NCBI GenBank assembly: GCA_017403185.1
Contig: JAFQON010000004.1
Span: forward strand, 1 to 47,284
From: Clostridia bacterium
GTDB taxonomy: Bacteria; Bacillota; Clostridia; Oscillospirales; Acutalibacteraceae
Direction of reading: 5' to 3'
DNA: 47,284 nucleotides
The notes beneath the pieces were generated by a model. That model searched no databases. It was not told the DNA's origin and saw only the letters and a program-made list of their open reading frames with translations. A program made the translations under genes and the position numbers. Of the stretch, positions 1 to 47,284 are shown in pieces. The first letter of the stretch is position 1; every line of letters starts with the position of its first letter.

Positions 1-321
1 AACTCAACCAACCCCACAAGATTCCAGCATCCCGTTGCAGGCACATACAAGAAGTGGTGCAACGAAAACGGTGTTAACTACTTCTCAGTTGCATCAGGCG
101 GCGGCACAGGCCGTACTCTTCATCCCGATAACATGGCAGCAGGCCCCGCTTCCTACGGTATGACAGATACAATGGGCCGTATGCACTCAGACGCACAGTT
201 TGCAGGTTCATCATCAGTTCCCGCTCATGTTGAAATGATGGGTCTTATCGGTGCAGGTAACAACCCCATGGTTGGTATGACCGTTGCTTGCGCAGTTGCA
301 GTTGAAGAGGCAATGAAATAA
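1..321 (+). CDS. GGGtGRT-family protein, C-terminal part (5' end outside window)
   Basis: Frame 1 is open from the first base and ends with TAA at 319-321. The visible 106 residues contain the signature GGGTGRT (bases 100-120) followed by LHPDNMAAGPASYGM. I recognise this as the Pfam GGGtGRT family, which is widespread in anaerobes and has no assigned function. An internal ATG at 133 is not a real start, because the family motif lies upstream of it. The gene is followed by a strong terminator at 351-394. The last 94 bp (229-322) recur at 1554-1646, downstream of an unrelated reverse-strand gene. The family call is firm; the function is unknown. Confidence 0.85.
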   Translation, partial: NSTNPTRFQHPVAGTYKKWCNENGVNYFSVASGGGTGRTLHPDNMAAGPASYGMTDTMGRMHSDAQFAGSSSVPAHVEMMGLIGAGNNPMVGMTVACAVAVEEAMK

Positions 322-350
322 GCAGAATTTTTCACAAGTCTTATAATCAA

Positions 351-400
351 CAAACAAAGCCTTGTTCTCTTGATTGAGAGCAAGGCTTTGTTTGTAAAAA
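351..400 (+). terminator. Rho-independent terminator of the GGGtGRT gene
   Basis: Bases 351-369 pair with 376-394 over 19 bp (one G-U pair), with loop TTGATT. The stem is flanked by A-rich and T-rich tracts, so it may work in both directions. Confidence 0.85.
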
Positions 401-629
401 TTTTGCAGGTTGTAGTATCTGATAATATTGAATACGAAAAATTATTGTTATTAGAAGTCCAAACGATTTTTCATTTGGTGGGAAGAGCATTTAAATCTGT
501 ATGAAGTACAATCGAATCGCCATAGCTAATTGTTGTGGTTGAGGGGTATGGGTTTTAACCTGTACATTTAAACACGCATTCTCATTCTTTATGTTTTTGC
601 ATTAACAACAAAACACTGTGCAGCTTTTG
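401..629. other. AT-rich spacer, no gene seen
   Basis: No open frame with a ribosome site, no strong hairpin and no recognisable RNA was found. It lies between the terminator of the GGGtGRT gene and the end of the reverse-strand gene at 630. It would belong to the segment inserted between the two copies of the GGGtGRT 3' end. Confidence 0.5.
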
Positions 630-1439
630 TTATTTATATCTCGCAATTTCCTTTTCAAGTGTGCTTTTCATTTCCTCATCATAATTCCATTCAGCGTAGT
701 GAAAAACGAAAAGATAGTGCTTTTCACGCACTTCCTCGGCATTTAAAAAAACCGCGCAAAGATAATCATTATTACGGTATTTTTCGTAATCGCTTCTGCT
801 ACACTTATAATGCCAGTTGTCCTTTTTATTGTAATCGCTAAGAACAAGATAAAAACCCCAGGAAGACGATTCATCTCCCGGCTCAGGAGCGAATGTACCT
901 GTGTCAAGAACACGGTAGCATTTGATTTTTATTTGTCTTTTTTTGATTGCAGACTCAACCCGATAATTTTCCTGAACAGTTTTTTTAATTCCTATCCCTA
1001 TTATAACAAAGGTTATGATTGATATTAAAAGAAAAGTGATGAACACTTGCACACGAAATTCAATGAAATCGAGTTGCATCAGCAATGTGAGTAATAATGA
1101 TATTACCGGTCCTGCCAGTGCCAAAAAAGCAATTGCACCAATAATATATTGAGCAATTGCTTTTGTTTTGTCCAAAGAAAATATTTTTAATAGCTTATCA
1201 AAAGACATATCTTCCGTATGCTTTATCAGTGTCCTTTCCATCGGTCGGGGATATTTGTAACTTGATTTCGAGCGAAGAAATTCTTCTCTTTCATTAACTA
1301 TCTGCTCATGTGTGAAGTCAGGGTATAGACATTTAAGTTGCTTGTCTATATCAGCTCTTTTTTTGTTATCAGACATATCTGTAACCGAACCGTAGGTCCA
1401 CACAAAAAATTTTTTCTTCGTTTTTTTGTTTATACTCAC
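630..1439 (-). CDS. hypothetical protein with two membrane segments
   Basis: This is a 269-residue protein that I do not recognise. It starts with GTG at 1439, with a GGGGGG ribosome site at 1447-1452, 7 nt upstream. The N-terminal ~95 residues are basic and hydrophilic. Two hydrophobic stretches follow (about residues 96-125 and 130-155), then a charged, probably cytoplasmic C-terminal domain of about 110 residues rich in Tyr, Lys and Trp. Codon use is more AT-rich than in most of the window. It is the only gene between the two copies of the GGGtGRT 3' end, so it is probably cargo of a small insertion. No catalytic motif was seen; a stress, transport-accessory or immunity role would be a guess. 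Confidence 0.7.
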   Translation of the reverse strand: MSINKKTKKKFFVWTYGSVTDMSDNKKRADIDKQLKCLYPDFTHEQIVNEREEFLRSKSSYKYPRPMERTLIKHTEDMSFDKLLKIFSLDKTKAIAQYIIGAIAFLALAGPVISLLLTLLMQLDFIEFRVQVFITFLLISIITFVIIGIGIKKTVQENYRVESAIKKRQIKIKCYRVLDTGTFAPEPGDESSSWGFYLVLSDYNKKDNWHYKCSRSDYEKYRNNDYLCAVFLNAEEVREKHYLFVFHYAEWNYDEEMKSTLEKEIARYK

Positions 1440-1553
1440 AATTAAGCCCCCTTGATATACTGATAAATTAAATATAACAGAAAAAATCTAAAAAGTCAAT
1501 TAAACAAAGTTTGTTTTAGTAGTACATCACTTAATCACAAGCGAAGCTTGTAC

Positions 1554-1646
1554 GTTGAATGATGGGTCTCATCGGTGCAGGTAACAACCCCATGGTTGGT
1601 ATGACCGTTGCTTGCGCAGTTGCAGTTGAAGAGGCAATGAAATAAG
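1554..1646 (+). pseudogene. duplicate of the GGGtGRT gene 3' end
   Basis: This 93-bp stretch matches 229-322 except for one deleted A near its start (GTTGAATGATG versus GTTGAAATGATG) and one T-to-C change. Identity stops at AATAAG just past the stop codon. There is no start codon or upstream coding sequence in frame, so this is not a working gene. It is either the displaced original 3' end or a recombination product. Confidence 0.85.
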
Positions 1647-1843
1647 AACCTGACTTCGTCAGAACCTTGTTACTCGCTGAAGCTCGTAATAAGAACCTCC
1701 GGCTTTGCCTGAGAACATTGTTACTCGCTGAAGCTCGTAATAAGAACCTCCGGCTTTGCCTGAGAACATTGTTACTCGCTGAAGCTCGTAATAAGAACCT
1801 CCGGCTTTGCCTGAGAACCTTGTTACTCACTGAAGCTCGTAAT
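1644..1843. repeat. tandem 51-bp hairpin repeat, about four units
   Basis: Units lie at 1644-1690 (47 bp, variant), 1691-1741, 1742-1792 and 1793-1843. Each 51-bp unit carries a small hairpin (CTCCGGCTTTGCCTGAG; in the first unit CTGACTTCGTCAG) and a partly palindromic TTACTCGCTGAAGCTCGTAA. The unit length is a multiple of three, so repetitive frames stay open on both strands, but none has a ribosome site or a protein-like composition. The array lies directly after the duplicated GGGtGRT 3' end. Confidence 0.85.
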
Positions 1844-1859
1844 AATCTTTATAATGCTT

Positions 1860-1892
1860 AAAACCTTGTTCCGCTTGGAACAAGGTTTTTTG
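1860..1892 (+). terminator. Rho-independent terminator
   Basis: AAAACCTTGTTCC pairs with GGAACAAGGTTT across loop GCTT, followed by a T-run (about 1860-1891). It may be the original terminator of the GGGtGRT gene, now separated from it by the insertion and the tandem repeats. Confidence 0.8.
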
Positions 1893-1902
1893 TTTAATAT
1901 AC

Positions 1903-1930
1903 TTGTAACTTACATTTAAAATGATATAAT
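1903..1930 (+). promoter_or_regulatory. candidate promoter of the 2135-9049 operon
   Basis: TTGTAA (1903-1908), a 16-bp spacer, then TATAAT (1925-1930). The -10 box is perfect and the -35 box is weak. The predicted 5' leader of about 200 nt would contain the palindromic repeat at 1996-2104. Confidence 0.5.
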
Positions 1931-1995
1931 GAATATATAAATTTGTGCAAATGTTGGAAATGGTGGGTATTATACGGTGAAAAATTTGCTGTTAT

Positions 1996-2104
1996 GGCTT
2001 CTCCTTGAGGAGAAGCTCCGCCATGGGCGGTGATGAGGTGAAAAGTTGGTTGCTGTACACCTCATCCGACGGCTTCGCCGCCACCTTCCCCTCAAGGGGA
2101 AGGC
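1996..2104. repeat. palindromic MITE-like repeat
   Basis: The left arm (1996-2040, GGCTTCTCCTTGAGGAGAAG ... GATGAGGTG) is an imperfect inverted copy of the right arm (2058-2104, CACCTCATC ... CCCTCAAGGGGAAGGC), around a centre near 2048. Each arm also contains its own short hairpin (CTCCTTGAGGAG; CCCCTCAAGGGG). It resembles the short interspersed palindromes common in gut Clostridia genomes. It sits in the leader of the five-gene operon, and no coding potential was seen. Confidence 0.75.
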
Positions 2105-2134
2105 ATTTACACATTACGGAAAGGGGAAGAGTAT

Positions 2135-3658
2135 ATGTCAACAAAAACAAGGCTTTCATTCGAGTGGATTTATAAATTTTATAAAGAGCTTGAAAACAAC
2201 GGCATTGAAAATCACGGCTTGCTGATTGAAAAAGACGGCGAAACCGTTTTTGAGGAATACGCATATCCGTATTCCGCTGATATGCCTCACACTCTGTTTT
2301 CGGTCACAAAGTCAATCGTATCAACTGCGGCGGGTTTTGCGATTGATGAGGGCTTGTTTTCGCTTGACTCAAAAATCATATCACTTTTCCCCGAATACAA
2401 AGCCTGCAAAAGCGATGAGTGGGAGAGGCTGACCGTTCATTCGGTGCTCACAATGCAGAGCAATAAAGAATTCAGCTTCACTCAGGATATGACGGGCAAC
2501 TATGTTGAGATGTTTATGAAAGCCCCTTTCAGAAAAGACAAAGGCTTCCTTTACAGCAACAACGATGCCCATATCGTCGCCGCCCTTGTGCAGAAGTTTT
2601 CGGGCGAAAATCTTGTCGATTATCTTATGCCGCGCCTTTTTGAACCCCTCGGAATTGACAGACCGAATTGGGAAACAAACTCAATCGGTGAGTGCATAGG
2701 CGGCACGGGAGCTTATCTTAAACTGCGTGACCTTGTGAAAATTATGAGGTGTTATGCCGACGGCGGCAGGTATAACGGCAAGCAGGTAATCCCCGAATGG
2801 TGGACAAGGGAAGCGGTCAAAAAGCATGTTGACCTTCCGAACAGAGAAAACGAGGACGGCTACGGCTATCTTTTCTGGCTTCAGAACGGCGTTTTCAGCA
2901 TGAACGGTATGTACGGTCAGCAGATATCGTATTTTCCCGAATACAACGCAGTTGTGGGAATTTTCAACTGCGTTGTCAACGATACAATGAACAATAAGCT
3001 GATGAAAACCGTGCTTGCAAAAGCGTTTGAAGAAGAATCGGGCGAAGAATGGGATGAAAAGCTTGCCGAATATCTCGGCAGCAGGGGTGAAAAGCCCGTC
3101 AGATGCACCGATTTGCCGCAAATCCCCACGGGCAAAACCTTTTACATAACACCTGTTTCGGATTTGCTTGCAAAAATGATGTTCCCTGCAAGCCTTGTTC
3201 CGAGGTCAATCACATCAAGCTTTGCTCAAAGACCCGTGCAGAATCTTGACAGGGTATCGTTTGAATTGAGCGGTGAAGTTTTCACCGTGAAGTGGTTTGA
3301 AGAAAATGATGCGGTTGTAATAAACTGCAGTCTCGACGGTAAGCCGAGACTGTCCGAGTGCGAAATCAAGGGCTGTAAATACAAAATCTGGGCTTATGCC
3401 TACAGCGAAAACGGTGTTCTCAGAGCGGTTGTCAAGCCGATAAATACGCTCTCAACCCAACGCATTGCATTCGTGTTTGAGAAAAATACTGTTAAAATTC
3501 AGTTCAAAGGCACGCCGAGCTTCACCAAGTTCATCGTTCACAATGTTGACCAAAGCTCGTTTGTGAATAATAATCAGTGGCTCAAGCCCGTTATAATGCC
3601 CGTGCTCAGGGCTGTTCTTGCCACAACCGAAAGACCGATGAAATTCAAAGCGAAATAA
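2135..3658 (+). CDS. beta-lactamase-fold serine hydrolase (class C / esterase-like)
   Basis: This 507-residue protein belongs to the Beta-lactamase (PF00144) superfamily, whose members include class C enzymes, DD-peptidases and esterases. The active-site SxxK is S56-V-T-K59 and the second motif is Y140-S-N142. The third (KTG/HxG-like) motif seems to be the YGQQ stretch near residue 270. There is no signal peptide, so it is probably cytoplasmic, which argues against antibiotic resistance and for an esterase or deacylase. The last ~170 residues form an extra domain of unknown role. AAGGGGAAG lies 5-6 nt before the ATG. It is the first gene of a tight operon, 13 bp before a GH127-like glycosidase; removal of acyl groups from a glycan is an inference. 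Confidence 0.8.
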   Translation: MSTKTRLSFEWIYKFYKELENNGIENHGLLIEKDGETVFEEYAYPYSADMPHTLFSVTKSIVSTAAGFAIDEGLFSLDSKIISLFPEYKACKSDEWERLTVHSVLTMQSNKEFSFTQDMTGNYVEMFMKAPFRKDKGFLYSNNDAHIVAALVQKFSGENLVDYLMPRLFEPLGIDRPNWETNSIGECIGGTGAYLKLRDLVKIMRCYADGGRYNGKQVIPEWWTREAVKKHVDLPNRENEDGYGYLFWLQNGVFSMNGMYGQQISYFPEYNAVVGIFNCVVNDTMNNKLMKTVLAKAFEEESGEEWDEKLAEYLGSRGEKPVRCTDLPQIPTGKTFYITPVSDLLAKMMFPASLVPRSITSSFAQRPVQNLDRVSFELSGEVFTVKWFEENDAVVINCSLDGKPRLSECEIKGCKYKIWAYAYSENGVLRAVVKPINTLSTQRIAFVFEKNTVKIQFKGTPSFTKFIVHNVDQSSFVNNNQWLKPVIMPVLRAVLATTERPMKFKAK

Positions 3659-3671
3659 AAGAGGGATTATC

Positions 3672-5483
3672 ATGAATAAATGGAATTTTTACACAACCGA
3701 TGAAATAAAGCCTTTGGGGTGGCTCAGGCGTCAGCTTGAAATTCAGGCAGATGGGCTGAGCGGAAATCTTGATAAAATATGGCCCGATATAAGAAACAGC
3801 TCGTGGATAGGCGGCGATAAAGAGGGATGGGAGAGGGTGCCCTATTGGCTTGACGGTTTCATTCCGCTCGCATATCTTCTTGAAAATGAGGATATGAAAG
3901 CGAGAGCGAAGAAATATATTGATGCAATTGTATCTTATCAGAAGCCTGACGGCTGGATTTGTCCGTGTGCCGATGATGAGCGCAAAACATATGACACATG
4001 GGCTCTTCAGCTCATTGCGAAAACGCTGACGGTTTATTATCAGTGCTCAAAGGATGAGAGAATCCCCGAAGTGATTTACAGAGTGCTCAGGAATTATTAT
4101 GAAATGCTCAAAAGCAGCGAAATCAGCCTTTTTGATTGGGGAAAGGCAAGATGGTTTGAGTGCTTCGCAGCTATCAGTTTTATTTATGAGAGATGCGGCG
4201 AAGAATGGCTTACCGAGCTTGCAAAAATCCTTGAAGAGCAGGGCTTGGATTATAACGAAGCGATTCCGCTGTGGAAAAGACCGCTCAACCGTTGGAGATT
4301 TGATACACACATCGTTAATCTTGCGATGATGCTCAAAAGCGAGGCAGTTTCCTGCAGTATTCTTAAAAAGAATTATACAGACAATGCTGAAAAGCTTCAC
4401 GGAATACTGCAAAAGTATAACGGCACTCCCGTTGGTTTGTTTACGGGTGATGAGTGCCTTTCCGGTCTGAGCCCCATTCAGGGCACTGAGCTTTGCTCCG
4501 TGGCCGAGCAAATGTATTCATATGAAGTCCTTTTTGCTTTCACGGGCGATTCAAAATGGGCGGAAAGGCTTGAAATGCTTGCGTTCAACGCATTGCCTGC
4601 AACAATCAGTGACGATATGTGGACGCATCAGTATGTTCAGATGAGCAATCAGATCGCCTGCAAAAAATTCCCGGGCAAGTCACTTTTCAGAACCAACGGC
4701 AACGAAGCTCACCTTTTCGGTCTTGAACCGAATTTTGGCTGCTGTACGGCAAATTTCAATCAGGCGTGGCCTAAGTTTGCACTTTCGGCATTTTTGTATG
4801 ACGGTGATACGGTTATCAATGCCGTGCCCGTGCCCTGCGAGCTGAAAACTGCCGATAAATACATAAAAATTGAAACGGAATATCCCTTCAAAAACAGTTT
4901 TATATACACTGTTAAAGCTGAAAACGCATTTAAGTTCAGGGTAAGAATTCCCTCTTTTGCGAAAAATCTTGCCGTAAACGGAGCAATGACACAAGCCAAC
5001 GAGCTTTTGTTTGAAATAGGCGAGGGGGAAAGCAGAGAAATCAGCATAAGCTTTGAAACTCAGCCTGTTTTTGATGAAAGACCCAATAATCTGAATACAG
5101 TGCGATGCGGCTCGCTTGTTTTTTCTGTGCCCGTTAATTACAAAAAAGTTATGTATGAGTACGAAAAGGACGGCGTTGAAAGAAAATTTCCTTATTGTGA
5201 TTATGAATACATTCCCGAATCTGATTGGAATTACGCCTATTGTGCCGATATTCCCGTAGTGCAGAGAAACAGAGTGGCGGATATTCCTTTTTCGTCTGTT
5301 GCTCCGCCCGTGACGGTTAAAGTAACCGCCAAAAAGATTAATTGGGGCTTGGAGGACGGCTATGAGGATGTTTGCGCAAAGCTGCCCGAATCAAGAGAGC
5401 CGATTGGTAATAAAGAAGAAATTCTTCTTTATCCCTATGGCTGTTCAAAGCTCAGAATGACGGAACTCCCGATTATTGATTGA
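3672..5483 (+). CDS. GH127-like glycoside hydrolase (DUF1680, beta-L-arabinofuranosidase family)
   Basis: This 603-residue protein has the alpha/alpha-barrel pattern of DUF1680/GH127. In characterised members a Glu and three Cys bind zinc, and one Cys acts as nucleophile. The matching residues here appear to be E273 and C275 (GTELC) and C357-C358 (FGCCTANFNQAWPKF). The C-terminal ~200 residues look like the beta domains of the family. No signal peptide is present, so it should act on imported oligosaccharides. A GAGGG ribosome site precedes the ATG. It is 13 bp after the hydrolase gene and overlaps the WYL regulator by 8 bp. Activity on L-arabinofuranosides is the family default; related DUF1680 groups have other substrates. 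Confidence 0.85.
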   Translation: MNKWNFYTTDEIKPLGWLRRQLEIQADGLSGNLDKIWPDIRNSSWIGGDKEGWERVPYWLDGFIPLAYLLENEDMKARAKKYIDAIVSYQKPDGWICPCADDERKTYDTWALQLIAKTLTVYYQCSKDERIPEVIYRVLRNYYEMLKSSEISLFDWGKARWFECFAAISFIYERCGEEWLTELAKILEEQGLDYNEAIPLWKRPLNRWRFDTHIVNLAMMLKSEAVSCSILKKNYTDNAEKLHGILQKYNGTPVGLFTGDECLSGLSPIQGTELCSVAEQMYSYEVLFAFTGDSKWAERLEMLAFNALPATISDDMWTHQYVQMSNQIACKKFPGKSLFRTNGNEAHLFGLEPNFGCCTANFNQAWPKFALSAFLYDGDTVINAVPVPCELKTADKYIKIETEYPFKNSFIYTVKAENAFKFRVRIPSFAKNLAVNGAMTQANELLFEIGEGESREISISFETQPVFDERPNNLNTVRCGSLVFSVPVNYKKVMYEYEKDGVERKFPYCDYEYIPESDWNYAYCADIPVVQRNRVADIPFSSVAPPVTVKVTAKKINWGLEDGYEDVCAKLPESREPIGNKEEILLYPYGCSKLRMTELPIID

Positions 5484-6423
5484 GGTGATAATTACGGATA
5501 ACTGCTTCAACTCAAACAAAAGCTTCCGCCTGCTCAATATTTATGAGCGGCTCAACAAGGGCGAAAGAATAATCAAAGAGCGGCTTGCGGCGGAATACGG
5601 TGTGTCGGCAAAATCAATACAGAGAGATATTGACGATTTGAGAGCATATATTGCCGAGGCTCATTATGATGAGAGCGAAGCTGCAATCATCTATGATAAA
5701 TCAAGCAACAGCTACAGCCTTGTTCATTTTGAGAGGGAATGGCTCACGAATGAAGAGGCGGTTGCGCTGTGCAAAATTCTGCTCGAGAGCAGAGCGTTCG
5801 AAAAGGGCGAGCTGTCGGCTATGATTGATAAAATTATCACGCAGATTTCGCCTGCAGACCGACCCTTAGCCGAGAATGTTATCAGAAGCGAGCTTGTGAA
5901 TTATGTGCCGCTCAGGCACGGCAAAAAGCTGCTGCCGATAATATGGGAAATCACGGGCTTCATCAAGGAGCAGCGAGTGATATCGTTTGAATATATCCGT
6001 CAGGACGGCAGAATTTCATCAAAAACGGTAAAGCCCGTATCGATAATGTTTTCGGAATTCTATTTTTATATGATAGCCTTTTCGGCCGACGATGAGGTGC
6101 GGCATCCGATAATTTACCGCATTGACAGAATAAGCCAAATGAAGCCCACGGGCGAAAAATTCAGCGTGCCCTACAAAGAACGCTTCAGCGACGGCGAATT
6201 CCGCAAGAGAATTCAGTTTATGTATACGGGCGAGCTGAAAAGAATCACTTTTGATTATTCAGGCGTGCTTGAAGCAATTCTTGACCGCCTGCCGACGGCA
6301 AAAATCCTGAGCAGAAACGGTGACACATACACAATCACCGCAGAATCCTACGGCGACGGAACAGATATGTGGCTTCGCAGTCAGGGCGAGCTTGTAAAAA
6401 ATATAAGGCAGAGGAGCTTATGA
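5476..6423 (+). CDS. WYL-domain transcriptional regulator
   Basis: This 315-residue protein has an N-terminal helix-turn-helix (about residues 20-60, with AAEYGVSAKSIQRDIDDL) and a WYL domain (about 145-225, with the FYFYMIAF core and YRIDRI). A C-terminal WCX-like segment follows. WYL proteins bind ligands, often nucleic acids or nucleotides, and regulate metabolic or defence genes. The start is uncertain. TTG at 5476 overlaps the upstream stop but has no clear ribosome site, and GTG at 5485 is an alternative. The gene sits inside the operon it probably controls, 1 bp before the next gene, between sugar genes and two uncharacterised genes. Confidence 0.88.
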   Translation: MIEVIITDNCFNSNKSFRLLNIYERLNKGERIIKERLAAEYGVSAKSIQRDIDDLRAYIAEAHYDESEAAIIYDKSSNSYSLVHFEREWLTNEEAVALCKILLESRAFEKGELSAMIDKIITQISPADRPLAENVIRSELVNYVPLRHGKKLLPIIWEITGFIKEQRVISFEYIRQDGRISSKTVKPVSIMFSEFYFYMIAFSADDEVRHPIIYRIDRISQMKPTGEKFSVPYKERFSDGEFRKRIQFMYTGELKRITFDYSGVLEAILDRLPTAKILSRNGDTYTITAESYGDGTDMWLRSQGELVKNIRQRSL

Positions 6424-6424
6424 A

Positions 6425-8002
6425 ATGTCAGAAATGCAAATGAAGCTGTGTGCTGACGGTCTGGATGTGGAATATGAGCTGTTACAGCCCGTTACGGATG
6501 AAAGACAGCTCAGAATATATAATCAAATCAATGAGATAGACGGTATGATGGAGGAAAACCGTCTGAAAATCGAAGAAATAAACCGTGAGCTTGAAAGGCT
6601 CACCAACCACGCCGACGGACTTGATTATACCGTTGCCGTTGCAAGCGGAATAATTGCAGGGCTTATCGATTCGTTCTTTGTGGGCGAGTTTGATATGGAT
6701 TGGGGCAAGGAAACGGTAGAAAAATTCGTAAAGGACAATGCACAAAAACAAAAGACTGAGGATAAAATAAAAAAAGCGATAGAAAATGCAAAGAAAAAAG
6801 CGCAGGAGAACGGAGAAGAACTCAGTCAGGAAAAAATCGACGAAATAAAGAGTAAAATAACTCAAAGCGTGAAAGATCAATTTGATTCATCAAAGCAGGA
6901 TGAAAATGAAATCCTGAAAAAAGCAATTAAATTCTTTGAGGATAAGTATAAATTACTTGGCGATGATGTTCATCAAACTGCAGGCAGAGGAATTTCTCCA
7001 AGCAGCCATCATCTTGATGACTTAGCGCATCATCCGTCACTGTTAGGTCTGCTTTGCGCAATAATAATGCAATTCACCAAAAAGGGAATATATCAGAATA
7101 AAGACGGTATAACCAAAATTTATCCTACGGAAGACGGATTTGTGGGAACAGATTTTCCGAGCAAGATTATTGCAGGTACAATAAATTGGTTTTGGCATTT
7201 GGTGAGCGATGTTGCGGGTTCGAGCAAAACCGCAGGTGCCGGTATGGGTATTCCCGGTCCCATACTTGCTCTTGCCAAAGAATTTGCCATGTTGCCGGGT
7301 ATCAATAAAACTCCGCTGCCGAAGCTTTTGGGCGAAATCTTTGAGAAAGGCTTTGACTTCAGAATGGAGCTTACGCTGTTTCATGAGCTCGGCAGGCAGG
7401 CAATTCCAGTTATCATAAACGAAGCGGTTGTGAGAGCTTTCTATTTCATACGCAGGCTTTATGCTGAGTTTAAAGAAAAAGAAATCAAGTCATTCAAAGA
7501 GCTGAAGCTTATTGAGTGGAAAAATGTTGTGCCCGCAAAAAACAGAACAATCACCAGAATGCTTACGATTTCCACAGGCACCTTTGTTGCCTGCGATATG
7601 GCTGATGCCGCTATCCGCTCGGGCGGCACGGCGGCGGGCTTCCTGCTGAGAGTTAATTTTGTGGGAGTCGGAAGGTTTGTTGTCGCTGTTGGTGTTGATG
7701 CCAAAATGGGCATTGAAAAGAGCAAAAACCGTAACGAAAGAATTGCACTCTGCAGCCGTCAGCTTCATCTTCTCAACGCTAAGGTTGCTTATAAGCAGGC
7801 TGATATGTGGATAGCTGCCGAGGATACGGGCAAAGCGATTGATGAACTGATGTCGATTGCTGAAAATTCAATGGCTTTCTGCGCCGACAGCATTGATGAA
7901 ATTGAAGAAAATCTTAACAAAATCGATTCATACATGGACTCAATCCGTGAGCATAATCCCGAGCTCATAGATGAAATATCGGATGTTTTAAAATGGGGGT
8001 AA
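6425..8002 (+). CDS. uncharacterised protein with coiled-coil N-terminus and hydrophobic core
   Basis: A 525-residue protein I cannot name. Residues 1-60 are coiled-coil-like. A hydrophobic segment follows near 68-85 (VAVASGIIAGLIDSFFV), then a very charged Lys/Glu helix region to about 180. The middle looks conserved: SHHLDDLAHHPSLLGLL (about 205-221), INWFWHLVSDVAGSS and the Gly/Pro-rich GAGMGIPGPILALAKEFA (about 260-295), and ELGRQAIPVIINEAVVRAF (about 330-350). Another hydrophobic stretch lies near 400-430, and the C-terminus is helical. GAGGAG precedes the ATG. It lies 1 bp after the WYL gene and 6 bp before the coiled-coil gene, so the last two genes are probably partners. I have an impression of similar proteins in other gut Clostridia, but no function. 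Confidence 0.75.
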   Translation: MSEMQMKLCADGLDVEYELLQPVTDERQLRIYNQINEIDGMMEENRLKIEEINRELERLTNHADGLDYTVAVASGIIAGLIDSFFVGEFDMDWGKETVEKFVKDNAQKQKTEDKIKKAIENAKKKAQENGEELSQEKIDEIKSKITQSVKDQFDSSKQDENEILKKAIKFFEDKYKLLGDDVHQTAGRGISPSSHHLDDLAHHPSLLGLLCAIIMQFTKKGIYQNKDGITKIYPTEDGFVGTDFPSKIIAGTINWFWHLVSDVAGSSKTAGAGMGIPGPILALAKEFAMLPGINKTPLPKLLGEIFEKGFDFRMELTLFHELGRQAIPVIINEAVVRAFYFIRRLYAEFKEKEIKSFKELKLIEWKNVVPAKNRTITRMLTISTGTFVACDMADAAIRSGGTAAGFLLRVNFVGVGRFVVAVGVDAKMGIEKSKNRNERIALCSRQLHLLNAKVAYKQADMWIAAEDTGKAIDELMSIAENSMAFCADSIDEIEENLNKIDSYMDSIREHNPELIDEISDVLKWG

Positions 8003-8008
8003 TGAAAA

Positions 8009-9049
8009 ATGAGCAAAGAATTAACATTTAATTATAATCAGGAGACCAATGTTGTTGATTTAAAAGATATTCCCGGTGCGATATCAGATTGCTTTGCGCC
8101 TTTGAATAAGCTTGAGGCGAAGATAAGAGCCTCTGAAAAAGCGGCTGAAGAGGCAAAGAAAAAAGCCGAAGAAGCGAAGGAAAAATCTGCAGGCTTCGGC
8201 AAAAAAAGAGCTGCTATAGAGGCTAATCAGGAGAGCATTGAAGCTCTTGCTCAAGCTCAGGCTCATGCTGCCGAAGCTCAGAAGCTTACCTTTGATTATC
8301 AGAAGAAGCTGGCAGAAGCCTCAAAATATCTGTTTATGCTCGGCGTGTCAAATATTGCTGCAAACCGAATGGTCTGCCGTGAGCTTAATATGAAAATGAA
8401 CGGTGCATCAAAAGGGCAGATCAGAGGGCTTGCAAGGCAGGAAATGAGTAATGTCATAAGGCAGCTCAAAGCTCAGGAAGATATCATGATGAAGCAGGAA
8501 AATCAGAAGGATATCCTGAAATTGCACGATCAAAGCATAGACGATATTAAATACAGCATAAAAGAAATTGAAAAATCAGATGTGAAGCAGAATGAAGAGC
8601 TTAAAGAGCATAGAGACGCAATTGTAACAATCGGGCAGAAGGATGATATTCAGGACGGGATTCTGAAAAATCACGAAGAAAGCATCAGCACAGCCGTAAA
8701 TGAAAATAAAAATCAGAACAAAAAAATTCAGGAGCTTGATGAAGACATCGATGCCATCGAGGGTGTAAACAAAAATCAGGATGAGCTTTTGAAATCTCAC
8801 GATGCTGATATTGACAAAAACGAAGAAAACATAGGAATTAACAGAGAAAGCATCAACTCAAACAAAGCTGATATTGAGAAAAACAGCAAAAAAATCAGCA
8901 GTCTTATTGAAGAAATCTCCGCATTGAAGCTTGCCGATGATAATGCACGCAAAGAAATTGCAAAGGCAAGAATTATTGCTCTTGCAGCAAGCGGTGTTTC
9001 TGCGGCGGCTCTCCTTCTTTCCGTTCTTATTGCTTTTGGCGTAATCTGA
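8009..9049 (+). CDS. coiled-coil protein with C-terminal membrane anchor
   Basis: This 346-residue protein has a short N-terminal region (1-40), a long Lys/Glu/Ala coiled coil (about 38-110), and a small non-coiled segment with GVSNIAANRMVCRELN (about 112-130). A second long helical region (150-315) is rich in Asn, Asp and Gln with ENQKDILKLHDQSIDD-type repeats. The C-terminus is a single hydrophobic helix (about 320-345), so it is probably tail-anchored with the coil in the cytoplasm. GGGGGT lies before the ATG. It is the last gene of the five-gene operon and is followed by a terminator at 9058-9091. Function unknown; it probably works with the 525-residue neighbour. Confidence 0.75.
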   Translation: MSKELTFNYNQETNVVDLKDIPGAISDCFAPLNKLEAKIRASEKAAEEAKKKAEEAKEKSAGFGKKRAAIEANQESIEALAQAQAHAAEAQKLTFDYQKKLAEASKYLFMLGVSNIAANRMVCRELNMKMNGASKGQIRGLARQEMSNVIRQLKAQEDIMMKQENQKDILKLHDQSIDDIKYSIKEIEKSDVKQNEELKEHRDAIVTIGQKDDIQDGILKNHEESISTAVNENKNQNKKIQELDEDIDAIEGVNKNQDELLKSHDADIDKNEENIGINRESINSNKADIEKNSKKISSLIEEISALKLADDNARKEIAKARIIALAASGVSAAALLLSVLIAFGVI

Positions 9050-9057
9050 ATAAACCA

Positions 9058-9095
9058 AACAGGCTTGCATGGGGTTACCTGCAAGCCTGTTTTCA
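9058..9095. terminator. bidirectional terminator between convergent genes
   Basis: AACAGGCTTGCA (9058-9069) pairs with TGCAAGCCTGTT (9080-9091), followed by T-rich sequence. It ends the plus operon at 9049 and the minus symporter gene that stops at 9101. Confidence 0.85.
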
Positions 9096-9100
9096 CTTTA

Positions 9101-10537
9101 TCAATATTTTCTGCTGAGGGCGCCTTCTGCTTCTTCTCGGGTGATTTTGCCCGTGTTGCAGTCGGTCATAATCTGAACATCCTTATCGTTGAGCCTGTAG
9201 AATTTCCATATGATATATGCAAGCAGGCAGCCGATTGCGGGTATCATCACATAGCTGAACCACAGCACATCAAGAGCGTGCTCACTCTGCTGAACTCCGA
9301 GCTCCTGAAGCTCTTTGAAGCTTCCCACCTCAACTGTCTTCCATCCTGTTGACTTAAGACCGAGTATGAACATACCCATTGCGCCTGAAACGGCGGCGGT
9401 GAGCTTGACCATGAAGGTCTGGATGGAGAAGGTGATTCCCTTTGCATCAATGCCTGTTTTGAATTTGCCGTATTCTGCGCAGTCGGGAGTGAAGATGAAC
9501 ATAATAACGCCGATAATTGAAAGGGGAATGGAGCGGATAACATAGAGCACGATGTGAAGAATGAGGTTGTTATATCCGATTACCCACATTACAAGGCTGA
9601 GTGCAACCATAAGCACGCAGCATATGCGGTAAAGCTTCATTTTGTCAATCTTTCTGAGCATTGCGGGCACAAGCAGTGATGCAATGAGCGAGGGCACTGT
9701 TCCGCAGGCATCAACAACGAGTGAAAACAAAGTGTCGTTGAACATATAGTATGAAACAAAAAGCTTGAGCGAGCCGCTGATGTTTGCGGCGGAATAGAAG
9801 AAGTAGCCGAAGTAATAGATGAGCAGATATTTGTTTTTGAAAAGGTAGTTGAACATTTTGCGAAGGGTGAAGCTTTCCTCCGCATCGGGCACATGACGCT
9901 CTTTAAGCGTTTTCAGCACGGGCAGCATTGTGATGATTGCAAACACCGCCGTTGCGGTTGCAACAACAGAGTAGCTTGCGCCGATATGCTCGCTCACAAG
10001 CACCGTGCCTGCAAGGGTGATGAAGGCGATGCCGACGCCTGCCCATATGCTCTTGTATGAGAGCATGGAGCTTCTCTCGGTGAGGTTGCGTGTCATTGCG
10101 GTGATTGAGCCGTAGATAGGCACATCGCAGAGCGTGTAGGCGCTGTCCCACAATATGTATGCAACGGCAAACCATGCGAGCTTTATGTTTTCGCTTGCGT
10201 TTGCGGGGATGCAGAAAAGCAAAACGGTTGTTATTGGGATGAGAACGGTTGAAATTTTGAGCCACGGCAGGTATTTTTTGCCGCTTTTGAATTTCACGCT
10301 GTCAAAAATTGCACCGAAAATGGCATCGTTTATTGCGTCCCAAACCTTTACGACGACCATTACAAGGCTCGATTTGAGAGGGTCAATGCCTGCAAGCATG
10401 AGGTAGGTCGTCAGATAATTCGCAAGCAGAAAATAGATTGCATTCTGACCCGCAAAATAAAGATAATAGCTTTTTCGCTCAAACGGTGTGGTTTCCCAGC
10501 CGTCGGGAGTGTACTTCAGCTTTTCCAAAAGCTTCAT
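9101..10537 (-). CDS. GPH-family sugar:cation symporter (MelB-like MFS transporter)
   Basis: This 478-residue membrane protein has about 12 hydrophobic helices. The motif WDAINDAIFGAIFDSVKFK (about residues 87-105) is the helix 3-4 loop signature of glycoside-pentoside-hexuronide:cation symporters. These carry oligosaccharides or uronides across the membrane with Na+ or H+. AAGAAAGG lies upstream of the ATG. The gene is transcribed away from the clan-D-like glycosidase at 10662, with promoters for both in the shared 120 bp, so it probably imports that enzyme's substrate. The sugar cannot be told from sequence. Confidence 0.9.
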   Translation of the reverse strand: MKLLEKLKYTPDGWETTPFERKSYYLYFAGQNAIYFLLANYLTTYLMLAGIDPLKSSLVMVVVKVWDAINDAIFGAIFDSVKFKSGKKYLPWLKISTVLIPITTVLLFCIPANASENIKLAWFAVAYILWDSAYTLCDVPIYGSITAMTRNLTERSSMLSYKSIWAGVGIAFITLAGTVLVSEHIGASYSVVATATAVFAIITMLPVLKTLKERHVPDAEESFTLRKMFNYLFKNKYLLIYYFGYFFYSAANISGSLKLFVSYYMFNDTLFSLVVDACGTVPSLIASLLVPAMLRKIDKMKLYRICCVLMVALSLVMWVIGYNNLILHIVLYVIRSIPLSIIGVIMFIFTPDCAEYGKFKTGIDAKGITFSIQTFMVKLTAAVSGAMGMFILGLKSTGWKTVEVGSFKELQELGVQQSEHALDVLWFSYVMIPAIGCLLAYIIWKFYRLNDKDVQIMTDCNTGKITREEAEGALSRKY

Positions 10538-10568
10538 TCAATCAAACCTTTCTTAAAATGCTGAATTA

Positions 10569-10597
10569 ATTATATAATGTATTAAAATAAAAGTCAA
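10569..10597 (-). promoter_or_regulatory. promoter of the GPH symporter
   Basis: On the minus strand TTGACT (10597-10592), a 17-bp spacer, then TATAAT (10574-10569). The start codon is about 25 bp beyond the expected transcription start. Confidence 0.75.
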
Positions 10598-10603
10598 TGA
10601 CGG

Positions 10604-10632
10604 TTGATAATGCGGGCAGATTATGATATATT
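10604..10632 (+). promoter_or_regulatory. promoter of the glycosidase gene
   Basis: TTGATA (10604-10609), a 17-bp spacer, then TATATT (10627-10632). It overlaps the possible ATG at 10623, which supports translation from the ATG at 10662. Any operator in this 120-bp divergent region could control both genes. Confidence 0.7.
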
Positions 10633-10661
10633 TTACTCATAAAACAAAAGGAGCTCGGCTT

Positions 10662-12995
10662 ATGGATAAAACAGCAAAAACGGCGGGTGCCGATAACCGC
10701 ACACCGTCAATCCCCCAGTATTTTTCGTGGATAAACAACACAAACGAGGGCTCAACCGAGGAGCACACTCTCGTTAACCTTGATTTTTTCAGATATCTCA
10801 AGGAAACCTACGGGATGCAGATAAAAATTTATGCCTGGGATGCGGGCAATTTTGACGGCGCAAGCGAGGGCTACGGCAATCTTGACGGCGAAAAGTTCCG
10901 CAGTCAGTACCCCGAGGAATATAAAAATGTTGTTGCTGAGGCAGAAAAAATCGGCATACGCCTCGGCTTGTGGGGCAGCCCCGACGGCTACGGCGACACA
11001 CCCGAAACTCAGAAGGAGCGCTTTGACTTCTTTGTGCATCTTTGCCGTGACCATAATTTTGCGCTTTTCAAGCTTGACGGTGTATGCGGCAGGCTCAGAC
11101 CCGAAAAGGCGGGCGTTTTTGCCGAAATGCTCAAGGAATGCCGCAAATATTCGCCCGATCTTGTTGTGCTCAATCACCGTCTTGAATTCTATGAGGCTGA
11201 AAAATATATCACAACATATCTGTGGAACGGCGACGAAACCTATGTTGATGTGCTTTCATGCAACAAACAGACTGCGATGCACAACAGAGGCTTTATGTTC
11301 ACAAGGGGGCATACCGATAATCTTGACCGCCTTGCGGAGGATCACGGAGTGTGCATCTCGTCTTCAATAGATTATTTTGAGGATGAGCTTATTTATCAGG
11401 CGTTCAACCGCTCGCTTATCCTTGCACCTGAAATCTACGGCAATCCGTGGCTGATGCGTGACGATGAGTTGCCGAAGCTTGCAAGGGTATATAATCTTCA
11501 CGCAAGGAACTCCGCAATTCTTGTTGACGGCATCATTCTGCCTGAGGAATACGGCGAAAATGCAGTGTCAAGGGGTAGCAAGACCAAAAGATTTGTTTCA
11601 ACGGGCAATAATTCATGGAATACCAAGAAAATCGCAGTTAAAATCGGAGAGGAAACGGGAATTGATACCGAAAAGCCCGTTGCCGTCAACATTCATCATC
11701 CTTACGAAAAGCACCTCGGTTTTTTCCGTGTCGGCGATACGGTTGAGATTGAGCTCATGCCCTTCAGAGCAACGCTTATTGAGCTTGCCGCTGCCGATGA
11801 AGCCGAGCCGATGCTGCTTGGCTGCGAATATGAAATAATCAAAGAAAGCAAAGACGGCACACCTGTTGAAGTTAAAATTCTCAAATCCGACGGAGCGGAT
11901 ATTCTTCTTCTCGTCAACGGCGAAAAGTCTGTTTACGCAGGCAGCATTGTTCCCGCCAAAAAAGAGAAAGCTCCCGAATTCATCGGAAGCCTTGATTGCG
12001 AAGAAAAAAAACCCGCAGACGGCGAGATGCTTTATGAAACTGCGATGTTTGCGATTACAAATGATTCGCTTGAAAGCAGAAGCCTGCGCCGCTCGGGTGA
12101 AACAAGAATTCCGCAGGTCAAGGCGGCGAGAGATGCCTTTTTCAATCAGGAATATTATGCGCTCAGGGGCTGCGAAGCAAAAAATATGTTTGACGGCAAG
12201 CCCGATACCTTTTATGATTCACAGAGCAAAACCTATTGTGATATGAATTTGCGTGTATGCGGTGGCTGCCTGAGAGTTGATTTCGGCAGTGAAGTTGAGT
12301 GCGACAGCGTTGAGGTTGAATTTTTCAGCGGCGATTATCCCACAAGAGAGGTTGATGTGCAGAGGGTTCCGCTTGTTGCAGAGTATTCTGCCGACCTTGC
12401 CGAGTGGAAAAGCTCCGAAACGGCACAAATCAGCGTGAGTGACGGCGATTTCACCGCAAAAATCATAAAATTCACCGCCCACACACTCTATGACCTTCAC
12501 GGCAAAAGGCTTGTTGCAAGCTACGCCATCGGCGGCAAAATAAGATATCTGAGAATCGAAAATCCCGTTGACAGGATTTATGCCGTAAGGCTTATCAAGG
12601 ACGGCAAAGAGATTACTCCGGGTGAGCCGTTTGCCAACAATATGCAGGCGCATTACCGCCACAGAAAAACGGCGCTTGCAAAGTCTGCTCAGCTTGTTTT
12701 GCCCGATTATGAAAGCGGGGCAAGGCTTGCGGTTGCGGTTGAAGGCGTGCACGGCGAGGAGAGCGTGTATTGCGTTGCCGAAATTAACGGAAAATCCGTC
12801 GGCTTCCCTCGCAGAGCACCTGATTACAAGGCTAATCAGTGGGAGCACTGCGTGTGCTCAACCGATAAGAACAACACCTTCTTCCTTGAATTGCCCGACG
12901 GCCTGCAGGGCGAAAAAATCAAGGTTACGGCACTCTTCTCAGACCGCCGCAAGGCAGATGCCGTTTGCAATGTTTATGTGTGCGATAAGCACTGA
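10662..12995 (+). CDS. putative clan-D-like glycoside hydrolase (alpha-galactosidase-like barrel)
   Basis: A 777-residue protein. The N-terminal ~300 residues read as a TIM barrel of GH27/36 type: IYAWDAGNFDG, IGIRLGLWGSPDG, then FALFKLDGVCG, where the Asp (about D139) fits the usual nucleophile position at the end of strand 4. A C-terminal beta region resembles an F5/8C-type carbohydrate-binding domain (about residues 505-610: AKNMFDGKPDTFYDSQSK, CLRVDFGSEVECDSVEVEFF). There is no signal peptide. I chose the ATG at 10662 because AAAGGAG lies about 8 nt before it and the ATG at 10623 lies in the promoter. It is divergent from a sugar symporter. The substrate and GH family are uncertain. Confidence 0.7.
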   Translation: MDKTAKTAGADNRTPSIPQYFSWINNTNEGSTEEHTLVNLDFFRYLKETYGMQIKIYAWDAGNFDGASEGYGNLDGEKFRSQYPEEYKNVVAEAEKIGIRLGLWGSPDGYGDTPETQKERFDFFVHLCRDHNFALFKLDGVCGRLRPEKAGVFAEMLKECRKYSPDLVVLNHRLEFYEAEKYITTYLWNGDETYVDVLSCNKQTAMHNRGFMFTRGHTDNLDRLAEDHGVCISSSIDYFEDELIYQAFNRSLILAPEIYGNPWLMRDDELPKLARVYNLHARNSAILVDGIILPEEYGENAVSRGSKTKRFVSTGNNSWNTKKIAVKIGEETGIDTEKPVAVNIHHPYEKHLGFFRVGDTVEIELMPFRATLIELAAADEAEPMLLGCEYEIIKESKDGTPVEVKILKSDGADILLLVNGEKSVYAGSIVPAKKEKAPEFIGSLDCEEKKPADGEMLYETAMFAITNDSLESRSLRRSGETRIPQVKAARDAFFNQEYYALRGCEAKNMFDGKPDTFYDSQSKTYCDMNLRVCGGCLRVDFGSEVECDSVEVEFFSGDYPTREVDVQRVPLVAEYSADLAEWKSSETAQISVSDGDFTAKIIKFTAHTLYDLHGKRLVASYAIGGKIRYLRIENPVDRIYAVRLIKDGKEITPGEPFANNMQAHYRHRKTALAKSAQLVLPDYESGARLAVAVEGVHGEESVYCVAEINGKSVGFPRRAPDYKANQWEHCVCSTDKNNTFFLELPDGLQGEKIKVTALFSDRRKADAVCNVYVCDKH

Positions 12996-13001
12996 ATGAA
13001 A

Positions 13002-13052
13002 AAAGATTCTTCGTCAGCTCATTGTTCTGAGCAAAGCGAAGAATCTTTCGTT
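13002..13052. terminator. bidirectional terminator
   Basis: AAAGATTCTTCG (13002-13013) pairs with CGAAGAATCTTT (13037-13048), flanked by A and T runs. An inner GCTCA/TGAGC helix extends it. It separates the convergent genes ending at 12995 and 13054. Confidence 0.85.
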
Positions 13053-13053
13053 T

Positions 13054-14079
13054 TTAATACCTGTTCCTTACTCTTTCTGCAAACGCAAGAAGGTTTCTCA
13101 CCTGCAGCACGGTGCCGTCGTTGAGCACAGCCCTGCCGTTCACTCTGCCGAATACCTGATGGGCATTGCGGCTTATGAGAAGAGCGCTGAATTTTGAAGC
13201 GTCGTCATAAATCGGGAAAAAGTCCATATCAAACTTGCCGTCAGAGCTTATGAATTTCCACGGCTGAAGCAGGTTGTTCTCGGGGATTTCAAAGCGCACA
13301 CGGTCAATCTTATGGCACTTGCCGTCATAAAAAATCATGTTTTCGCTTGCCGCAGTGGTGTTGCCGAAGCCGTAGCCGATGTTGTAGCCGAAGCGCTTGC
13401 CGTTTATGTAGCCGTTGCCCGAGCCCCAGTACCATGTGTTGTCATATGTCCACACGCCTCTGCCCCAATCAAGGGTTGCGAAGTCCTTGTCAGGGGTGAA
13501 GGTATGCTTTCTTCCTTCAAAGGAAACATAGCCCTCAGCGGGCATACAGTTGATTTTCTGGTTGTAGTAGAAGGCGGTTTTATCCTCCGCCCACGGGGTG
13601 GCGATGACCATTGTATCGTCTTTTTTGTCCTGATAAAGAAAAATATCAAAGTCAAGCTTATCGTGCATCGGGCATTTTCGGTAGTGGCCCGTAATGCGTC
13701 TGCCGTATTTTTCGTGAATAACCGAAACTCTGCTGTATTTTTTGTTGATAAAAATGTCGCCCCTTGAGCTGTCCGTGGGCAGGTTGAGAGAGCCCATAGG
13801 CATAACGAGGGGGGTGAAAAACGATGATTTGCTGCCGCTGTTAAAATCAAAAAAGTTTGAGTTGATAAGCCCCATATAGCGGTTATCAGCAATAGTGGTT
13901 GTGAAGGCGCAGCCGTTGTTGTCAACGATTATGTAGTAGTCCCATTCCTTCACACGCATTTTGTGAGCCTTGATGTCAAACGGGCTGTATTCCATTATCA
14001 GCTTTGTTGCCCAACCCGGCTCAAGCAGTGCACCGTCTTCGCCGAGAAGCTTGTGGGGGAGTTCAATTTTGTGGTTCAT
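13054..14079 (-). CDS. DUF2804 domain protein
   Basis: This 341-residue protein matches the DUF2804 family along its length. Hallmarks are GWATKLIMEYSP near the N-terminus, then TLDWGRGVWTYDNTWYWGSG and NIGYGFGNTT in the middle. These all-beta proteins have no established activity; their composition (Trp, Asp, Gly) suggests carbohydrate or lipid binding. There is no signal peptide. It follows the glycosidase gene tail to tail, and a candidate promoter (TTGTTT, 17 bp, TATTAT at 14144-14116 on the minus strand) is shared head to head with metF. The family call is firm; the function is unknown. Confidence 0.85.
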   Translation of the reverse strand: MNHKIELPHKLLGEDGALLEPGWATKLIMEYSPFDIKAHKMRVKEWDYYIIVDNNGCAFTTTIADNRYMGLINSNFFDFNSGSKSSFFTPLVMPMGSLNLPTDSSRGDIFINKKYSRVSVIHEKYGRRITGHYRKCPMHDKLDFDIFLYQDKKDDTMVIATPWAEDKTAFYYNQKINCMPAEGYVSFEGRKHTFTPDKDFATLDWGRGVWTYDNTWYWGSGNGYINGKRFGYNIGYGFGNTTAASENMIFYDGKCHKIDRVRFEIPENNLLQPWKFISSDGKFDMDFFPIYDDASKFSALLISRNAHQVFGRVNGRAVLNDGTVLQVRNLLAFAERVRNRY

Positions 14080-14191
14080 TCTATCCGTCCTGTTTCCATA
14101 ATTTAACTGTCATATATAATAGCGCAAATCAAGCTGAAAAACAATATAAAGAGTATTAAGTTTTTATTAATATTATTTTAAATGAACAAGC

Positions 14192-14220
14192 TTGATTATT
14201 TTTGCGGCGTGTGTTATTCT
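14192..14220 (+). promoter_or_regulatory. candidate promoter of metF
   Basis: TTGATT (14192-14197), a 17-bp spacer, then TATTCT (14215-14220), about 30 bp before the start codon. Confidence 0.5.
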
Positions 14221-14251
14221 TTAATAAAATAAAACGAAGAGATGATACATA

Positions 14252-15130
14252 ATGAAAATTTTGGAATTACTGAAAAACAATTCGCCCAACCTGTCGTTTG
14301 AGGTGTTTCCGCCCAAAACCGAAGCGAGCTTTGAAAGTGTTAAAAATGCCGCTATGGAGATAGCAAAGCTCCGCCCCTCGTTTATGAGCGTCACCTACGG
14401 TGCAGGCGGCGGCACAAGCAAATACACGCTCGATATTGCAAAGGATATCAAGGAGCTTCACGGCGTGCCCACCGTTGCGCATCTTACCTGTGTTTCTTCA
14501 ACAAGAGAAACGGTGCGTGAAAGAATCGCAGAGATAAAGGCGGCAGGCATCACAAACATAATGGCGCTCAGGGGTGACATTCCTGCTGGGCTTGAGAATG
14601 CGGACAGAAGCTCATGGGATTACCGCCACGCCGTTGAGCTTGTGCGTGAGCTCAGAGAGGCGGATTCTTCATTCTGTATCGGCGGCGCCTGCTACCCCGA
14701 AATCCACCCTGAGAGCGTTAACCGCAGCGACGATATAAAGTATCTTAAGGAAAAGGTGGATGCAGGCTGCGATTTTCTGACAACGCAAATGTTTTTTGAC
14801 AACAACCTGCTCTACAGCTTTCTTTATAAAATCCGTGAGGCGGGCATCACCGTGCCCGTTATTCCGGGCATAATGCCAATCACCAACGCCAATCAGGTTG
14901 ACAGGGCAATCAAGCTCTCAAGCTCCCATGTGCCGCAGCGCTTCAAGAGTCTTGTTGATAAATTCGGCTCAGACCCCGAAGCCATGAAGCAGGCAGGCAT
15001 TGCCTACGCAACCGACCAGATAATAGATTTATATGCCAACGGAATAAATCTTGTTCATGTTTATTCCATGAATAAACCCGATGTTGCGGGCAAAATTCAA
15101 AGCAATCTTTCGGCAATAATCAAAAAGTGA
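14252..15130 (+). CDS. metF: 5,10-methylenetetrahydrofolate reductase
   Basis: This 292-residue protein has the usual length of bacterial MetF, a single FAD-binding TIM barrel without the eukaryotic regulatory domain. It reduces 5,10-methylene-THF to 5-methyl-THF for methionine synthesis or one-carbon flow. Diagnostic stretches are LSFEVFPPKTEAS (Glu involved in catalysis), MSVTYGAGGGTS, HLTCVSSTRE, MALRGDIP, GGACYPEIHPES and DFLTTQMFFDN. It lies 13 bp before a secreted hydrolase gene that may be cotranscribed but is not obviously related. Confidence 0.95.
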   Translation: MKILELLKNNSPNLSFEVFPPKTEASFESVKNAAMEIAKLRPSFMSVTYGAGGGTSKYTLDIAKDIKELHGVPTVAHLTCVSSTRETVRERIAEIKAAGITNIMALRGDIPAGLENADRSSWDYRHAVELVRELREADSSFCIGGACYPEIHPESVNRSDDIKYLKEKVDAGCDFLTTQMFFDNNLLYSFLYKIREAGITVPVIPGIMPITNANQVDRAIKLSSSHVPQRFKSLVDKFGSDPEAMKQAGIAYATDQIIDLYANGINLVHVYSMNKPDVAGKIQSNLSAIIKK

Positions 15131-15143
15131 GAGGAGAAATGAA

Positions 15144-16718
15144 ATGAAAAAGCTTGTTTCCGTTTTACTTTGTATAAGTATGTTGCTCTCGGTGTGCGTG
15201 AGCGGAGCTTCTGCGGCAAATGCCGTTGACGCCGTGCCCGTATCCTATGAAGAGGATTTGAAAAATCTTGACAGGGATGTTCCCGTTATTTTTGTAACGG
15301 GTCTTGAGGGTGAATATTACAAAGGACTTTCCACCGAAACAGAGGATGACGATGTGCGCATCTGGGGGCCCGATGCAGGCGTTATCGTGAGCGCTGTTTT
15401 CAAAAATATCGTGCCGCTTGTGTGGAATCTCATAATCGGTGATTACAAGGCTGTTAACGAAACGGCAAAAAATGCGCTTGATGCGATTTTCGGCGATTTT
15501 GCCTGCGACAGCAACGGTGTGCCCAACCCCGATACGGGCAAAAAGGTGACGAGCGATTACGGGCTCAGAGAGGGCGCAAACGGCTACAGCAACGATTATG
15601 ATTTCATCTATGACTGGCGCTGTGATATGCTCACAATTGCCGCTCAGCTTGATGAATACACCGACTATGTTATGGAGCTTACGGGCTCCGATAAGGTTGC
15701 CTATGTTGCAATGAGCATGGGCAACGCCGTTATGACAACCTACCTTCATGAATACTATTATGCCGCAGAGGATTACAGTGAGAGAAACCACATTGATTCC
15801 GTTATTTTTCTTGCAGGCGCAATGAATGGCGTGGGCACCTGCGAGGACCCGTTTTCGGGCAATATGGGTGTTGACAGCAAATCAATTCTGCGCATGATGT
15901 CGGAGCTTATGCTCGGCAACGAAGGCACAAAGGGAATATATTATTTTGTTGAGATTCTTTATTCACTCGGTCTGCTTGAGCCGATAACGGCGTTTGTCAA
16001 CAATCTTAACACAAATCTTGTTGAAAACGGTCTTAATGATGCGGTGCTTGATACCCTTGCAACAATTCCCGGTTTCATGGCACTTATGAGCCCCGAACGC
16101 TATGAAGAAACAAGGGCGTTTATCTATGATACCCCCGAAAAGCAGGCAAAATTTGCCGCTATACTTGAAAAGAGCGATTATTATCACCGCACCGTTCAGA
16201 AAAACAATGTAAAAGTCATTCAGTCAATGCTTGACGACGGCATCAGGGCTGCGGTTATTGCCGAATACGGCTGCACGGTCATTCCTCTGACATCGGATAA
16301 CGACAGAATGAGCGACGGCACGATTTTCACTGCGGCAGAAAGCTTCGGCGCAACCTGCGCTGAGGTTGACGGCACTCTCGGCGAGGGCTACACTCAGGCA
16401 AAGGAGTGTGACTGCGGCAAAAACCACATTTCGGCGGATAATCAGATTGATGCGTCAACCTGTGCCTTCCCCGACATAACATGGTTTGCAAAGAATGTAA
16501 GGCATTCGGCGGGCGATGAATATTTTGAGGTGCTCTGTGACCTCATCATCTATGCCGACAGGCAGATTACCGTGTGGGATTACACCGAATATCCGCAGTA
16601 TCTCATAAACCTCGACGGCGAAAGCCTTGTGCCTCTTACCGCTGAGAATGCGGGCGAGATTGTGCCCTATGATGAAACAACCCTTTTGGGTAAGGCAAGA
16701 AAAAAGCTCGGATTTTAA
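15144..16718 (+). CDS. secreted alpha/beta hydrolase, LCAT-like (lipase or acyltransferase)
   Basis: This 524-residue protein has a clear signal peptide (about 1-25, MKKLVSVLLCISMLLS... ASA). After DVPVIFVTGLEGEYY the layout resembles lecithin:cholesterol acyltransferase-type hydrolases: YDFIYDWRCD, then the nucleophile elbow VAMSMGN with Ser191. The usual first Gly of GxSxG is Ala, a known variant. The long insertions after residue 200 and the Cys/His-rich segment near 415-430 (KECDCGKNHISADN) are unusual. It is probably exported and acts on lipids or esters. The strong AGAGGAG site is 7 nt before the ATG. Confidence 0.7.
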   Translation: MKKLVSVLLCISMLLSVCVSGASAANAVDAVPVSYEEDLKNLDRDVPVIFVTGLEGEYYKGLSTETEDDDVRIWGPDAGVIVSAVFKNIVPLVWNLIIGDYKAVNETAKNALDAIFGDFACDSNGVPNPDTGKKVTSDYGLREGANGYSNDYDFIYDWRCDMLTIAAQLDEYTDYVMELTGSDKVAYVAMSMGNAVMTTYLHEYYYAAEDYSERNHIDSVIFLAGAMNGVGTCEDPFSGNMGVDSKSILRMMSELMLGNEGTKGIYYFVEILYSLGLLEPITAFVNNLNTNLVENGLNDAVLDTLATIPGFMALMSPERYEETRAFIYDTPEKQAKFAAILEKSDYYHRTVQKNNVKVIQSMLDDGIRAAVIAEYGCTVIPLTSDNDRMSDGTIFTAAESFGATCAEVDGTLGEGYTQAKECDCGKNHISADNQIDASTCAFPDITWFAKNVRHSAGDEYFEVLCDLIIYADRQITVWDYTEYPQYLINLDGESLVPLTAENAGEIVPYDETTLLGKARKKLGF

Positions 16719-16736
16719 GCAATCAATTGATATGAC

Positions 16737-16784
16737 CCCCTTGAAGCGGAAAGCCTCTGCTTTGAGGGGTTACATTTTTAGGGT
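16737..16784 (+). terminator. imperfect terminator hairpin
   Basis: ACCCC near 16737 can pair with GGGGT near 16766, with inner AAGC/GCTT pairing, followed by TTTTT-rich sequence. The stem is less regular than others in the window. Confidence 0.5.
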
Positions 16785-16830
16785 TTTGTCACAATAAAAT
16801 TAAAAAAATCTTAAGGTTTGGTTAACAGTG

Positions 16831-16859
16831 TTGAATGTGCGGCGTTCAAAGAGTATAAT
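16831..16859 (+). promoter_or_regulatory. promoter of the GDPD-like gene
   Basis: TTGAAT (16831-16836), a 17-bp spacer, then TATAAT (16854-16859), about 30 bp before the start codon. Confidence 0.75.
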
Positions 16860-16890
16860 GTTTCCAAATTGTTAAACGGGGATGAAAGAA

Positions 16891-17913
16891 ATGAGTTCGA
16901 TTTTATTTTTTCTGAAGGATGCCGTGAAAGCGGCAGTGGCGGTAGTGGCGATTATTCCCATGCTGCTCACCATGTGGATGCCCGATGCGCCCGGCACAGA
17001 AATTGTGCCCAACGAAAATGCAACCAATCCGCACATAAACGAATACCTTGACACTGATGTTTCGGCTCACCGCTCAGGTGCGGGCATCGTGCCCGAAAAC
17101 ACCATGATGGCTTTTGAATATGTGCTCGGCAATCAGGATAAGTTAGGCGTTGATACCTTTGAATTCGATGTTCAGATTACGGCTGACGGCGAGCTTATCC
17201 TTCTGCACAACCTCACTTATGACGAAACCACAAACGCTGAGGAGGCTTTCGGAAAATCAAATAATTACGCATCCTCACTCACCTTTGAAGAGGCGAGCGT
17301 GCTGAATTTCGGCGAAAACTTCTGCGACGAAAACGGCGAATACCCCTACAGAGGTCTCAGGGGTGACGATATTCCCTATAATCTCAAAGTTGTAAAGTGT
17401 GAGGATGTTATTGATTACATTGAGGATAACAGTGACGGTCAGTATAAGTATATAATTGAAATAAAGAGCCTCGGTGAGAACGGAAAAAGAGCTGCAGACG
17501 AGCTTTACAAGGTTCTGACCGAACGCAGCCTGCAGGGCAGAGCAATCTGGGCAACCTCAAAGCCCGATGTTGCGGCGTATATGAGAGAAACCTATCCCGA
17601 TATGCCCCGCTCTGCGGATACGCTCGAGGTTATGCTCTTCTATCTTTACTGCCGCCTTGACTGGAATCTTGAAGAAGCAGAGCCCACCTATGTTGCCCTT
17701 CAGATTCCCAACGGAGGCAATGTGATTTATGATTACTGCAATTTCGGCACAAAGAAGCTCACAAACTATGCACACAAATACAACATCGCCGTTCAGTATT
17801 GGACTGTGAATGATCCCGAAGAAGCGGTGACGCTCATCGAAAACGGTGCCGACTGCATAATGTCGGATTACCCTCAGATGGTCTATGATGCCGTGCAGAA
17901 TGTAACAAAATAA
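16891..17913 (+). CDS. glycerophosphodiester phosphodiesterase-like protein, membrane-anchored
   Basis: 340 residues with an N-terminal hydrophobic segment (about 10-28), then a GDPD domain. The first catalytic His is in SAHRSGAGIVPENTMMAF (HR...ENT), the metal ligands in TFEFDVQITADG (ExD), and the second His in LILLHN. Family members usually have HD here; HN is a change to note. The C-terminal strand motifs AVQYWTVNDPEEA and GADCIMSDYP are typical. It would cleave glycerophosphodiesters or related polymers outside the membrane. ATG at 16891 is preferred, since GGGGATG lies 6 nt upstream; ATG at 16882 is the alternative. Confidence 0.85.
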   Translation: MSSILFFLKDAVKAAVAVVAIIPMLLTMWMPDAPGTEIVPNENATNPHINEYLDTDVSAHRSGAGIVPENTMMAFEYVLGNQDKLGVDTFEFDVQITADGELILLHNLTYDETTNAEEAFGKSNNYASSLTFEEASVLNFGENFCDENGEYPYRGLRGDDIPYNLKVVKCEDVIDYIEDNSDGQYKYIIEIKSLGENGKRAADELYKVLTERSLQGRAIWATSKPDVAAYMRETYPDMPRSADTLEVMLFYLYCRLDWNLEEAEPTYVALQIPNGGNVIYDYCNFGTKKLTNYAHKYNIAVQYWTVNDPEEAVTLIENGADCIMSDYPQMVYDAVQNVTK

Positions 17914-17919
17914 AAATTA

Positions 17920-17945
17920 GGGGCTGTGAAAAACAGCCCCTTTTG
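17920..17945. terminator. bidirectional terminator
   Basis: GGGGCTGT (17920-17927) pairs with ACAGCCCC (17933-17940), followed by TTTT. It lies between convergent genes ending at 17913 and 17946. Confidence 0.85.
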
Positions 17946-18422
17946 CTATTTATTGAGAATATAAATTGCAAGATTCAGATACCCTGCAAATGTAACCCAC
18001 ACAAGATAGGGGATTTGCAGGTAGCCTGCAAGCGGCTTTATGCGGCGGAATTTTATTATCATCACGATAATCGTTGCCCACAGCAGCACGAGCCAGATGA
18101 ATGAGAAAAGAAAGGCACGCATATTAAAGAAGATTATGCTCCAGAAGAAGTTGAGAAACAGATTGACCGCATACACAATCAGTGCATGGCTCACCTCTCT
18201 CGGCATCCTGTCTTTTTCAAGATAAATCATTGCCGCACCTATACCCATGAGGATATAAAGAACAGTCCACACAACAGGGAAGAGGAATGACGGCGGGGCA
18301 AGCGGCGGCTGAACGATTTCGGAGTATAAATCCATGCTGCCTGCCGTCAGCAGTGCTGACAGACCGCCAACCGCCAACGCAATTGCACAGGAAATAACAT
18401 AGGGCTTGATTTTGTTTTGCAT
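17946..18422 (-). CDS. tspO: TspO/MBR family protein
   Basis: 158 residues with five membrane helices, the family's usual size. Motifs include the proline-rich loop VQPPLAPPSFLFPVVWTVLYILMG and the Asn/Trp-rich NLFLNFFWSIIFF. TspO proteins bind porphyrins and other small hydrophobic ligands and act as stress-linked sensors or carriers. I chose ATG at 18422, with GAGGTGA about 6 nt upstream. An upstream in-frame start at 18455 would put the ribosome site inside the coding region. Confidence 0.92.
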   Translation of the reverse strand: MQNKIKPYVISCAIALAVGGLSALLTAGSMDLYSEIVQPPLAPPSFLFPVVWTVLYILMGIGAAMIYLEKDRMPREVSHALIVYAVNLFLNFFWSIIFFNMRAFLFSFIWLVLLWATIIVMIIKFRRIKPLAGYLQIPYLVWVTFAGYLNLAIYILNK

Positions 18423-18473
18423 ATCTTTCACCTCACTGCATTTTATGCAGAGCAAGGGTGGATTTATGCTGAA

Positions 18474-18508
18474 AAAACCGCCCTCCGTTTAAATCGGAGA
18501 GCGGTTTT
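18474..18508 (-). terminator. terminator of the ferredoxin gene
   Basis: AAAACCGC...CTCCG pairs with CGGAG...GCGGTTTT around loop TTTAAAT. On the minus strand it lies just after the ferredoxin stop at 18522. Confidence 0.8.
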
Positions 18509-18521
18509 GGTCCAAGTTTAA

Positions 18522-18692
18522 TTATTCAGCCTTGGGAGCTTCAACGGGGCAAGCGTCAGCGCAAGCACCGCACTCGATGCAAGCGTCTGCATCGATAACA
18601 TACTTGCCATCGCCTTCGGAGATAGCTTCAACGGGGCATTCTGCTGCACATGCGCCGCAGCTGATGCAATCGTCATTGATGATGTATGCCAT
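18522..18692 (-). CDS. 2[4Fe-4S] ferredoxin
   Basis: 56 residues, the classic clostridial ferredoxin size, with two CxxCxxCxxxCP motifs: CISCGACAAECP and CIECGACADACP. It carries electrons for redox enzymes of anaerobic metabolism, possibly including the radical SAM and QueG-like proteins in this window. ATG at 18692 has AAGGAGGAA 7 nt upstream. A monocistronic unit is suggested by its own promoter and terminator. The run of identical Cys spacing leaves little doubt. Confidence 0.96.
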   Translation of the reverse strand: MAYIINDDCISCGACAAECPVEAISEGDGKYVIDADACIECGACADACPVEAPKAE

Positions 18693-18725
18693 GGTAATCT
18701 TCCTCCTTAACATTTTTTCAAGACC

Positions 18726-18753
18726 ATTGTAACACATTATTTGAAAATTGCAA
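18726..18753 (-). promoter_or_regulatory. promoter of the ferredoxin gene
   Basis: On the minus strand TTGCAA (18753-18748), a 16-bp spacer, then TACAAT (18731-18726). Confidence 0.65.
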
Positions 18754-18770
18754 GAGGTTTTTGCTGTAAA

Positions 18771-19637
18771 TTATCCTTCAATATCCTTCAAAGCTTCAAT
18801 TTCTTCTTTTGCAACCCTGATTTTGGCATCTTTAACAAGCTTTACCTCTTTTCTGCCAAAAACCTTGGGCTGTGCATCGGGGTTGTTGTGAAGCTGCACC
18901 TTGAGCTTGCCCGTGAGCAGGCTGAAATCAACAACCGTGCCCGCACCCTCGTTTGTTTCAACAATTGCACCGGGCTTGGGGGTGATTTTCAGCAGGTGTT
19001 CGTATGCGTTCTGCTCGTATTTGAGGCAGCACATAAGCCTGCCGCAGGCGCCGCTGATTTTGGTGGGGTTGAGCGAAAGCCCCTGCTCCTTTGCCATTTT
19101 GATTGAAACGGGCTGGAATTCGCCGAGGAAGCTGCTGCAGCAGAAGGGTCTGCCGCAAATGCCGAGACCGCCGAGCATCTTTGACTCATCCCTCACGCCT
19201 ATCTGGCGAAGCTCAATGCGGGTTTTGAAAACGCTTGCAAGGTCCTTGACAAGCTCTCTGAAATCAACTCTGCCGTCTGCGGTGAAATAGAAGAGCACCT
19301 TGCCGCCGTCAAAGGTGTATTCAACATCAACAAGCTTCATTTCAAGGCCGTGATTTGCAATTTTTTGCTGACAGATTGCAAAAGCATCCTTTTCCTTGGC
19401 CTTGTTGGCAAGGAACTGCTCAATATCCTTTTCGTCGGCAATCCTGATAAGCTTTTTGAGTGGCTTTACGATTTGCTCGTCGTCTATTTCTCTGTTATCC
19501 ATTGCAACCTCGCCGCATTCAATGCCACGAACGGTTTCAACTATAACACGGTCTCCTTTTTTTAACTGCTGTCCGTCAGGGTCAAAGTAGTAGACCTTGC
19601 CTACCTCTTTGAAACGGACACCTATAACTTCTGCCAT
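18771..19637 (-). CDS. ricT: PSP1-domain protein RicT (YaaT)
   Basis: 288 residues with the PSP1 C-terminal domain and two Cys clusters, CGRPFCC and CGRLMCC. In Bacillus subtilis, RicT with RicA and RicF binds FeS clusters and stimulates RNase Y cleavage, which affects sporulation and competence. Flanking sequences KMAKEQGLSLNPTKISGACGRLMCCLKYE match the family well. It starts 2 bp after holB ends and is the last gene of the gltA-led run. The darA-holB-ricT order is that of Bacillus, without yaaR between. Confidence 0.93.
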   Translation of the reverse strand: MAEVIGVRFKEVGKVYYFDPDGQQLKKGDRVIVETVRGIECGEVAMDNREIDDEQIVKPLKKLIRIADEKDIEQFLANKAKEKDAFAICQQKIANHGLEMKLVDVEYTFDGGKVLFYFTADGRVDFRELVKDLASVFKTRIELRQIGVRDESKMLGGLGICGRPFCCSSFLGEFQPVSIKMAKEQGLSLNPTKISGACGRLMCCLKYEQNAYEHLLKITPKPGAIVETNEGAGTVVDFSLLTGKLKVQLHNNPDAQPKVFGRKEVKLVKDAKIRVAKEEIEALKDIEG

Positions 19638-19639
19638 AT

Positions 19640-20512
19640 TTACCTCCTGATTGAACGCAGCTTTGTGCAGACTGCCGTTACCATAAGATTGTGATTTGCG
19701 TTGAGCTTCAGCGAATTCATAAGGCTGTCTGAAGCTTCTATAAGCTCAAGCAGCGAGCGGCGGGTGAGCTTTGAAGAGAGCTCTGAGGGGATTTCGCCGA
19801 ATTCCTCATCACCGTCGGCTGCCGAATATTTTATTCTGAGTGCGGCGGCAAAAATCTCCTGAATAACGGGCAATGCCGCACGCAGCAGCTTCTGGTCCTT
19901 TTCAAAAACCGAAGCGGCTTTAACTATTTCGATATCGCTCATTGCGGTAACGGCTTTTGCAATTCCGCTTGCCGCTGCGAGCACCTTTTCTCTCGGCAGG
20001 TCATCGTTTCCTGACGAATACGCTTCGCCGAGGTTATACACTGCGGAGCGTGAAAGCACGGTGGGCAGAAAGCCCGATTTTGAAGAGCAGAGCAGGATGA
20101 AATTAACATATGTGGGTGGCTCTTCAAGAATTTTTAGAATTGCATTCTGACCCTCAACGCCCATTGTGTGTGAGTTTTCGAGAATAAAAACCTTTCTGTC
20201 CGCTTCGTTTGGCACAATATATGCCTTGCTGCGGATTTCTCTGACAATGTCAACCTTGAACGCCTTGGGCTTATCCTCAACGGAATAAATCAAAATATCC
20301 GCGTGGGAATCCGCCATGGCTTTTTTGCAATTCTGGCAAACTCCGCACGGCACGATTCCGCCCGAGGAGCACACAAGTGCGCAGGCGGTTTTTTTAGCAA
20401 GCGCCATTCTCTCTTCAACACCCGAGCCTTCAAAAATAACGGCATGGGGGAAGCGCTTGGTGTGAAGTGCCGCCGATATGGATTTTTCAACAGGGTTGTT
20501 TATATCAAACAT
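19640..20512 (-). CDS. holB: DNA polymerase III subunit delta'
   Basis: 290 residues. The AAA+-like N-terminal domain has a degenerate Walker A (EGSGVEERMALAKK), as expected for the non-ATPase delta' subunit. A zinc-type Cys set follows (C48, C56, C59, C62). The segment VFILENSHTMGVEGQNAILKILEEPPTYVNFILL and SRS are typical of clamp-loader subunits. It loads the sliding clamp with delta and tau/gamma. It lies 11 bp after darA and 2 bp before ricT. Confidence 0.93.
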   Translation of the reverse strand: MFDINNPVEKSISAALHTKRFPHAVIFEGSGVEERMALAKKTACALVCSSGGIVPCGVCQNCKKAMADSHADILIYSVEDKPKAFKVDIVREIRSKAYIVPNEADRKVFILENSHTMGVEGQNAILKILEEPPTYVNFILLCSSKSGFLPTVLSRSAVYNLGEAYSSGNDDLPREKVLAAASGIAKAVTAMSDIEIVKAASVFEKDQKLLRAALPVIQEIFAAALRIKYSAADGDEEFGEIPSELSSKLTRRSLLELIEASDSLMNSLKLNANHNLMVTAVCTKLRSIRR

Positions 20513-20523
20513 TTTTATGCACC

Positions 20524-20847
20524 TTAAAGCTTGATAAACTTCTCAACATCAACCACAAAAACGGTTGCTCCGCCAACGGAAACTTCAACCGCCCTTGAAA
20601 TGAAGCCCTCCGCCATAAAAGAGGGTGAGGGAGTAACCATCTGAGTGCGTTTGCGTGAAAAATCGCTGATGACGGCTATAACATCGTCAACCTTGTCATC
20701 CTCGGTGCCGATAAGCAGCGTGGAGTTGCCTGCTCTGAGAAAGCCGCCCGAGGTTGAAAGCTTGGTTGCGCCGTAGCCCTTGTGGTTGAGCTCGCTGAGC
20801 ACGCTGGGGCAATCGTCATTGTTGATAATCGCAATTATGAGCTTCAT
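20524..20847 (-). CDS. darA: cyclic di-AMP receptor DarA (PII-like, YaaQ)
   Basis: 107 residues with the PII-like signature MKLIIAIINNDDCPSVLSEL and KLSTSGGFLRAGNSTLLIG. This matches the trimeric c-di-AMP-binding DarA/PstA family; what DarA controls is unknown. ATG at 20847 shares one base with the stop of the QueG-like gene (TAATG), so the two are translationally coupled. An upstream in-frame start at 20913 would overlap that gene and is not supported. Confidence 0.93.
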   Translation of the reverse strand: MKLIIAIINNDDCPSVLSELNHKGYGATKLSTSGGFLRAGNSTLLIGTEDDKVDDVIAVISDFSRKRTQMVTPSPSFMAEGFISRAVEVSVGGATVFVVDVEKFIKL

Positions 20848-21653
20848 TATGATTTCTCCTTTCGTTTGCTGAGAATTGAGATGTTTCTTTCTATAACCTT
20901 TCTGCCTCTCCACTCATAGGCTCTGCCTTCAAGCTCACAGCCCGAAGAAACACAGGGGATGGGGGAGAGCAGAAATTCTTCTATCTGAGTTTTTGCGGCG
21001 TGTTTATTCATCGGGCACACATCCTGACAGATGTCACAGCCCCACACACAGCCGCATTCCTTCATGAGCGTTTCTTCTTTTTCGGAAAGAACGCCTTTTT
21101 TTTGCGTGATTTCGGAAAGACAGAGGGTCTTTTCAAATCCGCCTTTGCCGAGTGCTCCCGACGGGCAGGCTTCAATGCACTTTTGGCAGCCGATGCAGCT
21201 TTTTTTCTCAACGACATCACAGCCTGTTTCAAGGCTTGTGACGATTTCACCTATGAATACATATGAGCCGTATTCTTCTGTTATGAGGAGCGTGTTGAGC
21301 CCTATTGCGCCGAGCCCTGCGATGCAGGCGGCTTCAACCTCGGGGATGGGCGAATTATCCGCAAATGCGGCGAATTCATGCCCGGGGAAAAGCTCTTCAA
21401 GCTTTTTGACGGCTGAATTGAGCCTGCTGAGTGCAACGGTGTGGTAATCCGTGACAGCCGCATATTTTGAAACATTTATGCCTTGATAGTTGTTTTCTTC
21501 AAGAAGATACGGGAAGCAGGCAACGATAACCGTTTTCGCATTATGCGGCAGGCGGCTTTTTGCTCTGCAGTCAATAAGCCCGTCTTTTATTTTATCAAAC
21601 GGACACATTCCCCACAAGGGGGCAATTTCATCCATTATATTTTTAAGTGTCAA
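20847..21653 (-). CDS. QueG-like iron-sulfur protein (short, function uncertain)
   Basis: About 268 residues. It has the QueG/DUF1730 layout: FAAFADNSPIPEVEAACIAGLGAIGLNT (cobalamin-binding region in QueG), then ferredoxin-type clusters CIGCQKCIEACP and CGCVWGCDICQDVCP. QueG reduces epoxyqueuosine in tRNA with B12 and two 4Fe-4S clusters. This protein is short, lacks a C-terminal HEAT region and has fewer N-terminal residues, so it may be a reduced QueG or a related reductase. TTG at 21653, after GGGGTGAT, avoids overlap with the AEC gene; TTG at 21683 is the alternative. It is coupled to darA by TAATG. Confidence 0.75.
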   Translation of the reverse strand: MTLKNIMDEIAPLWGMCPFDKIKDGLIDCRAKSRLPHNAKTVIVACFPYLLEENNYQGINVSKYAAVTDYHTVALSRLNSAVKKLEELFPGHEFAAFADNSPIPEVEAACIAGLGAIGLNTLLITEEYGSYVFIGEIVTSLETGCDVVEKKSCIGCQKCIEACPSGALGKGGFEKTLCLSEITQKKGVLSEKEETLMKECGCVWGCDICQDVCPMNKHAAKTQIEEFLLSPIPCVSSGCELEGRAYEWRGRKVIERNISILSKRKEKS

Positions 21654-21657
21654 GCCA

Positions 21658-22602
21658 TCACCCCACAGCCTGCGCAAGAGCAATCATAACGGGCAGGGTG
21701 ATTATTGAAATGAAGCTGACCACTGCCACCGTCTGCGAAGCAAGGCCCGTGTTGCGGTCATATTTTGCGGCAAACATAACGGTGTTGTTAGCCGTGGGCG
21801 CACCTGCCGAGATTGAAAGGGCAACGAGCAGCGAGCCCGTGATGCCTGCAAATCTGAATGCCGAAATCAGCAGAAGCGGGAGGATAATCAGCTTGACAAG
21901 CGATACGGCGAAGATACGCCAATCCTTGAATATGCTTTTGAAGTTTGTGTTTGCGATGTATGTGCCGAAAATGAGCATTGCAACGGGGGTGTTGAGGCTT
22001 GCAATGTAGCTCATGGGCTTTGCAATGATTTCGGGCAGCTGCACCGAAAGCAGGAAGAGAGGCAGACCGATTATAACTGAGATTACGCCGGGGTTGAGAA
22101 TAAGCTTTTTGAAATCAAACTTAATCTTTTCGCCTTCCTTACCCTTGGTGATTGTGTAAATGCCGTGGGTGAAGCTGAACACCTGAAAGGAGATTATCAC
22201 CGCAGAGCAGTAGAATACGCCTTCGTTGCCCAGCACGGCACCGGCAAGCGGCAGGGCCATGTAGCCGCAGTTGCCGTAGGCACAGGAGTATTTGTAAATA
22301 CACCTGCGGTCTGCAGGGCAGCGGTTGAAAACAAGGGCTGAAATTGCGGCTGAGACAATGTGAAGAATAAAGCCGCAGCCCATTGCAACGAAAAGGCTTT
22401 TTGCTGTTTCGGCATTATATTCGAGCGAAAGGAAGCTCTCGATTATTACTGCGGGAGTGATGATGTAAAACAGCAGGTCAGTGCAGCTTTTTGCCACCTT
22501 TTCGGTATAAATGCCTGCCTTATCCGCTATTGCACCAACCGCAACAAGTATATAGAGTATTGCAACCTGTTCGCTTGCGATAAGAACATTTTGTAAAAAC
22601 AT
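21658..22602 (-). CDS. AEC family transporter (auxin efflux carrier-like)
   Basis: 314 residues with about ten membrane helices, split into two five-helix halves around a loop near residues 150-170 (TKGKEGEKIKFDFKK). Family features include YGNCGYMALPLAGAVLGNEGVFY and the ending SISAGAPTANNTVMFAAKYDRN. Bacterial AEC members move malate, citrate and other anions. It lies 4 bp after the 310-residue membrane protein in a run led by citrate synthase, so a dicarboxylate or citrate substrate is plausible but inferred. Confidence 0.9.
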   Translation of the reverse strand: MFLQNVLIASEQVAILYILVAVGAIADKAGIYTEKVAKSCTDLLFYIITPAVIIESFLSLEYNAETAKSLFVAMGCGFILHIVSAAISALVFNRCPADRRCIYKYSCAYGNCGYMALPLAGAVLGNEGVFYCSAVIISFQVFSFTHGIYTITKGKEGEKIKFDFKKLILNPGVISVIIGLPLFLLSVQLPEIIAKPMSYIASLNTPVAMLIFGTYIANTNFKSIFKDWRIFAVSLVKLIILPLLLISAFRFAGITGSLLVALSISAGAPTANNTVMFAAKYDRNTGLASQTVAVVSFISIITLPVMIALAQAVG

Positions 22603-22606
22603 TTAT

Positions 22607-23539
22607 TTATTCCTTTACGGGTATTTCTTCTTCGGCTGCGGGCACTTCTTCTTTTTCTTCTTCAGGCTTTTCAGTTCTGCCCGTAAGCCTTGTGAATACG
22701 GCGGCGATTATGAATGCCGCTGTTGTGAGGTCGCAGAAATCAACGGGTGAATATTCATACAGAAGCCCCGTTCTGCCTGAGAGAGTAACGATTACTCTGG
22801 GCACGAAGCAGAGTATGGCGAGAAGTGCAGCGGGCAGACCGTAGCCTGCAAGCTTCCACTCGCAGTTTTTGCAGTCAATGCGTGCGTTGACCTGAGCGAA
22901 TGCCATAAAGAAAAGCACGCTGAACACGAGCATAAGAAGCTCAAATGTGAGGTCGGAAACATTGAGATAGCTGATTGTGCGTGAAAAGCGGAAAATCATT
23001 CTGACTATGCACCACAAAACGGGTGAGAGCGAAATGAGCTTGTGCTCCGAGCCGTTTGTTTTGCCCGATATGAGCGAAAGACCGAGGGCGAGAAAGAAAA
23101 TTGCGCTGAGCGTTGCAAATGCCGCTTCGGCAAAGAAAATGACTTTATCCGTGTTCCATATTGCGGCGCCGTCATAGGTGTGTTCAACGATGGGTGCGTG
23201 GTTGTTGAGCACCTTCAGTATGCTGCCCAGACCGTCGGCAAATGCACCGATGCCTGCAACGAGCGAGGCTGCGCCGAATACGGGGCGCTTTTTGGCTTCA
23301 CGGTCAAAATCAAGCTTCTTTCTGTTAAAAAAGCCGAGCACAACCGAAGAGAGCACAAATGCCGCGAGAATAATATAGAGCAGATACACGCTCCAATTGT
23401 TTTCGGTGTAAAATCCCGTTTGATTTTCTTCAACTACCGTGAAAAACTGAACTGTCCTCAGGATAACGGCAATCACCGCTGCGGCGGCAAAAACCGCAGA
23501 GCCTGCGCCGAAACCTTTTTTTGCGGAGATGCTATTCAT
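22607..23539 (-). CDS. hypothetical multi-pass membrane protein
   Basis: 310 residues with about eight hydrophobic helices and an acidic, Glu/Pro-rich C-terminal tail (EKPEEEKEEVPAAEEEIPVKE region). I do not recognise the family. AGAGGTAA lies before the ATG. It is 13 bp after gltA and 4 bp before the AEC gene in one transcription unit. Confidence 0.75.
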   Translation of the reverse strand: MNSISAKKGFGAGSAVFAAAAVIAVILRTVQFFTVVEENQTGFYTENNWSVYLLYIILAAFVLSSVVLGFFNRKKLDFDREAKKRPVFGAASLVAGIGAFADGLGSILKVLNNHAPIVEHTYDGAAIWNTDKVIFFAEAAFATLSAIFFLALGLSLISGKTNGSEHKLISLSPVLWCIVRMIFRFSRTISYLNVSDLTFELLMLVFSVLFFMAFAQVNARIDCKNCEWKLAGYGLPAALLAILCFVPRVIVTLSGRTGLLYEYSPVDFCDLTTAAFIIAAVFTRLTGRTEKPEEEKEEVPAAEEEIPVKE

Positions 23540-23552
23540 TTTTATTTACCTC

Positions 23553-24920
23553 TTATCTGTCCGAAATTGAAATGTATTCATTTTTGAGATTATTGTTTTT
23601 GTAAGCGGGTCTGATGATTTTGCCGCCTGTGAGAAGCTCTTCTATTCTGTGAGCCGACCAGCCCGCAACTCTTGCAACGGTGAAGATGGGAGTGAACAGG
23701 TCTGAGGGAATGCCGAGCATTTTATAAACAAGACCCGAATAAAGGTCAACATTTGCGCACATTGCCTTTTTCTGCACCGATTTGTGGCTGTTGAACACCT
23801 CGGGGGTGAGTTGCTCAATGAGACTGAGAAGCTTGAATTCATCCTCAAACTCGGTTCCTGCAGAGAATTCAAGAGCCTTTGCCTTAAGGATTTTTGCTCT
23901 GGGGTCTGAGCGGGTATAAACGGCATGACCCATGCCGTAGATAAGACCCGAGCCGTCGCCCGCTTCCTTTTTCATAACCTTTCTTATGAAATCGGCAACT
24001 TCGCCCTCGTTTGTGATATCGTTAACGCCGTTTTTGAAGTGGTCAACCATCTGAGCCACCTTGATGTTTGCGCCGCCGTGCTTGGGGCCCTTGAGAGAGC
24101 TTACACCGCCTGCAAGCGCAGCATAAGTGTCTGTGCCGCTTGAGGTGAGTACTCTTGTGGTGAAGGTGGAGTTGTTGCCGCCGCCATGCTCTGCATGAAG
24201 CATAAGGCAGATGTCAAGCAGCTTTGCTTCTTTGTCGGTGAACTTTTTGTCAGCCCTTATTGAGCGAAGAATGCTCTGTGCTGTTGTGTGCTCGGGCTTC
24301 ATCGGATGAAGGTACATACTCTTTTTGTAGTAGCTTCTGCGCTTTACCTGATAAGCGTATGCCATGATTGCGGGAATCTGTGCGATAACATGAACACACT
24401 GACGAAGCACATTTTCAAGCGATGTGTCATCGGGATTGGGGTCATAGGAATAAAGAGCGAGTACAGACCTTGAAATTTTATTCATAATATCGGGCGAGGG
24501 GGCTTTCATTATCATATCTTCAATGAAATCCTCGGGCAGGTCACGGCATCTTGCGAGTATGCCCGTGAAATTATCAAGCTGCTCCTTTGTGGGCAGTGAG
24601 CCGAAAAGCAGCAGATAAACAACCTCTTCAAAGCCGAAGCGGTCCTCTGCCATGCAGGCATTGACAATATCCTCCATGTTGATGCCTCTGTAATAAAGAT
24701 GACCCTCTCTGGGTACCTTTTCGCCGTCATCAATATAATATCCTTCAACGGTGCACACATTGGTGATGCCCGCCATAACGCCTGTGCCGTCTGAATTGCG
24801 TAAGCCTCTTTTTATGTTGAAATGATCATAATCTGCGGGGTCTATATAGTTATTTTTCTGAATTTTATCGCATAAGGTTTTAATATCCTGTGCGGTGAGC
24901 TGTGACTTAATGGTTGACAT
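23553..24920 (-). CDS. gltA: citrate synthase
   Basis: 455 residues. The three catalytic residues are visible: His in LMLHAEHGGGNNSTF, His in YGMGHAVYTRSDPRA, and Asp in CANVDLYSGLVYKMLG. LKGPKHGGANIKV is also typical. It condenses acetyl-CoA and oxaloacetate, giving citrate for 2-oxoglutarate and glutamate in anaerobes. ATG at 24920 has GGAGGAAAAAA upstream; an in-frame start at 24959 falls near the promoter. It heads a run of seven minus-strand genes down to ricT. Confidence 0.95.
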   Translation of the reverse strand: MSTIKSQLTAQDIKTLCDKIQKNNYIDPADYDHFNIKRGLRNSDGTGVMAGITNVCTVEGYYIDDGEKVPREGHLYYRGINMEDIVNACMAEDRFGFEEVVYLLLFGSLPTKEQLDNFTGILARCRDLPEDFIEDMIMKAPSPDIMNKISRSVLALYSYDPNPDDTSLENVLRQCVHVIAQIPAIMAYAYQVKRRSYYKKSMYLHPMKPEHTTAQSILRSIRADKKFTDKEAKLLDICLMLHAEHGGGNNSTFTTRVLTSSGTDTYAALAGGVSSLKGPKHGGANIKVAQMVDHFKNGVNDITNEGEVADFIRKVMKKEAGDGSGLIYGMGHAVYTRSDPRAKILKAKALEFSAGTEFEDEFKLLSLIEQLTPEVFNSHKSVQKKAMCANVDLYSGLVYKMLGIPSDLFTPIFTVARVAGWSAHRIEELLTGGKIIRPAYKNNNLKNEYISISDR

Positions 24921-24971
24921 ATTTTTTTCCTCCGTTTCTGAAAATAATATCCTTCCCATTATAGATATTAT

Positions 24972-25000
24972 ATTATAACTCTTTAATATATAAAAGTCAA
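24972..25000 (-). promoter_or_regulatory. promoter of the gltA-ricT run
   Basis: On the minus strand TTGACT (25000-24995), a 17-bp spacer, then TATAAT (24977-24972). No terminator was seen inside the run down to 18771. Confidence 0.8.
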
Positions 25001-25015
25001 GAAAGGATGATTAAA

Positions 25016-26002
25016 ATGCGCACAAACCTTGTTTTGTGTATAATTGTTGCGCTTGCGCTTATTCTTTGCCCCATAGCTGCGGTAGGCAGCGGAGCAGAGG
25101 ATAATGCGGCTGAAAGTGCGGCGGTATTTGACAGCGGTAATGAGTATATATCGGTTATGTCGCCTTCAACGGGTGATATAAGCAGAGTGGATATGCGTGA
25201 ATATATCACGGGCTGCGTTGCTGCGGAGATGCCTGCGCTTTACCATTCCGAAGCGCTTAAGGCACAGGCGGTTGCAAGCTATACATATGCAAAAAGAACG
25301 CTTGAACAGAACAAAAACGGCAAAAATTCACTTTACGGCGGTGCGGATATCACCGACAGCCCCGACACTCATCAGGGCTATATCGACGAGAAGAAGAGAA
25401 AGGAAAAATGGGGCAGTGAATTTGAAGAGTATGAGAGCAAAATCAGGGCAGCGGTGGATGCCGTTTTCGGTTTGTATATGGAATATGAGGGCGAAACGGC
25501 ACTTGCGGCTTACCATTCGATAAGTGCAGGCTCAACGCAGAGTGCACTGAATATGTGGGGCGAGGATTATCCTTATCTTGCGAGCGTTGAAAGCCGTGGC
25601 GACATACTGTCACCCGATTACATAAGTGAGGTTGTTTTCAGCGAAAAAGAGTTCAGAAAGCTTGCCAAGCAGTGCGGCGTGAAGCTTTCGGGCGATGCGG
25701 AGGAGTGGATCGGTGAAATAAAGACAAACGGTGACGGCTATGCCTGCACCGTTGAGCTTGGCGGCAGTGAAATCACGGCGGCAGAGTTCAGAGAGGCTTT
25801 TTCGCTCAGAAGCCCTTGCTTTGATATATCGTATTCGGGCGGAGAGTTCACTGTTATGTGCAAGGGTCACGGTCACGGGGTCGGAATGAGCCAATACGGT
25901 GCGGACTACATGGCACGGCAGGGCAGCACATGGCGGCAAATCCTGCAGCACTATTACACGGGTGTTGAATTTGTGAAAGAATATACGGATAGCGAACGGT
26001 GA
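25016..26002 (+). CDS. SpoIID/LytB domain protein
   Basis: 328 residues with an N-terminal signal anchor (about 1-25). The SpoIID domain follows: MREYITGCVAAEMPALYHSEALKAQAVASYTYAKR, SAGSTQSALNMWGEDYPYLASVES and GHGHGVGMSQYGADYMA. SpoIID is a peptidoglycan lytic transglycosylase of engulfment; homologues also act in vegetative cells. The catalytic Glu is probably that in CVAAEMP. I chose ATG at 25016, because AAAGGA at 25001-25006 is then correctly spaced; ATG at 25007 would leave no spacing. It is followed by a DegV gene. Confidence 0.88.
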   Translation: MRTNLVLCIIVALALILCPIAAVGSGAEDNAAESAAVFDSGNEYISVMSPSTGDISRVDMREYITGCVAAEMPALYHSEALKAQAVASYTYAKRTLEQNKNGKNSLYGGADITDSPDTHQGYIDEKKRKEKWGSEFEEYESKIRAAVDAVFGLYMEYEGETALAAYHSISAGSTQSALNMWGEDYPYLASVESRGDILSPDYISEVVFSEKEFRKLAKQCGVKLSGDAEEWIGEIKTNGDGYACTVELGGSEITAAEFREAFSLRSPCFDISYSGGEFTVMCKGHGHGVGMSQYGADYMARQGSTWRQILQHYYTGVEFVKEYTDSER

Positions 26003-26037
26003 ATAATGAATAGTGAAAAGGTTTCGGAGGAAATGTT

Positions 26038-26880
26038 ATGAAAAAAGTTGTTATAAGCGTTGACAGTGCGGCGGATTTGCCGCGTGATATCGCCGAAAAA
26101 TACGGCATTGAAATCATGCCGATGCACATTATTATGAACGGAAGAGAGAAAAACGACGGCGTGGATATCGGTGCGGCGGAGCTTTTTGACTATGTTGAAA
26201 AAAGCGGTGAAATCCCCAAAACATCAGCCGTTTCTCCGGGAGAATACACGGATTTTTTTGAAAAATTCACAAAGGCAGGCGGCAGCGTGGTGCATTTCTC
26301 GTTCTGTTCCCGCCTTTCATCAACCTGCCGAAACGCCCGCATGGCGGCGGAAATGCTCGGGAATGTGTTTGTGGTTGATACTCTGAACCTCGGCGGCGGG
26401 ATTGCTCTGCTCGCACTGAAGGGCTGCGGAATGCGTGATGAGGGTAAAAATGCGCATGAAATATTCACGGCTCTTTCGGAGCGTGTGAGCGATGTGAGGG
26501 TGAGCTATCTGCTTGACAGCATTGATTTCCTGCGCCGCTCGGGCAGATGCTCGGCTGCGGCGGCAATCGGTGCAAACCTGCTCGGCATAAAGCCCTGCGC
26601 CGCAATGGTTGACGGAAAAATCGAGGTTATAAAAAAATACAGAGGCAAAGCAAAAGCTGCCCGCCTGCAGTATGCAGACGAGCAGCTTGAAAAGCATGAA
26701 AATATTGATTTTTCAACCGCATTTATCTATCACTCGGGGGTTGATAAATCCGAGCTTGACGGGATTGAAAAAATGCTGAAAAATGCGGGGTTTGAGCAGG
26801 TTATAACAGCCTTTACGGGCTGCATGATAAGCCTGCACAGCGGCAGAAATGCAATGGGAATTCATTTTTTAACCGTTTAA
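26038..26880 (+). CDS. DegV family fatty acid-binding protein
   Basis: 280 residues, the normal size. Family features are the opening VVISVDSAADLP, KTSAVSPGEYTDFFE, VHFSFCSRLSSTCRNARMAAE and VRVSYLLDSIDFLRRSGR. DegV/FakB proteins bind a fatty acid and in some bacteria present it to the kinase FakA for phospholipid synthesis. GGAGG lies before the ATG. The last 12 bp overlap, tail to tail, the alpha/beta hydrolase gene on the other strand. Confidence 0.93.
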   Translation: MKKVVISVDSAADLPRDIAEKYGIEIMPMHIIMNGREKNDGVDIGAAELFDYVEKSGEIPKTSAVSPGEYTDFFEKFTKAGGSVVHFSFCSRLSSTCRNARMAAEMLGNVFVVDTLNLGGGIALLALKGCGMRDEGKNAHEIFTALSERVSDVRVSYLLDSIDFLRRSGRCSAAAAIGANLLGIKPCAAMVDGKIEVIKKYRGKAKAARLQYADEQLEKHENIDFSTAFIYHSGVDKSELDGIEKMLKNAGFEQVITAFTGCMISLHSGRNAMGIHFLTV

Positions 26881-27789
26881 AAAGTCCATTGTAACATCAC
26901 AAAGCTCATCCGCTCTGTTTTCGATGCACTGGTGCCCGCCGCCCTCAACTGTGTATTTTGTTGCATCGGGGAAGGCGCTGTTCATCTGCTCCTTCATGGT
27001 GCTGTTGAGAATAATATCGTTGCTTGCCTGGCAAAGTAATACCGGGCAGGCAATTTTTTCTGTATCCTCAAGGTTTGTGGGCTTCACATTATACATCATT
27101 TCGCAGATGCCTGCGCCGAAGCCGTCATACTGCACCGCATCCGTAACGCCCGATACATCATAATCCATTGCAAAATCCCAATCATTTGTTGCAAAGTAAA
27201 TGATGAGCTTTACAAGGAAGTCGATTTTTGTGCCGTATTCAAAAAATACATTCATAACCGCCTTCATCGGTGCCGATTTTACAATGCCTTGCGCAAATGC
27301 GGGGAATTCGCTCTGAGGAGCGGGGCAATAGAGCAGCAGCCCTTTGACGGGGTTTTGCTCCGCAATGTTAACGGCAATGCCGCCGCCCATTGAATGACCT
27401 GCGATAATCCATTCATCCATCGGAGCTATGCTCTTCATAAGCTCCGTGATGAGAATTTCACGGTCAACAACGGTGTCAACATCCGTTTCTCTTGTGCTGA
27501 AGCCGAAATTCGGCACATCGGCAAGCACGCATTCATAGCCCTCGGCAGAAAGGCTTGCCGCCATGTTTCTCCATGCGTAGGTGGAGCAGAGGAAGCCGTG
27601 GAGCATCATTATTCTGCCCTTGCGCTGACCCTCGGCAGGAATAACTCTGTAGTGAATATCGTAATCGCCGTATGTGAAATATTGACTGTCCTCATAGGGC
27701 TTGTAGCTTGTATCCGCCGCAAAGGCGAAAAGCGAAAGGGATGAAATCAAAACTGCAAAAGCGCAAATAATGCTCAAAAATTTTTTCAT
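26869..27789 (-). CDS. secreted alpha/beta hydrolase
   Basis: 306 residues with a signal peptide (about 1-25, ending FAFAA). The hydrolase motifs are IMMLHGFLCSTYAW (oxyanion HG), GHSMGGG with nucleophile Ser133, and GGGHQCIE with the catalytic His near the C-terminus. The substrate is unknown; esters or lipids are likely. It is the last gene of the minus run led by the FemABX gene, 11 bp after the small membrane protein. Confidence 0.88.
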   Translation of the reverse strand: MKKFLSIICAFAVLISSLSLFAFAADTSYKPYEDSQYFTYGDYDIHYRVIPAEGQRKGRIMMLHGFLCSTYAWRNMAASLSAEGYECVLADVPNFGFSTRETDVDTVVDREILITELMKSIAPMDEWIIAGHSMGGGIAVNIAEQNPVKGLLLYCPAPQSEFPAFAQGIVKSAPMKAVMNVFFEYGTKIDFLVKLIIYFATNDWDFAMDYDVSGVTDAVQYDGFGAGICEMMYNVKPTNLEDTEKIACPVLLCQASNDIILNSTMKEQMNSAFPDATKYTVEGGGHQCIENRADELCDVTMDFLNG

Positions 27790-27800
27790 TGTAACATCTC

Positions 27801-28100
27801 CTAAGCTGCATTAATCATTGATGATATCATTTCAACAGCAATCGATACCATCATAAAGGCAAAGCCTGCCATAGGGTAAAGCGACATTGCAAGGCTGATT
27901 ATCGGAATCAGCTTTTTCTTGCGTATAACGATGTCGAGAATCGCAAACAGCACCCCTATCGGCAGCACAAAAACAATGCAGAGAATAACGGGTATGACAA
28001 GCATTCCGATTGTTCCCGCAACAAAATATGTAAACAGCGGAAAAATCAGGCTGATTGCCCCGAAGGGTATTTTTTTTAGATAATCAAAGAATTTTGCCAT
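27801..28100 (-). CDS. small membrane protein
   Basis: 99 residues with three hydrophobic helices (about 12-30, 33-57, 68-92) and a short basic loop RKKKLIP. I do not recognise it. Its ATG overlaps the dut stop in a TAATG, so translation is probably coupled. Confidence 0.75.
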   Translation of the reverse strand: MAKFFDYLKKIPFGAISLIFPLFTYFVAGTIGMLVIPVILCIVFVLPIGVLFAILDIVIRKKKLIPIISLAMSLYPMAGFAFMMVSIAVEMISSMINAA

Positions 28101-28543
28101 TAATTTTTACCCGTGCTTCCAAATCCGCCTGCACCTCTTGATGTTTCGTCAAGCTCCTCAGCTTCAACGGGGGTGATAAGCGAAACGGGCATAATAACAA
28201 GCTGTGCAATCCGCTCGTCGGGGTTTATTGTGTAAGCCTCTTTGAGCTGATTTATAACGCCCACGCAGATTTCGCCTCTGTAGTCGCTGTCAATAACGCC
28301 CACGGAGTTGAGCAGACCGATGCCGTGCTTTATGGCAAGTCCGCTTCTCGCAAACACAAATGCGCCGAGCTCTGCCGAGGGCAGCTCAATGGCGATTCCC
28401 GTCGGAATAACCGCTTTTTCGCCGCCTTCAAGGGTGATCGGCTCGTCAATGCAGGCATAAAGATCCATTCCTGCGCTGCCGGGTGTTGCCCTGAAGGGGA
28501 TTTTTGCGTTTTCTCTGAGCTTTTTTATCTTGAAAGTTTCCAT
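28100..28543 (-). CDS. dut: dUTP diphosphatase
   Basis: 147 residues. All five trimeric dUTPase motifs can be read: AGMDLYA, FARSGLAIKHGI, VGVIDSDYRGEI, RIAQLVI and RGAGGFGSTG. It hydrolyses dUTP to dUMP, keeping uracil out of DNA and feeding dTMP synthesis. Both ends are TAATG overlaps: with thuA-like upstream and with the small membrane protein downstream. Confidence 0.96.
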   Translation of the reverse strand: METFKIKKLRENAKIPFRATPGSAGMDLYACIDEPITLEGGEKAVIPTGIAIELPSAELGAFVFARSGLAIKHGIGLLNSVGVIDSDYRGEICVGVINQLKEAYTINPDERIAQLVIMPVSLITPVEAEELDETSRGAGGFGSTGKN

Positions 28544-29286
28544 TATTTTACCTTGCTCTCCTTGTATCTTTCTTCGGGAGAAATCTTCTTGTGAGGGCAG
28601 GGGATGGGCTCTCTGATTGCAACAGCAGGCTCAGCCCAGCGAACGGCGTTGATGATGATTCGCTGAACATATTCGTTGTGGAAGGTGGGATTGCTCTCAT
28701 GACCGGGTTGGAAATAGAAAATCTTGCCGAGACCTCTCTGCCAGCAGCAGCCTGAGCGGAACACTTCGCCACCTGCAAACCAACCGAGAAAAACAATTTC
28801 ATCGGGCTTGGGAATGTCAAACTGCTCGCCGTACATCTCTTCAACATCAAGGCTGAAGTGTGCGGGGATTCCCTTTGCAATGGGGTGAGTGGGGTTGATA
28901 TTCCAGATGCGCTCCCTGTCGCCGTCTCTCCAGCGCAGATTGCAGGTTGTGCCCATAAGTGCTCTGAATATTTTGGAGTGATGACCCGAGTGGAGAACAA
29001 CAAGACCCATGCCTGCAAGCACTCTCTTGTGTATCTTTTCAACAAGCTTGTCGGGCACCTTGTCATGTGCCATGTGACCCCACCAGATAAGCACATCCGT
29101 GTTGTCAAGCACTTCATCCGAAAGACCGCATTTGCGCTGAGAGAGGGTTGCGGTACGGATTGAAAAATCCTCCTGAGAAGAGAGAAAATTCTTTATGCAG
29201 CCGTGAATACCTGCGGGGTAAACACCTGCAACTTCATTGCTTGTTTTTTCGTGAACGCCTTCGTTCCAAACGGTAACATTAATCAT
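28543..29286 (-). CDS. ThuA-domain protein
   Basis: 247 residues with the ThuA (trehalose utilisation) class I glutamine amidotransferase-like fold: VTVWNEGVHEK, TDVLIWWGHMAHD, GLVVLHSGHHSKIFRALMG and GKIFYFQPGHES. The usual catalytic Cys of amidotransferases is absent at this fold position, as in other ThuA proteins, whose enzymatic role is unsettled. It lies 12 bp after the FemABX gene and overlaps dut by one base. Confidence 0.9.
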   Translation of the reverse strand: MINVTVWNEGVHEKTSNEVAGVYPAGIHGCIKNFLSSQEDFSIRTATLSQRKCGLSDEVLDNTDVLIWWGHMAHDKVPDKLVEKIHKRVLAGMGLVVLHSGHHSKIFRALMGTTCNLRWRDGDRERIWNINPTHPIAKGIPAHFSLDVEEMYGEQFDIPKPDEIVFLGWFAGGEVFRSGCCWQRGLGKIFYFQPGHESNPTFHNEYVQRIIINAVRWAEPAVAIREPIPCPHKKISPEERYKESKVK

Positions 29287-29298
29287 TGCTTTTTCTCC

Positions 29299-30330
29299 TT
29301 ATCTTAATTTCTTCAATATTTCCTGAGAAGCCGCAACGATTTTTGCCGCTGCGGGTTTGGTGACCAGATCCATTTCGCCCATGAATTCAATGTATGTGCC
29401 GTCAAAGCGGTGCTTGAAGCGGTAAAGACCGAAGAGGGGATTGTTCTCGTCAATCACGCCGGCAACACCTCTGAAATCATAGATTCTGCAGCCTTCATCA
29501 ATCGCCCACTTTATCATTTCCCACTGGAGCAGATAGTTGGGCATAACCTTTCTGTTTGAATTTGACGATGCACCGTAGAAATACCACACCTTGTCGCCCC
29601 ACAAAACTGAAATTGCGCCTGCAATGGGCTCGCCTTCGTAATATGCCATGTAGAGCCTTGCCTTGTCGCCGAAAACATCAAGAATTTTTGCGAAATATGC
29701 GGCAGACCTCAGCTCAAAGCCGTCTCTTTCGCAGGTTTCCTTCATGATCTGATAGAAGGTTTCAGCCATTTCGCTGCCGTGAATTTTGATTTCAACATTA
29801 TTTTTCAATGCGATGCGGATTTTTCTGCGGTGGTCGGAGTGGAAGGCGGCAAACACCTCGTCCTCACTCCTGCCGTCAAGCAGAATTCTTATAACGCAGC
29901 GGCACTGAAAATCCTCAAAATTAATGGTTTTGCCCTTGAATTTAAAGCCCTGAGAGAGCGCAATCGCCCTGTAATCCTCGTTGTCATCGGGCACATCCTT
30001 ATCGATTTTCAGCTCATAGGCGTTGTATTTTTTGCCCTCCTGCTTAGCTGCTTCGATGAGTGCGCAGAAGGTTTCTTTGTCGTCAAAATCACACACGGGG
30101 CCTCGGGGTGCATACATCATATGATAGGGGAGCTTCGATATTTTTCGCAGCAGCACGGCAAGCGTGCCTGTTATTTCTCCGCCGTCATTTTTGCAGATAA
30201 CACCGAACCACTTCCAGTCATCTTTTACTCTGCCCCACAGAGAGGTTTGCAGGAAGTGACCGTTTTCATGCCTTTCGCAAAAGGCGTCAAGCTCGGCGGC
30301 GTTGTTTATGTCAACAATCTGAGTTTTCAC
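29299..30330 (-). CDS. FemABX family peptidyltransferase
   Basis: 343 residues of the FemABX fold (two GNAT-like domains). Family features are HFLQTSLWGRVK, YAPRGPVCDF, FAAFHSDHRRKIRIALKN and LYRFKHRFDGTYIEFMGEMDLV. Members use aminoacyl-tRNA to add amino acids to the lipid II stem, giving cross-bridge residues. The specific residue is not predictable. It starts with GTG, preceded by GAGGAT. It is the first gene of a five-gene minus run whose other members are not cell-wall enzymes. Confidence 0.92.
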   Translation of the reverse strand: MKTQIVDINNAAELDAFCERHENGHFLQTSLWGRVKDDWKWFGVICKNDGGEITGTLAVLLRKISKLPYHMMYAPRGPVCDFDDKETFCALIEAAKQEGKKYNAYELKIDKDVPDDNEDYRAIALSQGFKFKGKTINFEDFQCRCVIRILLDGRSEDEVFAAFHSDHRRKIRIALKNNVEIKIHGSEMAETFYQIMKETCERDGFELRSAAYFAKILDVFGDKARLYMAYYEGEPIAGAISVLWGDKVWYFYGASSNSNRKVMPNYLLQWEMIKWAIDEGCRIYDFRGVAGVIDENNPLFGLYRFKHRFDGTYIEFMGEMDLVTKPAAAKIVAASQEILKKLR

Positions 30331-30363
30331 TTTTTATCCTCGCAATCGCTTATAATTAGTAAT

Positions 30364-30392
30364 ATTATAACCTAATATCTGCCGAATTGCAA
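30364..30392 (-). promoter_or_regulatory. promoter of the FemABX-hydrolase run
   Basis: On the minus strand TTGCAA (30392-30387), a 17-bp spacer, then TATAAT (30369-30364). The start codon is about 30 bp beyond. Confidence 0.75.
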
Positions 30393-30420
30393 GAGCGGTT
30401 ATTGCAATATAAAAATATGC

Positions 30421-30449
30421 TTGACTTGTACGGTCTGTCATTTTATAAT
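30421..30449 (+). promoter_or_regulatory. promoter of the DUF362 - radical SAM pair
   Basis: TTGACT (30421-30426), a 17-bp spacer, then TATAAT (30444-30449), about 30 bp before the ATG. Confidence 0.8.
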
Positions 30450-30483
30450 ATTTTTATTATTCGGAAATTAAGGAAGCATTGCT

Positions 30484-31611
30484 ATGAGTAAATGTGCGGT
30501 TTTCAGGGCAGATAAATATGATGATGAAATTCTTTATGCGGTTGTGAAAAAGCATTTTGAAGCTCACGGCATCGCAGAGGATTTATCATCGGCTTCGAAT
30601 GTGCTCATAAAGCCAAATCTTGTTGCGGATAAAGAGGCTGCGTTTTCGGTCACAACAAATCCACGGTTTGTTTATGCCGTCATAAGATGCCTCAAGGATT
30701 TCGGGGTTGAAAAAATAACCGTTGCAGATTGCCCCGGCGGCTCACTGCTCCTTTTTTCTCAGATGACCGATGTCTACAGGCGCACGGGCTACAGCTTTCT
30801 CGGCGAATATGCCGCTCTCAACACTGATTTTGACAGCAGTGATGTTTTCGGTCAGGCTGATTTTGCAAACGGAAAGTTTAATATAATAAATGCAGTTGCC
30901 CATGCGGATTATATTATAAATGTTGCTAAGCTCAAAACGCACAATCTTACCGGCATAACAGCGGGAGTAAAAAATCTTTTCGGCTGTATTCCGGGGATGC
31001 AGAAGCCTGCGTTTCATGCAAAGTATCCGTCAAAAACGGATTTTTCAAATATGCTTGTTGAGCTTGCCGCAACGGTGAAACCCGATTTCACGCTCGTTGA
31101 TGCAGTTGATATAATGGAGGGCAACGGTCCCACAAACGGCAAAAAGCGGCATCTCGGCGTTACTTTTTCGTCAAGGGATGTTTTTACTCTTGACAAATTC
31201 ATTGCGGAAATCCTTGATATCCCGCCCGAAAAGGTCAGCACGCTTTCAGCGGCAGAAAAAAAGGGCTTTATCGGCACTGCCGAGGGTGTGGGGGATACCG
31301 ATTTCACGCCGCAGACCCCGATTCTGCTGCCTGATTCGGTCAGAGCCGAAACCGCAGGCGGAAAAATCGGTGCAAAGATAAACACCCTTTTCACCAAGCT
31401 GAATGATGCGCTTTTTATGAGCTGCCCTCAGATGAATGAAAAATGCGTGCTTTGCAAAAAATGCGTTGCAACCTGCCCTGCGGGTGCGCTTTCGCTGCAA
31501 GGTAAAAAAATAATTCTGAATAAGAATAAATGTATAGGCTGCCTGTGCTGCGATGAGGTCTGCACAAATGCGGCTGTCGATATAAAAAGAAGAATAAAGA
31601 GAAAAAGATAA
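30484..31611 (+). CDS. DUF362 domain protein with C-terminal 2[4Fe-4S] ferredoxin domain
   Basis: 375 residues. DUF362 features are NVLIKPNLVAD (about 40-50), TVADCPGG, INVAKLKTHNLTGITAGVKNLFGCIPG (about 142-170) and VDAVDIMEGNGPTNGK. The last ~55 residues carry two ferredoxin motifs, CVLCKKCVATCP and CIGCLCCDEVC. The function of the family is unknown; a redox or sulfur/metal role is often proposed. It is 16 bp before a radical SAM gene and could supply electrons to it. No signal peptide was seen. Confidence 0.9.
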   Translation: MSKCAVFRADKYDDEILYAVVKKHFEAHGIAEDLSSASNVLIKPNLVADKEAAFSVTTNPRFVYAVIRCLKDFGVEKITVADCPGGSLLLFSQMTDVYRRTGYSFLGEYAALNTDFDSSDVFGQADFANGKFNIINAVAHADYIINVAKLKTHNLTGITAGVKNLFGCIPGMQKPAFHAKYPSKTDFSNMLVELAATVKPDFTLVDAVDIMEGNGPTNGKKRHLGVTFSSRDVFTLDKFIAEILDIPPEKVSTLSAAEKKGFIGTAEGVGDTDFTPQTPILLPDSVRAETAGGKIGAKINTLFTKLNDALFMSCPQMNEKCVLCKKCVATCPAGALSLQGKKIILNKNKCIGCLCCDEVCTNAAVDIKRRIKRKR

Positions 31612-31627
31612 AAAGAGAGAGGAAAAA

Positions 31628-33115
31628 ATGAAAATACTGTTTGTGCAGCCTTCGGCGGATTTTTTTATCAGGGGCACCACATACCCGGTTTGCAGGAGCA
31701 TAATGACAACCGCAACATACATGAAATCCGTCGGTCACGAGGTTATGGTGTTTGACCGTTGCATAGATTTCAGAAAAAAAGAAAAGGTTTTTGATGAATT
31801 CATGCCGCAGCTGGTTATGGTCTATGTCACGCCTGCGGTGTCGATAAAAGACTCAATTGAAATATCAGCCTTTGCAAAAGACAGAGGATGCTTCACGGTC
31901 TGGGGCGAAATTATAGCTGCATCGCTTGCAGAGGAGGCGGTTGAAAGAGGCTGCACCGATTTTGTCATCAACGGTGAAACCGAGCGCAAGCTGCAGCTGC
32001 TTGTTGAAGAGCTCACGGGCAGCAGCCGTTTTGAAAATGTGCCCGGGCTTACCTATCTGAAAAACGGCAGGGCTGTTTCAAACGCCAATGAAAACTGCTC
32101 GGACCTTTCAACCTTGCCCGGCATCGACTGGGAGCTGATTGATGTTGAAAAGTGCTTCAGAAAATTCCCTTTCTGCAAAAAAATGCTTTATCTGTATACA
32201 TCAAGAGGCTGCCCTTATAAATGCACATACTGCTATAACACAACTTTCTATAATTCCGAGCACAGAAAAAGACCGCTTCATTTTGTGCTTGAAGAAATAA
32301 AACATCTTGAAAAAAAGCACGGGCTTGACGGTGCGAATTTTTCGGACGAGCTTCTTTTGCTCAGCGACGATGAAATCAAAGAAATTGCAGAATTCAGAAA
32401 AACCAACGGCTTGAAATTTCTCTGGGGCGGCGAAACAAGAGCGGATATATATAAAAACCCCGAAACGCTTGCCAAAATGTATGATGCAGGCTGCCGATGG
32501 CTTCTGCTCGGGCTTGAAACGGGCAGCAAAAAAACGCAGGAGCTTATCAACAAGCCCCTTGACTTTGCTGCTGTGAGGGAATTTGTTGATAACTGCACAA
32601 AGGCGGGCATTGCAACCTTCGGCTCATTCATTATAGGCTTGCCCGATGAAACCGAGGAGCAAATCAAAGAAACGGTGCAATATGCGCAAAGCCTTGATCT
32701 TGATGCGTTTTTGTTCAGCTATTATAACGCCATCCCCAAAACACCGCTTTGCAATATGCTTGTTGAATCGGGGAGGACAGACACCTCAAAACTGCTTGAT
32801 AAATCCACTCTCGCCGGTCAGCTTCAGAATTTGACAAAGAATTATTCGCAGATACCCGATAAAGACCTGCGTGTTATCAAAAGTTGGTTTGACTGGCTCA
32901 CCTTCACAAGGAAGAAAAAACAGGCAGCCGAGAAAAATGCGTTTATGAAAAAAGCACTCGATACCCTGAAGCATTTTTCACAGGGTAACATAAAGCGTTC
33001 GGCAGAAAATCTTATGAGCTCGGCGAAAACCTTTGTGACGGTTGTGTTTTATGCACACTGTTTTCCGTCTGTCAAAAAGAAATACGGGTTAAAAAACATC
33101 AATAAAAGGCACTGA
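31628..33115 (+). CDS. radical SAM protein with B12-binding-type N-terminal domain
   Basis: 495 residues. The N-terminal ~135 residues have the Rossmann fold of B12-binding-type radical SAM enzymes (ILFVQPSADF ... VPGLTYLKNGRAV), but I do not see the DxHxxG cobalamin motif. The radical SAM cluster is C195-PYK-C199-TY-C202 (SRGCPYKCTYC), followed by LLGLETGSKKTQELINK and GSFIIGLPDETEEQIKETV. It shares this layout with BchE-like enzymes and methyltransferases. The C-terminal ~80 residues are helical and basic. AGAGAGG precedes the ATG. It is cotranscribed with the DUF362 gene. The reaction is unknown. Confidence 0.9.
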   Translation: MKILFVQPSADFFIRGTTYPVCRSIMTTATYMKSVGHEVMVFDRCIDFRKKEKVFDEFMPQLVMVYVTPAVSIKDSIEISAFAKDRGCFTVWGEIIAASLAEEAVERGCTDFVINGETERKLQLLVEELTGSSRFENVPGLTYLKNGRAVSNANENCSDLSTLPGIDWELIDVEKCFRKFPFCKKMLYLYTSRGCPYKCTYCYNTTFYNSEHRKRPLHFVLEEIKHLEKKHGLDGANFSDELLLLSDDEIKEIAEFRKTNGLKFLWGGETRADIYKNPETLAKMYDAGCRWLLLGLETGSKKTQELINKPLDFAAVREFVDNCTKAGIATFGSFIIGLPDETEEQIKETVQYAQSLDLDAFLFSYYNAIPKTPLCNMLVESGRTDTSKLLDKSTLAGQLQNLTKNYSQIPDKDLRVIKSWFDWLTFTRKKKQAAEKNAFMKKALDTLKHFSQGNIKRSAENLMSSAKTFVTVVFYAHCFPSVKKKYGLKNINKRH

Positions 33116-33150
33116 TCTACAAATATATTGAATATTTTTTAAAAAATTGC

Positions 33151-33179
33151 TTGCTTTTTTTGCGGTTTACGGCGATAAT
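33151..33179 (+). promoter_or_regulatory. candidate promoter of the PAP2 gene
   Basis: TTGCTT (33151-33156), a 17-bp spacer, then GATAAT (33174-33179), about 35 bp before the ATG. Confidence 0.5.
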
Positions 33180-33212
33180 ATAAAATAACATATTTCAAGA
33201 AAGGAAGTTTTT

Positions 33213-33935
33213 ATGGAATCCATACTTAATTTTGACCTTGCGATTTTTGAATTCTTTGAAGAATTTATCAGAATGGATTGGCTCAATCCCATCATGAAGG
33301 TCATCACAACCCTCGGCGATGACGGCATTTTCTTCATCATTCTCGGCGTTATCATGCTGTTTTTCAAGAAAACAAGAAAAGCAGGCCTTGTCTGCCTCGG
33401 CTCGCTTCTTGTTATGACTCTTCTCAACAATGAGCTCATCAAGCCCATTATGGAGAGACCCCGCCCCTATAACCTCACCATTCTCCCCGAAGCCGCCAAG
33501 AAGGCTTTTGACGAGTACGGCAGAGAATATGACTGGATAGGCTTCTTCGGCAAGATTGACTGGAGCAACTACAGCCCCGAATTTGCCGAGAGATGGAATG
33601 CAGGCTATGTATGGCCCGATATCGTTGAATATATGAGCTCCAAGTCGCTCTCATTCCCCTCGGGTCACACCTCATCGGCATTCACCTTTGCAATGGCAAT
33701 CACAATGGTGCTCAAAAAGAAAGGCGTTGCAATCCCTGCATTCATATTCGCATTCCTTATGGGTGTTTCAAGAATCTATGTCGGCGTGCATTACCCCACG
33801 GATGTTATCGTAGGCGCTGTTGTGGGTATTCTTTACGCTCTCATCGGCTACTTCATCTTTGCAAAGCTTTATGACTTTGTATGGCCCAAAATCGAAAAGG
33901 CAATCGCAGACAAAAAGGCAAAGAAAGCTGCATAA
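33213..33935 (+). CDS. PAP2-family membrane phosphatase
   Basis: 240 residues with about six membrane helices. All three PAP2 motifs are intact: K77-x6-R84-P85, PSGH at 149-152, and S186-R187 ... H193 ... D197. Such enzymes dephosphorylate lipid substrates, such as undecaprenyl diphosphate or phosphatidic acid, with the active site facing outward. It has its own promoter and terminator and lies between two radical SAM units, so a role on their lipid product is possible but not shown. AAAGGAAG precedes the ATG. Confidence 0.93.
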   Translation: MESILNFDLAIFEFFEEFIRMDWLNPIMKVITTLGDDGIFFIILGVIMLFFKKTRKAGLVCLGSLLVMTLLNNELIKPIMERPRPYNLTILPEAAKKAFDEYGREYDWIGFFGKIDWSNYSPEFAERWNAGYVWPDIVEYMSSKSLSFPSGHTSSAFTFAMAITMVLKKKGVAIPAFIFAFLMGVSRIYVGVHYPTDVIVGAVVGILYALIGYFIFAKLYDFVWPKIEKAIADKKAKKAA

Positions 33936-33946
33936 AAACAAAACAA

Positions 33947-33982
33947 ACAGCTGAAAGTTCAACGGACTTTCGGCTGTTTTTG
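33947..33982 (+). terminator. terminator of the PAP2 gene
   Basis: ACAGCTGAAAGT (33947-33958) pairs with ACTTTCGGCTGT (33966-33977) with one G-U pair, followed by a T-run. Confidence 0.85.
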
Positions 33983-33994
33983 TCAATAAAATAC

Positions 33995-34030
33995 ACCTTT
34001 ATTGACATTTGATATTATTAGTATTATAAT
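33995..34030 (+). promoter_or_regulatory. promoter of the radical SAM A operon, with shared -35 element
   Basis: A consensus promoter: TTGACA (34002-34007), a 17-bp spacer, then TATAAT (34025-34030). The 16-bp ACCTTTATTGACATTT at 33995-34010 is identical to the minus-strand sequence over the -35 box of the radical SAM D gene (42559-42544). Confidence 0.85.
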
Positions 34031-34082
34031 AATATGGGGTATGATGCGGTAACCCTGATTTTTATGAAAGGCTCGTGATTGT

Positions 34083-36014
34083 TTGAAAAAGAAATTATAT
34101 TTCTTTCAGGTGAATTATCCTTACGGCAAGTCGGCTCATCTGCCCTACACTGCAGGTCAGCTTGCGGCTTATGCTTTTGCCGATAAGGATGTTGCCGATA
34201 ATTACAGCCTTGAAAATATATTCTTTCTCAGAGAGCCCGTTGACAGCGTGCTTGAAAAAATCGAAGCACCCTTTATTGCTGCCTTTTCCACCTATATCTG
34301 GAACTGCAACTACAACAAAGAGGTTGCAAGAAGAATAAAAGAAAAATACCCCGAGTGCATTATCGTTTTCGGCGGTCATCATGTTGCCCCCGGCGGCGGT
34401 ATGCTTGAGGAATGCCCTTATATAGACTATCTGCTCCACGGCGAGGGGGAGGTAATATTCTGCAGGCTCATGCGTGCGGCAATCGGTCTTGATAAAGCGG
34501 AGGAAATCCCCGGCATTTCAATGAGAACGGCAGGCGGAATTCTCTCAAATCCCGAGATGATTTCGGGCGAATGCGATTATCCGTCGCCCTACCTTAACGG
34601 ATATTTTGATAAAATAATTGCCGAAAACCCCGATATCGAGTTCATGTCAATAATTGAAACCTCAAGGGGCTGCCCCAACTCCTGTGCATACTGCGACTGG
34701 AGCAACATGAAATCCAAAATCCGCAAATTCCCCATTGAACGAATTTACGGCGAGATTGAGTGGATGAGCAAAAACAAAATCCACGGTCTGGGCGGTGCGG
34801 ATTCAAACTTCGGAATGTTCAGGCGTGACGAAGAAATCGTTGACAAAATCGTTGAAGCTAAGCAGAAAACGGGCTATCCCGTGTTTTTTCAGACATCGTA
34901 TGCAAAAAACAGCAGCAAAACCGTGTTTGATATGAGCCTGAAGCTTGAAAAAAGCAGAATGAACAAGGGTGTTACCCTCTCGTTTCAGTCCATGAGCCGT
35001 GAAGCTCTTAAGAATATCGGCAGAGAAAACATAAGCGTTGAATACTATTCGGAGCTTATGAATCTTTACAATAATGCAGGCGTTGCAACCTACACGGAGC
35101 TTATTCTCGGCCTGCCGGGCGAAACCTATGACAGCCTTGTTGACGGCATAGACAAGCTTCTCAGCCTCGGTCAGCACAACTCAATATATATTCATAACTG
35201 TGAGCATCTTCCGTGTTCGATTATGGCGCAGAAGGATTATGTTGAAAAATACAAAATAAAAACCTCACGCACCCCGCTCAATCAGCCTCACAGAGAGCCT
35301 GACGACGGCGACGATATTGCCGAGTTTTCAAGCATCGTGACCTCAACCTGCTCGATGACCCCTGCAGACTGGAAGAGAATGAACCTCTTTTCATATATGA
35401 TTCAGTGCTGCCACCACATGGGAATTCTGCAGTTTTTTGCACTTTATCTTTATAACGAGGGTTTGTGCTCCTATAAGGAATTCTATTCCTCGGCGCTTGA
35501 GCATTTCCTTTCGCAGCCCGATACCGTTGCGGGCGGGATTTTCAAAAAAATCAGCGGTTATCTTGACGAAGTGCTGGCAGAAAAAGGCACTCTGAGCTGC
35601 TGCGACGAAAGATTCGGCAGAGTGCAGTGGACCTTTGAGGAATTCGCCTTCCTCGGCATGGCTTACGAAGCCGAAAAATTCTATGATGAAACAAAGGGCT
35701 TTCTATCCCGCTTCGGGATTGAAGAAAAGGTTTTCAACAGCCTTTTTGAATTTCAGAAGAACATGATAAAGCAGCCCTTTGATAATGAAAAAAGCTTTGA
35801 TATTTCTTATGATTTTCTTGCATATTTCCGTGAAATTCTTGACGGCGGCAAGCCTGAGCTTATGCAGGGCGAAAACACCGTGACCGTTAATGCAAAGCCT
35901 TTTGATTCATGGGCGGAATTTGCAAGGGTCGTTGCCTGGTACGGCAGAAAAGACGGCAACGCCACATATATAAAACAATCTCAATCGGAACGGAGAAGCA
36001 TTTGTGATGAATAA
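34083..36014 (+). CDS. radical SAM protein A (B12-binding-type N-terminal domain)
   Basis: 643 residues starting at TTG. The N-terminal domain (about 1-140) has the B12-type fold with YIWNCNY (about 71-77) and IIVFGGHHVAPGG. The radical SAM cluster is C197-PNS-C201-AY-C204, followed by Asp-Trp (CDW). Downstream are GGADSNFGMF, VTLSFQSMSRE and YTELILGLPGETYDS (about 338-352). A C-terminal ~250-residue helical domain (ending FARVVAWYGRKDG) is shared with proteins B and D. It overlaps B by about 10 bp. Function unknown; likely anaerobic C-C, C-H or methyl chemistry. Confidence 0.9.
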   Translation: MKKKLYFFQVNYPYGKSAHLPYTAGQLAAYAFADKDVADNYSLENIFFLREPVDSVLEKIEAPFIAAFSTYIWNCNYNKEVARRIKEKYPECIIVFGGHHVAPGGGMLEECPYIDYLLHGEGEVIFCRLMRAAIGLDKAEEIPGISMRTAGGILSNPEMISGECDYPSPYLNGYFDKIIAENPDIEFMSIIETSRGCPNSCAYCDWSNMKSKIRKFPIERIYGEIEWMSKNKIHGLGGADSNFGMFRRDEEIVDKIVEAKQKTGYPVFFQTSYAKNSSKTVFDMSLKLEKSRMNKGVTLSFQSMSREALKNIGRENISVEYYSELMNLYNNAGVATYTELILGLPGETYDSLVDGIDKLLSLGQHNSIYIHNCEHLPCSIMAQKDYVEKYKIKTSRTPLNQPHREPDDGDDIAEFSSIVTSTCSMTPADWKRMNLFSYMIQCCHHMGILQFFALYLYNEGLCSYKEFYSSALEHFLSQPDTVAGGIFKKISGYLDEVLAEKGTLSCCDERFGRVQWTFEEFAFLGMAYEAEKFYDETKGFLSRFGIEEKVFNSLFEFQKNMIKQPFDNEKSFDISYDFLAYFREILDGGKPELMQGENTVTVNAKPFDSWAEFARVVAWYGRKDGNATYIKQSQSERRSICDE

Positions 36015-37932
36015 AAAGAAAGTATACTTCGTGCAGGTCAATGTAACCTACAGCGACTGCTTTTCATATTTCCCCTATGCGTCGGGCTGCATTGCCGCCT
36101 ATGCGTGGAGGGAGAAGGAAATCAGCGAGAATTATGAGCTTGCCGATATCTTCTGCATCAGGCACAAAACACATGAGGTGCTCGAAAAAATCGAAAATCC
36201 CGCCGTTGTGGGCTTCTCCTGCTATATCTGGAATATGGAGTATAACCTGCAGCTTGCTCAGATGGTTAAGGAGAAATATCCCGATTGCGTTATCGTTTTC
36301 GGTGGTCACAATGTGCCCGATGATACAAGCCTGCTTGAAAAGCACCCCTTCATTGATGTGCTTATGCACGCAGAAGGGGAGGAGCCCTTCACAATGCTGC
36401 TCAAGGCTCTCAATAACGGCTCGGACTTCAAGGCAATCCCCGATATTTCCTTCAGAGATAACGGCGGTTATGTTATGACCGAAAAAAAGAAGGTTTATGA
36501 TATCTCGGATTATCCGTCACCCTATACCGAGGGCTTCTTTGACAAGCTTTTTGAGGATTTCCCGAATGTCACCTTCCACGCAACGCTTGAAACCAACCGA
36601 GGCTGCCCCTACGGCTGCGCATTCTGCGACTGGTGCTTCACAAAGAAAATCCGCCTTTTCCCCATGGAGAGGGTCAAGGGCGATATAGATTGGATATCCG
36701 CCCATAAAATCTCGTATTGCTACTGTGCCGATGCAAACTTCGGCATTGATGAGCGTGATATCGAAATTGCCAACTATATTCTTGCCAAGAAAAATGAAAA
36801 CGGATATCCGCAGGTGTTCAAGCCCTGCTATGCCAAAAACAGCGACGATACCGTTTTTGAAATCGGCAAGATTCTCAATCACAGCGGCATCGATAAGGGT
36901 GTAACCCTCGCTTATCAGTCGCTTGACGAAAAAACGCTTGAGAATATCGGGCGCAAAAACCTTACTCTCGAGCATTATTCAAATCTCACCGCAAAGTATG
37001 CGGAGGAAAAAATCCCCACCTACACCGAGCTTATCCTCGGTATGCCGGGCGAAACCTACGAGAGCTTCTGCAACGGTCTTTGCCGCCTGCTTGAAAACGG
37101 TCAGCACAACTCAATGACTGTTTACACCTGCCAGGTTTACTGCAACGCACCCATTGCAAGCAAGGAATATAAGGAAAAATACGGCATCCGCTGCGAAAGG
37201 CAGCCGCTTCACGGAATTCACTACACCGCTGATTTCAACGGCGTGCAGGAATACTACGATATCATTGTTGAAACCAAGGATATGAGCAAGGAGATGTGGG
37301 TGAAGGCGAATATGTTTTCCGTCTGCCTGCAGAGCTTCCATCACCTCGGTCTGCTTCGCTGCTTTGCGATTTATGCCCGCCACGAGCTCGGCATAAGCTA
37401 TTATGATTTCTATAACAGGCTTCTTGACTATATTTTCAGCGATTCTTCGAAATACATTTATGCTCTTTTTGAGGAAATTCGCCAAAAAACAGCCAACACC
37501 GCCACCTCGGACTGGTGCTATCAGAAGGATATTTTCAGCAAAATCGGCTGGTATTTCGAAGAAGGAATCTTCCTTGATTTGCACTATAACCGTGACAAAT
37601 TCTGGCCCGAGATTGAGCCCTTCATCTCTTCACTCGGAATTGACGGCGATGTTTACAAAGAGTTGCTTAAATATCAGCAGGGCATTCTGAGATTGCCGAA
37701 TACGGAAACGGTAACGGTCGATTCGGGCTATGATTTCTACACTTATTTTGAAAATATTTACGATGACCGTTATGCTCCGCTTGAGAAAAAGCATACCCGC
37801 CTTGACATCACTCTCGAAAAGCAGATTGATAACTGGTCGGATTATGCGATTGAAATAATATGGTACGGCAAGCGCAAGAGCGCAACCCTCTGCACCAACC
37901 ACAGAGAAACCGTAGAGGTTAAGTATTTATAG
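36004..37932 (+). CDS. radical SAM protein B, paralog of A
   Basis: 642 residues. It aligns with A along the whole length: VYFVQVN, YIWNMEYN, VIVFGGHNVPDD, then C201-PYG-C205-AF-C208 with Asp-Trp, GVTLAYQSLDEKTLENIGRKN, and YTELILGMPGETYES. The C-terminal domain has CLQSFHHLGLLRCFAIYARHELGISYYDFY. GTG at 36004 or ATG at 36007 may be the start; both overlap the stop of A. Two paralogs in one operon suggest they act on related steps or form a pair. Confidence 0.9.
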   Translation: MMNKKKVYFVQVNVTYSDCFSYFPYASGCIAAYAWREKEISENYELADIFCIRHKTHEVLEKIENPAVVGFSCYIWNMEYNLQLAQMVKEKYPDCVIVFGGHNVPDDTSLLEKHPFIDVLMHAEGEEPFTMLLKALNNGSDFKAIPDISFRDNGGYVMTEKKKVYDISDYPSPYTEGFFDKLFEDFPNVTFHATLETNRGCPYGCAFCDWCFTKKIRLFPMERVKGDIDWISAHKISYCYCADANFGIDERDIEIANYILAKKNENGYPQVFKPCYAKNSDDTVFEIGKILNHSGIDKGVTLAYQSLDEKTLENIGRKNLTLEHYSNLTAKYAEEKIPTYTELILGMPGETYESFCNGLCRLLENGQHNSMTVYTCQVYCNAPIASKEYKEKYGIRCERQPLHGIHYTADFNGVQEYYDIIVETKDMSKEMWVKANMFSVCLQSFHHLGLLRCFAIYARHELGISYYDFYNRLLDYIFSDSSKYIYALFEEIRQKTANTATSDWCYQKDIFSKIGWYFEEGIFLDLHYNRDKFWPEIEPFISSLGIDGDVYKELLKYQQGILRLPNTETVTVDSGYDFYTYFENIYDDRYAPLEKKHTRLDITLEKQIDNWSDYAIEIIWYGKRKSATLCTNHRETVEVKYL

Positions 37933-37948
37933 GAAAGCGTGTTTTTAT

Positions 37949-38692
37949 TTGTCAGTTTTTTCAGGTGTTACAATAATGACGGGTGCCGTTTCGGAAACGG
38001 AAACTCTGCGTCAGACGATAAATACCGTGCTCGAGGTCTGTGACCACAGGGATATAACGGAGATACTCATTACCTACCCCGACAGGGCAACACCCGAATG
38101 CCTTGAGGTTGTGAATGAGCTTGCAGGCATAGAATGCGATGTGCCGATAAGAGCATTTGAGCAAAAGCATCCGTTTATCGCTTTTGTGATAGACCTTATC
38201 GAAGCGGCTGAAGGCTCACACTGCATACTTGTGCCCTCGGATATGGCGCTCGATTTGAGTATGCTGCCGCAGATGATAGAGGGCGCAAAAAAAGAGCCGG
38301 ACACAATATTTTCCGCCTCCCGCTGGCTCAAGGGCTGCGAATTCTATGATTACGGGCAGGTTAAAAAGCTGATAAATTTCTTTGCCCAAAAGTTCCTTGC
38401 GGTGCTTTATATGCGCAATCTTACCGATTTCACAAATCCCGTTCAGATTGCACCGTCAGAGCTTTACAAAGCAATCAATTTTGAAGAAACGGGCTTCCCC
38501 GTTTTTGCCGAAATGATATTAAAGCCCATAAGGCTCGGCTATAAATTCAAGGAGCTGCCCACAAACTGTTATTCAAGAACAGAGGGCAAATCCAGCAATT
38601 CGTGGAGGCAGATTTTATCTTATCTGCGAGTTGTTTTACATATCAGGTTCATGCCTGAAAAGGATATTCTTTTGGAGGAATTCAGAAAATGA
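37949..38692 (+). CDS. GT2-like glycosyltransferase
   Basis: 247 residues starting at TTG, with AGGAAAGC upstream. It has the compact GT-A fold of family 2: SGVTIMTGAVSETETLRQTINTV, then VPSDMALD where the D-x-x-x-D takes the place of the metal motif, and FSASRWLKGC near residue 125. The last recalls dolichol- or polyprenyl-phosphate-type transferases. No membrane helix was seen. It sits between radical SAM B and radical SAM C, with which it overlaps by 4 bp (ATGA), so it probably glycosylates the same product or its carrier. Confidence 0.75.
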   Translation: MSVFSGVTIMTGAVSETETLRQTINTVLEVCDHRDITEILITYPDRATPECLEVVNELAGIECDVPIRAFEQKHPFIAFVIDLIEAAEGSHCILVPSDMALDLSMLPQMIEGAKKEPDTIFSASRWLKGCEFYDYGQVKKLINFFAQKFLAVLYMRNLTDFTNPVQIAPSELYKAINFEETGFPVFAEMILKPIRLGYKFKELPTNCYSRTEGKSSNSWRQILSYLRVVLHIRFMPEKDILLEEFRK

Positions 38693-40521
38693 AAACTCTT
38701 TTTGTTCTGCCGCCGCAGTGGTATCCCATGAGTCCGTATCTCTCGGCAGCGCAGCTTGTCGGTCAGTTTAAAAAGAACGGGCTGAGTGCCGCCGCAAGGG
38801 ATCTCAATGTTGAGTTTTTCAACGATATGCTCAAAAAAGACAGAGTGCTTGATGCCGCTGAAAAGGCGAAGGCTTTTTGTGATGAATTTGCCCTTGAAAT
38901 TGAGAAAGAGGGCTACCGTGAGGAGAACTTTGAGCAGTATTCTCCCATGATAAAAACAAAGCTTATGCGCTACAGGGCGTGCACGGAGTTTTTTGAGGGC
39001 GATATTGATGCCTGCGATGTTGCCGAAAGGGTTGAGGATGCCGTTGCGGCGCTTAAAACCCGTGAGCGTTTCTATGACCCCGAGCAGCTTTTTGAGGCAA
39101 AGGATACGGTGATTGATGCCCTCAGCATAGTTTCTCTGCCGTTTCAGCCGAGCAAAATAATGCTTGACAACTTCATCGCAAACCCCGTTTATTCCTATGA
39201 TTATGAGGATATCAAGCTTCAGTGCAACGATGCAAGCCTCAATATGTTTGTTGATTATTTTGACAAAAAAATCAAGGCAGAGGATTTTGAGGGCTACGGC
39301 ATGATAGGTGTAAGCATCTGCGATTTAAGCCAGATTATCCCCGGTCTAACCCTTGCAAAATATCTTAAAGAAAGAACAAACGCCCACATCACTCTGGGCG
39401 GCAACTATATTTATAAAATCAGAGAGTCGCTTAAAACCATGCCCGAATTCTTTGATATCTTCTGCGATTCCGTGCAGGTTGGCGACGGCGAAATTGCCGC
39501 AGTAAGGCTTGCAAAGGCGGTTATGGGCGAAATCCCCATGAACGAAGCATATTCGCTTATTTATAAGAACGGTGACGGCGAAATAACAGTGACCGAAACG
39601 GCTCCCTTGCTTGATATGGATGCGCTTGCACCGCCCTGCTTTGACGGCTACGATTTCAGCCAATATCTCTCTGCCGATATCGTTTTGCCCGTTCAGCTTT
39701 CAAAAAGCTGCTATTGGGCAAAATGCACCTTCTGTGATTTCTATACGGGTCAGCAGTGCTTTGACATCAAGAGCGTTAAGCATGCCGTTGACGAGGTTGA
39801 AAGCCTTGTCAATCAATACGGCTTTCATCATTTTATATTTGTTGATGAGGCTGTGCCGCCCAAATATTACAACGAGCTTGCGCTTGAAATTATTCGCAGA
39901 GGAATTAAAATCAACTTCTACTCATTCGTTCGCCTTGAAAAGACCTTCACAAAAGAGATTCTGCAGAATCTCTATAATGCAGGTGCCCGCTCATTCATAT
40001 GGGGCTATGAGGCGGAGAGTGAGAGAATAATGAAAATTCTCAACAAGGGCATTGACTGCTCACAACGCAAAAGAATTCTTGAGGATGCAAAATCGGTCGG
40101 CCTTTTCAATCACTGCACTTTCCTTCTCGGCTATCCGAGCGAAACACCCGAGGAAACCGAAGCAACAAAGAACACAATCCGCAACCGTGCGCTTGTCAAT
40201 TGCTGCACACCCTCAAATTTCGCATTGAAGAAAAACGCAATTATGATTAAGGAAACCGAGGATGCAGGCATAAAGAATGTTACCGATAACGGCGATTTCC
40301 ACATTTCATGCAATTATGTTATAAACGGCAACTCCACAAAGAATATCAAGAAGGACAGAATGGAATTTCAGCATAATTTCCTTAAGGATAATGCCCGAAG
40401 CCTATGGTCGCTCAGCTTTGCGGATACCGACCATATTCTGCTTTACCTCTCAAAATACGGAGCAGACTGGGTTCGTGATTATAAGCTGAAATATAAGAAA
40501 CACAATTTCACAGGCACATAA
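38689..40521 (+). CDS. radical SAM protein C, B12-binding-type, divergent from A/B/D
   Basis: 610 residues. The first ~190 residues are a helical region not seen in A, B or D. A Rossmann-like domain follows (GVSICDLSQIIPGLTLAKYLKE, ITLGGNYIYKI, VQVGDGEIAAVRLAKAV). The radical SAM cluster is C341-YWA-C345... with Cys at 341, 345 and 348 (CYWAKCTFC). SFVRLEKTFTKEILQNLYNAGARSFIWGYEAESER and FLLGYPSETPEETEATK come after. It is the last gene of the A-B-GT2-C operon. Substrate unknown. Confidence 0.88.
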   Translation: MKTLFVLPPQWYPMSPYLSAAQLVGQFKKNGLSAAARDLNVEFFNDMLKKDRVLDAAEKAKAFCDEFALEIEKEGYREENFEQYSPMIKTKLMRYRACTEFFEGDIDACDVAERVEDAVAALKTRERFYDPEQLFEAKDTVIDALSIVSLPFQPSKIMLDNFIANPVYSYDYEDIKLQCNDASLNMFVDYFDKKIKAEDFEGYGMIGVSICDLSQIIPGLTLAKYLKERTNAHITLGGNYIYKIRESLKTMPEFFDIFCDSVQVGDGEIAAVRLAKAVMGEIPMNEAYSLIYKNGDGEITVTETAPLLDMDALAPPCFDGYDFSQYLSADIVLPVQLSKSCYWAKCTFCDFYTGQQCFDIKSVKHAVDEVESLVNQYGFHHFIFVDEAVPPKYYNELALEIIRRGIKINFYSFVRLEKTFTKEILQNLYNAGARSFIWGYEAESERIMKILNKGIDCSQRKRILEDAKSVGLFNHCTFLLGYPSETPEETEATKNTIRNRALVNCCTPSNFALKKNAIMIKETEDAGIKNVTDNGDFHISCNYVINGNSTKNIKKDRMEFQHNFLKDNARSLWSLSFADTDHILLYLSKYGADWVRDYKLKYKKHNFTGT

Positions 40522-40528
40522 AATAAGA

Positions 40529-40555
40529 AGCACCGAGAAAAACTCGGTGCTTTAT
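40529..40555. terminator. bidirectional terminator
   Basis: AGCACCGAG (40529-40537) pairs with CTCGGTGCT (40543-40551), followed by TTATTT. It separates convergent radical SAM C and D. Confidence 0.85.
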
Positions 40556-42478
40556 TTATATATTATCTACCTTTACATCCGCTTTATAGGATTTGCTGCC
40601 CATTTTGCCGTACCACACAACCTGCTTGCCGAAATCATCCCAATTATAAACGGGGTTGGTGTCGGTAAACACTGTTCTGAAGCTGCCGACTTCAAGCGGA
40701 GCATATTTGTTGACATAGATTCGTCTGAAATAATTGTAAAAATCGTAGTCAGTGTCGCATTCGCTCTTTTCTTCGCAGGGCTTTCTGATAATCGCTTTCT
40801 GATAAGCAACAAGCTGTGAGAGCAGCTTTTCGTCTTTGATTATTCCTTTGAGATATGGCATAAGCTCGGCATAGAAGCGGTCAATATCCGCACTTGCATG
40901 AAGGAACATGAATTCATAATGGTCCCACACAAGGTTGCCTGCAAAATCCGCAACAAATTTGGGTGTTATTCCCTTTGCGAGCCCCACAAAGGAGTCCTTG
41001 ACCTCGTTGTAGAAATTTGCGATAAACGGCACATCATTGCCCTCAATGTAATCCATAAGCCCCTCGTAAAAGCTTCTGTAGCTTACTCCGAGCTCATAGT
41101 GCGCATAGATTGCAAGGCATCTGAGCAGACCGCAGGCGTGCATGGACTGCGTGAAGCCTGCAAAAAGACCGCATCGCTGCCATTTATCGCAGGGCAAGGT
41201 GTTGGTTTCGGTGATAATATTGATTTTTTCGGGGATGTAATACGCATCGGCGGCGCAGTGGAAGCGCACGATTTCAGCCCTTGATGTCCTGATGCCGTGC
41301 TTTTCCATATACTCCTTGTTGCCGAGCTGTGAATTGGGCAGCACAATGCAGTGGTAAACTTCAAAAATAAAGTGCTGACCTATCTCAAACAGCTTGCAGA
41401 TACCGTCAAGGAAGCTGTCATAGGTTTCGCCGGGCAATCCGAGAATAAGCTCGGAATACACCTGCAGCTTCTCCTCATGATAAAGGCTGAAATTATCCCT
41501 GAATTTATCGAGCGACATATTTTTTCTGCCGATGTTTTCAAGCACAACGGGGTTTAAGCTCTGCAGGGAAATTGTTGCGCCCTCACGGTCAACACCCTTG
41601 CGGTTGAAGCGGCGCACAATCTCACGCACACGCTCCGTGTTGCCCTTTGAGTAGTTTATTCTTACCCTTTCGGGATAGCCGTATTTTTCTTTTGCGGCAA
41701 CAAGCGCATCGGCAATTATCAAATCGTTTTTGCCTATGCCGAAGTTTGCATCTGCGCCCCACACAAAGCCGATTTTGTTTTTGCCTATCCACTCAATCTC
41801 GGCAAGCACCTTTTCAAGCGGAAAATATCTTGTTTTCTCTTTAAGCGGCCCCCAGTCACAGTATGCACAGGAGTTGGGGCAGCCGCGGCTTGTTTCAAGA
41901 ATGGTGTTGAATTCATAATCAGGGTGCTTTTGCGAAAGGTTATCAAACCAGCCGTCAAGGTAGGGAGAAGCGTAATCAACGCCGCAGAAGGCTTCTTTTT
42001 CCGTCACAACGCAGCCGTTTTCACTGCGGTATGCAATGTTTGTGAGCTGCGTCACCGTGCCGTCATTCAAAGCATTGAGCAGCCTCGCAAAGGTGACCTC
42101 GCCCTCACCGAAGCAGAGGTAATCCACCTGAGGATTTTCTTCAAGAAACGAAGCATCGGGCGGAATGTTGTGACCGCCGAAAACCGTTACGCAATCAGGG
42201 AATTTTCTCTTTATTGCGGCGGCAAGTGCAAGGTGATACTCGGTGTTCCACACATAGTTTGAAAAGCCCGCAACGGCAGGCTCGTCCATCTCCTCAACAA
42301 CGGCGTCAATTTCTTGGCGGATAAAGATAAAATCCTTGAATTCATAAGCCGATTTAACATCTTCATCCTTGAAAGCGTTTGCGATAATGACGCCTGCCGT
42401 GTAAGGCAGATATACTATTTTGGAATTTTTGCCCGAGGATACATCCACCTGAACAAAATAAACATTCTTTTTCTGCAA
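40556..42478 (-). CDS. radical SAM protein D, third paralog of A and B
   Basis: 640 residues starting at TTG, with AGGTTGTGA upstream. Shared hallmarks are NVYFVQVDVSSG, NYVWNTEYHLALA, VTVFGGHNIPPDA, then C200-PNS-C204-AY-C207 with Asp-Trp, FVWGADANFGIGKND, ISLQSLNPVVLENIGRKNMS and YSELILGLPGETYDS. The C-terminal domain has MHACGLLRCLAIYAHYELGVSYRSFYEG, matching B closely. It is convergent with the A-B-GT2-C operon, and its promoter shares a 16-bp motif with it. Confidence 0.9.
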   Translation of the reverse strand: MQKKNVYFVQVDVSSGKNSKIVYLPYTAGVIIANAFKDEDVKSAYEFKDFIFIRQEIDAVVEEMDEPAVAGFSNYVWNTEYHLALAAAIKRKFPDCVTVFGGHNIPPDASFLEENPQVDYLCFGEGEVTFARLLNALNDGTVTQLTNIAYRSENGCVVTEKEAFCGVDYASPYLDGWFDNLSQKHPDYEFNTILETSRGCPNSCAYCDWGPLKEKTRYFPLEKVLAEIEWIGKNKIGFVWGADANFGIGKNDLIIADALVAAKEKYGYPERVRINYSKGNTERVREIVRRFNRKGVDREGATISLQSLNPVVLENIGRKNMSLDKFRDNFSLYHEEKLQVYSELILGLPGETYDSFLDGICKLFEIGQHFIFEVYHCIVLPNSQLGNKEYMEKHGIRTSRAEIVRFHCAADAYYIPEKINIITETNTLPCDKWQRCGLFAGFTQSMHACGLLRCLAIYAHYELGVSYRSFYEGLMDYIEGNDVPFIANFYNEVKDSFVGLAKGITPKFVADFAGNLVWDHYEFMFLHASADIDRFYAELMPYLKGIIKDEKLLSQLVAYQKAIIRKPCEEKSECDTDYDFYNYFRRIYVNKYAPLEVGSFRTVFTDTNPVYNWDDFGKQVVWYGKMGSKSYKADVKVDNI

Positions 42479-42523
42479 AAAATCACAACCTAATCAATAC
42501 AAGTGCATTCTTTTCTATTATAT

Positions 42524-42559
42524 ATTATAATATCGTTAATGGTAAATGTCAATAAAGGT
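42524..42559 (-). promoter_or_regulatory. promoter of radical SAM D, with shared -35 element
   Basis: On the minus strand TTGACA (42552-42547), a 17-bp spacer, then TATAAT (42529-42524). The sequence ACCTTTATTGACATTT (42559-42544) is identical to that at 33995-34010. Confidence 0.85.
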
Positions 42560-42570
42560 ATGTTTTGTTA

Positions 42571-42599
42571 TTGAAAACAGCAAAACACAGTGTTATAAT
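42571..42599 (+). promoter_or_regulatory. promoter of the metallophosphoesterase gene
   Basis: TTGAAA (42571-42576), a 17-bp spacer, then TATAAT (42594-42599). The start codon is at 42805, so the leader is about 200 nt. The leader holds a small CGATTT/AAATCG hairpin near 42739-42757 and no known riboswitch that I recognise. Confidence 0.75.
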
Positions 42600-42804
42600 A
42601 ATGTATAATTTTAGTTATATCCCAAAACAGTTGTGCATTCACAATCGGCAAATGTTTTTGCGGTGCCCGTATGGTATGCTGCAACTTTTTACTTTTTTAA
42701 TCGTCTTGTTTAACAGGAGATTCAAAATTCAAATGAACCGATTTGATTTTTAAATCGTCAAAGAAGTGAAAAGCTGAAATATAAAAAGGAGATTTGAGCA
42801 AATT

Positions 42805-43770
42805 ATGTTTATTCAATCAATTCTTGACAAAATTCTTTATTTCTTTTTGTCAACGGTGATAACAATTGCCGCAATGTTCGGCAGTGCACCGTCAACGGAT
42901 AATCCCGTTGAAGCGTTAAAGCCTGAGGAGGTCAGGCTCACCGTTGCTGCCGTTGCAGACACGCAGTTTGCAATATTCACACCTGACAGATACCCCAACT
43001 TCAAATCAGCCGCAGAGGATTTGCATAACAACAACGGTGCGTTTGATGCACTTATTCTTGCAGGCGATATAACCGAAACAGGCTCGGCTGCCGAATATCA
43101 GGCAGTTTATAATCAGCTTTCGGGGCTTGAGAGCAAGTATGTTTTTGCAGTCGGCAACCACGATGTGCGTGAATTATCCTATGACACCGCTGTCAGCCGA
43201 TTCACGAGCTTCATCAACACCATAAACGGCGAAACGGTTACGGACAAGCTTCATTATTTAACTCAGATAAACGGATACAGGTTTATCGTAATCGGCACGG
43301 ACAATTATCAGTTTGAAAAGGCACATATAAGCGATGAACAGCTTGCGTGGCTTGAAAGTGAGATTGCCGCCGCAAACGGACAGCCTGTTTTTGTTATCGG
43401 TCATCAGCCACTTAAGAAAACTCACGGGCTTCCCGCCACATGGAGAGCGGGCGTTATGCCCGATGACGGAAGCATCGGTGACCAGAGTGACGAAGTGAAG
43501 GCGATACTCGAAAAATATTCCAATGTTTTCTTTATAACGGGTCATCTTCACACGGGGCTTGGCAAATACACCTATGAAACACTCGGCAACAGTCATCTTA
43601 TATGCCTGCCTTCGATAAGTCTTTCCAACCCGGACGGCGATTATAACGAGAGCGGCACGGGCTACATAATTGAGGTGTATGACACGGAGGTCGTTTTCAG
43701 AGCAAGAAACTACTCTGAAGGCAAATGGGTGCCCGAGCATAACCTGACAATTCCGCTTGCACAATTCTGA
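42805..43770 (+). CDS. exported calcineurin-like metallophosphoesterase
   Basis: 321 residues with an N-terminal hydrophobic segment (about 8-25) that may be a signal peptide. The metallophosphoesterase motifs are VAAVADTQF (D-x-Q in place of D-x-H), LILAGDITETGS (GD), VGNHDVRE (GNHD), VIGHQPLKK (GH) and FFITGHLHTGLG (GHxH). It could cleave phosphodiesters, nucleotides or related polymers outside the cell. AAAAGGAGAT precedes the ATG. A long leader precedes it and a strong terminator follows at 43791. Confidence 0.9.
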   Translation: MFIQSILDKILYFFLSTVITIAAMFGSAPSTDNPVEALKPEEVRLTVAAVADTQFAIFTPDRYPNFKSAAEDLHNNNGAFDALILAGDITETGSAAEYQAVYNQLSGLESKYVFAVGNHDVRELSYDTAVSRFTSFINTINGETVTDKLHYLTQINGYRFIVIGTDNYQFEKAHISDEQLAWLESEIAAANGQPVFVIGHQPLKKTHGLPATWRAGVMPDDGSIGDQSDEVKAILEKYSNVFFITGHLHTGLGKYTYETLGNSHLICLPSISLSNPDGDYNESGTGYIIEVYDTEVVFRARNYSEGKWVPEHNLTIPLAQF

Positions 43771-43790
43771 TAAGTGTATTAAAAAATTTC

Positions 43791-43815
43791 GGGGCTGTAA
43801 AAACAGCCCCTTTTT
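43791..43815 (+). terminator. terminator of the metallophosphoesterase gene
   Basis: GGGGCTGT (43791-43798) pairs with ACAGCCCC (43803-43810), then TTTTTG. A second small hairpin, GGGGTTT/AAACCCC, lies at 43836-43851. Confidence 0.85.
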
Positions 43816-43851
43816 GTTATCGCAAATAAAAAGAAGGGGTTTTTAAACCCC

Positions 43852-43975
43852 AACAGTTTAATAATAACTTATTATCATGTCAAAGTCAATACAATAATCA
43901 GATTTTATGGGCAGATTGACCAAATTTCTCCGTTTTATACAAGTGCGGCAGGTTAACTTTATACAAAATTCTGAC
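43852..43975. other. spacer, nothing recognised
   Basis: AT-rich sequence between the metallophosphoesterase terminator hairpins and the promoter of the predicted RNA. No open frame with a ribosome site was seen. Confidence 0.5.
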
Positions 43976-44004
43976 TTGAAAAGCAGGGAAATATGTGCTA
44001 TATT
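43976..44004 (+). promoter_or_regulatory. promoter of a predicted small RNA
   Basis: TTGAAA (43976-43981), a 17-bp spacer, then TATATT (43999-44004). Transcription should start near 44011. No gene follows before the terminator at 44201-44251. Confidence 0.7.
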
Positions 44005-44010
44005 ATAGTC

Positions 44011-44258
44011 AAGGAAAGGGTGATACCAATGAGAAGGTAAAAACCTTAAGACCCGATGATTTCAAAAAATAAGAAAGAAATTAAAAGGTCTTAAACCTGC
44101 AATCTTAAAGGAAGCGAAAAATTTCAATCGAACAATTTAAGGTTGGACAATATTGCAGAAAGAGAGGTTACCCAAAGATGTTAGATACTAAGAGTTATCA
44201 GAAATAGCCCTTGATTGATTGTGTAAAGAAACATCAGTCAAGGGCTATTTCTCTTTTA
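44011..44258 (+). ncRNA. candidate structured small RNA of about 245 nt
   Basis: It is bounded by a good promoter and an 18-bp terminator stem (44201-44218 with 44234-44251, then TCTTTTA). Internal helices: AAGG/CCTT near 44034-44047; TTAAGACC (44046-44053) with GGTCTTAA (44087-44094); CTGCAAT (44097-44103) with ATTGCAG (44152-44158), which encloses CTTAAA (44104-44109) with TTTAAG (44136-44141). The first two share bases at 44046-44047 and may alternate. Two tiny frames have plausible ribosome sites: ATG AGA AGG TAA at 44029 and a nine-codon frame at 44178 (MLDTKSYQK), so a leader-peptide attenuator is possible. I recognise no known RNA family. Confidence 0.55.
44201..44258 (+). terminator. 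terminator of the predicted RNA
   Basis: GAAATAGCCCTTGATTGA pairs with TCAGTCAAGGGCTATTTC (one G-U pair) around a 15-nt loop, then a T-rich tail. Confidence 0.85.
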
Positions 44259-44320
44259 TAAATGAATTTTTACCGTTGAAGCCGTTTCGGTTTCGGCGTT
44301 TTTCTTTTTTATAACAAACA

Positions 44321-44337
44321 TATACTTTGATTAACAG
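44321..44337 (+). repeat. 17-bp direct repeat, copy 1
   Basis: TATACTTTGATTAACAG, identical at 47061-47077. An inverted copy of ATACTTTGATTAACA is at 44726-44740. Confidence 0.8.
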
Positions 44338-44444
44338 GAAATGATTTGTGATAATGAACAAGGCCGTAACAAGTGAACAGTGAAAAATGAATATTCAAGA
44401 GTCTGCGATGCTTATTATAATCGGGTAAGGCAGAGCCCTTCCTG

Positions 44445-44547
44445 AATTTGTCATTCTGAGCGAATGCGAAGAATCTCCGCTGACGGCGGAACGGTTTCCG
44501 TGCTTCATTTTACCTGAGATCCTTCACTGCGTTCAGAATGACAAATT
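44445..44547. repeat. 103-bp MITE-like element with 15-bp terminal inverted repeats
   Basis: The ends are AATTTGTCATTCTGA (44445-44459) and TCAGAATGACAAATT (44533-44547), perfect inverted copies. The inside contains GCGAAGAATC- and GAGATCCTTC-type sequence often seen in short interspersed bacterial repeats. It does not code for protein. Confidence 0.8.
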
Positions 44548-44568
44548 TTAATAATTCACGGTCACAAT

Positions 44569-44645
44569 TCGTAGGGGCGGCGTTTCGCCGCCCGCCAAAA
44601 TACAATTTGTTTTCGGGAGCCCACAAAGGGTCGCCCCTGCTATGA
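44569..44645. repeat. GC-rich short interspersed repeat
   Basis: It starts CGTAGGGGCGGCGTTTCGCCGCCC, with an inner hairpin (GGGCGGCG/CGCCGCCC), and ends GGGTCGCCCCTGC, partly inverse to its start. It is much richer in GC than its surroundings. Confidence 0.65.
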
Positions 44646-44725
44646 TGCCGAAACAAACTTACATAATCGGTCATAGGCGGAGCCTATCCGAAATTTTTCA
44701 CTTTTCATTATTCACTGTTCATTGA

Positions 44726-45002
44726 TGTTAATCAAAGTATGCTCAAATCAACAAAGCCTGCACTCCTCAAAAGAAAATGCAGGTCTGTTTTTGGCAAGGG
44801 GAATATAGGGTATAGTTTCTGAAGTGCTCGTTGTGTGCTGCTTGCGGGTCAAATATATCACGGAATGGTCCCACGGGATAAAAACCTTCCCCCGGAAGGT
44901 TTTCTTAACTCCCTTTCGAACCCCTGACCTTTTGAATATACATCATGTTAGTCAACACACAGAACCGTCTCCTGTGTTATTTAATTATTTCGACAAACTG
45001 TA
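44726..45002. other. gene-poor spacer with hairpins
   Basis: It holds the inverted copy of the 17-bp repeat, a CCTGCA/TGCAGG hairpin with a T-run (about 44759-44795), and a perfect AAAACCTTCC/GGAAGGTTTT hairpin at 44881-44903. No gene is supported. It may be debris of a former mobile element. Confidence 0.5.
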
Positions 45003-45030
45003 ATTTACCCAAACAATATATTCAACAATT

Positions 45031-45062
45031 AAGGCTTGCACGAAACCTATCGTGCAAGCCTT
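45031..45062 (-). terminator. terminator of the DUF4838 gene
   Basis: AAGGCTTGCACGA (45031-45043) pairs with TCGTGCAAGCCTT (45050-45062) around a six-base loop. On the minus strand it lies 12 nt past the stop codon; the T-tract is modest. Confidence 0.75.
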
Positions 45063-45073
45063 GATTTACTGTA

Positions 45074-46981
45074 TTATGTTTCAGCGTTAAAGAAAGTGTA
45101 AACCTTTTCAAGGAAGGCATAGAGTTTGAGCATATAGGGGTTGAGCGCATCCCAGTACGGCTCATCAAAAAGCACGGACCACTTGAAGGGCTCTCTTATC
45201 AGGTGAAGAATATCGCACTCTGAAAAATAGCGGTTGTCGCCCTCGCCGACACGGATTACTCCGAAAGCCTTGAGGTCGTTATAAAGGTCGTCCTGTGCCT
45301 TCATCCACAGATACGGGAACTGCAGGCGTGAAAATTCAGCCTTGGCGTTGGCACATTTCCAGTATCTCCAGGAGAGTCTTGACTGCAAAATGTTTCTGAA
45401 TTGCTGTGAAGTGGTTGCCTTATTCATTGCCGCCTGCCACAACTCGTCGCAATGCGCTATGTCAGCGTTTGTCATACCGTAGAGTGTTTTCTTTGCTTCC
45501 TGGTAAATGGTAAGGTGCTTTCTGTCTGTTACGGCGTGGGCCGTTATAATTTCAATAAACTCCTTGATGTATCCCCAACCGGGACCGTAAACGGCAGCAA
45601 GATAGCCGTCAAACTCCGTTTCAAGGTCGATGTACGGGTTCTGCATCAGTTTCTGGAGCAGATATGTACGAAGGTCACCGAATTCGCCGTCGCACTCGCT
45701 GATATAGTAATTACCCTCTTCGTAAACACCCTTGACATTATTCTCGTAGAATATCTGTACATTACGCTGAAGCACATTGAAATTCGGAAAAATACATATT
45801 GTTTCACGGTAGTTGTTTACATAGTCCCAGATATAAATTCTGTTGCAGATTTTGCCCCATGCCTCAAGGTCTGCCATAAATGCGGCGTTTTCATTGCACT
45901 TTTCATCGTCCATCGTGTGACCGAAGCAGCACTCGATTGAGCAAAGGCGGACTATGACATTATCACGGGGCACAACCTTTGTCGGTGGCTTGCGGGTGTA
46001 CTGGTAGGCAAAGGTGTCAATGGCAATGTTCGTGTAGCCGGCGTCCTCAACAGCCTTGGCAACAGCGTTTACGAAGGTAATCATAGTTCCCGATTGTGAA
46101 CCGTTTTCTCTGTCGAGAGCCTTACAGCTTTTGCACTCACAGTAATCCTGATTGTCGTGCTGCGTGAGCGAAAGAATCTGCACGCTTGCACTCGGGTCGT
46201 GGTTTGCCTTAATTGCGGCAAGAGCCTCGGCAGTTACTATTTCAAGCGTCTTGGGGTTGGTCAGGCAAAGCTGATTGGGTGTACGCTTGCCATTGTGAAG
46301 AGCAAAATACTCGGGGTTGGTTTCAAAGTAATCGGCCGATTTACAAAACTGTGTTGTAAGCGTATGGGCAAAGGAGCCGATATAGCCTACACCGCCGCCC
46401 TGTTCGGGGCTGAGTGCACAGTATACCAAACCGTTGTGACCGTTTGCAACGGAAAACTCGGGGTCACGGGAGCTGTTTGTATCAGTCTGCGTATATTCAA
46501 AGAACGGTTCATAGCTGTCATCAATATCCGTTGGCAGAACAAGCTGTGCATTTGAGGGTACAGAAACCGTATCGTATCTGTACCAACGACAGCCGCAGTA
46601 TTTTTCAAGGAAACCGTATACGCCATAAATAGTACCGCGTGTGCCTGCACCGCAAATGTACACGGTATCGCCCTCGGATTTAATGATATAACCGCCGTTG
46701 TCGTAAGAACTCAGGTCAAACTGCTTTCTTGCAGTTTCGCCGACAACAATTTCCGCTCCGTCTTTGGCAGTTGAATCGGTTGCAACCGTATATTCGCTGC
46801 CCGTTACCCGACCAAGGTAGTAGGCCAACTTTTCAGCAGCATAGCGATCTGTCTGCGAAGCGTTTGCGCCGACAACAATTGTTGCGTTCTTCACAAAAAA
46901 GCCCTCCTCATGTGCGGCGGAAACAAATGCAAAGCCGCAGCAAATACTGATACAAAGAATAAGCGAAATGAGTTTTTTCAT
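45074..46981 (-). CDS. secreted DUF4838 domain protein (glycosidase-like)
   Basis: 635 residues. The signal peptide (about 1-22, MKKLISLILCISICCGFAFVSA) indicates export. An N-terminal domain (about 25-140) resembles the accessory domain of GH67/GH20 enzymes (IVVGANASQTDRYAAEKLAYYLGRVTGSEY, GGYIIKSEGDTVYICGAGTRGTIYGVYGFLEKYCGCRWY). The DUF4838 domain follows, with LSLTQHDNQDYCECKSCKALDRENGSQS (paired Cys) and RIYIWDYVNN. DUF4838 proteins are barrel-like and often occur near polysaccharide genes; activity is not established. ATG at 46981 has AGAGAGG upstream. The gene is flanked by 17-bp direct repeats. Confidence 0.88.
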   Translation of the reverse strand: MKKLISLILCISICCGFAFVSAAHEEGFFVKNATIVVGANASQTDRYAAEKLAYYLGRVTGSEYTVATDSTAKDGAEIVVGETARKQFDLSSYDNGGYIIKSEGDTVYICGAGTRGTIYGVYGFLEKYCGCRWYRYDTVSVPSNAQLVLPTDIDDSYEPFFEYTQTDTNSSRDPEFSVANGHNGLVYCALSPEQGGGVGYIGSFAHTLTTQFCKSADYFETNPEYFALHNGKRTPNQLCLTNPKTLEIVTAEALAAIKANHDPSASVQILSLTQHDNQDYCECKSCKALDRENGSQSGTMITFVNAVAKAVEDAGYTNIAIDTFAYQYTRKPPTKVVPRDNVIVRLCSIECCFGHTMDDEKCNENAAFMADLEAWGKICNRIYIWDYVNNYRETICIFPNFNVLQRNVQIFYENNVKGVYEEGNYYISECDGEFGDLRTYLLQKLMQNPYIDLETEFDGYLAAVYGPGWGYIKEFIEIITAHAVTDRKHLTIYQEAKKTLYGMTNADIAHCDELWQAAMNKATTSQQFRNILQSRLSWRYWKCANAKAEFSRLQFPYLWMKAQDDLYNDLKAFGVIRVGEGDNRYFSECDILHLIREPFKWSVLFDEPYWDALNPYMLKLYAFLEKVYTFFNAET

Positions 46982-47015
46982 AAACAGAACCTCTCTTATC
47001 TGTAATGTTAATTCT

Positions 47016-47043
47016 ATTATACAATAAGAAAAGTTGCTGTCAA
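47016..47043 (-). promoter_or_regulatory. promoter of the DUF4838 gene
   Basis: On the minus strand TTGACA (47043-47038), a 16-bp spacer, then TATAAT (47021-47016). A GTTAAT...ATTAAC palindrome (47054-47074) lies just upstream and overlaps copy 2 of the 17-bp repeat; it could be an operator. Confidence 0.75.
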
Positions 47044-47060
47044 CTAACAAAAATGTTAAT

Positions 47061-47077
47061 TATACTTTGATTAACAG
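47061..47077 (+). repeat. 17-bp direct repeat, copy 2
   Basis: TATACTTTGATTAACAG, identical to 44321-44337. Confidence 0.8.
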
Positions 47078-47088
47078 CAAGCCATAAG

Positions 47089-47195
47089 GTTTTGAAAGGA
47101 AGATTTCCGCCCCGGCTGCGTTAAAAATCTTTGAAATAGCCCTGTATTCCTTCAGATTTTCGCCTTGCCGTGACGAAAATCTTCTCTTTCAAAAC
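47089..47195. repeat. inverted-repeat element
   Basis: GTTTTGAAAGGAAGATTT (47089-47106) is an imperfect inverted match to AAATCTTCTCTTTCAAAAC (47177-47195). No open frame is supported inside. Confidence 0.65.
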
Positions 47196-47232
47196 TGCTT
47201 TGCATCTGAAATGCAATAGATTGCGTGCAGTC

Positions 47233-47284
47233 GGGCATTTCTTCGATGCAGGCATACGCGCGTATGTCAAAGAGAAAAATGCCC
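47233..47284. repeat. nested palindrome at the window end
   Basis: GGGCATT (47233-47239) pairs with AATGCCC (47278-47284), enclosing the perfect 14-bp palindrome CATACGCGCGTATG (47253-47266). The element may continue past the window. Confidence 0.65.

Follow-up and report, generated by a model that had tools for sequence, protein, structure and literature searches.

Do five radical SAM genes that lie together with a glycosyltransferase gene and a lipid-phosphatase-like gene in a Clostridia genome belong to one pathway, and what would such a pathway make? The window, which is the whole stretch of 47,284 nt that was analysed, is one contig (C6) of a genome of 2.40 Mb in 50 contigs that is 80% complete. 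All eight genes named by the sequence-only reading are present within positions 30484-42478 (Table 1), and the dense cluster that it reported was confirmed: five radical SAM genes are located in 31628-42478 (10.9 kb), relative to 0.14 expected from the 30 PF04055 matches genome-wide (Poisson probability of five or more, 3e-7 for one window and ~8e-5 genome-wide). Beyond the island, positions 45074-47050 encode a 658-aa protein that is probably secreted.

Table 1. Positions of genes and putative transcription signals in the island (numbering of the window).
Feature	Position	Strand	Remarks
Promoter-like site before DUF362	30421-30449		11/12 consensus positions matched
DUF362 + 4Fe-4S ferredoxin domain protein	30484..31611	+	PF04015 174 bits; separate module, outside core
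rS0, HpnJ/BchE-like radical SAM protein paired with DUF362	31628..33115	+	outside core
PAP2 phosphatase-like membrane protein	33213..33935	+	PF01569 91.6 bits
Hairpin 3' of PAP2	after 33935		z -5.2
Promoter-like site TTGACA-17-TATAAT before rSA	34002..34030	+	12/12 consensus positions; consensus only
rSA, TokK/CysS-type cobalamin radical SAM methylase, clade T3	34083..36014	+	
rSB, TokK/CysS-type methylase, clade T2	36004..37932	+	alternative ATG one codon inside
GT2, polyprenyl-phosphate sugar synthase-like glycosyltransferase	37949..38692	+	
rSC, cobalamin radical SAM enzyme with CX4CX2C motif	38689..40521	+	
Terminator-like hairpin for both converging units	40527..40553		11-pair stem (6 GC pairs) on +, 10-pair on -, T-rich tails
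rSD, TokK/CysS-type methylase, clade T8	40556..42478	-	
Promoter-like site before rSD	42552-42524	-	12/12 consensus positions

The 12 kb look to be three units, DUF362-rS0(-PAP2), rSA-rSB-GT2-rSC and rSD. The promoter and hairpin signals are consensus matches, not transcripts, and the scan gave 32 promoter-like sites against a mean of 24.0 (sd 4.7) in shuffled sequences. Overlapping ends, noted earlier for the second unit, are found at rSA/rSB (11 nt) and GT2/rSC (4 nt); rSB and GT2 are separated by 16 nt. The assignment of all five radical SAM proteins to the B12 type stands in part: rSA, rSB and rSD are the only proteins of the island with a Pfam B12-binding match, rSC joins them only by way of its predicted fold, and rS0 is HpnJ/BchE-like with a score below the cut-off.

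TokK-type cobalamin radical SAM methylases are known from antibiotic pathways; TokK and CysS act iteratively, as C-methylases. Three of the island proteins match TokK (7kdx) strongly: rSA (phmmer E 1.3e-92, residues 3-583), which has both the Pfam radical SAM and the B12-binding domain, rSB (E 3.9e-102, residues 5-567), which also matches CysS (E 2e-52), and rSD (E 2.8e-87). Each contains the CX3CX2C motif and equivalents of TokK W76 and W215, residues whose functions are taken from PMC12846815 and PMC9692996. In a set of 168 full paralogues, all keep the Cys triad, 166 the W76 equivalent and 167 the W215 equivalent. The KedN5 model NF033712 is the top NCBIfam match of all three proteins at 227-241 bits, with its cut-off of 700 not reached. 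Judged from their sequences, rSA, rSB and rSD very probably carry out TokK-type chemistry.

GT2 matches by profile the Pyrococcus dolichol-phosphate mannose synthase (E 2.5e-17) and ArnC (E 7e-10). The second Asp of the DXD motif is present in 24/24 sequences, and the first is replaced in 23/24, including the protein of the window, and retained in that of locus L011. Because the first Asp is lost, GT2 was graded as working like a polyprenyl-phosphate sugar synthase and not as a member of that group, and on sequence grounds it probably loads a sugar onto polyprenyl phosphate. Structure prediction gives rSC a cobalamin-radical-SAM fold, with OxsB and AprD4 as the nearest folds.

The DUF362 and rS0 genes adjoin in 3 of 31 same-genus genomes, this one included. 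The pair is 60-65% identical in genomes G756 and G758 (loci L176 and L177), where no TokK-type gene was present within the 15-20 kb examined, and no relatives of PAP2, DUF362 or FemAB were found at 53 loci (L008-L060) that carry relatives of rSB. DUF362-rS0 is thus a separate two-gene module and not part of the core, and one pathway for the entire island was rejected since this pair travels alone. Assignment of rS0 as HpnJ or BchE was also rejected because its scores lie below the cut-offs (141.4 bits with the HpnJ model, cut-off 577.6). A looser tie between rS0 and the methylase arrays is possible, since HpnJ-like relatives (~26-37% identity) occur at 12/53 and 11/58 array loci in the two locus sets described below. 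At L019, L023 and L035, two to four HpnJ-like radical SAM genes stand in a row near TokK-type genes.

With rSB as query, 73 loci were obtained from a set in which each GTDB species is represented by one genome; 53 of them (L008-L060) hold relatives at 35-81% identity. These 53 come from metagenome assemblies or uncultured Clostridia/Bacillota, many of them from goat, sheep, cattle, buffalo, deer and yak gut, and profile matches to GT2 and rSC are present at 44/53 and 24/53, respectively. A profile of GT2 only found matches in 2/394 genomes sampled from the order (this one and another member of its family) and in 41/398 genomes of the family, again counting this one (17/135 genera). The 60 GT2 matches besides that of the window were covered by 58 stretches (L115-L172), some of them on contigs already represented in the first set, and gene calling recovered GT2 itself in 53/58. 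A TokK-type gene is present in 54/58 and absent from 4/58 of these GT2-anchored loci; at 39/58, GT2 and a TokK-type or rSC gene share a strand and are no more than 400 nt apart. When only held-out loci were counted, from groups without a first-set locus at 85% methylase identity, a TokK-type gene was found in 38/42. Rare co-occurrence, which the sequence-only reading had named as an outcome that would speak against it, is seen for DUF362, rS0 and PAP2 but not for the core.

Over the 112 loci (53, 58 and the window), runs of TokK-type and rSC genes comprise at least four genes in 41 and six in three. The order of methylase clades is shuffled between loci (T5-T3-T2-C-T4-GT-C, T0-T1-C-GT-C, T3-T0-T1-GT, T7-T6-T9-T10, T2-GT alone), and relatives of the T8 gene rSD were found at array loci L008, L009, L011 and L012. 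This genome contains five TokK-type genes, three on C6 and one each on C18 and C26, and its four other PF00535 genes are on contigs C47, C38 (two) and C10. Class-wide, TokK-type genes were detected in at least 2/341 genomes with three candidates scored per genome, a procedure that missed the copies on C18 and C26; 17 plasmid records matched at less than 60% identity. Locus L184, on the same contig as L057 (G1069) and from another family of the class, includes FKP and GT-C-type genes along with its array; the two small genes on either side have similar beginnings, as though the array had been inserted. A CrtI-like oxidoreductase and FNR/2Fe-2S reductase pair is located inside the arrays of L010, L017, L033, L039 and L043, and in this genome a distant CrtI/FNR-like pair (L083:11633-14347) is separated by ~2 kb from another, unlike radical SAM gene.

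Genes for nucleotide sugars (nearest to GDP-heptose enzymes, or to FKP enzymes for fucose), a GT-C-fold membrane protein or both are present at 29/53 rSB-anchored and 25/58 GT2-anchored loci compared with 0/20 controls. Sugar genes alone account for 23/53, 16/58 and 0/20, respectively, and the GT-C-fold protein, counted with a profile of a 16-row alignment, for 16/53, 18/58 and 0/20. Among the folds listed for the predicted model of this membrane protein (family F2), the first 39 rows are GT-C enzymes or complexes containing one; as for the Asp expected in the first outer loop for catalysis, a Y-D-x-G motif was seen in several members but not across the family. The heptose-type genes all score below the curated cut-offs of their nearest families (HddA 135.8 of 600 bits, HddC 175.8 of 300, GmhB 144.1 of 149.6, GmhA 152 of 209.45).

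At L008, L009, L019 and L043, heptose-type genes, T5, T3, T2, rSC', T4, GT2 and rSC form one co-directional run, except that no cupin was called in L019 and that L043 has a CrtI/FNR pair inserted and its last gene cut off. The window corresponds to the second half of this run, with rSA, rSB and rSC 76%, 81% and 80% identical to L019 and GT2 72% identical to L043. The first half is found on contig C26 of the same genome: a dehydrogenase, HddA-like and HddC-GmhB-like genes and T5 (86%, 81%, 75% and 88% identical to L019) and a cupin (80% to L043), followed by an epimerase and F2, the only F2 homologue found in this genome. The best GmhA match in the genome (93.8 bits, cut-off 209.45), at a C36 locus with a ROK-kinase-like gene, was not counted. 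Taken together, the two-way linkage and the sugar or GT-C genes at about half of the loci support, for rSA-rSB-GT2-rSC and with rSD as a possible addition, the earlier proposal that a lipid-linked glycan is made or modified; the proposal is not supported for DUF362 and rS0, which are a separate module, nor for PAP2, which like DUF362 has no relative at L008-L060.

Methylase clades were then compared with the sugar module of each locus, using 78 locus groups at 85% identity, 68 of which received a clade from a best match at 45% identity or more. Clade T5 is present in 6/8 groups that have the Hdd module versus 9/60 of the others (p 0.001), FKP goes with T6/7/9/10 (4/5 versus 4/63, p 4e-4), and no group holds both modules. 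The clade and module sets were chosen after the first 53 loci had been seen, and shared ancestry is only roughly removed in these values. Among held-out groups the Hdd-T5 association is 5/7 versus 4/24 (p 0.012), and the single held-out FKP group is negative. This association favors methylation of the sugar over methylation of a common lipid.

A pattern search of IMG/VR derived from the TokK-type alignment returned at least 600 stretches, at least 570 of which encode a relative at E 1e-3 or better. The best 80 of these (L185-L264) are 32-41% identical, and 80/80 match the TokK-type profile. Among them, an NAD epimerase/dehydratase-type gene is present in 34, a DegT-like gene in 23 and either in 39, and in 23 two full-length TokK-like genes lie side by side. 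Many of these TokK-like genes adjoin a putative phage portal gene, as recognized by eye, and the INPHARED phages contain 2 weak TokK-type matches. The viral loci provide independent, weaker support for a sugar context; sugar genes of these types also occur in phage genomes for unrelated reasons.

We favor, with moderate confidence, the explanation that rSA, rSB, GT2 and rSC, with rSD, are one local version of a modular system that builds C-methylated sugars for a glycan, exported or on the surface, that is linked to polyprenyl phosphate. The reading draws on homology, conserved catalytic residues, the two-way linkage, the recurrent sugar and GT-C genes and predicted folds, from which substrate and product are inferred. 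Activation of a sugar-phosphate would yield a nucleotide sugar (the HddA- and HddC-GmhB-like genes on C26 are the probable source of this activity here), and GT2 would transfer the sugar to polyprenyl phosphate at the inner membrane face, as expected from its family. The TokK-type enzymes would use SAM and cobalamin to place methyls on unactivated sugar carbons, each paralogue probably acting at its own site or round, and rSC may act on that sugar too by another radical reaction, for example a deoxygenation, a rearrangement or a methylation. A GT-C-fold membrane protein, identified by its predicted fold, could then pass the flipped sugar to an acceptor outside. That the methylated part is a sugar is somewhat more likely than not; that it is specifically a heptose has slightly less than an even chance.

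Two alternatives retain the methylases but change their substrate. The enzymes may methylate the polyprenyl carrier or another lipid, which GT2 then glycosylates; GT2 is indeed the sole partner common to most arrays, and radical SAM enzymes that act on lipids exist (HpnR and Tes). A common lipid substrate, however, would not be expected to leave methylase clades tracking the sugar-activation module, and CrtI-like genes, which might act on isoprenoids, are present at only 6/53 and 3/58 loci, which makes lipid methylation unlikely. Hardly more probable is a diffusible small molecule, such as an antibiotic-like glycoside of the kind usual for TokK, CysS and KedN5. It would agree with the natural-product pathways that TokK and CysS serve (PMC12846815, PMC9692996), but GT2 is of the polyprenyl-phosphate type, the GT-C-fold protein recurs, and no NRPS, PKS or carrier-protein gene was recognized by eye among the listed unlabelled genes in the same directons as the arrays (187 genes; 40 clusters judged by the first residues of their representative, and 84 singles).

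The remaining alternatives appear very improbable. Maturation of a ribosomal peptide by rSC and partners would fit the best NCBIfam match of rSC, rSAM_ocin_1 (107.5 bits, cut-off 281.85), but gaps between neighboring core genes (n = 316; median 5 bp, 300 under 100 bp) leave little space for a precursor there; the clustering of other genes covered those of 80 aa or more. We give equally little weight to a single pathway that spans the whole 12 kb with the DUF362 protein as electron donor: DUF362, rS0 and PAP2 are close by on the same strand and HpnJ-like genes recur at arrays, yet the DUF362-rS0 pair has no TokK-type gene in the 15-20 kb examined in G756 and G758, and separate promoter-like and hairpin signals divide the units.

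If the C-methylated sugar explanation is true, the TokK-type family, relatives of which are encoded on many viral contigs, would have a new role in gut Clostridia. The explanation would predict branched-carbon surface sugars, the array paralogues would supply natural variants for the study of regioselectivity, and the purpose of part of the unexplored gut B12 radical SAM genes would become testable. A more far-reaching version, which we regard as doubtful, is combinatorial C-methylation, whereby strain-specific TokK-type sets and one polyprenyl-phosphate glycosyltransferase methylate one or a few lipid-linked sugars at several unactivated carbons, and related viral methylases write similar sugars; strain-specific hydrophobic surface sugars of an undescribed kind would be the outcome. 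A literature search that covered mainly open-licence papers found no published description of a TokK-type array with a sugar-lipid glycosyltransferase.

The components are of known kinds, and it is their combination that was not found described. The methylases resemble TokK/ThnK and CysS (9n1b) in full-length homology, in CX3CX2C and in the cobalamin-facing and SAM/cobalamin-bridging Trp residues, but the array loci differ in their TokK/rSC runs of up to six genes, their polyprenyl-phosphate-type glycosyltransferase and the absence of recognized carrier-protein genes; the KedN5 family is the best model for rSA, rSB and rSD, yet they score far under its threshold. GT2 shares profile homology and the second DXD Asp with DPMS and ArnC but has neither the first Asp (23/24) nor a clear membrane segment. 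OxsB and AprD4, the substrate of the latter being the aminoglycoside paromamine according to its entry title, are only ~15% identical to rSC, which carries CX4CX2C. The F2 protein of array loci shares its predicted fold with the GT-C transferases that use polyprenyl-phosphate sugars (ArnT, PimE, ALG3/9/12), whereas its identity to them is at most 12% and its single copy in this genome lies outside the window, on C26. Genes nearest to GmhA, HddA, GmhB and HddC of the GDP-D-glycero-D-manno-heptose pathway all occur at array loci; in contrast to that pathway, they score below the curated cut-offs, so that these are nearest named families only, and they are joined to radical SAM methylases.
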